Positions 1 to 36,159 of a stretch of 36,159 nucleotides of DNA are shown piece by piece. A program made the position numbers and the translations under genes. This stretch comes from a virus. The stretch lies in the IMG/VR virus record IMGVR_UViG_3300020185_000135, positions 1 to 36,159 of that record. One strand, 5' to 3'. The notes below the pieces were generated by a model, which was given only the letters and a program-made list of their open reading frames with translations, did no database searches and was not told the origin of the DNA. How positions within the stretch are numbered: the stretch's first letter is position 1; every line of letters starts with the position of its first letter.

Positions 1-38
1 TTTCCGAATTTTGTGGTTAATTGTGCAATGTTTTTCAT
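1..38 (-). CDS. 5' fragment of the 133-residue early protein cut at the window edge
   Basis: Positions 38 to 1 encode the first twelve codons of the protein seen complete at 35659-36060, with one residue changed (Lys for Asp at position 10). It is the same gene seen twice because the window overlaps itself, not a second gene. Confidence 0.85.
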   Translation of the reverse strand, partial: MKNIAQLTTKFG

Positions 39-51
39 GTTTTTTTTTTTT

Positions 52-101
52 GTTATTGTTAAATCTGTTCCAAACTTAAGTCAATTATTTTGATCTGCAA
101 G
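52..101 (-). promoter_or_regulatory. Bacteroidota-type early promoter with conserved leader (copy A)
   Basis: On the minus strand the -7 box TAAGTTTG lies at 78-71 and a TTG -33 element lies 19 bp upstream at 100-98. This fits the TTTG-N19-TAnnTTTG consensus of Bacteroidota. Immediately downstream comes the shared leader 15-mer AGATTTAACAATAAC (66-52), then the start codon at 38. The same promoter appears at 36074-36123 in the other terminal copy. Confidence 0.75.
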
Positions 102-108
102 TGTTTTT

Positions 109-137
109 CCCAAAAGTTTTTTTGGGTTATTTGGGTT
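109..137. repeat. Inverted repeat plus paired TTGGGTT motifs upstream of early promoter A
   Basis: CCCAAAA (109-115) and TTTTGGG (120-126) form a 7-bp inverted repeat. TTGGGTT occurs at 122 and again at 131, 9 bp apart. The block lies just upstream of the -33 element of promoter A, so a regulatory or origin role is plausible. It lacks the T-run expected of a minus-strand terminator. The rest of 139-198 shows only T-rich sequence downstream of the last gene. Confidence 0.45.
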
Positions 138-198
138 ATTTTACTTGTAAACATTGTTATTTAAGACGTTCACACAAATAAAAAAAATGAAAAAAAAA

Positions 199-969
199 TT
201 AAAGTTTTTTGTAATAGGTATAATTAATGGCTTTCCCTATGTCATGTTTACACTTTTCTGGATCTACTTCTTTTAAACGTAATTCGGGATAGTATTTGCT
301 TTGCATAATACGATAACATTCTTTAGACATATTCAATCTATCAAAACTTTGCAAACCGCCCTCATTCGTTCCTAGTGCTGCGTCTTGGTGTAATCCATAA
401 TATGTTAATATTTTACCATGACCATTTACTTTTAATTCTAAATACAATATTAGATCGTCATGCAATAACAAATCATTGTGAATACTATATAGGTTTGTTC
501 TTATAATGTAATTACCCGAAAAATTGTTAGATCTAGGTTTAAATCCTGTTTTTTCACTACGCAACCAATCCATAACATTACTTACACCAATAGCCGATAT
601 TTCTGGATCATCTTTAAATTTAGCACATATTTCTAAAATTGATAAATCTGTGTGTTTTGCAATTTCATGTTTTTTAATACCTCGTTTTTTAAACGACATA
701 TCGTCATCAACTTTCCAAATTGCATCATAACCGTTTTCCTTTGCGTATTCTCTTATTTGTATTAATTGATCTATATATCCACTATCAATGCCTTGTACGG
801 CTCCTTTTACTACCATTTCACTAGGTAGTGTCTGAATGTAATATGGATATTGACTCGGACATACAAATACACGTACATCTGCGTTTTTAATCTCTTTGAT
901 CCAATGACCCGTAGTTTTTTCTATACGGTATGGTCTATTATACGACGGTATTGCAATGAGTATTTTCAT
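199..969 (-). CDS. Predicted GT-A fold glycosyltransferase, TET-associated-like (GT1)
   Basis: A 256-residue protein. An N-terminal nucleotide-sugar-type strand motif IPSYNRP is at residues 7-13, an aspartate triplet DDD at 88-90 (the metal/UDP-binding DxD position of GT-A enzymes), and a distal acidic motif HDDLILY at 170-176 where the catalytic base usually lies. The layout matches the TET-associated glycosyltransferase class described for phage DNA base hypermodification. The sugar donor and acceptor are unknown. The start overlaps the stop of the upstream glycosyltransferase gene by 4 bp (ATGA), so the two are translationally coupled. It is the last gene of the ParB/GT operon. Family assignment is from motif reading; DNA as substrate is inference from context. 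A protein or cell-surface acceptor cannot be excluded. Confidence 0.62.
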   Translation of the reverse strand: MKILIAIPSYNRPYRIEKTTGHWIKEIKNADVRVFVCPSQYPYYIQTLPSEMVVKGAVQGIDSGYIDQLIQIREYAKENGYDAIWKVDDDMSFKKRGIKKHEIAKHTDLSILEICAKFKDDPEISAIGVSNVMDWLRSEKTGFKPRSNNFSGNYIIRTNLYSIHNDLLLHDDLILYLELKVNGHGKILTYYGLHQDAALGTNEGGLQSFDRLNMSKECYRIMQSKYYPELRLKEVDPEKCKHDIGKAINYTYYKKL

Positions 970-1712
970 TTGTAAGGGAATTTTAATGTACGTTCACCCT
1001 CAAACAAATTTTTCTTCATGTTTGTTGCATTTTTTATATGAACACACTCACCGAATAATTCTCTTAACAATAACGTATCTCTTTTAAGATTTTCATCGTT
1101 ACGATCCATGCTACAACCACCATTGCTTTTCCAATTATCTTTGGTAAAAAAAGCATACCGATTGTCTATGATCATAAAGCGGTTTTTATATACATTGTAA
1201 GCACTTATAAAATGGTCTTCACCCTCGATTAGTCTAGGATCATATTTTAGGTTATGACCTTTTAAAAAACCTGTATGACTTCCATTAAGAAAACCTGTAA
1301 ATGAAAAGGGTTTCATAGGATTATATGCTACTGGTCTTCTAACATGAGTAAAACCAAACATTTTAGCACCACATTGTTTTGCAATTGATTCGTTTTGTTC
1401 AATTATTTGCAGTATCATTTCTTGATTTGTCACTTTATACGGTTCACCCTCTTCTGTATACATTTTACGTACATAATCAATATCGTCATCTAGCATAAAA
1501 ACTGACTCAAAGTGATCTAAAACAAATTGTCTAGCCATTGTAATACCACGTACTTCTTGAGGTTGTGCTATAATTTCTAGGTCTTTGTTGTATTCTTTGT
1601 ATTGATCTACTTCGTCATGCGGAACAACTAGAATAAACTTATCCGTTACACTTGTTTTAGTTAAGATCCTGTCTGGTCTTCCTTTACTTAAAACTACGAT
1701 TTTGCTGTCCAT
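966..1712 (-). CDS. Predicted TET-associated-type glycosyltransferase (GT2)
   Basis: A 248-residue protein with the strand motif VVLSKGRPD at residues 6-14, a conserved GITMARQ stretch at 56-62, the metal-binding triplet DDD at 75-77 and a distal EGEDHF motif at 163-168. This order (GRP, R-rich helix, DDD, ED) is characteristic of the phage TET-associated glycosyltransferase family, thought to attach sugars to modified bases in phage DNA. The start overlaps the end of the ParB-like gene by 19 bp and the stop overlaps the next glycosyltransferase by 4 bp, so three genes form one coupled unit. No base dioxygenase or hydroxymethylase was found in the window, so the modified base is unknown. The glycosyltransferase fold call is firmer than the substrate. 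Confidence 0.68.
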   Translation of the reverse strand: MDSKIVVLSKGRPDRILTKTSVTDKFILVVPHDEVDQYKEYNKDLEIIAQPQEVRGITMARQFVLDHFESVFMLDDDIDYVRKMYTEEGEPYKVTNQEMILQIIEQNESIAKQCGAKMFGFTHVRRPVAYNPMKPFSFTGFLNGSHTGFLKGHNLKYDPRLIEGEDHFISAYNVYKNRFMIIDNRYAFFTKDNWKSNGGCSMDRNDENLKRDTLLLRELFGECVHIKNATNMKKNLFEGERTLKFPYK

Positions 1713-2338
1713 TTCTCATATAGTTTCATAAACTCTTTTAATTTAACAATTCTACATTCACCCACTTGTTGTGATTTGTAACTTTGTTTATTCTCTAGTT
1801 CAAAAGTATTTTTTAACCACATATAGTCAATTTCATTTTCGGTAAAGATCATGACAAAATCATAATGCTCACTAAATTTTGGTGCTATTGGGTATACTGG
1901 AGTATCGGTATCAATATCTTCAAATTTTTGTTCAAAATCACTTAACAATTTAGGCAATTCGGAATCAGAAAATCCTATTTCAAATAACTTTTCACGATCT
2001 GCTAATGTTATGACTTTTTCCATGTCAAATACACCACCACTTTTGTTCCAAGTTAAATTCATTAATTTTTCTTGATCCATAGGCATATACTCATACGTTA
2101 CTGGTACTTTCTTGTGTCCTAGATCTTTTGCTACACTCAATCTCTGATGACCACTAATAAGTATATTTTCTCTTCCTTTGAAAGTGTTTATTTTTAAAGG
2201 ATCACGAAGTCCGTACTTTTGTACACTCTCCATTAACTCCTTTTTCTTTTTTGGTGTTATCTTCCGTGGATTATATTCGGAAGCAATAGGTACTTCAATA
2301 TCTACCCAATGAATTTCTAGATCTGGTATTTTGCTCAT
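1694..2338 (-). CDS. ParB/sulfiredoxin-fold domain protein
   Basis: A 214-residue protein. Residues 8-70 carry the ParB N-terminal domain signature: the NPRKI stretch (23-27), the LRDPL segment (44-48) and the nucleotide-binding box GHQR at 63-66. The C-terminal half (about 145-205) is a separate alpha/beta region with no motif I can name. Phage ParB-like proteins of this size are usually linked to DNA modification or methyltransferase genes rather than partitioning, and this one directly precedes two predicted glycosyltransferases with overlapping reading frames. It is preceded by a structured leader and a -7 box. The start context GTCATGAGCAAA is nearly identical to that of the gene starting at 2947. 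Confidence 0.75.
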   Translation of the reverse strand: MSKIPDLEIHWVDIEVPIASEYNPRKITPKKKKELMESVQKYGLRDPLKINTFKGRENILISGHQRLSVAKDLGHKKVPVTYEYMPMDQEKLMNLTWNKSGGVFDMEKVITLADREKLFEIGFSDSELPKLLSDFEQKFEDIDTDTPVYPIAPKFSEHYDFVMIFTENEIDYMWLKNTFELENKQSYKSQQVGECRIVKLKEFMKLYEKWTAKS

Positions 2339-2351
2339 GACATAATATTAA

Positions 2352-2421
2352 AATAAGGAGTTGGTGAAAAAAACATGACGTTTCATGTAGAAGATTTAAC
2401 AATAACCACCAACTCCCGTTA
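2352..2421 (-). promoter_or_regulatory. Structured leader of the ParB/GT operon: nested hairpin with anti-leader segment
   Basis: In the minus-strand transcript a perfect 10-bp outer stem (GGAGTTGGTG, 2416-2407 in complement, with CACCAACTCC at 2366-2357) encloses about 40 nt. Inside is a second hairpin, CATGA-AACG-TCATG (2387-2374), followed directly by seven T residues (2373-2367), which looks like an intrinsic terminator. Between outer arm and inner hairpin lies GTTATTGTTAAATCT (2406-2392), the exact reverse complement of the 15-nt leader shared by five other operons. The structure sits between a -7 box and the ParB start codon, so it could be an attenuator, a trans-acting antisense element or simply a terminator for the upstream operon. 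The structure is seen directly; the role is inferred. Confidence 0.65.
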
Positions 2422-2434
2422 TTTTGTTTGAACA

Positions 2435-2442
2435 CAAATATA
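2435..2442 (-). promoter_or_regulatory. Probable -7 box for the ParB/GT operon
   Basis: The minus strand reads TATATTTG, a full match to TAnnTTTG. No TTTG is found at the expected -33 distance, so the promoter may be weak or activated. Transcription from it would begin just ahead of the structured leader. Confidence 0.45.
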
Positions 2443-2450
2443 TATAAAAT

Positions 2451-2690
2451 TTAATTCATCATATTAAAAAAACGTACTTCTTTTTTTACTTGTATCCAAT
2501 ATTCAATTTCATACCAATCTACCTGTTCTCTAATATTGTCATCGATCATTTCACAAGCCACTGCTTTTATTCGCCATTCACTTGCTAGAGGATTTTCATC
2601 ACCTAAATTTAATTGAAGATCCAAATGGTACAATTTGTTGTACAAAAATTTAGCCATTACTTTGGGTTTCCATTTCTCACCTTGAATCAT
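2451..2690 (-). CDS. Unknown small phage protein, 79 aa
   Basis: A charged, tryptophan-containing protein with no recognised motif. The frame extends to a TTG at 2705, but the first ATG is at 2690 and is preferred. It is the last gene of the operon starting at promoter B and ends just before the -7 box and structured leader of the ParB operon. No transmembrane segment or signal peptide. Confidence 0.6.
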   Translation of the reverse strand: MIQGEKWKPKVMAKFLYNKLYHLDLQLNLGDENPLASEWRIKAVACEMIDDNIREQVDWYEIEYWIQVKKEVRFFNMMN

Positions 2691-2707
2691 AAAATCAATA
2701 TACAAAA

Positions 2708-2947
2708 TTATTTTGGTACTAACTCTAGTTTGTTTGTTTCGGGATTAAACAACCTTTCGGTGTATCCTACAATTTTTTCATCTAGTTTCATCGGTGCAGA
2801 AATTAGGTACTTACCCTCTTCATTTGCTTGATAAACTTTGAATTTACTTTTAGTTTGTCCAAAGAATTTTAAACTTGCTTTACTAAAAAAGTATGGACTT
2901 GTTTCTCTAACGGCGTACTCAATCTCGTAAATAGTTGGTTTGCTCAT
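2708..2947 (-). CDS. Unknown small phage protein, 79 aa
   Basis: A basic, beta-rich-looking protein beginning MSKPTIYEIEY. No motif is recognised. Its start context GTCATGAGCAAA is shared almost exactly with the ParB-like gene and with the 41-residue gene at 2954-3079, so these genes may share a translation-initiation signal. It lies in the small-gene operon 3845-2451. Confidence 0.65.
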   Translation of the reverse strand: MSKPTIYEIEYAVRETSPYFFSKASLKFFGQTKSKFKVYQANEEGKYLISAPMKLDEKIVGYTERLFNPETNKLELVPK

Positions 2948-2953
2948 GACAAT

Positions 2954-3079
2954 TTATTTTTTATGTTCGTCTAGAAATTCATTCCACGAGATCCTGTCCT
3001 CATGGTGACATTTTTTATTCCATTCTACCCACTTTTTTTTAAGTCGATTGTATTCTGAAATTGTTTCTTTTTTGCTCAT
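2954..3079 (-). CDS. Mini-gene, 41 aa, unknown function
   Basis: An ATG at 3079 opens a 41-codon frame ending TAA at 2954. The peptide is highly charged, with three tryptophans (including KKKWVEWN), and starts MSKKETISEY. It fills an otherwise unexplained gap between flanking operon genes and shares the CATGAGCAAA start context of its neighbours, which supports it being real. Function unknown. Confidence 0.6.
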   Translation of the reverse strand: MSKKETISEYNRLKKKWVEWNKKCHHEDRISWNEFLDEHKK

Positions 3080-3097
3080 GTCTATTTATTTATATCT

Positions 3098-3130
3098 GTT
3101 CTCAATGTGTTCTCAATGTGTTCTCAATGT
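3098..3130. repeat. Three perfect tandem 11-bp repeats
   Basis: GTTCTCAATGT is repeated three times without gap (3098-3108, 3109-3119, 3120-3130), followed by a partial fourth start (GTTCC). On the transcribed strand this is ACATTGAGAAC times three, ending in GAACAGAT, which resembles the start of the shared early leader (GGAACAGAT). The unit is close to one DNA helical turn and lies in the gap upstream of the 41-aa mini-gene. A protein-binding array is the simplest reading. Confidence 0.8.
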
Positions 3131-3147
3131 GTTCCTAATTAAGAAAT

Positions 3148-3405
3148 TTACAAATTAGAACCGTAGAATCCCCGATGTGCTAACTCTTCATATTCTCGAT
3201 CTTTTAAAGAAGCAAAGTCTTCTAAAAACAAGTATCCGCAGCCATAAACACACTTAACTTGTGTTTTTTCTTCTCCTAAATTCTGGATCTGCGGTATTTG
3301 TTGTTTAACTCGACAACAAGGGCAATCAAATTCTGCTAGTATTCCCTTACCCGATACATTGTTTTGCAATTGTTTGTTTTGGTGATCTATATTTGACTTA
3401 CTCAT
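3148..3405 (-). CDS. Small zinc-ribbon-like protein, 85 aa
   Basis: Cysteines cluster as CPCC at residues 28-31 and CVYGC at 52-56, the two-knuckle spacing expected for a zinc ribbon. The N-terminus is polar and probably disordered. The start overlaps the end of the upstream gene by 4 bp. A nucleic-acid or protein-binding adaptor role is possible but not shown. Confidence 0.65.
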   Translation of the reverse strand: MSKSNIDHQNKQLQNNVSGKGILAEFDCPCCRVKQQIPQIQNLGEEKTQVKCVYGCGYLFLEDFASLKDREYEELAHRGFYGSNL

Positions 3406-3599
3406 TTTTTGTATGTTTTAACTAATTCGTATGCTATCTCTCCGTCTACAGTCCATTTACTCCCCATGTACATACTCTCTAGAATATTTGTATACTTTTT
3501 AATTTTTCCTTGATCCTGTCCTTTACAAACATAAGCGTATACTGTTTTAACTTTAAGTGAATCTACGCCGTGATCGTCTAATAGTTGTTGAAAGTTCAT
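3402..3599 (-). CDS. Unknown small phage protein, 65 aa
   Basis: A basic soluble protein beginning MNFQQLLDDHGVDS with no recognised motif. It lies three bases downstream of the stop of the 80-aa first gene of the operon and overlaps the zinc-ribbon-like gene by 4 bp, so it is translated as part of the promoter B operon. Confidence 0.6.
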   Translation of the reverse strand: MNFQQLLDDHGVDSLKVKTVYAYVCKGQDQGKIKKYTNILESMYMGSKWTVDGEIAYELVKTYKK

Positions 3600-3602
3600 A
3601 AC

Positions 3603-3845
3603 TTATAAGTTTATATCTGTTAATTGGTCATCTGCTAAAAAATCTAAACAAGATTTCATTAATCCTTTAACTTGTTGTTTAGTCAATTGAACATGATCGT
3701 TTTTTGATGTCAATTGTAAGCATTTTCCACGATCCTGACCTCCCCAAAATGATGTTAATTCTATAAAATTTGAAGACCTTAATTGTTGACCGTCAATGTT
3801 TGTTTTTTCTGTTAATCCTTTGATGTTTTTAAATGTAGTAGCCAT
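3603..3845 (-). CDS. First gene of early operon B, unknown, 80 aa
   Basis: A soluble protein starting MATTFKNIKGLTEK. No motif is recognised. It directly follows promoter B and its conserved leader, which end about 20 nt before the start codon. First genes of these shared-leader operons are all small and unrelated to one another. Confidence 0.65.
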   Translation of the reverse strand: MATTFKNIKGLTEKTNIDGQQLRSSNFIELTSFWGGQDRGKCLQLTSKNDHVQLTKQQVKGLMKSCLDFLADDQLTDINL

Positions 3846-3864
3846 TTTTTCTGTTTTTTAAATT

Positions 3865-3891
3865 GTTATCGTTAAATCTGTTTCAAACTTA
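3865..3891 (-). promoter_or_regulatory. Early promoter B with conserved leader
   Basis: The minus strand carries the -7 box TAAGTTTG (3891-3884) followed by AACAG and the leader 15-mer AGATTTAACGATAAC (3879-3865), one base different from copies A and D. No clear -33 TTTG is visible. Upstream, 3892-3991 holds only AT-rich intergenic sequence and no gene. Confidence 0.65.
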
Positions 3892-3991
3892 CAATATCTT
3901 TTTTGATTGATCCTAATTTATGTTACAAAAAAATTAATCTTTTTTTATCTACAATTACTTGATTACTAGAGTTTTAATACGTTAAACAACA

Positions 3992-4828
3992 TTATTTTTT
4001 TTTGCGATATTTTGGATCTAGGATCATAGGTGTTGTATTTTTCCACTTGATCTGGTGATGAAGTCTTACGTGTTTTGCGTTCATCATTGCTATTTTCACA
4101 CTACTAGGTTGCATCATTACACTATGAAAAGACTTAACATACGTACCACTTAAAGCATATTGGTCTGACATACCACCTTTACTACTTTGTGTATCTCCTT
4201 GACTTAAATTTATATTTGTAAAAGTGAAAAATACTTCACCTCTAGATCCTAGAGTTGTATAGGTGTTTACGTCTTCATTGATTGATCCTATAAATTTAAA
4301 TCTACGATCTGTACTACATAAAAACGAGTTCATACACTTACGTTTTAGTTTGATCCCACTAAATCCCCCGATATGATCCCCACCTTGACTAAAAGCAATA
4401 CTTTTAATATTAACACTTTTGTAGAATTTTAGCATGATCTCAAATACTTTGTCTAGGTTGTTAATTTTCTTTTCACCCTCTACATATCGATAACCTAGAG
4501 AATAATAGTCATCGTCAAATTGAACAAAATACTTGATTCCTAATTTTTCAGCAATATCAAAACAAGCATTTCGGGCATGAATTATAACTTTGCGATTATC
4601 AAAATTGTTTCCCTCATCTACTCGATCTGCGTACCACTTTTTATCGAATATTTCTATGTTCTCTTTACCAAAGTTTTTTACATACTGATCAATAGTTTTG
4701 TCTTCATTGTCAATTACAAAGACTACACGACCTGTATATCCTCTTGCTTTGATCAACTTCATAGTTTTTACATTATCGGGTCTACCATGAGTTAATATGA
4801 AAACTGCAAAATCATTCAGTATTGCCAT
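3992..4828 (-). CDS. Predicted GT-A glycosyltransferase, TET-associated-like (GT3)
   Basis: A 278-residue protein with the nucleotide-sugar strand motif ILTHGRPD at residues 11-18, HARNACF at 84-90, the metal-binding DDD at 105-107 (FVQFDDDYY) and a distal NEDVNTY motif at 184-190. The architecture parallels the two glycosyltransferases at 199-1712, but the sequence is clearly diverged. It overlaps the upstream 133-aa gene by 17 bp, suggesting a dedicated partner. It ends operon C; downstream is AT-rich sequence without a clear terminator. Predicted to modify phage DNA by analogy with the family; the acceptor is unknown. Confidence 0.65.
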   Translation of the reverse strand: MAILNDFAVFILTHGRPDNVKTMKLIKARGYTGRVVFVIDNEDKTIDQYVKNFGKENIEIFDKKWYADRVDEGNNFDNRKVIIHARNACFDIAEKLGIKYFVQFDDDYYSLGYRYVEGEKKINNLDKVFEIMLKFYKSVNIKSIAFSQGGDHIGGFSGIKLKRKCMNSFLCSTDRRFKFIGSINEDVNTYTTLGSRGEVFFTFTNINLSQGDTQSSKGGMSDQYALSGTYVKSFHSVMMQPSSVKIAMMNAKHVRLHHQIKWKNTTPMILDPKYRKKK

Positions 4829-5213
4829 ATTCTTCTAGATATTGGGTACGTATTTCATCACACAAACGTACATACCCATTTTCAATTGCTTTTTCAAAAT
4901 CAATAATTACTAACGCAGATCGTTCCATGAGTGATTGCATTTCAGTATTTGCATGAGCATAATAATCTGCTATTTTTTCGTAATCAAATACAATATGCCT
5001 TGCTGCTGCGTGTCTTAAGAAAAGTTTTTCTTCATCACTTACATTTGATCGATCTATTTCGGCAAATAAACGCCGTGTCTTCTCTTTTGCGTATAGTTCT
5101 AATGTATGAGGTTGTTTGTTCTTCGGTTCATACGTTGGTGACTCTATTTTAGCCGTATATTTTTTTTCCGATTTGTCTTGAAATTCACTACCAAATAAAT
5201 TTACTTGTTTCAT
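4812..5213 (-). CDS. Conserved-looking protein coupled to glycosyltransferase GT3, 133 aa
   Basis: An acidic/basic N-terminal linker (residues 1-35) is followed by a helical domain. That domain contains HAAARHIVFDYEKIADYYAH (residues 68-87) and SALVIIDFEKAIENGYV (99-115), which read like conserved helices of a phage family that I cannot name. The 17-bp overlap with GT3 suggests that the two act together, for example as a substrate adaptor or regulatory subunit. No catalytic motif is evident. Confidence 0.6.
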   Translation of the reverse strand: MKQVNLFGSEFQDKSEKKYTAKIESPTYEPKNKQPHTLELYAKEKTRRLFAEIDRSNVSDEEKLFLRHAAARHIVFDYEKIADYYAHANTEMQSLMERSALVIIDFEKAIENGYVRLCDEIRTQYLEEYGNTE

Positions 5214-5252
5214 AATTTAAAATTTAATTTCATATAACATACTAAAAAAAAA

Positions 5253-5483
5253 TTAGATCCACCAATAAATCAATGAAATGAATAAAACAATTATACAAGT
5301 CATAATTAATCTAATTATTGAGTAACCAACTTCATTACTATTTCTATACCATGTTTGAATATTTACCATGTTTAAATGTAACAACGGTAAACAAATGATT
5401 CGATCTAAAATGTATAAACTTACTAGCACTGGCATTAATATAACTCCTAGTATTCCGATTAATACGTGTTTTGTTTTGATCAT
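5253..5483 (-). CDS. Small integral membrane protein, 76 aa
   Basis: Two strongly hydrophobic segments lie near residues 5-25 and 54-75, separated by a polar loop with a tryptophan, so a two-pass inner-membrane protein is likely. An ATG exists at 5516, but the ATG at 5483 overlaps the upstream stop in an ATGA junction and begins MIKTKHVLIG, so 5483 is preferred. It is in the early region, so roles such as superinfection exclusion are possible but unsupported. Confidence 0.6.
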   Translation of the reverse strand: MIKTKHVLIGILGVILMPVLVSLYILDRIICLPLLHLNMVNIQTWYRNSNEVGYSIIRLIMTCIIVLFISLIYWWI

Positions 5484-5698
5484 ATTCGTTCTATTTTTAC
5501 TCGTAAAGATAAACATTTATTTTGAAAGAATTTATTGATAACGTGTGCCTTGTGATCACCACTGACTTTGGTTTTTTTTATGATCCATTTCTTTCCGTTA
5601 TGTTCTTTGTAATATACGTTGTACATATATTTACCGTCATATCTCCAATTTGATCTTGCAACATCGTCTAGTATCTGTTTTAATGTTTCTGCTTTCAT
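5480..5698 (-). CDS. Unknown small basic protein, 72 aa
   Basis: A lysine-rich soluble protein (KKWIIKKTKVSGDHK) with no recognised domain. The stop overlaps the membrane-protein start by 4 bp, and the start is 9 bp after the upstream stop, consistent with operon C membership. Confidence 0.6.
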   Translation of the reverse strand: MKAETLKQILDDVARSNWRYDGKYMYNVYYKEHNGKKWIIKKTKVSGDHKAHVINKFFQNKCLSLRVKIERI

Positions 5699-5707
5699 AT
5701 CACTTAA

Positions 5708-6100
5708 TTATGCAAATTCTTCCATAAAATACGTACTCTCATCTTCTTGCATTGTGTCGATCAATATAGTATGAATGTATATCTGCACAAGTTTAAACAA
5801 TGGTAAGTGTGCTATTTCATGTAACTGAAATACAATATCTCCCGTATTGTCAAAATAATCACCATTCTTTAGGGTAATATCAAATTTAACATCGACTTCT
5901 GTAAAGGACTTATTATCGTCATACGATGTAGTTGTTTCGTTAGTTGTTTGATGCAAGTAAAACTGACCCATAAATGCTTCTTCACCATTAAATATTTCGT
6001 ACTCATGTTTTGTCGATCCTCGATCTATTTTAAAAATGCTAATGTCTAGTTTATCTCTATTGTCTTTTAAACTTTGTAATATTTCTTCTGCTTTTTTCAT
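5708..6100 (-). CDS. Unknown early protein, 130 aa
   Basis: An acidic alpha/beta protein. The frame is open to an ATG at 6145, which would overlap the upstream gene by 23 bp. The ATG at 6100, starting MKKAEEILQSLK and preceded by AAAAAACACAGGATC, looks more like the other starts. The sequence contains LHEIAHL, but there is no other metalloprotease feature, so no enzyme call is made. Confidence 0.6.
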   Translation of the reverse strand: MKKAEEILQSLKDNRDKLDISIFKIDRGSTKHEYEIFNGEEAFMGQFYLHQTTNETTTSYDDNKSFTEVDVKFDITLKNGDYFDNTGDIVFQLHEIAHLPLFKLVQIYIHTILIDTMQEDESTYFMEEFA

Positions 6101-6122
6101 GATCCTGTGTTTTTTAAAATTA

Positions 6123-6572
6123 TTATTGATACTCTCTATATCCATAATTGAATATGTTTAACTCATACTCTTTTGCAAGAGTCATGATCCCAAAATGTGC
6201 TAACTCAAAATTAAAGAACTCTTGATTGTCTAGGATCTCTTTTAATCCACGTTCAATATGCCACGTTTCTCTATCTGCTTTTCTTTTGTTTTCTTGCGTT
6301 AGATAATGCAACTTGGACATTTTGTCGAATCGTAGGTTTTTCTCATCCACATCTCCGTAGAATTTAGTTGTAGGATTAACTATTGTATTATACTCACTAA
6401 CTGCCTTATTAAGATCGTTTACTTGTTCTTTGTAATCCTCATATATAGCAGTATATTTCTCTACTGACTGACTTACTGTGTGTACTGAAACTTTTAATGA
6501 AGCCGAGATCTTGATCTTTTTATTCTTGACTGCTTCTTCTAATTGATCAAAGGAATTAAATAATGTTTTCAT
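6123..6572 (-). CDS. First gene of early operon C, helical protein, 149 aa
   Basis: A predominantly helical, coiled-coil-like sequence (for example residues 35-60, VEKYTAIYEDYKEQVND) with no named domain. It follows promoter C and the conserved leader with the start about 15 nt after the leader 15-mer. It resembles the first gene of the 36060 operon in general character only. Confidence 0.65.
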   Translation of the reverse strand: MKTLFNSFDQLEEAVKNKKIKISASLKVSVHTVSQSVEKYTAIYEDYKEQVNDLNKAVSEYNTIVNPTTKFYGDVDEKNLRFDKMSKLHYLTQENKRKADRETWHIERGLKEILDNQEFFNFELAHFGIMTLAKEYELNIFNYGYREYQ

Positions 6573-6587
6573 GTTTTCTTTTTTTTA

Positions 6588-6639
6588 ATTATTGTTAAAT
6601 CTGTTTCAAACTTACAAAATTTAATTTAATATAATCAAA
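6588..6639 (-). promoter_or_regulatory. Early promoter C with conserved leader
   Basis: Minus strand: TTTG (6639-6636), 21 bp spacer, TAAGTTTG (6614-6607), then AACAG and the leader 15-mer AGATTTAACAATAAT (6602-6588), which differs from the common form only in its last base. Confidence 0.75.
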
Positions 6640-6648
6640 TATTTTAAC

Positions 6649-6681
6649 CAAAAAAAATGTCACTCTACTAGAGAATGACAT
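6649..6681 (-). terminator. Intrinsic terminator after the XRE gene
   Basis: The minus strand reads ATGTCA-TT-CTCT-AGT-AGAG-TGACAT followed by eight T residues (6657-6650). It is a stem of 6 plus 4 bp with a 2-nt bulge and a 3-nt loop. It closes operon D and lies just ahead of promoter C. Confidence 0.85.
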
Positions 6682-6723
6682 CTTTCCGTCCGTTATGACA
6701 TGATCTTATCAACTTTTGACAAG

Positions 6724-6939
6724 TTATTTATTTTTTTTCAAAAATTTACCTATTTTTTCTAGAGTAGATGAATGAAGACCTTTTTTTGTGTCCCCACTAT
6801 GTAAATATAACCACAACTGATTTTGATGAACACCTGCACCTTTTGCAAAAGCGTTTAATGACATCTTATGTTTTTCCATGTACTTTTCAATCAACTTACG
6901 TGTCGATTTGTTTACATTACTTAATTCTATTGGGGACAT
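6724..6939 (-). CDS. XRE-family helix-turn-helix DNA-binding protein, 71 aa
   Basis: Residues 15-65 form a Cro/CI-type helix-turn-helix: KMSLNAFAKGAGVHQNQLWL is the helix pair, with the SSTLEKIGKFL helix following. Such small XRE proteins act as phage transcription regulators. There is no integrase or divergent repressor operon, so it is more likely an early-gene switch than a lysogeny repressor. The repeated early promoter/leader is an obvious candidate operator. It is the last gene of operon D, followed by a strong terminator. Confidence 0.75.
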   Translation of the reverse strand: MSPIELSNVNKSTRKLIEKYMEKHKMSLNAFAKGAGVHQNQLWLYLHSGDTKKGLHSSTLEKIGKFLKKNK

Positions 6940-6950
6940 ATTTAATTAAT

Positions 6951-7307
6951 TTAAAAAGGCAAGTCACTTCTTAAGTCAGGATCTTTAAGATCTGCTTCAA
7001 ATTTATCACTTAAATCTTCTAGAGATCTTATTTCGCATTTCCAACCGTCTAGTTTATTAAAAAACTTTTCTTCATTTGTTCTTTTGTCGAAATATTGTTT
7101 ACCTCTTAAATTTACGTTTACGGTAACTAAATCACCCTCTTTGATCATTGAAAGTTCTTTAACTCGATCTTGAGTAAACTCTACACTTAAAAATTGTGGG
7201 TATTTGTCTTCTACTTTTACAACAACTGTTTGAGTCTTAAATGTTGCACTTATTTCTCTTACTTCGTGTAGTTTATATACTACACCCTCTACTTTTACTG
7301 ATTCCAT
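6951..7307 (-). CDS. DUF3127-type OB-fold protein (putative ssDNA-binding)
   Basis: A 118-residue protein matching the look of the DUF3127 family of Bacteroidota: a strand-rich OB-like core (residues 4-95, with VNVNLRG and the WKCEIRS strand) and an acidic tail ending DPDLRSDLPF. The acidic phenylalanine-ending tail is typical of single-stranded DNA-binding proteins that recruit partners. Its position next to the exonuclease and ERF annealing genes supports a role in recombination or replication. Confidence 0.7.
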   Translation of the reverse strand: MESVKVEGVVYKLHEVREISATFKTQTVVVKVEDKYPQFLSVEFTQDRVKELSMIKEGDLVTVNVNLRGKQYFDKRTNEEKFFNKLDGWKCEIRSLEDLSDKFEADLKDPDLRSDLPF

Positions 7308-7316
7308 ACTGCTAAT

Positions 7317-8042
7317 TTACAATAAATTTAATAATTGGTCATAATACTTACGACATATTTCTATTCTCTCGATCATTTGCTCTATAACTTGATCATCTCT
7401 TTGTATTAAAAAACGTTTAACTCTGTTTTTATCCTCTATGTGATCAAATACGTGTTGCCCACGTACACGTTCTTCAACTTCGGCTTCAATTGTTTCCATG
7501 TCTTTATCACTATTTGAAGGAAAAGCCATTTTCTGCCATGATTCTCGCTTGATCATGTCTTCGATCATGTACTCGGGTGTATTTGTCAAACAATAAACTA
7601 ATTCGCATTGATCCATACCCGATAACCACAGATAAGACATCATTTGATAATAGTATGATTTGTTTTTTAATTCACTTTGAAAATAGACTGGGTAAAATGT
7701 ATTACCACTCCAACTTGATTTCACATCTCCTAAAACTGTTTTTGATAACACGTCTGGCTCACCACCAATGTAATCATTTGACAATCTAATTTTGGGTTTA
7801 TCTATATCTACATCTAACCAATCATAAACACGACTTGCAAGTTTAATTGATTCGTCTTCAACAACTATACCTTTTTCAATTTGTTTTGATCCTAGTTCAT
7901 CGCGTATTCCAAATACGTTATAAACTAATGCTTGTTCTATTGCGGTTTTTGCAGTTTGACCTAATGGATCACTTTTGGATCTTGAATTAGTCATTAATGC
8001 ACCCATGCTACTTGCTCTAGGCATATATTCATGTACACTCAT
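7317..8042 (-). CDS. YqaJ-like PD-(D/E)XK exonuclease
   Basis: A 241-residue protein. The nuclease core is visible as E62 in the helix GIVVEDESI, D97 in GGEPDVLS, the D-x-K signature GDVKSS (106-108) and the QxxxY-type helix YYYQMMSYLW (131-139). Enzymes of this kind resect double-stranded DNA for single-strand annealing recombination. It is 3 bp downstream of the ERF gene and next to an OB-fold protein, completing a recombination module. Likely to process phage DNA during replication and concatemer formation. Confidence 0.8.
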   Translation of the reverse strand: MSVHEYMPRASSMGALMTNSRSKSDPLGQTAKTAIEQALVYNVFGIRDELGSKQIEKGIVVEDESIKLASRVYDWLDVDIDKPKIRLSNDYIGGEPDVLSKTVLGDVKSSWSGNTFYPVYFQSELKNKSYYYQMMSYLWLSGMDQCELVYCLTNTPEYMIEDMIKRESWQKMAFPSNSDKDMETIEAEVEERVRGQHVFDHIEDKNRVKRFLIQRDDQVIEQMIERIEICRKYYDQLLNLL

Positions 8043-8045
8043 AAT

Positions 8046-8582
8046 TTATAGTTTTGCTCCGTTTAATGCTTCTAATTGTGCTGGACTTATATCCCAATGA
8101 GTTTTTAATTCTTCAACTTGATATTGACCTGTTTTTATTCCACTAATTGCTTTTTGCAATTTTGCGTCATCTAACTTTGGTTTGTTTACAATTTTTGGTT
8201 TGTCTTTAAACTGACCTTTTGCATCTGCATCTTCATCTTCTGTAACAATTCCTAACATACCCAATAAAGCATAACGTTTATAGTATGTATTTCTAGATCC
8301 GTCGGTTTGAAACAAATTCATGCCTTTGAGAACATTACCGTTAGGCATAAGTACTGTTTCTTCAATATACTCACCCGATGTCATGTCAAAGATCATTGTT
8401 TTCAATCCATTTTCACCCGTAAGTGCCTGTGTAAACCCGATACTATGCTTTTGCATATATGGTTTAATAGTTTCAATTATCTTATGCAAGTCGGCATATT
8501 TGTACCCATATCCTTTTTTGGACTTTTTGATTGTTGGACAATCTTGTTGGAAGTTTCCCAACGCTTTTAAAATGTGTTTCAT
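8046..8582 (-). CDS. erf: ERF-family single-strand annealing protein
   Basis: A 178-residue protein. The ERF signature is clear: GYGYKYADLHKIIETIKPYM (25-44), GFTQ (49-52) and TYYKRYALLGMLGI (99-112) followed by the acidic run TEDEDAD. The C-terminal 60 residues form a lysine-rich linker and a small helical tail. ERF proteins anneal complementary single strands, here presumably with the adjacent exonuclease. Confidence 0.88.
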   Translation of the reverse strand: MKHILKALGNFQQDCPTIKKSKKGYGYKYADLHKIIETIKPYMQKHSIGFTQALTGENGLKTMIFDMTSGEYIEETVLMPNGNVLKGMNLFQTDGSRNTYYKRYALLGMLGIVTEDEDADAKGQFKDKPKIVNKPKLDDAKLQKAISGIKTGQYQVEELKTHWDISPAQLEALNGAKL

Positions 8583-8584
8583 TC

Positions 8585-8830
8585 TTATATTTTTAACACG
8601 TTTATTATTGCAACTACGTCTTTCGCAGATTGCCTACTCATACTTTCATTTAATTTATGAGTATGTATTACTATTTCACAAAATAAACCATGATCTTCGT
8701 AATCTATTTGTGCTTGAGCAATTTCTTTGTAAGTCATATAAAAGAATCGATCATACAATTTTAAACTATTATCTAATTCGGAATTACTTACTTTCAATTC
8801 CCACATTCTAAATCTTCTTATATTACTCAT
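8585..8830 (-). CDS. Unknown early protein, 81 aa
   Basis: A soluble protein beginning MSNIRRFRMWELKV with no motif that I recognise. It overlaps the upstream gene by 8 bp and is 2 bp from the ERF gene, so it belongs to the recombination operon. Confidence 0.6.
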   Translation of the reverse strand: MSNIRRFRMWELKVSNSELDNSLKLYDRFFYMTYKEIAQAQIDYEDHGLFCEIVIHTHKLNESMSRQSAKDVVAIINVLKI

Positions 8831-9077
8831 ATTTATTATTTACTAATTGTATGTCATTAATATTTACAAATTTTTCTTTTGAATCTACAAGATAACCTGG
8901 GATCTTCTTTGATTTTTCTAGAAGATGCTGAACACTGATTATTTCGCATGATTCAACCGATCTTTTATTTGCAAGGGTATGTATTAGATCTTTTGCAAAA
9001 TGAAGAAAGTCGGCATCTGTGGTAAAGTAGTACGATAAGAAGACTACTTTGTCTAGTTTATACAATTTTGTCTTCAC
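8823..9077 (-). CDS. Unknown early protein, 84 aa, GTG start
   Basis: The frame has no internal ATG, and the best start is GTG at 9077, overlapping the upstream TGA as GTGA. The protein is soluble, with hydrophobic patches near residues 10-35. No domain is recognised. Position in operon D is the only clue to function. Confidence 0.55.
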   Translation of the reverse strand: MKTKLYKLDKVVFLSYYFTTDADFLHFAKDLIHTLANKRSVESCEIISVQHLLEKSKKIPGYLVDSKEKFVNINDIQLVNNKYE

Positions 9078-9313
9078 GATTTTACGTCTTCTATTAGGTT
9101 TAATTCTCTTGCTGCATAATTAATATGCCTTGAGGTTGTTGGTGACGTTGTTAGTGATCCAACTTTCCAATTAATTCTTTTAAACGTTTGTTGATCAAAA
9201 TTAATCTCTGCTACTAAAGTATCATAAGATTTTATATAATCCTTTCCGTCTACTTTGACAATTGATAAATTTTGCTTGTGTCTTCCTAGTGTTGTTTTTT
9301 CTTGTATTTGCAT
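9074..9313 (-). CDS. Unknown early protein, 79 aa
   Basis: A basic, strand-rich small protein (MQIQEKTTLGRHKQNLS). No motif is recognised. It lies 11 bp downstream of the first gene of operon D and overlaps the next gene by 4 bp. Confidence 0.6.
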   Translation of the reverse strand: MQIQEKTTLGRHKQNLSIVKVDGKDYIKSYDTLVAEINFDQQTFKRINWKVGSLTTSPTTSRHINYAARELNLIEDVKS

Positions 9314-9324
9314 GACTTTTTTTT

Positions 9325-9513
9325 TTATTTAATTCGTTTCATTATAAAAACTCCGTCATTCCATTTGTTGTAACCCCATGTTGCTAAATAATTCTTATTA
9401 TTGAGTCCCGTTACTTCAATGGATTCACCCTCTCTTCCTATTATAGTCGATAATTGATCATAATTGAAACTGTTAAAGTTTTGTCTGATTTCTGATTTGT
9501 ATAAATGCCTCAT
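9325..9513 (-). CDS. First gene of early operon D, unknown, 62 aa
   Basis: A basic protein (MRHLYKSEIRQNFN) with three tyrosine/tryptophan-rich strands near the C-terminus and no known domain. It begins 10 nt after the conserved leader 15-mer of promoter D. Confidence 0.6.
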   Translation of the reverse strand: MRHLYKSEIRQNFNSFNYDQLSTIIGREGESIEVTGLNNKNYLATWGYNKWNDGVFIMKRIK

Positions 9514-9522
9514 AATTTTTTT

Positions 9523-9572
9523 GTTATTGTTAAATCTGTTCCAAACTTAAATATTAAATTTAATATAACAAA
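9523..9572 (-). promoter_or_regulatory. Early promoter D with conserved leader (best consensus match)
   Basis: Minus strand: TTTG (9572-9569), exactly 19 bp, TAAGTTTG (9549-9542), then GAACAG and the leader 15-mer AGATTTAACAATAAC (9537-9523). This is a full match to the Bacteroidota TTTG-N19-TAnnTTTG promoter. Confidence 0.85.
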
Positions 9573-9591
9573 TTATAAAGCAAGTTTTTTT

Positions 9592-10143
9592 TCAATGATT
9601 TTTAAGCAATTTTACTAGGGACTTGTAATGATCTAACAATTCAAGGATTTCAAATTTTTCATATTTTTTTGCAATATTCCGTCGATCTTCCAATTTTACA
9701 AATTCCATAACACCAATTCTATCAATCAATTTAGCACGATATTCGATTAAATTTCCGCCTCTATACTGATTACAATGGACACACTGACCATGACAATTTA
9801 AAGGATCGAATCGCATACTAGGGTAATTACCTACACTATAATAATGACCCGCGTCATATTTTGCGTTAAATGGTTTACCACAACTGATACAACCTTTGTC
9901 ATGATCCCTCAATCTCACCCAATGATTAAATACTGTTTGTAGTTCTTTTTTTAAATCACTTGAGGTTTTTAGATCTTGTTTTATTTTCTTTATTCTACGT
10001 ACTTCGGTTTTCTTTTGATCTTTTTTTAGTTTGGACAATTTATCCATTGCTTCAATTGTTTTACACTCGGGATTCCAACAATATTTTTCTAATGTACTAA
10101 ATCTTGTTTCAAATCGTTCCTTACAATTTTTACATTTTTTCAT
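9592..10143 (-). CDS. ninG: NinG/Rap-like recombination protein
   Basis: A 183-residue protein. An N-terminal zinc knuckle (C4, C7, C22, C27) is followed by a lysine-rich helix and a second cysteine/histidine cluster, CISCGKPF (85-92), GH (99-100), CHGQCVHC (117-124). This is the NinG layout of phage lambda, where Rap is a structure-specific nuclease acting on recombination intermediates. It ends the replication operon and lies ahead of the recombination operon. It overlaps the four-cysteine mini-gene upstream by 4 bp. Confidence 0.87.
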   Translation of the reverse strand: MKKCKNCKERFETRFSTLEKYCWNPECKTIEAMDKLSKLKKDQKKTEVRRIKKIKQDLKTSSDLKKELQTVFNHWVRLRDHDKGCISCGKPFNAKYDAGHYYSVGNYPSMRFDPLNCHGQCVHCNQYRGGNLIEYRAKLIDRIGVMEFVKLEDRRNIAKKYEKFEILELLDHYKSLVKLLKNH

Positions 10144-10211
10144 TTACATTGTTTACATACATTATTTTTCCATAATGTCATACCGATACATTTTCCACAC
10201 CATTTCCACAT
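10140..10211 (-). CDS. 23-residue four-cysteine mini-protein coupled to ninG
   Basis: ATG at 10211 to TGA at 10140 encodes 23 residues with cysteines at 5, 8, 19 and 22 (CGKC then CKQC), the spacing of a minimal zinc ribbon. The stop overlaps the ninG start (ATGA), and the start lies two bases after the upstream stop, so the frame exactly fills the gap. Too short for automatic gene finders. Translation is inferred, not proven. Confidence 0.55.
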   Translation of the reverse strand: MWKWCGKCIGMTLWKNNVCKQCK

Positions 10212-10212
10212 A

Positions 10213-10398
10213 TTACCATTTTTTAATTATTGCTTTGATCCTAGCATCATAATTTGAGTCTTTCAATTTTCTGCGTAAAGATCTATTATTTACCCAATCA
10301 TCACAAATATCTGCACCAAGTAGTAACAACTGCAAATCATTTGATTTCATTAATTTTTTTAACACCCAAAATCTAAATTTAGTTATATGTTTTTTCAT
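10213..10398 (-). CDS. Unknown basic protein, 61 aa
   Basis: A lysine/arginine-rich helical peptide (MKKHITKFRFWVLKKLMK) with a leucine-rich centre. No domain is recognised. It is 9 bp downstream of the helicase gene. DNA binding or helicase-loading assistance would fit the location, but nothing specific supports it. Confidence 0.55.
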   Translation of the reverse strand: MKKHITKFRFWVLKKLMKSNDLQLLLLGADICDDWVNNRSLRRKLKDSNYDARIKAIIKKW

Positions 10399-10407
10399 GT
10401 TTCAGTT

Positions 10408-11676
10408 TTAACCAACAAACTTACTAATTTTTAGATCAATATCCATAACTTGAATTCCGATTGATCCCTCACGATTCTTTGCCGTAATAAATTCACATTT
10501 ATTTAAACTAGATTCACCTGTTATTAATTGATCTTCCCCATAGTATTCTGGTCTATGCAAAAAACTCACAATTGACGCATCTTGTTCAATCTCTCCCGAC
10601 TCTTTAAGATCGGGTAAACTTGGTCGTTTTCCTGTACGACTAGAATCTCTAGATAATTGTGCTAATGCTATTACTGGGATCTTAAGATTTTGAGATAGTA
10701 ATTTTACTCCATTTGAAATCTCCGTTACTTGCTCGTATCTACTTCTATTTGAAATAGGTATTATTTTTTGTATGTAATCAATAATGACTACATCGATTTT
10801 AAAACTTCTATTTAACTCTAAAATATCACTTGTAATAGTATTTATCGATTTACTCCCCTCAATAACTCTAATGTGATTTAAACAATCATATAGCATACTT
10901 GTATGTATATTTTCAATATCACTACTATTCATCTCTCCGTATTTGATCTTGTTTGTATCAACTTCACTTAAATACCCCATAATTCTTCTCATGACTTGTT
11001 TTTGTGACATTTCTAATGCAAAAAACAGAACATTTTTTTGTTGATTTGCAAGTTCTAGCATTGTACTAATTCCCCATGCTGTTTTTCCCATTGCTGGTCT
11101 AGCACCTACAACCATAACATCAATATCCTCTAGTAATATAACTTTATCCAAACAATTATAACCTAATTTCGTTCCTTGAAAGTTACCAACTTTTGCTTGA
11201 TCATGATCTTCTAAAATATTAAACATAATATCCGTATTAGATTGAATATTTTTTTTAACACTATTAAATTCTAAATTATTGATTAGATTCTCAAACTTGG
11301 TTTTGTTTAGTTTCTCATCACGTTTCATTATCAAAAGATCATGTACTAATTTGTCTGCTTGTCTTAAAGACAATTCGTTTTCTAGATCTAGAACTAAATT
11401 ATCTAAACTAACAATTTCGGTTAATCCTAAATTATTTGTCATAGCCGATAACTTCATTGCTATTTCATTTGTAAAGATTCCACGATTTTTAAATCCGTCA
11501 CACATCGACAAAAGATCAATTTGCAATCCTTTTTTGATAACATCATTTGAAACTGTGTAAAGACTTTTCATAAATCCCGTAAGGTGATAGGATTCCTTTA
11601 AACGTGAAAGTATCTCTATTTGCGTATTACGGTCTGATGTAATAATTATACCATAAATTTTATCTAGACTCTTCAT
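10408..11676 (-). CDS. dnaB: Replicative DNA helicase, DnaB family
   Basis: A 422-residue protein with an N-terminal helical domain (about 1-150) and a RecA-like core with Walker A GARPAMGKT (191-199), FALEMSQKQ (219-227), Walker B VVIIDYIQ (296-303), an ALAQLSR motif and GEIEQDAS in the H4-type region. This is the full DnaB arrangement at a typical length. It unwinds DNA at the phage fork, presumably loaded by the initiator-like protein encoded directly upstream with a 4-bp overlap. The phage has no DNA polymerase, so it must borrow the host replisome. Confidence 0.93.
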   Translation of the reverse strand: MKSLDKIYGIIITSDRNTQIEILSRLKESYHLTGFMKSLYTVSNDVIKKGLQIDLLSMCDGFKNRGIFTNEIAMKLSAMTNNLGLTEIVSLDNLVLDLENELSLRQADKLVHDLLIMKRDEKLNKTKFENLINNLEFNSVKKNIQSNTDIMFNILEDHDQAKVGNFQGTKLGYNCLDKVILLEDIDVMVVGARPAMGKTAWGISTMLELANQQKNVLFFALEMSQKQVMRRIMGYLSEVDTNKIKYGEMNSSDIENIHTSMLYDCLNHIRVIEGSKSINTITSDILELNRSFKIDVVIIDYIQKIIPISNRSRYEQVTEISNGVKLLSQNLKIPVIALAQLSRDSSRTGKRPSLPDLKESGEIEQDASIVSFLHRPEYYGEDQLITGESSLNKCEFITAKNREGSIGIQVMDIDLKISKFVG

Positions 11677-12308
11677 AGTGTTGGTACGTATTTACTTGGT
11701 TTACTACTAGAATTGTAAAACTTGTCGATCTTGTCTGGTCTACTAAAAAATTCTAACGTACAATACTTAAATTCTGTATCTATATGATATTGATCTTTTT
11801 TACAATTTTTCATACACTCAATTATCTCATCGTATGTGTAACCTAATTTTATTAATTTCTTATACTTTCTTTTTACTACGTCTGATACAACTTTTGATTT
11901 TTTATTGAAAACTTGATTAAAATCGAGTAATAAACTCTTAAAATTTATTTTAAGATCATTACCATTACCATTACCATTATCACTATCAAGGTTAATTGGG
12001 TTATCTTTGGTTTCACTTGGGTTGTTTTGGCTTTTCTTTGGTCTACCCCCTTTCAATCCATTTTTTTGGTTTCTCTTTACAATATTATCGTATTTTTCTT
12101 GATCTCTTTTAAACTGATTGTCAAAATACATAATTGCTAATTTTAACCAAAAGTGATTTTTGATCATTTTCTCACGATACTTTGCATCGAAATTTGGATC
12201 ATGATAACTACGTATTGTCTTAAACAAAATTCCCGCTTGTTCATTGTCTAAATGTTCTAGGATCTCAAGACTATCTACGTATAGAATAAATGATTTTTTT
12301 TGTGTCAT
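11673..12308 (-). CDS. Replication-initiator-like protein (DUF6291-type N-terminus)
   Basis: A 211-residue protein in three parts. Residues 1-85 resemble the DUF6291 domain (KKSFILYVDSLEILEHLDNEQAG). Residues 86-125 are a basic then Asn/Gly-rich linker (GGRPKK, then repeated NG). Residues 130-211 form a phage replisome-organiser-like C-terminus (YTYDEIIECMKNC, then YCTLEFF). It lies immediately upstream of dnaB, as initiators and loaders often do. The linker-coding DNA contains phased TTGG repeats that may be origin iterons, as in lambda O. The initiator role is inferred. Confidence 0.65.
   Translation of the reverse strand: MTQKKSFILYVDSLEILEHLDNEQAGILFKTIRSYHDPNFDAKYREKMIKNHFWLKLAIMYFDNQFKRDQEKYDNIVKRNQKNGLKGGRPKKSQNNPSETKDNPINLDSDNGNGNGNDLKINFKSLLLDFNQVFNKKSKVVSDVVKRKYKKLIKLGYTYDEIIECMKNCKKDQYHIDTEFKYCTLEFFSRPDKIDKFYNSSSKPSKYVPTL
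11957..12045. repeat. Hexamer repeat and helically phased TTGG motifs inside the initiator gene (possible origin)
   Basis: CATTAC is repeated three times, followed by two degenerate copies (11957-11986). TTGG then occurs at 11996, 12007, 12017, 12027 and 12038, spacings of 11, 10, 10 and 11 bp. Most are TTGG-N-TT. The spacing is not a multiple of three, so protein repeats do not explain it. An iteron array for the initiator is the natural interpretation, but origin function is not shown. Confidence 0.5.
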
Positions 12309-12538
12309 AGTTTACTTTTTATTATTTTATGGATTTGTTTATTTATTACTTTTTCTTTGGGTTTTGTTGGGTTTGTGTAGTGCAAACTTATCCAATATTT
12401 AGAATTTCCTAATGAGTCACTACAAATCTCTTTACCCTCTTGACAATCTTTTAATATTTGTTTAAACACTCTGTCTAGCATACTAAATTGAGTTGTACGA
12501 ATACAAATATTGATCTCTTTCATTTTCACTTTACTCAT
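12305..12538 (-). CDS. Unknown protein of the replication operon, 77 aa
   Basis: A basic soluble protein (MSKVKMKEINICIRTTQ) with a lysine-rich C-terminus. No motif is recognised. It overlaps the initiator gene by 4 bp and the 43-aa mini-gene by 8 bp. Its coding DNA holds two TTGGGTTT motifs exactly 10 bp apart (12357 and 12367), like those in the next gene. Confidence 0.6.
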   Translation of the reverse strand: MSKVKMKEINICIRTTQFSMLDRVFKQILKDCQEGKEICSDSLGNSKYWISLHYTNPTKPKEKVINKQIHKIIKSKL

Positions 12539-12662
12539 TCCTTAACTTCATTAATCTGTTATAAAGGGGAACATTGAAATTCCCCTTACGTTTCCAATAT
12601 GCAATTATACCGATTATGTCAGTTTTGTTGCGTTTTCTAGGTTTGGTAATAGTCTTATTCAT
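12531..12662 (-). CDS. Mini-gene, 43 aa, basic peptide
   Basis: ATG at 12662 to TAA at 12531. The peptide is very basic (MNKTITKPRKRNKTDIIG) with a helical second half. The stop overlaps the next gene start in ATGAGTAA. It fills a 150-bp gap. An inverted repeat, AAGGGGAA/TTCCCCTT (12564-12587), lies inside its frame. Confidence 0.6.
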   Translation of the reverse strand: MNKTITKPRKRNKTDIIGIIAYWKRKGNFNVPLYNRLMKLRNE

Positions 12663-12689
12663 CTTAAATTTGTTTTGCTCTTAAACGGC

Positions 12690-13247
12690 TTAAAATGTAA
12701 AGTCATAATATTCTTGTTTGTACCCGAATGCTATTCTCATTTTGTCGTATCTAGTATAAACTTTTGTAATTCCCTCTACTGGATCTAAAATGCGATCTCC
12801 ATTTTTGTCATACTTCCATACTTTGTCATGAACATCTTGTCCGAATACGTCTATAACTCTTTGATAATCTCCCCAATGTTTACTTTTGGTATCCATAAAT
12901 TTTTCTGCTTTAGGTATTATACGCAATTCTTTTGTTGCTTTGCACCAACACCCACCCATTTTTTTTCTCCAAACTAATTTAATTGGATTACCATGTAATT
13001 TTTTATACTCGTATTCTTGCGATTCCGACATACCGTTTTTGTCAATTCTTTTTGCATCGTATTGATCAATAATGCAAGACATTCCGTCCTCACTAACAGA
13101 CAATACTTCGTATGCGTGTCGATCTGACCAACATAATTCCGTTGCTCCTTTTCCGACAATTGGTTCTGAATTGTTATTAGCCATAATCCAATTAACAAAT
13201 GATCCCGATGTTTTAACGTGTTGTTTTTGTCTTTTTTCTGTACTCAT
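12690..13247 (-). CDS. Unknown conserved-looking phage protein, 185 aa
   Basis: A soluble protein with three cysteines, a tryptophan-rich centre (VWRKKMGGCWCKATKELR, about residues 93-110) and a C-terminal KVYTRYDKMRIAFGYKQEYY segment. The sequence looks like a folded domain of beta strands. I do not recognise the family. It is the second gene of operon E, upstream of the initiator and helicase, so a DNA-metabolism role is likely but not specified. Confidence 0.6.
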   Translation of the reverse strand: MSTEKRQKQHVKTSGSFVNWIMANNNSEPIVGKGATELCWSDRHAYEVLSVSEDGMSCIIDQYDAKRIDKNGMSESQEYEYKKLHGNPIKLVWRKKMGGCWCKATKELRIIPKAEKFMDTKSKHWGDYQRVIDVFGQDVHDKVWKYDKNGDRILDPVEGITKVYTRYDKMRIAFGYKQEYYDFTF

Positions 13248-13267
13248 TTTTTCTTTTTTTAAAGGTT

Positions 13268-13298
13268 AAAAAGGGTACTAGGTTTCCCGTTCCCCTTT
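13268..13298 (-). terminator. Weak terminator-like hairpin between first and second genes of operon E
   Basis: The minus strand reads AAAGGG, 17 nt, CCCTTT followed by more T (13270-13268). The loop is long and the stem short, so at most it is a partial terminator or attenuator reducing read-through into the replication genes. Confidence 0.3.
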
Positions 13299-13309
13299 GA
13301 CTTCGTTTC

Positions 13310-13687
13310 TTAATTTGATCCTGGTCCATTAAACTCGCCCATGATCCAAACTAATTTGTCTTGAGGAGTTGCTAAATCAAATTCCTTTATTAATTCTAGG
13401 TATTGATCTGCTGCAAAATGATTCCTTTCCGCTTTTTTATGTCCTAAAGATCCACAAGCTGTCTTTCTAGCGTTCATGTAAAACTCGATAATCATTTTAC
13501 GATATTTCTTATATAGAAACGCTGGGTATCTCATTTGTAAATTGAAATGCGATTTGAGGCATCTAATTTTGTCCTCTACTGATAAGCCATGTAAAATGTC
13601 ATCAATTTCCACGTCTTTGAGAAGTCTGATTTCTTCTCTTTCTTTTTGCTTCATGATCGAAGCCACTTGTTCTAAAGATTTTTTCAT
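13310..13687 (-). CDS. First gene of early operon E, unknown, 125 aa
   Basis: A charged helical protein (MKKSLEQVASIMKQKEREE) with a cluster of basic and aromatic residues near the middle (YKKYRKMIIEFYMNARK). No domain is recognised. It starts 17 nt after the leader 15-mer of promoter E and heads the replication operon. Confidence 0.65.
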   Translation of the reverse strand: MKKSLEQVASIMKQKEREEIRLLKDVEIDDILHGLSVEDKIRCLKSHFNLQMRYPAFLYKKYRKMIIEFYMNARKTACGSLGHKKAERNHFAADQYLELIKEFDLATPQDKLVWIMGEFNGPGSN

Positions 13688-13703
13688 TACTTGTTTTTTA
13701 TTA

Positions 13704-13755
13704 GTTATTATTAAATCTGATCCAAACTTAATAAATTTAATTTGATATAAACAAA
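13704..13755 (-). promoter_or_regulatory. Early promoter E with conserved leader
   Basis: Minus strand: TTTG (13755-13752), 21 bp, TAAGTTTG (13730-13723), then GATCAG and the leader 15-mer AGATTTAATAATAAC (13718-13704), one base different from copies A and D. It drives the replication operon. Confidence 0.75.
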
Positions 13756-13773
13756 TAAAAGGGAAAAAAATAT

Positions 13774-13790
13774 TTGGGTTTTCTTGGGTT
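13774..13790. repeat. Paired TTGGGTT motifs upstream of promoter E
   Basis: TTGGGTTTTC at 13774 and TTGGGTTTTT at 13784, exactly 10 bp apart, about 20 bp upstream of the -33 element. The same arrangement occurs upstream of promoter A. The remainder of 13756-13836 is AT-rich with no gene. Confidence 0.5.
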
Positions 13791-13836
13791 TTTAACCTAG
13801 AAACCTTGTGGGTATTAACTAAAAAAAAATTAAAAA

Positions 13837-14157
13837 TTATTTTAGGATCTTCAAAAATCTTAACATTTTAATCAAAAATGGCTTTTGGGTTTGTACGTCT
13901 AGATCCCATTTTTTTGCTGTCTTTTCACCTTGAATATCTATGTTTTCAGTATCTAGATCAAACGACTGTGACTCTTTGTCTTTGGTAAATGTAAAGTCTA
14001 CTTTTTCACTATCAATGTCAAGAATAAATTTACCATTTTCTCTAATTATCTTAACGTCTGTTTTTGCTCCGTCAATGAAGATATTTAGATCTTTACGATT
14101 TGCTTTCCTTTTCGCTTTACGTTCTTGACGTTTTTCTTTTCGTTCTTCTTTGCTCAT
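13837..14157 (-). CDS. Unknown late protein with very basic N-terminus, 106 aa
   Basis: Residues 1-24 are almost all Lys, Arg and Glu (MSKEERKEKRQERKAKRKAN). The rest is an acidic, beta-like segment with a short basic tail. It is the last gene of the late operon, one base after the endolysin stop. A lysis or membrane-associated role is possible because of position only. No strong terminator follows, just T-rich sequence. Confidence 0.6.
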   Translation of the reverse strand: MSKEERKEKRQERKAKRKANRKDLNIFIDGAKTDVKIIRENGKFILDIDSEKVDFTFTKDKESQSFDLDTENIDIQGEKTAKKWDLDVQTQKPFLIKMLRFLKILK

Positions 14158-14158
14158 T

Positions 14159-14836
14159 TTATAACTGTTTTAACATCTTAATCATACGTGGACAAGGGTA
14201 TATGTCAATCTTGTCCGATCGTACTGAATTGTGCGTGTAAAGACCGTTTATACCTCTTAATGCTCTTTTAGAAACTTCCCAAAAGTCACATTCATTATAA
14301 GTTAGATCAATATTGTACCTTTCTCGCCAAAATACTAATAATTGACGTACACTTTCAATTTGCTCGTCGGTATATCTATGAAAATACTTGTGTCTTTTAT
14401 ATGATTCATCTAATATTGTAACTTGATCTCTAGGAACTTCTCCGTTTACGTAATTGTAGTATTTCTCTCCACGTTTAGTTAAGTACCCCCAATTACAAAT
14501 TTCGACACCTATTGAATTTTTATCTAGGATCTTGTAATCTATATTGTATGAAGAAAATACTTCACGTTTAACTCCCAAGTGATATGCCCAATATTTACTT
14601 GAAAATGCTTGACATATTTCACCATTTTTAGATTTCTTTGGATCTAATCCAGAAATTACTACACAGGTTGCTACTCTACCTCTACTATCTCGATCCCAGT
14701 GTTCAATACATCGTACACCACTAGAATTACCCGCAGTATGATGCAAATAAATTTGATCTTTACTTGTAGTTTGCTTGACATATTGATCAACTTCCATACC
14801 TACAAAATTGATCTCGGATAAATTTAGTTTTTTCAT
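14159..14836 (-). CDS. Endolysin, N-acetylmuramoyl-L-alanine amidase (Amidase_2 type)
   Basis: A 225-residue protein. Zinc-site residues of the amidase_2/PGRP fold are visible: LHHTAGN (31-37), the SIGVEICNWG strand, and THNSVRSDKIDIYPCP (201-216) with H202 and C215. It cleaves the bond between muramic acid and the stem peptide to lyse the host. It has no signal peptide, so export depends on the holin. It overlaps the small membrane protein by 4 bp and completes a lysis cassette of holin, membrane protein and amidase. Confidence 0.9.
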   Translation of the reverse strand: MKKLNLSEINFVGMEVDQYVKQTTSKDQIYLHHTAGNSSGVRCIEHWDRDSRGRVATCVVISGLDPKKSKNGEICQAFSSKYWAYHLGVKREVFSSYNIDYKILDKNSIGVEICNWGYLTKRGEKYYNYVNGEVPRDQVTILDESYKRHKYFHRYTDEQIESVRQLLVFWRERYNIDLTYNECDFWEVSKRALRGINGLYTHNSVRSDKIDIYPCPRMIKMLKQL

Positions 14837-15060
14837 TTTTTACAATTCCATTTTTTCCATATTGAATAACCTACAAATATTAGAATTAATATGCTAACTG
14901 TAGATCCACCAAAATCTGGTTTTTCCATAAATTTTTCTATGATCTCAAACTCTTTATTAAAAAGAGTTTTTTCAATTAGAATTGTATCATTTTTATAAAT
15001 AGTATCAACTATAATATGATTACCATTAATTACTGTATCGCAATGCAAAGTATCATTCAT
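14833..15060 (-). CDS. Small single-pass membrane protein of the lysis cassette, 75 aa
   Basis: A polar N-terminal region is followed by one transmembrane segment (residues 53-68) and a short basic tail (KKWNCKK). It overlaps both the holin and the endolysin genes by 4 bp. A holin partner, antiholin or spanin-like role is likely from position. It has neither a lipobox nor a signal peptide, so a classical spanin is not supported. Confidence 0.65.
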   Translation of the reverse strand: MNDTLHCDTVINGNHIIVDTIYKNDTILIEKTLFNKEFEIIEKFMEKPDFGGSTVSILILIFVGYSIWKKWNCKK

Positions 15061-15368
15061 TTTTTTGTCCGTTTTTTGACCAAATCAAGTACGTAATCAT
15101 AAAAATCTTCAAATACAAGATCTATTTTTTCCGTTATCTCATTCGCCAACCAACCCACTACAAAGGAAATTAAAATTACTAGTTTTGGAGTTAATTCGTC
15201 ATACCAAATCTCAACTACTCCTATAAGAGAATAACTTAAGACTCCTGCAACGATTACACTTGTAAATATAGCACTTAATTTTAACTTCTTTTTTACTGAT
15301 TTTGCGAAAGCACCAATCATACCGATCATAATTGCAAATAAATCCGTAAATTGCTCTAGTCCTTTCAT
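15057..15368 (-). CDS. Holin
   Basis: A 103-residue membrane protein: a hydrophobic N-terminal segment (about 9-24), then transmembrane segments at about 31-52 and 61-77, and a charged C-terminal tail ending KKRTKK. Size, topology and coupling to the endolysin cassette are typical of phage holins, which form the inner-membrane lesion that releases the endolysin. Confidence 0.78.
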   Translation of the reverse strand: MKGLEQFTDLFAIMIGMIGAFAKSVKKKLKLSAIFTSVIVAGVLSYSLIGVVEIWYDELTPKLVILISFVVGWLANEITEKIDLVFEDFYDYVLDLVKKRTKK

Positions 15369-15697
15369 TACAATCCTGTGTTTAGAGTTAAGAAAGTTTC
15401 AAAAGTAAGTGCATTAAAAGGAGTTTTACCGTCTGTTACTATATTATTAGCAAACTCACTTGATAATATTGTAAACATTCTAGATCCATGAAAAATCTCA
15501 ACAGAATTAACAACCCATACAGTACCTAATTTTGGATCTTCAATTAATTCGTAATTCAACGAAAAATTGCTAGATTTAGGTAGATAAGAGGTTGTGAATC
15601 TTGTAGGCAATCCAGAAACTTTTGGTGCTTCGTCAGTAACATTAAATTGTAAATAGTTATTAACGATTGTTATAATTATGCTAGTTCTTTGATACAT
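15368..15697 (-). CDS. Unknown late protein between fibre and holin genes, 109 aa
   Basis: A beta-rich soluble protein (MYQRTSIIITIVNNYLQFNV) with a one-base overlap to the holin gene. Location and composition suggest a small virion or fibre-associated protein. No domain is recognised. Confidence 0.6.
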   Translation of the reverse strand: MYQRTSIIITIVNNYLQFNVTDEAPKVSGLPTRFTTSYLPKSSNFSLNYELIEDPKLGTVWVVNSVEIFHGSRMFTILSSEFANNIVTDGKTPFNALTFETFLTLNTGL

Positions 15698-15716
15698 TTT
15701 TTTTTGGTTTTTTTAG

Positions 15717-17201
15717 TTAAAAATACGTTCTGTTTCTTTTAAATTTATCAGATACTTCACAAGTCAATTGTGCTTTTCTAGATAATTTGTAATATTCTAT
15801 TTCTGGAGAGTCACTTACTATTACAGGCACGTCAATATACCGATAAGAGTGATTGTGTGCATTATAATCCGAAATGTATAGTTCATTCTCCGATAACAAA
15901 TATAAGTCAATTAACGGCTTAATTATACATTCTGTACTTGGATCTGTTATTATTTCATAAGTATTTAGGTTTTCACGTTGAACTCTCTTCATCTCACGAT
16001 TACCATAAATAATATTATCGATCTCCGTATTTGGTTGTCTATTACCAATGTATCCATAAAATCTAAACGTATCCACAATATTTGTTCCCGTAAAATCTAA
16101 ACCACTTGTTTCATGTACACCATTAAAAACAACTTTAATCCTAGCGGTTTGTAATGCGTTTTCAATAGAATATTGCATAAGATTATAAGTACCATAAATG
16201 TAAGATCCATTTACACCCGCAATTTCGTATCTAACTCTTAATTCGTAACAACCTTGTCCGTACTTTGTGAGAACTTCTGACCAATTGATTGTAATCCATA
16301 TTGCATTATCTTCATTTGGAAACGAATTTAAATCAAATACAATACCCGTATCTGCTCCGTTTTTCCATAACTCAAAAAATACTGTATCTGTTGGATCACT
16401 TATTTTGATCCATGCACTTGTTACATCATTTTCAAATGAATCACCCGAATTACTTGCTAGAATCATGTATTTACAACAACAACCTTTGTCACCTCGATCT
16501 TCTTCAATAAATGGACTCGGTAATTTAATTGATTGTAAACTTCTTTTAGTTCGATCTTCAATTCCACAAGTTTTACAATCCGCAGCACTTGTATAGTTTT
16601 CCCACCCTGACAATACCGCAGTCCAATCGTCTAGAGTTCCAATAGGACATAAAATATCAAAACTCAATGTAGCAATAACAATTATACCATTTGGACCAGT
16701 CACGATCTCCCAATATCCTAGTCCATTCCAACGTATAAAATGTGCTAATCCATTTACATAAAATATAAATTGTAATCTATTACCATATATACCGCTTGTT
16801 TGTGCTACAACTGTTGTTGCAGGTATACCAGTAGATTGATTTGAAAATGTAATTTCTATACCACATTGACAATCACCAATTTCTGGAGGATTTAAACAAT
16901 CTGAAACTTCAAAATAATCCAACGAATTTGCGTTCCAAATTGCTGGTGAAGATCCAATTGGCGGACATGGTGAAACAATTTTTGAATCTGCTGCACTTGG
17001 GTAAGTAGGAAAAGGAAAACCACCCAATGTACTAATCCAATTACCTTGAGCCGGATAGTAATACAAATAATAAGTATTCCCACTTGTCGGGTCTGTCCAT
17101 TCGTAATATGGCTTACCATTATAAGTACCTATTGGAGTGATCTCAATTGTAACATTGACACCCGTTGTTTCTTTATATGTTATCCTTATGCAATCACACA
17201 C
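15717..17201 (-). CDS. Probable tail fibre or receptor-binding protein, 494 aa, GTG start
   Basis: A large, beta-rich, cysteine-rich protein. It starts at GTG (17201) with CDCIRITY and contains several CxxC/CxC-type clusters, including GDCQCGIE near 120 and a CCC run in GDKGCCCKY near 240. Many NG, YG and aromatic repeats suggest carbohydrate-binding beta domains. It lies at the end of the tail module before the lysis genes, the usual place for receptor-binding proteins. The exact receptor is unknown. No ATG occurs near the start, so the GTG is chosen. Confidence 0.6.
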   Translation of the reverse strand: MCDCIRITYKETTGVNVTIEITPIGTYNGKPYYEWTDPTSGNTYYLYYYPAQGNWISTLGGFPFPTYPSAADSKIVSPCPPIGSSPAIWNANSLDYFEVSDCLNPPEIGDCQCGIEITFSNQSTGIPATTVVAQTSGIYGNRLQFIFYVNGLAHFIRWNGLGYWEIVTGPNGIIVIATLSFDILCPIGTLDDWTAVLSGWENYTSAADCKTCGIEDRTKRSLQSIKLPSPFIEEDRGDKGCCCKYMILASNSGDSFENDVTSAWIKISDPTDTVFFELWKNGADTGIVFDLNSFPNEDNAIWITINWSEVLTKYGQGCYELRVRYEIAGVNGSYIYGTYNLMQYSIENALQTARIKVVFNGVHETSGLDFTGTNIVDTFRFYGYIGNRQPNTEIDNIIYGNREMKRVQRENLNTYEIITDPSTECIIKPLIDLYLLSENELYISDYNAHNHSYRYIDVPVIVSDSPEIEYYKLSRKAQLTCEVSDKFKRNRTYF

Positions 17202-17205
17202 TACG

Positions 17206-17877
17206 TTATGAATTTATTTGTTTCCAATAATTGTCTACATGATCGTAAAAAAATGCTACTGTGTCCCAAGCACGAATTGTTAGATCTTGGTTATTTACTA
17301 AACGAAATTGATTACCCGATGTAGACAAAGCGTCTTCATGAGTGAAAGTCAATTGATTTGCCGCATCTGAATTTTGTATACGTATTACTCTATGAAAACC
17401 AACTGCTGGAGCAACCATTCCTGTTACCTTTAAACCACTAGATGTAGTTAATAGTCGAATGTAGTTAAGATCATTAAAACTCGGTACAGTACTACCAAAA
17501 TTGTTTATATCTCCACTAATTGCAAAACTTGTAATCTCTTTTATTTGATCGTTACCAATTGCATTTGATTTGTCAAACGCATCGTCATTAATACCCGTTG
17601 GATCATAAACAGAAGAGTCCATATCACCATACACTATCGGTGTAACCCAACTTAATATTCCAGCACCATTTGTTTCAAGTATTTGACCCGAAGATCCGTC
17701 TGAAAATGGAAAGGTATAACTTACGTTAATTGTACCTGCTAAAATACCCGCTTTAATATATGATCCTTTGATTTTTGCCGTTTGATAAGAACTACCGTCC
17801 CAATAGTCAATGTCATAATAATCGTCATCACCAAACGTGAATCTTTCTAGTACGTAATTGTGTATTTGTATACTCAT
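17206..17877 (-). CDS. Tail fibre-like protein, 223 aa
   Basis: An N-terminal beta domain is followed by GSSGQILETNGAGILSWVTP (about residues 61-80), a stretch common in phage and fibre proteins as a repeat unit ending in a shaft, and then a beta-rich C-terminus. It overlaps the upstream tail-tip gene by one base. Probably a host-contact component. Confidence 0.68.
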   Translation of the reverse strand: MSIQIHNYVLERFTFGDDDYYDIDYWDGSSYQTAKIKGSYIKAGILAGTINVSYTFPFSDGSSGQILETNGAGILSWVTPIVYGDMDSSVYDPTGINDDAFDKSNAIGNDQIKEITSFAISGDINNFGSTVPSFNDLNYIRLLTTSSGLKVTGMVAPAVGFHRVIRIQNSDAANQLTFTHEDALSTSGNQFRLVNNQDLTIRAWDTVAFFYDHVDNYWKQINS

Positions 17878-20192
17878 TATGCTAATTGTTTGTTTACATT
17901 ATTTGTCGTTTCTTTTTGCACGTTATTTGTTGTAGATTTTAACGACAAAGCACTATCACTACAACCTTTAATTTTTGATGTTATTTTACAACCATTATCT
18001 AGATTTAAAAAATTAGGGTTTAAAAATGCTTCTAGTCTTGCTACATCTGGAGTCGGATATGAAATGGTTATTTTACTACCAATAATTGCTGTTAATGGAT
18101 TAACTGCATTTGTACGATCTATAACACTAGATAAAATGAATCTAGGGTTTGATTCCGTTGGCTCTATTGTAATCTGTCCCCAAACTGAATTTTGATCCCA
18201 AGATCCACTACCTACTAAAGTATGATCACATACAATACGATTTGTTTCATCTTCAATAATAACTTGTACTTCTTGACCCGTTGTTTCTCTATATATTTTT
18301 ATACTCTGTGTAATATTTGGGTTACTATCATAATCGGCAATATTAAAAGGTACTCTTTTAAATTGTGTTACGTCTTGAGCAGTTACACCAATTTTTACAA
18401 AAACACCCCATATTCCAGTATTGTCAAACGGAACCCAATTTTTAACTTGATTGTTTGGGAAGAAATCTGTACTTGCGTTGGTTTGTGCAATCCAATATCT
18501 CCAATTGTTTATAAACGGATAGTACAAATTAACTCCATACGTTAATGGAGTATCTAGTGTTGGATTTAATGAAATAACACAATCTCTTTTTTCACTTGTA
18601 CTAGGCAATTGTATGTTTATTGGAGTAGAATTATTTAACAATATAACTCCGTCATTATTACTTGGTATTGGAGTTAAATTAAAAAATGCTTGTTGCAAAA
18701 TAAACTCTTCATTTGTACTTTGATTATAAGCCACAATTTGTGCATAAAGAGATTGATAGGGTTTGTTTTTTGACAACTGAAAGTTACAACCAAATCCAAT
18801 ATCATCTTCCGTATTTGAATCATACTGAATTGTGTTACCCAATATAACCATAGTGTTTTGACCATGATCTAGAAAATCTTGTTGATCTAAAACTAAATTT
18901 TCAAACTCTGGTAAAACAATTGAAACTTGTTTGTTAAAAATAACACAATTTATTTCGTCAATTTTAACCCACAGGATCATATTTCTGTCCCCTTGATCAT
19001 TGTTATTCATGAAAGTAATAAACTCGGGATTCGGACTAAAAGTTACATCAGCGGTTAATTCATTACCAACAATAGATAAGTTTGATAATTCTAGATCATA
19101 ATTTGCACCGTCAGGATTTGTTGCACTTGTATTTGGTCCAGAAATATTATAAGAATATGCTACCATACTCAAGTCCATTTGACTTTGAGGTTTGTTTTTA
19201 TGATATGCGTCACTTAAGGATTTAAAAGATCCACCTAAAGCAATAGCATTTGGTGTTGTTAAAAGAGCATCACTTTGTATTTTTATTGTTTTAGTTGTTG
19301 CTTGGGTATAGTCTAGTTCATCGATGTCTTGCACCATTGTAAACGTCTGTGTACCAACATTATATGGCTCATCGAATCTACCAGTATTACAATCCATTAA
19401 ATACGTTTGATCTCTTGTATTTGTAACGTCACCTATGTTACGACCATAGTTAACAGATAATGCTAAATTTATACAATCACCTAAAGTGAATAGATCTTGT
19501 CTATAAAAACCACTAATAACAAATTCAATCTCCAATAAATAATACCGAATAGTAGATGACTCTGTTCCAACTTCTGTTGAAGTAATATCGGTAATTTTAT
19601 TTGACAAAATATACATACCCGATTGATTACTAGAGGGTACTCCGTCATAAAATTGCGTTGTTACCATATTACCTACATCTCCATAACTAAATCTAGATAC
19701 TTCAGAATCAATGATCGAATTACGACTACCACCTGATTGAAAAGGAACAAAATTTAGATACGTAAATAATTGAGAATATTGCTGTCTTGATCCACTACTA
19801 TTTTGATAGTCCGTAGTTACTGCAATAATGTCCGTTGTAACATCAAATGTAGGTAATGTAGCACTATACGTAATTGAATCATTTGTAATACCTAAAATTA
19901 TCAAATTTGTCGATGTTATTACTCCTGTTGTCGTATTTTGTACGGTCATAAGAACATTGTCATTAATTCTAAAACCCTCTTGCAAAGGATCTCTAGGATA
20001 AACTAATGTATTTTGACCACCAATTTGAATGTGAGAAGACGGTTCAAACGAAAAACTTGTTATTGAAATTACAGCACGTAATTTAAACCTACCAATAAAA
20101 CGATCTCCCGTATTACCTTTTAAATCTGGGTAAATATCAAACGTGGGTGTTTGAAGATCTTGAAATTCTTTATTTACTAAACCTATCGGCAT
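17877..20192 (-). CDS. Tail-tip/baseplate-type structural protein, 771 aa
   Basis: A large beta-rich soluble protein with no cysteine cluster until the C-terminus (GCSDSALS). It follows the 567-residue distal tail protein and a 74-residue coiled coil, and precedes the fibres, as siphovirus tail-tip proteins do. No enzymatic motif was found. The last 25 residues are Thr/Asn/Lys-rich and probably flexible. Confidence 0.62.
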   Translation of the reverse strand: MPIGLVNKEFQDLQTPTFDIYPDLKGNTGDRFIGRFKLRAVISITSFSFEPSSHIQIGGQNTLVYPRDPLQEGFRINDNVLMTVQNTTTGVITSTNLIILGITNDSITYSATLPTFDVTTDIIAVTTDYQNSSGSRQQYSQLFTYLNFVPFQSGGSRNSIIDSEVSRFSYGDVGNMVTTQFYDGVPSSNQSGMYILSNKITDITSTEVGTESSTIRYYLLEIEFVISGFYRQDLFTLGDCINLALSVNYGRNIGDVTNTRDQTYLMDCNTGRFDEPYNVGTQTFTMVQDIDELDYTQATTKTIKIQSDALLTTPNAIALGGSFKSLSDAYHKNKPQSQMDLSMVAYSYNISGPNTSATNPDGANYDLELSNLSIVGNELTADVTFSPNPEFITFMNNNDQGDRNMILWVKIDEINCVIFNKQVSIVLPEFENLVLDQQDFLDHGQNTMVILGNTIQYDSNTEDDIGFGCNFQLSKNKPYQSLYAQIVAYNQSTNEEFILQQAFFNLTPIPSNNDGVILLNNSTPINIQLPSTSEKRDCVISLNPTLDTPLTYGVNLYYPFINNWRYWIAQTNASTDFFPNNQVKNWVPFDNTGIWGVFVKIGVTAQDVTQFKRVPFNIADYDSNPNITQSIKIYRETTGQEVQVIIEDETNRIVCDHTLVGSGSWDQNSVWGQITIEPTESNPRFILSSVIDRTNAVNPLTAIIGSKITISYPTPDVARLEAFLNPNFLNLDNGCKITSKIKGCSDSALSLKSTTNNVQKETTNNVNKQLA

Positions 20193-20394
20193 ACTTCTTT
20201 TGTAGTTTCATTGCTTCTTCAAAGTTACCATTTTTCACTGCATTTATCACATTAACAATATCTTTTTTTGCATCTACCCCCTCATCACTAGGTTTGTCAG
20301 CCATGTCTTTTTGCAAATCCATACTTAATTTTTGTAGATTTTTTCTTACGTTTTTTAGATCAACTTTTAATTGATCGAGTATTTGATTATTCAT
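20170..20394 (-). CDS. Small coiled-coil tail protein, 74 aa
   Basis: Almost entirely helical with heptad-like leucine/lysine spacing (LDQLKVDLKNVRKNLQKL). It overlaps the 771-aa gene by 23 bp and the upstream tail gene by 8 bp. A connector or chaperone for tail-tip assembly is plausible. Confidence 0.6.
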   Translation of the reverse strand: MNNQILDQLKVDLKNVRKNLQKLSMDLQKDMADKPSDEGVDAKKDIVNVINAVKNGNFEEAMKLQKKYADRFSK

Positions 20395-22090
20395 TTATTA
20401 CGATATTTGTTACTTTTCCTTGAGCATAATTACTAGGTTTTTTGTACGACACGTTTGCAAAACCTTTCTCATCTATATATTCTAGTCTTAAGATCTCACA
20501 AATTTGACCGTCTATTTCTGCATAATTATTGTCTAATAGATTAACAAAGTCTTGTGATCTTATTCTAATACGAGCATTTTCCCGTATCTCATACGAATTT
20601 AACGTTATTTGATTTATGTAATGGTATTTGTCCCACAACGTCTTTGCGGACAAGTAATCGTACCAATCGGTCGGTTGTCGATCATTAACTAAATACAAAA
20701 CTTTTGTTGTACCAAAAAATTGACTACCAATTTGTAACATACCAATTCGACTTGTTACAGTACCAGAAAAATCAGTACCATTACCAAACGTGAGTATGGC
20801 GGTAAGTAGATCAATAATAGTAAAAACTCCAAACACTATTTTTTCTGCATAAGATAATTCCGTTTTTCTAGATCCTAATGCTAAAGATATATTTACTTCT
20901 TGTAAAGATTTTATTGATACTAAATCTTCATTGATAAAATTAATTGATTCTGTACTAAATTCGGCATCATTATATTCGTAAATTTTGTCGCTTGTATGCA
21001 AGTCTGTATAATCGATTTGATAGTGCATATAATACCTTTTCCAAACTTCTTCTGTATTGTACCTAAAAGCATCACTTCTATCACTTTGCAAAACTAACGC
21101 TGGAAGTATCTCCATGTTCACTAGATTTTCCCAATAATCTCTACGTTCAAATTCAACAACATTATTTGATATGCGAGTACGAGCATTAAACATTACTTCC
21201 ATTTGTTCAAATAAAGACCAAACGGTAGGTATTGAATCACTACCACCAGGCAAACCTGTACTCCACACGTTATTGAGTAAACTAGGTACTAGGTTTTCAA
21301 ATATACTTTTTCCCTCTTTTAACAATGGTACAGGCAATATAGTTATACCACTAATCTCATCTAATAATGTACTTTGAAAAGTATACCCAAATTCTTGACA
21401 ACTAACTTCCATTAATTCAATCACCTTACAACCTTTGAGATACTGAACTGGCGGATAAATGATCTCAATTAATCTATTCAATAATTCTATAATTAACAAA
21501 TACAATGCCGCTATATAAATAAGACGAGCCGCTAACTTAATAGCCGATGCAATTACATCACTAGGATCTAAACCAATTGCATCTTGGAATTCTGCTATTG
21601 CAAATTGAAGATCTTGTATTGCTTCGGCAAAAGTTTTGTACAAACTAAATAATGTAATTGCTGTTGTAAATGCTAACTCCGCTTGGTTATCTTTTACTAT
21701 CAAATATGGTACATCAATTGTATTAAATTGAACACCTTTAGTCAACAATAATTCAAAACTTGTTCCTACTGCTTTATCATAGAAGTTATCCCAGTTTTTT
21801 CTTTGCTTAATTGTAACTTCAACTTCATGGTCTTTCCACAATACGTTATCTAGGAGATCTATATAATACTCTAAAGTTACATTGTAACTTAATTCTATTC
21901 GATATGGAATACCCTCAAATACACCCTGTGTATCAACATGATTTTTTACAAGATCGTATGCTTCTCTAGTTAATACGATAGTATCTGTATTTAACTTTAA
22001 AATTTCTGGATCACCAGTAAAGTCACTAACAAGTCCAATGTCATTAATATTACGTGGTGATACTTCTATTCCATTAATAAAATGTTTCAT
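20387..22090 (-). CDS. Distal tail / hub-like protein, 567 aa
   Basis: It follows the tape measure gene with a 4-bp overlap. The N-terminal 150 residues are beta-rich. A hydrophobic stretch at about 180-222 (including AARLIYIAALYLLIIELL) could be a membrane-penetrating or buried helix. The C-terminus is beta-rich again. The position after the tape measure is that of the distal tail or tail-hub protein. Membrane insertion during DNA entry is speculative. Confidence 0.62.
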   Translation of the reverse strand: MKHFINGIEVSPRNINDIGLVSDFTGDPEILKLNTDTIVLTREAYDLVKNHVDTQGVFEGIPYRIELSYNVTLEYYIDLLDNVLWKDHEVEVTIKQRKNWDNFYDKAVGTSFELLLTKGVQFNTIDVPYLIVKDNQAELAFTTAITLFSLYKTFAEAIQDLQFAIAEFQDAIGLDPSDVIASAIKLAARLIYIAALYLLIIELLNRLIEIIYPPVQYLKGCKVIELMEVSCQEFGYTFQSTLLDEISGITILPVPLLKEGKSIFENLVPSLLNNVWSTGLPGGSDSIPTVWSLFEQMEVMFNARTRISNNVVEFERRDYWENLVNMEILPALVLQSDRSDAFRYNTEEVWKRYYMHYQIDYTDLHTSDKIYEYNDAEFSTESINFINEDLVSIKSLQEVNISLALGSRKTELSYAEKIVFGVFTIIDLLTAILTFGNGTDFSGTVTSRIGMLQIGSQFFGTTKVLYLVNDRQPTDWYDYLSAKTLWDKYHYINQITLNSYEIRENARIRIRSQDFVNLLDNNYAEIDGQICEILRLEYIDEKGFANVSYKKPSNYAQGKVTNIVINE

Positions 22091-25000
22091 TTTCTTACTT
22101 TGAATTTATTATACGTTAATGTGTTACCAACTTTTCTAGTTTTAACAATCTCCATTAAACTACTCGTTATTTCACCCAATTCAATATTTGTCTCGGGTTT
22201 ATTTTTAACCACTTGGGTTAATTCGGTAATTTTGTTAGTCAAATTGTGCATACTATGGTTTGCAATAAGATCTTGATTAATCATATTACCCGATACATTT
22301 TTATTGATCTTGTAATCCATTGCTAAATTACTCAATTCTCGGTTTGTAATACCCGATAATTTTTGATTAAGGTGTTTGGGTATAACTCTTTCGTTCGGGT
22401 GTAATACGGCATGAAATCCACCTTTCCCGTCAATTCCACGACCATTGATCCCTGTATCTTCTGTCCCCTCAAGAAATGTAGGCAACGAATTTACAAATGT
22501 TTGTAATAAAGTTATGTCTGCAATTGTATCCGACAAAGCGTTTGTACTACCAGATGCTAACTTTTGATTATACGTTTGATATGCAGAAGATGCTAACTGA
22601 ATTTGTGCTTGGAATCGTTCTTGTTTTAACTTACGTTTATTTGCTTCATTAATGATCTTTTGTTGTTCCGCTAGAGATTGTTCCGCATTGATGTTACCCT
22701 CCGCTGCTAGAGTCTTAAGGTAATCAAATTGCTTTTGTGCCGCGTCAATTTCTTTGTTAATTTGATCAATTTTACGTTGTGATTGTTTAATGAAATAATC
22801 TGTAGCCAATTGGACTATTTGATTAATCTCATTGTATTTTTCTTTGTACTTGTCTGCAATACCCGATAAAAAGTCTTCTTCTGCACCCTCTAGTTCCTCC
22901 ATGTAACCCGTAAATGATTCAACTTGATCTTCTTTTGCTTCTAATTTTGCATTTTCACCCTCTTCAAAAATAATTAATTGTTCAGATGCTAAATCCTTTG
23001 CTCTTTTTATTTCGTCATCTTCTAGGTTTTTACGTTGGGTATCATAAAAATCTTCAACATCTTTAACTGCTAATCCTTTCTTTTTTGCTTCGGCTATTTT
23101 CCTTGTCCGTTCTTCGGTTAACTGCGTTGATCTTATTGCTTTTGCTCTATCGTATTGATCTTGTTCTGCTTGTTGTTCATACGCAACTCTTTGATCAATA
23201 TTTGCTACTGTCATGTCATACTTTTCATCTAGTAAAGTGTTCAAATTTGTAGCATCAAAATCACCCGTTTCTTGTGCAATTTTTAATTGAGCATTAAACT
23301 CTGTATCAATTTCTTTGTCCTTTTGTATAATTGCCCGATCTTGTTCGATCTCTAATAACTCTTGTAAAAGTTCTTTTTGCCTTGACAAATACCTATTTTT
23401 TTCTTTTAGTAATACGTTTTGTACTCTACTTACCTTATTATTTTTCTTTTTTTGATCTGTTGCCTTTGTTTCTGCGGCTAATGCTTCTTGGTATAATAAC
23501 CAATACTCTTCAACCATTTCGTTATATGTAATTTGCTCATCTTGAAGACTTGCTAATTCACCTTGTAAAGTATTTAATGCCGCTCTCTCACCAGCAACTT
23601 GTGCTTTTACTCCAAACAAATCTGCTGTTGCTTCATCAGTAGCACCAAACGTAAGATGTATTTCTTGCTCATTATAAATTTTTTGAAAATGATCTTGTAA
23701 TTGAGTGGCTATGCTCAAATCTGATTGTGCAAATGGTATTAATTCATTTTTAAGTTTTTCGATTCGATCCTTAACAGGTAATGCCCCTGGTCCACTTCCA
23801 CTTTTCAAATTATCTCTCATTCTTACAACAATTTTAAACTTCTCGTTCATTGCCGCAATTTCTAGTTTTCTCTCTTCATCGGCATCTTTTGCTGCCAATT
23901 TTTGTGTACGTAAAGTTTTCTCTACTATTTTAAATTTGTCTTCTAAAAGTTGGTTGTTTAATTTAAGTCTTGCCGCGTTTGCATTTGCTAAATTTTTAGC
24001 ACTAATCTCTGCCATTTCCATAGCCATATTTCTTGACTCTTCTTCTAGTCTTGCCGCCTTTGCCCCAGACGCAACGTCATACCAAGCCGTAGCCAACTCG
24101 GTTATAGCCATGATAATTGCAAATATTGCGATACTTGCAAATGCTTTACCAAATCCTTTAACTGCAGCACTTGCTTGTTTTGTCCCTCTAGCCAATTTTA
24201 TTTGCTCTAGTCTATATGCTCTAGTCATGGGTATTTGAGCCGCCATTTGTTTTCCTAATGAACTAAAATCGGTATTGTAAAGTCTTTGAGCAACACGTAA
24301 AAGCATAAGAGTAGTTTTGTAAACTACAAATGCCCTAATTAGTTTACCTATCGTATTCATGATCAATTCAAGATTTTCACCTAAAAATGCTAATGAAGTT
24401 TTTAACCCCTCACTAGCCATTATGCTATCACCCATTGAAAGTATAAACCCGTCCCATGCACTTGATAATAGAGTCAATTTACCTTGAACACTATCAAGTC
24501 TTTTGTCTGCCATTGCTTGTAACTCGTCATTTACATCGGTAATACTATCTCTAAAATCAACAAGTGTGTCTGCCCCTTGTAAAAACGTTCCAAATGCCGC
24601 AACAGAACGTCTGTCCGTTAGTTCTAATGCTTTGTTAAGGTCTATTCCCTTATCAACTAATTCCTGAAGTCCCTCGGCTAAATCGTCTGCACTTTTAATT
24701 GGTCTACCTAATTCTTGTGCTAGATCTCCATTTGCATCTGCAAGTTTCAATAGAATATTTCTTGTTGCCGTAGCCGCACTACTCGCATCAAAACCAGCCG
24801 TTGCTAATTGACCTAGTAAAGCCGTAGTATCCTCAATAGAAAATCCAAATTGTTTTGCGACTGGTGCAATTTTTGAGAAACTTGATTCGTATGCCGCAAA
24901 GTCTAACCCAGATTTTGTTGTTGCAACACCTAAAACAGAAACTACTCGTTCCATTTCTGACGCTTCTAATCCAAAACCCCTTAATGCACTACCCGCTACC

Positions 25001-25989
25001 TTTGCTGCTGCTGGAATATCTGCTCCCGTTGCTGCTGCAAAATTGGCTACCGCTTTTGTAGATCGATCAATTTCTTGAGTTGTAAAACCCAACTTGGCCA
25101 GTTCGATCTGCATATTGGTTATTTCTATTGCCGTAAATTGGGTTGTTGCTCCGAGTTTTTTTGCTTGTTCATTTAAACCTTTAAGTTCCTCTTTGCTCTT
25201 ACCTGATATTGCTGCAAGATCTGCTACTGCTTGATCAAAATTTACAATTGTACCCGCTACATTTCTTACAATACCTGCAAGTCCAAATGCTATACCAAGT
25301 GATCCTAAAGCCATTTGTAACTTACCTAGACCAGCCCTATAATTACCTACATTTCTAAAATTATCACCTACTCTTTTGTCTAATTTCTTAAGTTGATTAT
25401 CACCTTTCCTTGCTGCGTTAGTAACTTGATCGTATGTTTTAGATAACTTTCTATATTCTGCACTATTTTTTTTTCCTGATTGCTCAAGATGTAACATTTC
25501 CGCACCTAATTTTTTACTTTCATTCTTAAGATCTCTAGTATTTTTTACTAATTTTTTATATGCGTTTGACTCGTCTTCTATTAGTTTTTTACTCTTTAAT
25601 TGTTGCTTTGCAAGTCTTTCATTTTCCTGTGCTTGTTTTCTCTTTAAATTTATAGCGGTTTCTTGAGTTCTATTTGCCTTTTGTTTAGTTATCTCGGCTT
25701 GTTGTAATGCTTTTTGTCTTTGTTGTTCGGCAACTGCGGCAGACTTTTGAGTTTTCTCAAATTCTTGCGTTAGTTTTAATGCTTCTTTTGTGTTTTTAGT
25801 AAACTTTGCAATTTCTTTACTCGAATCAAATTTTGCACCACCTACTGATTCCTTTAAAACGGTTGCAGTTTGCTTCATTTCTTCTTGCAATGAGTTCATC
25901 TTTGTAATAGTCTTATCTGCACTATCTCTAATACCTGCAAAAATGTCGATCTCGGTAAATAGATCTTGAGGACTTATTTTTTTAGCCAT
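22087..25989 (-). CDS. Tail tape measure protein (TP901-type), 1300 aa
   Basis: Residues 1-230 are coiled coil rich in K, E, Q and A. Residues about 240-540 match the TP901 tape measure core (TIVNFDQAVADLAAISGKS, RSVAAFGTFLQGADTL). Hydrophobic segments follow at about 630-660, then a long coiled-coil region and a basic C-terminus. By the usual 0.15 nm per residue this predicts a tail of about 195 nm. It sets tail length and is ejected ahead of DNA. No lytic domain is evident. Confidence 0.93.
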   Translation of the reverse strand: MAKKISPQDLFTEIDIFAGIRDSADKTITKMNSLQEEMKQTATVLKESVGGAKFDSSKEIAKFTKNTKEALKLTQEFEKTQKSAAVAEQQRQKALQQAEITKQKANRTQETAINLKRKQAQENERLAKQQLKSKKLIEDESNAYKKLVKNTRDLKNESKKLGAEMLHLEQSGKKNSAEYRKLSKTYDQVTNAARKGDNQLKKLDKRVGDNFRNVGNYRAGLGKLQMALGSLGIAFGLAGIVRNVAGTIVNFDQAVADLAAISGKSKEELKGLNEQAKKLGATTQFTAIEITNMQIELAKLGFTTQEIDRSTKAVANFAAATGADIPAAAKVAGSALRGFGLEASEMERVVSVLGVATTKSGLDFAAYESSFSKIAPVAKQFGFSIEDTTALLGQLATAGFDASSAATATRNILLKLADANGDLAQELGRPIKSADDLAEGLQELVDKGIDLNKALELTDRRSVAAFGTFLQGADTLVDFRDSITDVNDELQAMADKRLDSVQGKLTLLSSAWDGFILSMGDSIMASEGLKTSLAFLGENLELIMNTIGKLIRAFVVYKTTLMLLRVAQRLYNTDFSSLGKQMAAQIPMTRAYRLEQIKLARGTKQASAAVKGFGKAFASIAIFAIIMAITELATAWYDVASGAKAARLEEESRNMAMEMAEISAKNLANANAARLKLNNQLLEDKFKIVEKTLRTQKLAAKDADEERKLEIAAMNEKFKIVVRMRDNLKSGSGPGALPVKDRIEKLKNELIPFAQSDLSIATQLQDHFQKIYNEQEIHLTFGATDEATADLFGVKAQVAGERAALNTLQGELASLQDEQITYNEMVEEYWLLYQEALAAETKATDQKKKNNKVSRVQNVLLKEKNRYLSRQKELLQELLEIEQDRAIIQKDKEIDTEFNAQLKIAQETGDFDATNLNTLLDEKYDMTVANIDQRVAYEQQAEQDQYDRAKAIRSTQLTEERTRKIAEAKKKGLAVKDVEDFYDTQRKNLEDDEIKRAKDLASEQLIIFEEGENAKLEAKEDQVESFTGYMEELEGAEEDFLSGIADKYKEKYNEINQIVQLATDYFIKQSQRKIDQINKEIDAAQKQFDYLKTLAAEGNINAEQSLAEQQKIINEANKRKLKQERFQAQIQLASSAYQTYNQKLASGSTNALSDTIADITLLQTFVNSLPTFLEGTEDTGINGRGIDGKGGFHAVLHPNERVIPKHLNQKLSGITNRELSNLAMDYKINKNVSGNMINQDLIANHSMHNLTNKITELTQVVKNKPETNIELGEITSSLMEIVKTRKVGNTLTYNKFKVRK

Positions 25990-26515
25990 TTTTTCTATGT
26001 TTTGTTTCTTTTATTTTGTCACTTTCAGTTTGTATTCCTTTAAGCAAATCTAAATACTGACGAGTAGTAATTTGGTCTAGATCAAGATAACTACCAATCC
26101 ACTTACTCAAATGTACCATACTTTGTTGTATAGTCATATTGGATTGGTTTTTATTTGTAGCCAATATATCCAATAATTTCTGCATTTGTATTTCACTTTT
26201 AGTTAATTGTACTCGATCTCCCGTTATAATATAATCGCATTGTAACAAAGCAATTTTTTTCATGAGATCTAGAGTTTTGTTGTATATTTTCCCTAAACCC
26301 ATTTCTTGAATGTACGATGTATACATTATATGATACGATTCCATGTCGTACTTTTCGTTTCCTATTGATAAATCCCGTCTCATGTACGTATAGTTCCCGT
26401 TATGGATCTCAATCCAACTACGTAAGGGTAATGTATCAATATTTAGGTAGTATCTCTTTAATGGCTTTCCTATAAGCAAACGTAAGTTTTTGAGCCAGTT
26501 TTGTTTTATTCTCAT
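25982..26515 (-). CDS. Second tail-assembly-chaperone-like frame, 177 aa
   Basis: This frame overlaps the preceding one by 80 bp (26436-26515) in the +1 (equivalently -2) phase, directly upstream of the tape measure. This is the position of the gpG/gpGT pair in lambda-like phages, where frameshifting makes a fusion. The ATG at 26515 is available, but the residues coded within the overlap look unconstrained, and the natural-looking domain starts near LPLRSWIEIHNGNY. A stop lies two codons upstream of the ATG, so any shift must occur inside the overlap. No textbook slippery heptamer was seen. Confidence 0.62.
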   Translation of the reverse strand: MRIKQNWLKNLRLLIGKPLKRYYLNIDTLPLRSWIEIHNGNYTYMRRDLSIGNEKYDMESYHIMYTSYIQEMGLGKIYNKTLDLMKKIALLQCDYIITGDRVQLTKSEIQMQKLLDILATNKNQSNMTIQQSMVHLSKWIGSYLDLDQITTRQYLDLLKGIQTESDKIKETKHRKNG

Positions 26516-26909
26516 CTGTTAAACCTAAAATTTTATCTTTTTTAATGTCATTATCTCTCCACCAATTTTCACTCTCCATTTTTACTGTATCTGCATCAAT
26601 TAATAGAGTACCAAAACCTACGGTAATTAACATTGATCGATAAAAATCACCACTATCAAATAACGTATAATGTTCACCTGCAACTTTTTCTGGATTAATC
26701 ATTTGGGTAAATTGACTATAAGTTCCTATTACATCATTGTCTTCATTAACACCCTCTTTAAATAATTGATCTTGTTGTATCCAAAACAATATTTGATTTT
26801 GCAAAACTTTATCTTGAAACACGATATACCAAATACGTTTGTAGTCTAGAAGAAGTTTAGTTCTTTGCAACAACAATCCTAAATTTGTATCTATTAATCC
26901 TACTGACAT
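26436..26909 (-). CDS. Tail assembly chaperone-like protein, 157 aa
   Basis: A helical soluble protein between the tail tube and tape measure genes, with a terminal overlap into a second frame. Size and place fit gpG-type tail chaperones that coat the tape measure during assembly. It lies just downstream of an intrinsic terminator, which would lower its expression relative to the tail tube. Confidence 0.62.
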   Translation of the reverse strand: MSVGLIDTNLGLLLQRTKLLLDYKRIWYIVFQDKVLQNQILFWIQQDQLFKEGVNEDNDVIGTYSQFTQMINPEKVAGEHYTLFDSGDFYRSMLITVGFGTLLIDADTVKMESENWWRDNDIKKDKILGLTDENKTKLAQKLTFAYRKAIKEILPKY

Positions 26910-26919
26910 ATTTTCTTAC

Positions 26920-26947
26920 AAAAAAGGGGACTCCAAAGAATCCCCTT
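26920..26947 (-). terminator. Intrinsic terminator after the tail tube gene
   Basis: The minus strand reads AAGGGGA, 10-nt loop, TCCCCTT, then further T (26925-26920). It is a strong GC stem with a U-tract. It sits within the late operon, so it probably works partially, making tail tube transcripts more abundant than chaperone and tape measure transcripts. Confidence 0.82.
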
Positions 26948-26964
26948 ATTACTATCTATTGATA

Positions 26965-27861
26965 TTAACCTACAAATTTGTACGATCCAGAAAAACCGTC
27001 TTTATCCATTGATAAAACATAATTGTCACCAACGTTAAAAGCATAATTCAAGGTATAGTTACCGTCTAGAGGTACGTTTTCTTGACCACCTGTGATCGTA
27101 ACAACTGCTCCATTTTCAGTCAATTTGAAATCTCCTGGAACACCACCTTTAAATACAAGAGCATTAACTGCAGTACCATAATCAAATTGAGCATCAAACG
27201 TAATGTCTGCGGCTGTTTGAACAACATTAGCAAAATTAACATCAATTAACCCCTCAAGATCATTGAAATTAATACCTGCTTCATCTGGTTGGATCATGTA
27301 CATTGTTGACTCATCAAATAATCTGTTAAAGTCAAAACCTAACATAATTTTTTGAACAGTCGAATCCGTTGCAAAATTAAACTTCGGATCCCAAGATTCA
27401 TTATCAACTGGAATAGGGTACAATTTGTCACCTACTTTTGATCCTACTAAATTACCTACAACATCAACGATGTATATACCAAATTCTACACAACGTCCAG
27501 CGTTCATTTTTCCTAGTAATGTAGGTGTTGAATCGTCACCCCATAACTCACCTGCAAATGATCTTTTCCCTTGTCGTAAAAAAGCCATTCTACCACTATT
27601 TGCTTCCTCAAATTGTGAGTCCGCTTTTGGAAGTTCAACATTTTCAAAACTAGGTAATGGAAACCACCTTTTTGATGCATCTGTTTGATTAACAAGTGTA
27701 CTCCACACTGGAAGTGTTGTACTTGTATCAATATAATTTTCTGTACCGTCATTTGCTTTTAAATTGACCATAATCAATTTAGAAGTTACACTCTGAATCG
27801 GCACGCAATTCGGCCGTCCTGTGTTCGACAGACCTGCTTCGCAATTACAACCTAAAGCCAT
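26965..27861 (-). CDS. Major tail (tube) protein, 298 aa
   Basis: The N-terminus MALGCNCEAGLSNTGRPNC carries three cysteines. The middle is beta-rich (residues 60-210), and the last 75 residues look like an immunoglobulin-like decoration domain (TENGAVVTITGG, LNYAFNVGDNY). Gene order (after connectors, before chaperones and tape measure) and the following terminator indicate the abundant tail tube subunit. Clear homology to a named family is not visible to me. Confidence 0.7.
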   Translation of the reverse strand: MALGCNCEAGLSNTGRPNCVPIQSVTSKLIMVNLKANDGTENYIDTSTTLPVWSTLVNQTDASKRWFPLPSFENVELPKADSQFEEANSGRMAFLRQGKRSFAGELWGDDSTPTLLGKMNAGRCVEFGIYIVDVVGNLVGSKVGDKLYPIPVDNESWDPKFNFATDSTVQKIMLGFDFNRLFDESTMYMIQPDEAGINFNDLEGLIDVNFANVVQTAADITFDAQFDYGTAVNALVFKGGVPGDFKLTENGAVVTITGGQENVPLDGNYTLNYAFNVGDNYVLSMDKDGFSGSYKFVG

Positions 27862-27925
27862 ATTTTCTATTTTTTAATTTTTTTATTTATTCGTTCTTTT
27901 GGTTATATCTGGTTACCACCCGAAA

Positions 27926-28597
27926 TTAAACACAGCAATTACCTTTGTATTTACTTAATGTCAATCTCAATTCGACACCACTCAAGTTAGCATCTAAAAT
28001 GTTTTGAAAAGATCCACCTGCGTCTTCTGTCCCAAACCTTGTAAAGTTTTTAATTTCATACTCCTCAAGTGTTTCAAAACTCCGATCTTGTTCTATGATC
28101 TCGATAAATTCTTCGGCTAATTTGGTCATGGGTTGTACAACATTTTGCGTATGATCCTTTGTATAGTAATTCACCACATTGGTTTCATCTAAAAAGAATA
28201 TTCGTAATGCTGATTCCCACTCTTTTGTATTACTTCTTCCGAATACTTTGTAATCAATATCATGTAACAACCATATTATTGGTGTTTTCGATGCTAGTTT
28301 TGGTGTACTTATAGTCCACTCTCGATTTGCTGCAATTCTAGTACCCCCTAAAAAATAAGGAGTTTGAATGTAGAATGTACCAGACAATCCCGTTTGATCT
28401 AGGATTGTAAGCCACTCATCTGTTTCTACTTCTTCTATCACGTAATCATTCCCAATATCACTAATTGGTTTACCTGGTCTTGCCCATTTCGTATTGCACG
28501 TTTCAATTTTATTAGTTGTATTATTCCAAGTACCGTCTATGGTATTATCAATACGACTAACTAGATCTTCAATTACAAAACTTATTTCTTTGATCAT
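27926..28597 (-). CDS. Tail completion / head-tail joining protein, 223 aa
   Basis: An alpha/beta protein ending in the cysteine pair NCCV. The frame can be extended to a TTG at 28603, but the ATG at 28597 overlaps the upstream TGA as ATGA and is preferred. Location between connector and tail tube suggests a tail terminator or completion role. Confidence 0.6.
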   Translation of the reverse strand: MIKEISFVIEDLVSRIDNTIDGTWNNTTNKIETCNTKWARPGKPISDIGNDYVIEEVETDEWLTILDQTGLSGTFYIQTPYFLGGTRIAANREWTISTPKLASKTPIIWLLHDIDYKVFGRSNTKEWESALRIFFLDETNVVNYYTKDHTQNVVQPMTKLAEEFIEIIEQDRSFETLEEYEIKNFTRFGTEDAGGSFQNILDANLSGVELRLTLSKYKGNCCV

Positions 28598-29337
28598 AAC
28601 CAAGTAGTATATTGTTTACGTTGTCCGTTAAATAGATCATAATTCCCTACACCCACATAGTCTACGTTTACAACAAGATCAAGATTCCCCTCATCGACAC
28701 TAATTTGATCTCCGATTTTGTAATCTATACCTTTTGTATCAATGTCAACAGATTGTACTACACCTAATCCGTCACTAACTACATTCAATTTTGCAAGAGA
28801 TCCACTACCACCAACTACGTCATAAACTCCGCTAGTGATATTTGTTCCAGGTGTTGTCATGGTAATACTTACCAATTGTCCCGTATCGGCTCCCCTGTGC
28901 TTGTAAATATATTTTTGAATGTTAGTATAAGACTTCACTGATTCGTTATACCTATTGTACATCATATTGTAAACGGTAGATGCTACTTCACTATTTTCAG
29001 ATTTTGGATTGACATTACCAAAAGGTGTTTGCTGATTAATCAAGTCTTTTGCATATTCAAAATACACAAATCCTGTAAGCATATCAATAATACCTCTTGA
29101 CGTTATGATTGTGTGATTCCAGTCTTCATTTATTGCATTATATAGTGCGTCAAAATTAGGACTTTGAGGTAACCCCATATTCAAGTCTGTCATAAATTCG
29201 TTATAAAGATCAACTCCTAAAAGACTAACTAAATATTCTTTTTCGTATCTCTCAATATATGCTATCAACTTGTTCATAGTGAACATACCTGTTGACAACT
29301 CAAATTTATTAATAAAGTCTTCCGTATCTAAAAACAT
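28594..29337 (-). CDS. Head-tail connector protein (DUF6712-like), 247 aa
   Basis: The helical N-terminal half (FINKFELSTGMF, then YEKEYLVSLLGVDLYNEF) resembles the adaptor (gp6-type) connector family common in Bacteroidota phages. The C-terminal 80 residues form a beta domain (VYDVVGGSGSLAKLNVV) unlike simple adaptors. It follows the capsid genes. Confidence 0.65.
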   Translation of the reverse strand: MFLDTEDFINKFELSTGMFTMNKLIAYIERYEKEYLVSLLGVDLYNEFMTDLNMGLPQSPNFDALYNAINEDWNHTIITSRGIIDMLTGFVYFEYAKDLINQQTPFGNVNPKSENSEVASTVYNMMYNRYNESVKSYTNIQKYIYKHRGADTGQLVSITMTTPGTNITSGVYDVVGGSGSLAKLNVVSDGLGVVQSVDIDTKGIDYKIGDQISVDEGNLDLVVNVDYVGVGNYDLFNGQRKQYTTWL

Positions 29338-29344
29338 TTCACTT

Positions 29345-29551
29345 CTATTTTACTAACGTTGCATAATCCTGTCTCAAGAAAATCATAGCACTTGATCCAT
29401 TAACTGAAATTTCTCTGCCTTTGAATAAGTTTTTATGCTTACCCGTGCATGTCATTTTGTACATTTTATTTGGATCTAGTGTTTCCTCTTTTTTTGAAAC
29501 AACTTTTTTAGTCTTTTGGGACTTGTTCTTAAGTTTCTTCTTTTCTGACAT
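29345..29551 (-). CDS. Small basic late protein, 68 aa
   Basis: A lysine-rich N-terminus (MSEKKKLKNKSQKTKKVV) is followed by a short beta-like domain (MYKMTCTGKHKNLFKGREIS). It lies between the capsid and connector genes. A minor head or capsid-decoration role is plausible from position only. Confidence 0.6.
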   Translation of the reverse strand: MSEKKKLKNKSQKTKKVVSKKEETLDPNKMYKMTCTGKHKNLFKGREISVNGSSAMIFLRQDYATLVK

Positions 29552-29560
29552 ATCTATTGA

Positions 29561-30787
29561 TTAAGGTGTTTTTAAAATCAATGCTATATCCGTATCAATA
29601 TCACCAAAAACAAATGCCTTTTTTTGATTCGTTTTGACGTACTGAACAAGTCTTGCTTCAATTAAGATCGTCACCATATTACGTGTGAAGTCATCTTGAT
29701 CTAAACCTGTGGTCATAGTCATATTTTCTCTAAATCTTACATTCACTTTTGACATATCTCCAACAAGGTAAGTACCTACTGACATATAAGTAGAAGAAAC
29801 AATTGTCATTCCTGCAATAGTCAACTCACCAGTTTGTGGTAAATACATTGGGTAAGTATACGTGTTGTCCGTTCCTTTAGTCAACTGCAATTTAGCAATG
29901 TCTTCTGGATTCAATACAACGTGTGTTGGTGAGAAGTTTTCTGCTTCAATTTGTGCTTTTACAACTCTCATTAAATCAGATATATTTGCACCTGGAATTG
30001 ACAAAGCAAATGATCCTGCTCCAAAAGTCGGTAAACCCATACCTAAAGATAATAATCCATTGATTTGTGCTGCACCAGTTCCATTTAATAAAGCAGTTTC
30101 AATATCTTCTCGTAACTTATCCATTAGATCAGTATTGATTTCTGAACGAATAAATGAAAGATCGTCAAGCATTTCTTTTGATACTTTAATGTAACCCGCA
30201 ATCTTCTTAACTTCTTCCGAAATCTCTCTCCAACCAACTTCACGCTCTGATTTTGCTTCTGCTTCAGGAACCCAAGTGTTCTTTGAACTAGCGGTTTGAG
30301 TTACATACGTTACAAATTTTGATGTTGTTGTCCCTCTAGATACAACGTCAAGGATTCCTACTCTTTTACGTACTACTCGATCTACTTCAGAATCAAAATC
30401 TGTCAAAGCATAATCACCTACATAACTTCCTGTGATCGTAGTATCTTTAACATCTAGATTGATTTGAGTACCTTTCTCTACTGCAGATTTGATCTTGTCA
30501 ATATTGTCAGAAAATGTTTTGACAATAGTTTGAGCCAAAGATAATTTCTTTGTAGGTACAACTTGTGCCTTTTCTCCGAAACTCTCAAATCTACCCTCAA
30601 GTTTAGCAATTGCTTTCTCAATATCCGTACTTTTTTCCTCAAGTCCTTTAAGACTATCAATTTGAGATCCTATCTCACTTTTTGCTGCTTCTAGATCCTC
30701 TTTTGTAGAGAACGTGGCAGACTTTTCTTCAAACGAAGTGTTAATCTTCTCGATTACTTCTTCTGGTGTTAATTTAGTTTCACTCAC
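29561..30787 (-). CDS. Major capsid protein, HK97 fold, 408 aa, GTG start
   Basis: Residues 1-75 form a coiled-coil delta/scaffold domain (LTPEEVIEKINTSFEEK, then LKGLEEKSTDIEKAI), followed by a linker and the HK97 core from about 120. Recognisable core parts are WVPEAEAKSEREVGWREIS, KIAGYIKVSKEMLDD and a NGTG turn. The start is GTG at 30787. The prohead protease encoded upstream should remove the delta domain during maturation. Confidence 0.92.
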   Translation of the reverse strand: MSETKLTPEEVIEKINTSFEEKSATFSTKEDLEAAKSEIGSQIDSLKGLEEKSTDIEKAIAKLEGRFESFGEKAQVVPTKKLSLAQTIVKTFSDNIDKIKSAVEKGTQINLDVKDTTITGSYVGDYALTDFDSEVDRVVRKRVGILDVVSRGTTTSKFVTYVTQTASSKNTWVPEAEAKSEREVGWREISEEVKKIAGYIKVSKEMLDDLSFIRSEINTDLMDKLREDIETALLNGTGAAQINGLLSLGMGLPTFGAGSFALSIPGANISDLMRVVKAQIEAENFSPTHVVLNPEDIAKLQLTKGTDNTYTYPMYLPQTGELTIAGMTIVSSTYMSVGTYLVGDMSKVNVRFRENMTMTTGLDQDDFTRNMVTILIEARLVQYVKTNQKKAFVFGDIDTDIALILKTP

Positions 30788-30812
30788 TATTTCTATATTT
30801 TTGAGTTATTAC

Positions 30813-31571
30813 TTATGATCGTAAACTTTTTACGACCTTATTCCAATCAAATGATTCAACTACGGGTACATCGGCTAGGTTCGGTGATTGAGTTATACTC
30901 GGATCACTTGACGCTAGTGTTGTTAATTGCGTTGTTAAATATTTGAGTTTCATTTCGATTTCATGCAAACGGTCATCTGTACCCTGTCCGCTCACTAAAG
31001 ATTTTTGTAGTATGTTTATCTCATTAAAGAGTTTCTGTGCGTAATTCGGCTTGTCTTGGCTTTTAATTACGTCTATTACGTTGGTGTATTCGTTTGATCC
31101 AAAGGTAACGGCACTACCCTCCCATAGTTTGACTTCTTTGATCTCAAAATATCCACCCGTTGTCATCGTTTTATCTTCAATCCATTTACTTTTTTTGTCT
31201 ACGTATTGAAAACCTATTGAATGTTCTCTTATAATTCCCTCTTTATAATCTGCCCATGCGTCATCACCTAGAGAAGACGTACCTAATCTTGCTACTGCAA
31301 ATAATCCTTTGTCATCTTCATCTAAACTCATGAATTTACCTATTGGTTTTTCCCAATCATGATAACGAAGAAATGCGATCTTTCGATTACTTTTAGATCC
31401 TACTCCACGTTCTTTAATTGATTTCTTGAAAGCACCTTTTTTTATTACATCATAATCACTGTCCATTACATCAAATGTAGACAAGTATATTGCTACTTCT
31501 CTTTTTTCTTCGTCTAGGTCTTTGATTATTTCTGTATTCTTTTGTGAATACTTGTTTATATCACGATCCAT
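30813..31571 (-). CDS. Prohead maturation protease (U35/HK97-type), 252 aa
   Basis: Core residues of the caudovirus prohead serine protease are visible: H71 in RYHDWEKPIGK, S118 in REHSIGFQ and an acidic residue in KEVKLWEGSAV (146-154). The C-terminal 80 residues are a helical scaffold-like tail. It lies between portal and capsid, the standard order. Confidence 0.9.
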   Translation of the reverse strand: MDRDINKYSQKNTEIIKDLDEEKREVAIYLSTFDVMDSDYDVIKKGAFKKSIKERGVGSKSNRKIAFLRYHDWEKPIGKFMSLDEDDKGLFAVARLGTSSLGDDAWADYKEGIIREHSIGFQYVDKKSKWIEDKTMTTGGYFEIKEVKLWEGSAVTFGSNEYTNVIDVIKSQDKPNYAQKLFNEINILQKSLVSGQGTDDRLHEIEMKLKYLTTQLTTLASSDPSITQSPNLADVPVVESFDWNKVVKSLRS

Positions 31572-31572
31572 A

Positions 31573-32784
31573 TTACTTAATGTTTTCTATGTTTAATATT
31601 TTTTTCATCTCTTCGGTACTCAATGGTATACCCAATATTTGTAGTTTCTCAAGTGCTTCTGCGTTGGTTTTCAATACCTGTGCTTCCTTTTCTCGGTCTA
31701 CTTGCATAATTGCAAGGTGAGAAAAATCTGCTTTTAAGTAAATACCCTCTTTATCAAGTCCCAATTGCTGTCCTATTGAGTCATACATTGCTTGTGTTTC
31801 TGGTATTATTGTATCGGTGTAAACCATTTTAATCGACTCTCTTACGTTTGCGTATGTACTTCCCTTTTCACTAGAGAAAATATTGTAATTCAATCCATAA
31901 GCATCGATTAAGGCAAGTTTGTCTGCGGTTTGTTCTTCAAACAACATGAGATCCTTTGTCGGATAAGACATCGGTTGCCAATTAACATTACTTTCAGTTA
32001 TAACTAATTCATCTTTTGATCTCTTATACCAATCCTTTTGGATCTGTTCACGTTCTTCCGGTGTCATGGGTATAGATCCCCCCATATCATTCTGTTGTGC
32101 AGAGAGGATACCAATAGCACCTAGATTCTCAAGTAATACGTTACGTTTGTGATATTGTGCTTTGAGATTCGACAACGGCCAGCGTAATGATTGTATTCTG
32201 CTATGAGGTTTTACAAGATTCATTCCGTCTTGAGTAGTCAAATAAACCATGTCTTCAACTTCGATCCTTTCAGAATTTTGGTCATCGTACATGAATTTAT
32301 AGTAATCTATTAACCCACCTGTTTCCATTTGGTTAAGTCTTTTACCACTTAAGAATATCTCGATATGATTACTCGGTAGTGGAACAAATAAGTTTCTAAT
32401 ATCAAATGATCTTTTAGGAGTGTATGCAAATACGTTTGAATATAGTCCGTCTTGTATAGACATCGAGTAAACTACATCAGACCAAGATTGTGTCGGGTTT
32501 GGATTGTTTATTAGATCGTTAAACCAATGATTCTCAATGACTTCCCCGTCTTCATTGCATAGGTAAGGTTTATTAGATTTCATCATACTTGCTCTTTTGT
32601 CAAGTACAGCACGAAGTTCTGGGATCTCTAGAAACAATTTCCATGCGTCAGAAGTGTCGATCCATACTGCTTCTTTGACTCCCCACATTTGATTAGTAAG
32701 GGGAAACATTCTATTGAATTGATCTATGTACCGATCCTCTTGATCGCGGTTACCAAAGAACGACTCCCAAACATTAAATTCCAT
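31573..32784 (-). CDS. Portal protein (HK97-type), 403 aa
   Basis: Typical portal features: N-terminal RASMMKSNKPYL-type strand, the WSDVVYSM segment, PLSNLKAQYHKRN helix (clip/stem region) and the SSEKGSTYANVRESIKMVYTDT region near residues 304-325. Length is standard. It forms the dodecameric head vertex through which DNA is packaged. It follows terL after a 28-bp gap. Confidence 0.9.
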   Translation of the reverse strand: MEFNVWESFFGNRDQEDRYIDQFNRMFPLTNQMWGVKEAVWIDTSDAWKLFLEIPELRAVLDKRASMMKSNKPYLCNEDGEVIENHWFNDLINNPNPTQSWSDVVYSMSIQDGLYSNVFAYTPKRSFDIRNLFVPLPSNHIEIFLSGKRLNQMETGGLIDYYKFMYDDQNSERIEVEDMVYLTTQDGMNLVKPHSRIQSLRWPLSNLKAQYHKRNVLLENLGAIGILSAQQNDMGGSIPMTPEEREQIQKDWYKRSKDELVITESNVNWQPMSYPTKDLMLFEEQTADKLALIDAYGLNYNIFSSEKGSTYANVRESIKMVYTDTIIPETQAMYDSIGQQLGLDKEGIYLKADFSHLAIMQVDREKEAQVLKTNAEALEKLQILGIPLSTEEMKKILNIENIK

Positions 32785-32812
32785 ACAGTTTTTTTGCTAA
32801 AGTACGAAACTT

Positions 32813-34171
32813 TTACAGGTTTTTAAACATCGATTGAGTAAAAATTGATAAACCAGCAAGACAATCGGGTGCGTCATCGTTTTTATTCTTACCCTCTTTG
32901 CTAAATCCTATTACGTTATCCATAAACTTCACACAGTCATTCGTCTTCTTTTGTACAAACGTAAATTTGTTCATAATAAAACCTGCATTCATTATGATCC
33001 TAGTGATCTTGTTTGTAGTGTTAGCTACTTGTAGTATTCTGGTACTCGTTAGTTTCTGTAGGTGACGAGAATACATTGCACCCATGTTATTCGATTCAAC
33101 ACGACACCATTTAACTTTCCATTGTTCTAATTTGGCTGCTACTAGAGGTAGGGTAATGTCTGTATTGTCTTTACTCATGAGATAGTCGGCAATGTAGATC
33201 TTCCCATGTACCCATGTTGCTATGACCATAGCGGTATAATCAACTCCTTGATCTGCTACATCAATGTATGCAAGTGATCCCTCTACTTCATATTGTGACA
33301 ATAAGTGATCAAAATCTTCTTGATTTACGTACTCGATCTCATTAAACAATCTACCCTCTATGTCTATTGGTTGTTGCATATACTCGGCTAACCATATATG
33401 TTCAGTCATTCGACTCCGTATATCCTCATATTGTTCGGTTGTCATAACGTCATTACAAAACGTGTGTCCTTTCTCATCTAATGCTGGTACTATGATCGAT
33501 TTATCGTATCTAGATTCATGTACGTTCTTCCCTATTACGTCATTCACCGACCAACGTGTCCCTATGTCGATCTTTGAACAATTACGTTCTAGTCTTGAAT
33601 CATGAGTTGCTTCTTTCCACTGTAGGATCTTGTCGTTTGCGTTCTCATTAATTGCACTCTCGATTCCTACATATAGATCATCGGTTATTGCTAATTTTGT
33701 TGCCCCGAATCCAATTATTGTTCCACCAACACCTGCGCCAAAGTAACCCACTTGCTTACTCTCGGTTGTGTTCCAACCTTGTAGGTTTGCTTTATCCTTT
33801 GAGATCCTAGTAGTAAATACTTCCTTGAATCTTGAAGATAATACTATTGCTCTTACGTCATAAGAAAACTTCGCATACAATGTAGCCGTACAGGTGTTTC
33901 TCATGACTGATTCTTTTGGATTCTTTCCTAGTGTCCATGCACAGAACAAAGATGTAATGTAGGACTTCCCTGCACGCGGAGGCATACTTACGGATAAACT
34001 ACGGATCTTAAGTTCTTCTATTTCTTGAAAAGCATCGGCTATCTCCTTAAGAAACAGTCGCTTACCAAAGAATTCTGGATCATAGTATTTACAAAACGAC
34101 CAAAAGTTTCTTCTTGATCCCTCTCTTTTAACGTACTCTAATAGGTATTTACGTTTGTGATTCGCTTGCAT
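32813..34171 (-). CDS. terL: Terminase large subunit
   Basis: A 452-residue protein. ATPase: Walker A PPRAGKS (64-70), Walker B-like LAITDDLY (160-167). Nuclease: AYIDVADQGVDYTA with D304, E359 in CRVESNN, and DDAPDCLAGL near the C-terminus. It pumps and cuts phage DNA at the portal. The start overlaps the end of the small subunit gene by 23 bp. I cannot tell pac from cos packaging from sequence alone. The terminal overlap of the window would suit a circularly permuted, headful genome. Confidence 0.94.
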   Translation of the reverse strand: MQANHKRKYLLEYVKREGSRRNFWSFCKYYDPEFFGKRLFLKEIADAFQEIEELKIRSLSVSMPPRAGKSYITSLFCAWTLGKNPKESVMRNTCTATLYAKFSYDVRAIVLSSRFKEVFTTRISKDKANLQGWNTTESKQVGYFGAGVGGTIIGFGATKLAITDDLYVGIESAINENANDKILQWKEATHDSRLERNCSKIDIGTRWSVNDVIGKNVHESRYDKSIIVPALDEKGHTFCNDVMTTEQYEDIRSRMTEHIWLAEYMQQPIDIEGRLFNEIEYVNQEDFDHLLSQYEVEGSLAYIDVADQGVDYTAMVIATWVHGKIYIADYLMSKDNTDITLPLVAAKLEQWKVKWCRVESNNMGAMYSRHLQKLTSTRILQVANTTNKITRIIMNAGFIMNKFTFVQKKTNDCVKFMDNVIGFSKEGKNKNDDAPDCLAGLSIFTQSMFKNL

Positions 34172-34532
34172 CGATTATTGTCAATATTTCGTCCGTAGAC
34201 AACTCACTTAAATCTGGCTCTTTTTGTGTACTTACCTCATACTCGGTCTTCTCTACATATCCTCTCTCTTTTCCTTTGGTCTTTAGATAGAATATTAACT
34301 CGGCAGTCTTACCCTCTTTAATTGCTTTGTAAAGCATTGTCTCGGCGAAGTCGATCATACTCTCTTCTTCATCTTTGATAATGTCTGCAAAGGACTTGTC
34401 ATACTTACGCCATTCGTAAAACGTATTTCTAGATATACCAACTTTACGACAACACGCACTTACGTTACAAGCCGTACTCTTGAACAACTCGACAAACAAC
34501 TCTTTTTTTTCTTCCTTTTTTATAGGTGTCAT
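34149..34532 (-). CDS. terS: Terminase small subunit, 127 aa
   Basis: An N-terminal helix-turn-helix (STACNVSACCRKVGISRNTF, about residues 17-36) is followed by a helical oligomerisation region (DFAETMLYKAIKEGKTAELI) and an acidic tail. The frame extends to a TTG at 34553, but ATG 34532, preceded by TACAAAA, is the normal-looking start. It recognises the packaging site and regulates the large subunit. It is the first gene of the late operon. Confidence 0.85.
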   Translation of the reverse strand: MTPIKKEEKKELFVELFKSTACNVSACCRKVGISRNTFYEWRKYDKSFADIIKDEEESMIDFAETMLYKAIKEGKTAELIFYLKTKGKERGYVEKTEYEVSTQKEPDLSELSTDEILTIIDASESQT

Positions 34533-34550
34533 TTTTGTACGTATTTGATC

Positions 34551-34581
34551 CAAATATACAACTTTTTTGCATGACGTAAAA
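34551..34581 (-). promoter_or_regulatory. Late promoter upstream of terS
   Basis: The minus strand has -7 box TATATTTG (34558-34551) with TTTT 19 bp upstream (34581-34578) where TTTG is expected. It lacks the shared early leader, consistent with a distinct late class. It starts immediately after the terminator of the upstream operon. Confidence 0.6.
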
Positions 34582-34606
34582 AAAGGGCAAACAACGTCTA
34601 CCCTTT
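34577..34606 (-). terminator. Intrinsic terminator separating early operon from late operon
   Basis: The minus strand reads AAAGGG, 13-nt loop, CCCTTT, continuing into T (34584-34578). It closes the 36060-34627 operon. Its T-run doubles as the -33 region of the terS promoter. Confidence 0.75.
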
Positions 34607-34626
34607 GATCGATTTAACAACTACAT

Positions 34627-35271
34627 CTAAAACATAGTTTGTTGGTTATTTTTTGCTTTCCATTCTGCCATGTGTCTTATACTCTTATGGTGAACATTTC
34701 TCTTGTCGTATCCGTAGAAACCGTCTTCTTTGATAGTTTTGTTTTGGAGATCCATAAGGTAAGAATTGAATTTATCTTCATAAGGATCCGTCATTTCAAC
34801 TTTATTTTCAAGTTTAGCACCCTCTTTTATGAAGTAATCAAATGATCGTCCGAGGATCTTGCCTTTTCTTGTATGATTATCTAGAGCAAAATCTGGAATG
34901 TCAAAATTGTCATCTGTTACCATTGCATACACTTTAGCATGATCGCAGATCCTAGATTTTGGAGATCTTACAAGCAACATGATAGCATGAATAACAACAA
35001 CTTCTGATCCGTGAGTATCTCCTAGTTCTAGGATTGTTTTATAGTTATTGTAAAGAGCATTTATTTGTTGTCCGATTTGGGGGTTTGCTAGTCCGATGTC
35101 TTCCGAAGCCACACACAACATTCTTTTCCATAAATACTTGGAGTATCCCGATGAGAATAATTCGATTCCAAAGTAAAGGGACTCACGTTCTAATCCTCTT
35201 CGTACACATTTTTGAAACGCACTAGAACATTCGTAAAAATCATAATCTTTTCTTGTTAAAATTTGAGGCAT
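34627..35271 (-). CDS. Stand-alone RarA/MgsA C-terminal-domain-like protein, 214 aa
   Basis: The sequence resembles the C-terminal region of the AAA+ recombination factor RarA/MgsA: SSAFQKCVRRG (16-26), WKRMLCVASEDIGLANP (48-64), SPKS (103-106) and DNHTRKGK (131-138). There is no Walker A or B, so the ATPase part is absent. The C-terminus is basic (WKAKNNQQTMF). RarA acts at stalled replication forks as a tetramer held by this domain, so the phage protein could form mixed assemblies with the host enzyme or bind its partners. That role is inference. Confidence 0.7.
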   Translation of the reverse strand: MPQILTRKDYDFYECSSAFQKCVRRGLERESLYFGIELFSSGYSKYLWKRMLCVASEDIGLANPQIGQQINALYNNYKTILELGDTHGSEVVVIHAIMLLVRSPKSRICDHAKVYAMVTDDNFDIPDFALDNHTRKGKILGRSFDYFIKEGAKLENKVEMTDPYEDKFNSYLMDLQNKTIKEDGFYGYDKRNVHHKSIRHMAEWKAKNNQQTMF

Positions 35272-35301
35272 AATTTATCTTTTTTTTAATTTAATATAAA
35301 C

Positions 35302-35577
35302 TTAATCATTTAATTCATGTTTGAGGTTTCTCAATTCAAAAATTATTGTATCAACTGACAAATCATAAGGGTTACTTTCATTGTTGTTTAAGAATTGATC
35401 TAATCCGTAGTTACCGTATGATTTCATTTTACTACTTACATTCCTATAACGAGGTTGATCTAAAATTTCTTGTAACTCTCCTAACGCATTGTTTACTGTA
35501 TCTTTGATATGTTGGATCATTTCGATATGTTCCATTATCTCTATACTTTCGGTTAATTGTGCGGCTGTTTTTGACAT
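35302..35577 (-). CDS. Unknown helical early protein, 91 aa
   Basis: The N-terminal half is helical (TESIEIMEHIEMIQHIKDTV), the middle polar (YRNVSSKMKSYGNYG). No domain is recognised. It lies between the coiled-coil first gene and the RarA-C-like gene, preceded by a stable RNA hairpin. Confidence 0.6.
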   Translation of the reverse strand: MSKTAAQLTESIEIMEHIEMIQHIKDTVNNALGELQEILDQPRYRNVSSKMKSYGNYGLDQFLNNNESNPYDLSVDTIIFELRNLKHELND

Positions 35578-35592
35578 TTTTTTAGTATTAGT

Positions 35593-35648
35593 GTATAAAG
35601 GGAGTCTTTAGAATTGTAACTATTAAACTCGACTAACTCCCTCTATAC
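35593..35648 (-). promoter_or_regulatory. 13-bp intercistronic RNA hairpin with 30-nt loop
   Basis: In the minus-strand transcript GTATAGAGGGAGT pairs with ACTCCCTTTATAC (35648-35636 with 35605-35593), 13 bp with one G-U pair and a 30-nt loop. There is no U-tract, so a terminator is unlikely. An mRNA processing, stability or translation-control element fits. The 5' arm shares GGGAGTT with the ParB leader stem. Confidence 0.55.
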
Positions 35649-35658
35649 TGATAAATAA

Positions 35659-36060
35659 TTAATAAATAACTGCGTATTTGTCGCTAAATTCTTCTAACGT
35701 TAATTCTTGTTTTTGATCCCAATCTCCACGATTATAATAGAACTTGTCATATTCTGGTTTGATCTCCATTAATTCCATTATTTGAAAAATATTTGATCTA
35801 TCTTTGGTTGCTCTTTTGTGTCTGCTTTCAAAGTTTTTAGTCATTGAGGCATACAATTTGATAAAAGATTCTAGTAAAGTATTGTCTTTTGCGTATTTCT
35901 CTTTTGCTTCTTCTAATTTCTTGTCGGTTTCTTTAATTAAAATCTCATTCACTTGTTGTACCTCATGAAGAAGTTTCCAACGATCCTGTAATTTTTGTAC
36001 TCCGTTTAGTAGGTTAGCAATGTTTCCGAAATCTGTGGTTAATTGTGCAATGTTTTTCAT
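35659..36060 (-). CDS. First gene of early operon A, coiled-coil protein, 133 aa
   Basis: Mostly helical (LQDRWKLLHEVQQVNEILIK, KKLEEAKEKYAKDN) with an acidic C-terminal segment ending DKYAVIY. No known domain. Its promoter and leader lie at 36074-36123 and, because of the terminal repeat, also at 52-101. Probably among the first phage proteins made. Confidence 0.68.
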   Translation of the reverse strand: MKNIAQLTTDFGNIANLLNGVQKLQDRWKLLHEVQQVNEILIKETDKKLEEAKEKYAKDNTLLESFIKLYASMTKNFESRHKRATKDRSNIFQIMELMEIKPEYDKFYYNRGDWDQKQELTLEEFSDKYAVIY

Positions 36061-36159
36061 GTTTTTTTTTTTTGTTATTGTTAAATCTGTTCCAAACTTA
36101 AGTCAATTATTTTGATCTGCAAGTGTTTTTCCCAAAAGTTTTTTTGGGTTATTTGGGTT
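36023..36159. repeat. Terminal direct repeat, right copy
   Basis: Matches 1-137 with two mismatches (36031 and 36033). It includes the start of the 133-aa gene, promoter A with its leader (15-mer at 36074-36088, -7 box at 36093-36100) and the TTGGGTT pair. Confidence 0.9.

Follow-up and report, generated by a model that had tools for sequence, protein, structure and literature searches.

The window analysed here, a stretch of viral DNA of 36,159 nt (IMG/VR record IMGVR_UViG_3300020185_000135), carries on its minus strand a ParB/glycosyltransferase operon whose leader contains GTTATTGTTAAATCT (2406-2392). This is the exact complement of a 15-mer, AGATTTAACAATAAC, that heads five other transcription units (Table 1). 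All six sites, five sense copies and one inverted copy, are present where a sequence-only reading of the same DNA had placed them. That reading spoke of five early promoters; the five leader-bearing promoters are there, but one of them heads the terminase and structural operon and so they are not all early. The shared leader is present only on the first gene of each operon, and the ParB/glycosyltransferase operon is the sole strong-looking operon without it. The leaders at 6602 and 3879 head two operons of genes mostly of unknown function, the former including a second TAGT glycosyltransferase. The copies at 52-66 and 36074-36088 probably represent a single promoter, the genome being circular.

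Several further features of the window were observed. The contig ends repeat each other over about 137 nt (1-137 and 36012-36159) with a few mismatches, which suggests a circular or terminally redundant genome with an assembly error or a strain difference. A DNA hypermodification cluster (199-2338 and 3992-4828) comprises two TET-associated glycosyltransferases and one glucosyl-HMC glucosyltransferase-like protein. The late operon has a match to the MgsA AAA+ ATPase C-terminal domain at 34627-35271, and an MgsA-like protein is also encoded beside the ParB and glycosyltransferase genes in L029. An 11-mer, ATGTGTTCTCA, is repeated in tandem three to four times at 3094-3137, separating two small genes.

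Table 1. Positions of features in the window, with leaders and elements of related phages
Feature	Position	Strand	Remark
Antisense seed GTTATTGTTAAATCT	2392..2406	-	complements the predicted first 15 mRNA nucleotides (+1 to +15) in five other units
Target leader, exact	52..66	-	same promoter as 36074-36088 via overlapping contig ends (probable)
Target leader, exact	36074..36088	-	heads operon 36060 -> MgsA-like -> terminase -> structural genes
Target leader AGATTTAACGATAAC, A to G	3865..3879	-	G-U pair retained
Target leader AGATTTAACAATAAT, C to T	6588..6602	-	G-U pair retained
Target leader, exact	9523..9537	-	heads recombination operon
Target leader AGATTTAATAATAAC, C to T	13704..13718	-	G-U pair retained; heads replication operon
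ParB-like protein	1694..2338	-	first gene downstream of element
TET-associated glycosyltransferase (TAGT family)	966..1712	-	
Weak similarity to beta-glucosyl-HMC-alpha-glucosyltransferase	199..969	-	phrog_842, 8e-7
Predicted -7 promoter box TATATTTG of ParB/glycosyltransferase operon	2435..2442	-	sequence match; box position from PMC9723704
Outer stem, 5' arm GGAGTTGGTG	2407..2416	-	sequence, fold
Outer stem, 3' arm CACCAACTCC, then TTATTTTAAT	2357..2366	-	terminator-like, weak T-tract; sequence, fold
Inner hairpin ACATGA-AACG-TCATGT, then seven T (2373-2367)	2373..2388	-	sequence, fold
mRNA leader of G002			TAACAATTAAAACAAAA
mRNA leader of G020			TTAAACAATTAAAAC
mRNA leader of G012/G013			AAAACAAAACA
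mRNA leader of G029			ACAAAACAAAAC
mRNA leader of L284			TAACAAACAAAAA
mRNA leader of G032			GTGAAACAATTAAAAACTAACG
Element in relative	L013:151-260		
Element in relative	L250:13908-13985		
Element in relative	L029:3372-3447		
Element in relative	L072:5642-5725		
Element in relative	L284:67-150		
Element in relative	L237:7211-7305		

The shared leader and its complement in the window

In Flavobacterium the TAnnTTTG box lies at -12 to -5 (PMC9723704), and the A that follows GAAC in TAAGTTTG-GAAC-AGATTTAACAATAAC would therefore be +1. By this Flavobacterium rule the 15-mer is predicted to be nucleotides +1 to +15 of the five transcription units. The conserved leader block (TAAGTTTGRAWCAGATTTAAYRATAAY) extends beyond the 15-mer and takes in the -7 promoter box. 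Of this block the inverted copy matches the transcribed portion alone; the promoter portion is equally conserved among the five leaders yet is not copied. A copy that stops at +1 is expected if RNA rather than DNA is matched, although a protein operator restricted to the transcribed part would give the identical pattern.

Under a first-order model of the window coding strand 1.7e-4 chance copies of the complement are expected, and 4.7e-6 in ten 100-nt leaders; the earlier judgement that a chance match of 15 nt is unlikely in 36 kb holds. The seed forms 15/15 base pairs with each of the five leaders at -14.8 to -17.7 kcal/mol, against a mean of -4.1 and a best value of -11.8 kcal/mol for shuffled leaders, and the three leader substitutions keep pairing through G-U wobble, as the sequence-only reading had proposed. 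By itself the complementarity in the window is suggestive, because that reading had screened many features. Coincidence, or an inverted duplication of the leader without function, is nevertheless extremely improbable: an AT-rich genome of 36 kb does contain exact inverted repeats of some 15 nt if any pair counts, but the expectation for this motif is the low one given above and the same gene context recurs, with different sequences, in at least seven lineages.

The ParB/glycosyltransferase leader has a predicted promoter of its own, a sequence match to the box at 2442-2435 with +1 expected near 2430 and an upstream spacer that resembles those of the other promoters. The 10-bp outer stem, the inner hairpin and the run of seven T described earlier are all present. 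In the predicted fold (-23.8 kcal/mol, z = -4.5) the antisense bases lie unpaired between outer stem and inner hairpin, where they had been placed, except for the first of the 15. The terminator appears weak in the window, with a long loop on the outer stem and TTATTTTAAT as its tail; clear terminators are found in L029, L072, L374 and G025. An invertible segment, given the 10-bp inverted repeats that flank the seed, was considered and dropped, as a promoter is absent from its inside.

Could the element control its own operon only? Leader-bearing mRNAs would then pair with the nascent ParB leader and shift the balance between termination and read-through. In the window and six relatives the element does form part of a coding operon's leader, and the window has two hairpins with T-runs and a terminator weaker than those of relatives. 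However, these hairpins are nested rather than mutually exclusive and the seed lies outside both stems save for one base, so pairing would not switch them directly. The free-standing units described below, among them strongly terminated ones followed by a gene with its own promoter, also argue against such control, and we consider it unlikely.

Complementarity conserved through changing sequence

A terminase search of IMG/VR returned 144 relatives at 59-94% identity. Every relative has its own mRNA leader, and the leader sequences differ among relatives. In six lineages besides the window (G002/G003/G007, G020, G012/G013, G029, L284 and G032) one operon leader complements the lineage's own leader. 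Related phages had been named beforehand as the place where loop and leader should keep their pairing, and pairing with the own leader is kept despite the differing leader sequences. The element-bearing operon in the six lineages starts with a small membrane gene and/or ParB and usually heads the late cluster. Judged by DnaB helicase (57%) the nearest relative is G032, which shares the layout of the window element, with a strong outer stem and the antisense in the loop. Three of these genomes (G002, G020 and G032) were found by antisense match first and gene context second, while G012, G013, G029 and L284 were reached via gene context.

The assignment of elements to leaders was evaluated by a swap test across seven genomes, taking the opening 63 nt of every element with no segment chosen; the score averaged the four longest runs of complementarity to the gene starts of each genome. 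In the antisense direction the true assignment is the best among 5040 permutations, and in the sense direction it ranks 756/5040. Seed duplex energies also place the true assignment at 1/5040, with seeds picked by eye. In dinucleotide shuffles within genomes the antisense run length was matched in 0-1/200 for 9/10 context-defined loci, and in 5/200 for G032; sense-direction values within genomes are mostly at chance. Complementarity is conserved through changing sequence in at least seven lineages and is strand-specific. Leaders and seeds are alike between A and B, and between C and D, which makes the seven lineages less than fully independent.

These data bear on two further explanations. A DNA-binding regulator might recognise the 15-mer by all six promoters, inverted at ParB, as one meaning offered by the sequence-only reading had it. 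The motif coincides with the start sites of five promoters and is close to the sixth, and operators likewise co-vary with their regulator. A DNA operator repeat is expected to occur independently of orientation, but the match is antisense in every lineage with sense matching at chance. In addition, the partner is the leader of gene starts, in G020 also of gene starts that lack an adjacent promoter, and an RNA hairpin adjoins or encloses the seed. We regard an operator as highly improbable. Alternatively, the seed may target host mRNAs with similar leaders, the complementarity to phage leaders being secondary. Gene starts in Flavobacterium are typically A-rich (PMC6847099) and the phage leaders may resemble those of the host; the seed, however, follows each phage's own leader and not one common sequence, which makes a host-directed RNA very unlikely.

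The distribution of the element is patchy. Among the other relatives most late-operon small genes are nearly leaderless and without the element, and a broad ParB scan returned mostly ParB genes without it. The small-gene alignment is too divergent to serve for scanning the collection. Searches with the promoter-leader block or the ParB protein returned no close relatives of the window from IMG/VR, a 16-mer alone as query gave scattered single matches only, and INPHARED holds no cultured relative; the phage and its relatives are uncultured. In relatives the late operon begins with a short membrane protein gene; the window has no such gene ahead of ParB. The product of this gene has a conserved LDR..PH..HP.F..W pattern (L013:270-446, L250:13990-14178, L029:3469-3687 and L237:7319-7567).

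Free-standing units

Is the element confined to leaders of coding operons? An antisense scan controlled by shuffles covered 497 promoter-like intergenic sites, 18 of which score >=6 against 5.75 expected; among sites that bear a terminator the count is 8 against 0.85. Free-standing units of promoter, seed and terminator are found in G025, G027, L374, L291 and L272, with G028 and G031 as weaker candidates. The units lie past the last late gene, ahead of the early genes, and include cases in which the terminator is strong and the next gene has its own promoter. In the predicted folds of the elements the seed is largely unpaired next to a terminator hairpin, which is the usual layout of bacterial small RNAs.

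Exact-run scanning of 33 further loci from new TerL relatives gave no site that scores >=4, where 0.68 would be expected. The element is therefore not universal; the late small genes in these loci are nearly leaderless. L400, L403 and L417 each have a promoter-terminator unit at the junction that pairs, with small bulges, with the locus's own early leader and AUG. Out of 2000 shuffles, 10, 14 and 1, respectively, equal or exceed this pairing, and in all three loci the seed pairs best with the target of its own locus. These units were recognised only through gapped pairing, with the target selected after inspection, and the paired target is the top-ranked gene start of the locus for L403 only. 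Their pairing supports the antisense reading, short of proof.

Other structured leaders were observed in the same collection. The late/early junction also has a second structured RNA, consisting of a promoter, CCTCTTAATGAATTTGGATGTG...CCAAAGGATTTAAGAGG and a T-run (L403:1851-2000, L417:2310-2460, and G023 at oriented position 6276), which is common to several contigs and has no Rfam match where searched. Promoter-hairpin-T-run leaders also occur at oriented positions 7919 of G028 and 26073 of G008, at 2927 of G020 (L250) and at L400:2470; they have long conserved-looking stems and are unlike the anti-leader elements in sequence.

A model for leader control in trans and its relation to known systems

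Based on these observations, we propose that the element specifies a phage trans-acting antisense RNA that blocks the translation starts of most phage operons, a reading to which we assign a probability of roughly 0.62. The seed is complementary to several mRNAs encoded elsewhere. The promoter at 2442-2435 would give an RNA of about 80 nt if transcription terminates, or the 5' end of the ParB mRNA upon read-through. The 15-nt seed, presented in the hairpin loop, would pair in trans with the first 15 nt common to the mRNAs of the other operons; pairing would hinder 30S loading and possibly also affect mRNA stability. The ParB and glycosyltransferase genes would escape because the leader is absent from the producing operon. 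Initiation in Flavobacterium relies on an unstructured A-rich leader and not on a Shine-Dalgarno sequence (PMC6847099), so that an RNA complementary to the leader, often reaching the AUG, should block initiation. On the window targets the seed would pair over roughly -34 to -10 from the AUG, with its near edge 10 to 19 nt off and the AUG itself outside; in relatives it often extends into the start codon. One steric point counts against the model: pairing of the full seed within the closed loop of the window element would be awkward. From the sequence we infer transcription, the RNA 3' end, pairing in the cell, repression over activation, and timing. A trans-acting antisense RNA was among the meanings first offered; the pairing kept in relatives and the free-standing units favour it, while the window itself could still hold a cis attenuator.

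What might such an RNA do? The simplest role is probably an early-to-late switch, since the element usually lies at the start of the late cluster or beside early genes. In the window the role may be a broader damping or a late shut-off, because the leader also heads the terminase operon.

Phage gene switches have mostly been credited to proteins or to antisense RNAs against single genes. If the model is correct, a single RNA directed against a leader shared by operons offers compact global control. There is about an even chance that such RNAs form a widespread, fast-changing class in Bacteroidota phages, in which a shared mRNA leader and its matching antisense RNA give one-RNA global control with a code private to each phage. 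An RNA of this kind escapes similarity searches of the Rfam type, since leader and RNA are altered in step from one phage to the next. The elements also make gene timing accessible to testing in uncultured Bacteroidota phages, which infect hosts that do without Shine-Dalgarno initiation, and are a possible source of orthogonal repressor-leader pairs for those hosts.

Lambda OOP and P22 sar are phage antisense RNAs that control phage genes and are encoded opposite one target. The element described here, in contrast, is encoded away from its targets and matches several operons. The C4 or CI antisense RNA of P1, P7 and P4 derives from an operon leader, and C4 acts on one operon in immunity. Derivation from a leader is a shared trait, but the targets here are many leaders. 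Rfam covariance models, the C4 family included, gave zero matches at gathering score in the window and 16 relative loci; a sub-threshold match to a human lncRNA was dismissed as noise. T4 RegA is a protein translational repressor that acts at the starts of many phage early mRNAs. It is a functional analogue, with a protein in the place of the RNA repressor proposed here. The initial remark that no phage system of this type has been described is uncontradicted by the open-access literature searched, which gives incomplete coverage; that literature includes part of a 2025 review of phage small RNAs (PMC12197685), in which no RNA of such a type was found, and a review of post-transcriptional control in T4 (PMC3014915). 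Trans-acting antisense sRNAs such as VpdS and PreS, as presented in PMC12197685, are alike in having a promoter, a single-stranded seed, a terminator hairpin and pairing close to translation starts. The present elements differ from them in that one RNA matches the leader of most of the phage's own operons, and in that seed and leader change together from phage to phage.

Follow-up and report, generated by a model that had tools for sequence, protein, structure and literature searches.

A candidate replication origin of helically phased boxes within the DUF6291 initiator gene of a tailed phage

A short segment in the linker-coding part of an initiator gene very probably serves as the theta-type replication origin of a tailed phage of ~36 kb, in which the phage's own initiator would bind a series of boxes, an adjoining hexamer array would melt and a DnaB helicase would be recruited. 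The DNA analysed, referred to here as the window, is the complete stretch of 36,159 nucleotides of the IMG/VR virus record IMGVR_UViG_3300020185_000135. A first-pass annotation of the window had placed a candidate origin inside the initiator gene, and comparison with related sequences speaks for this placement through the ladder of boxes in the relatives, the rank of the site under a box model, the unstable DNA beside it and the helicase context.

The initiator gene (11673..12308, minus strand) encodes a protein of 211 aa with an N-terminal DUF6291 domain, a disordered linker whose coding DNA holds the putative origin, and a C-terminal helical domain. In a Pfam scan residues 6-91 matched DUF6291 (PF19808, E 2e-18) with 66.8 bits against a gathering cutoff of 27.2; this domain, encoded at 12045..12308 (minus strand), is proposed to bind the boxes. 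In the AlphaFold model the N-domain is helical with a pLDDT of about 85 and linker residues 99-117 are unstructured (pLDDT <50). The C-domain, encoded at 11706..11948 (minus strand) and proposed as the helicase-recruiting part, is helical and confidently predicted (pLDDT about 93). Weak PHROG matches to primosomal, O-like and replication-initiation proteins were obtained, and the weak match to phrog_18020, 'replication initiation O-like' (E 1.6e-6), was confined to the C-terminal half. Fold matches among viral proteins (BFVD) were DUF6291, replisome-organizer and DnaD-type proteins. The fold gave no match with E <1 and no Z >4.1 in the PDB, and the protein gave no match in NCBIfam. The end of the gene overlaps by 4 bp the start of a DnaB-like replicative helicase gene (10408..11676, minus strand; PF03796 E 9e-60, phrog_19 E 3.5e-64), in agreement with the earlier description of an initiator-like gene directly upstream of dnaB. 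Family, fold and replication context together identify the gene as that of an initiator.

The other genes of the window mark it as a tailed phage and include those for terminase, portal, major head protein, Erf, exonuclease and NinG. Three glucosyltransferase-like genes (phrog_842) are located at 202-1712 and 3995-4828, a hint that the phage DNA may be glucosylated or carry another sugar modification. An almost identical repeat of ~138 bp was found at 1-138 and 36022-36159, where the database finds no end repeats; because of this repeat we think it probable that the genome is circular or terminally redundant and was opened during assembly. In an intergenic gap at 3097-3134 there is a perfect and helically phased 11-bp tandem repeat of an unrelated word, TGTTCTCAATG, in 3.5 copies. 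The GC skew, suggested earlier as a check on the origin, is negative throughout the window, which is to be expected with all genes on one strand, and with no switch at the site it was uninformative.

On the plus strand TTGG occurs at 11996, 12007, 12017, 12027 and 12038, in steps of 11, 10, 10 and 11 bp, exactly as first described, and the adjoining CATTAC array was found as (CATTAC)3.8 at 11957-11979. Read on the coding strand, the five CCAA words occupy codon frames 0, 1, 0, 2 and 0, and the step size is therefore not codon-driven, as the first-pass annotation had also stated. This chain is the longest 10/11-bp phased chain among all tetramers in the window. A five-step CCAA chain was reached in 2 of 20,000 synonymous resamples of the initiator gene, and permutation of the codons inside the gene gave one in 121 of 20,000. 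With every tetramer counted across all 29 genes, 4 of 60 codon-preserving resamples contained a five-step phased chain, and the phasing judged from the window alone is therefore notable and suggestive, not decisive.

The box unit is better written as [AG][AG]CC(C/A)AA on the minus strand, which gives six boxes at 11990-12043. These are Box 1 (GACCAA, 12038..12043), Box 2 (AGCCAA, 12027..12032), Box 3 (AACCCAA, 12017..12023), Box 4 (AACCAA, 12007..12012), Box 5 (AACCCAA, 11996..12002) and Box 6 (AACC in AACCTTGATAG, 11990..11993), all on the minus strand. Box 5 stands at -15 from the hexamers, the same distance as in relatives. Box 6 was absent from the earlier list and abuts the hexamer array; the junction between the two is identical in Shewanella phage ZP9. 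With a box matrix built from relatives without the window, the site ranked first in the 36 kb with a score of 38.0, compared to 11.5 for the next.

Next to Box 6 lies the hexamer array GATAGT GATAAT (GGTAAT)3 GAT (11955..11987, minus strand), the proposed start of unwinding, and beyond it an AT-rich stretch (11900..11960), proposed from its duplex stability as the unwinding element. The 60-mer at 11930-11990, which includes the hexamers, is less stable than 96.8% of the 60-mers in the window, and the stretch 11900-11960 beyond the hexamers is less stable than 98.8% of them; the box segment is among the most stable 5.4% of the window. For codon choice the hexamer arrays of relatives were delimited by their amino-acid pattern. 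Serine was encoded by AGT in 93% of cases in these arrays (n=180) and in 16% elsewhere in the genes, Asp by GAT in 97% compared to 67%, and Asn by AAT in 96% compared to 53%. Part of the purity of the hexamers could stem from repeat slippage. The C content of the array was dropped as evidence, as it is fixed by the definition of the array.

Homologues were collected from phage records, IMG/VR and bacterial genomes. With the window protein as the only query, viral contigs gave no match; matches were obtained once an alignment of N-domains was used. The box statistics come from a non-redundant set of 59 homologues, drawn from Vibrio, Shewanella, Pseudoalteromonas and Riemerella phages and from uncultured viruses. 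In the 59 linkers ACCCA occurs 139 times, compared to 34.6±5.2 under the synonymous null (maximum 55 of 1000), and is distributed over the three reading frames as 59/48/32. Exact 10-bp spacings between ACCCA words numbered 46, with 1.7±1.3 under the null (maximum 7). Codon permutation within each linker gave 58.8±5.4 ACCCA words and 6.2±2.4 spacings of 10 bp. Vibrio, Shewanella and Pseudoalteromonas phages and one Bacteroidetes MAG carry AACCCA at ~10-bp steps followed by GATAGT-type hexamers in their linker DNA. The autocorrelation of AACC linkers peaks at lags 10 and 20, with a lag-10 z of 26 in the first set and 18 in a differently built set; a second subgroup with the word GCAAA gave lag-10 z values of 12 and 21 in the same two sets. 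Measured from the first hexamer, AACC starts in relatives form a ladder at about -5, -14, -24, -34, -44, -54 and -64, and the boxes of the window at -6, -15, -25, -36, -45 and -56 fall within 2.3 bp of it. The conservation of spacing proposed earlier as a check was thus observed, with the ~10-bp register and the order of boxes before hexamers kept in dozens of DUF6291 initiators whose linker proteins differ.

These counts bear on whether the linker is simply a flexible spacer rich in Pro, Asn and Asp, in which the DNA repeats would result from amino-acid bias and slippage and have no role as DNA. The linker is predicted to be disordered, low-complexity linkers are common and slippage can expand pure hexamers. 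Synonymous resampling also retains much of the ladder: the phase concentration R was 0.82 observed and 0.75 after resampling, and we dropped it as a clean DNA-level test because the null was nearly as high. Since the amino acids largely fix the phase of the ladder, the case for selection at the DNA level rests on the excess of sites, on a period that is not that of codons and on the use of three frames. On these points the spacer explanation does poorly, as the boxes lie in three frames, their spacing is not divisible by 3 and they are four times as frequent as the synonymous expectation. In addition, two distinct box words share the lag-10 peak, and AACCC is followed by A in 92% of phased sites, with variable bases in the spacers. 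We therefore regard a mere protein spacer as quite improbable.

Linkers contained 25 clusters of at least three phased AACC boxes, every one of them on the coding strand; outside linkers, 440 kb searched on both strands yielded 5. IMG/VR was also scanned blindly at the DNA level for three copies of AACCCA spaced by 10 bp, and of the 80 loci that could be read at least 34 fell in DUF6291-like genes. The remainder comprised DUF1376-like ORFs, further initiator-like ORFs and some plain AACCC tracts. The proteins of L119, L122, L127, L138, L146, L153, L188, L189 and L196, which we take to be DUF1376-like initiator-type proteins, combine GGRPKK with three AACCCA at 10 bp. Downstream of the initiators at the scanned loci are mostly genes for DnaB, primase-helicase or DnaC-type loaders, and at some loci a methyltransferase or an uncharacterised gene instead.

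Within the window TTGGGTT occurs 20 times, with 5.1 expected, mostly as AACCCAA on the coding strand. Outside the proposed origin sites are located at 122-137, 2662, 7792, 12357-12373, 13774-13790 and 13885, with the members of pairs 9-10 bp apart. The pair at 12357..12373 (minus strand, 10 bp apart) lies in the preceding ORF and is the second-best phased chain of the window under the relatives-only box model. These sites are possibly auxiliary initiator sites like oriR of SPP1. The upstream pairs at 12357/12367 and 13774/13784 and those near the contig ends would also suit operator or enhancer-like sites, bound by the initiator itself or by another regulator, that control transcription of the replication genes and are not an origin; initiators often regulate themselves. 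The main array is, however, positioned mid-gene on the coding strand and joined to hexamers and unstable DNA like known in-gene origins, whereas operators are expected upstream of the gene, which leaves the operator explanation a very small probability.

The box word differs among relatives. On a tree of the N-domain it changes at least 13 times, compared to about 30 in shuffles, and none of 500 shuffles was as low; the C-domain cluster requires 30 changes on the same tree. G001, the nearest phage by DnaB, has an array with the word ATACG, a difference that counts against the origin reading, although 10-bp phasing was seen in it by eye; with L116 this word is represented by two sequences, too few for the lag test. 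The origin could also be bound by a host factor, with the DUF6291 protein merely bridging to the helicase. The N-domain lacks a recognised DNA-binding fold among solved structures, and triplets of AACCCA occur in unrelated DUF1376-like ORFs as well, both of which would fit such a factor. The box word nevertheless follows the N-domain tree as described and does not follow the host, as Vibrio phages have AACCC or TACCAA and Riemerella phages also differ in word. We consider binding by a host factor unlikely and favour binding by the DUF6291 half of the initiator.

The GGRPK motif (residues 87-91; 12036..12050, minus strand) is an AT-hook-like arm that occurs together with the AACC word. GGRP was found in 34 of 37 AACC linkers, compared to 3 of 44 with other words. 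Different codons are used for the proline (CCA 17, CCT 12, CCC 1), and the motif is therefore kept as protein. The association involves few independent changes on the tree, and because only two of these are supported we treat the link between GGRPK and AACC as a lead.

The C-domains differ among relatives while N-domain and linker stay. In L003 and L004 the C-domain of the window protein is encoded by a gene of its own, immediately upstream of DnaB; the DnaB ORF of L004 (3315-5729, 804 aa) is seemingly split by an intein-like insert after the Walker A motif. Two Riemerella phages (L006 and L007) have near-identical initiator C-domains and different N-domains, and the junction directly follows the hexamers, as though exchange had taken place at the origin. 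In Flavobacterium phage FCL-2 (L008) an unrelated N-domain is placed on the same C-domain, with TCCGA/TCGGA words before an AT-rich stretch, possibly the same arrangement built on a different word.

Taken as an origin, the segment would work as follows. Copies of the DUF6291 initiator would bind the six short boxes (11990-12043), one per helical turn. With all boxes on the same helical face, the copies would stack side by side and strain the adjoining DNA. Melting would then occur in the hexamers and the AT-rich DNA beyond them (about 11900-11987), presumably beginning at the hexamers, and the C-terminal domain would contact and recruit the DnaB-type helicase, the product of the neighbouring gene. 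An action of the element as RNA, for instance as mRNA structure or antitermination site, is hardly credible: the element is transcribed within the initiator mRNA, but RNA structure was rejected on folding, as it folds worse than shuffles (z +1.72, with 193 of 200 shuffled sequences folding equally well or better), and a helical-repeat spacing carries no evident meaning for RNA.

Repeated boxes in the initiator gene, adjoining unstable AT-rich DNA and an adjoining helicase gene are among the features of in-gene phage origins, and these three were found here. As a kind such an origin is already known, because lambda, SPP1 and pSK41 all place the origin in the initiator gene; the difference lies in the short, one-per-turn and word-exchangeable boxes in three frames. 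In SPP1 the gene of the replisome organizer gp38 contains oriL, with direct repeats and an AT-rich unwinding element, and the phage encodes a DnaB-family helicase (PMC6316719). These features resemble those of the window; the separate loader gp39 and the proven second origin oriR belong to SPP1. The origin of lambda lies in the middle of gene O, with repeats first, the AT-rich region after and a helicase-recruiting gene next (PMC5043065, PMC7466680), an order shared with the window. Lambda has four 18-19-bp inverted-repeat iterons at steps of 20, 24 and 23 and the P loader, whereas the window has direct boxes of 6-7 bp at 10-11 bp and DnaB directly downstream, and its boxes thus lack the iteron form of ori-lambda proper. 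In the RepA_N plasmid pSK41 the N-domain binds boxes in the rep gene, the origin DNA encodes a dispensable linker and a separate C-domain recruits the replication machinery (PMC5703833). The same layout of N-domain, origin-encoded linker and C-domain was found here; the RepA_N winged-helix family, the four Rep boxes and the primase contact are those of pSK41. No sequence relation between the two initiators was detected, the Pfam scan gave no RepA_N match and the PDB fold search no solved relative. Iteron plasmids and DnaA-trio unwinding elements also combine helically phased binding sites with an unstable repeated element (PMC5043065, PMC10797057). A DnaA-trio element with consecutive 3'-(G/A)AT-5' was rejected, however, as GATAGTGATAATGGTAAT... 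in the hexamers gives a TAR triplet only every 6 bp. Plasmid iterons are generally longer than the boxes of the window. In a literature search with few subscription journals no description of short, one-per-turn, exchangeable boxes in three frames was found, nor any paper naming DUF6291.

Judged from the sequences compared, the origin layout is common to phages of many unrelated bacteria. It is possible, although we rate it at somewhat less than an even chance, that these phages share an undescribed and widespread class of origin, with a frame-independent ladder of one-turn boxes in rigid register with an array of melting hexamers. The box words (AACCC, GCAAA and probably ATACG or TACCAA) would be exchanged together with the protein arm (GGRPK for AACCC), the geometry would stay constant and the C-domains would be swapped freely. 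If this is true, a function would be given to DUF6291, and possibly also to DUF1376-type phage proteins. DUF6291, whose function has so far been unassigned, is likely a family of initiators with a predicted origin at a known spot, and the origins of many uncultured phages could then be located from their genome sequences. With word, arm and C-domain all varying, the family would be naturally suited to testing how initiators select boxes.
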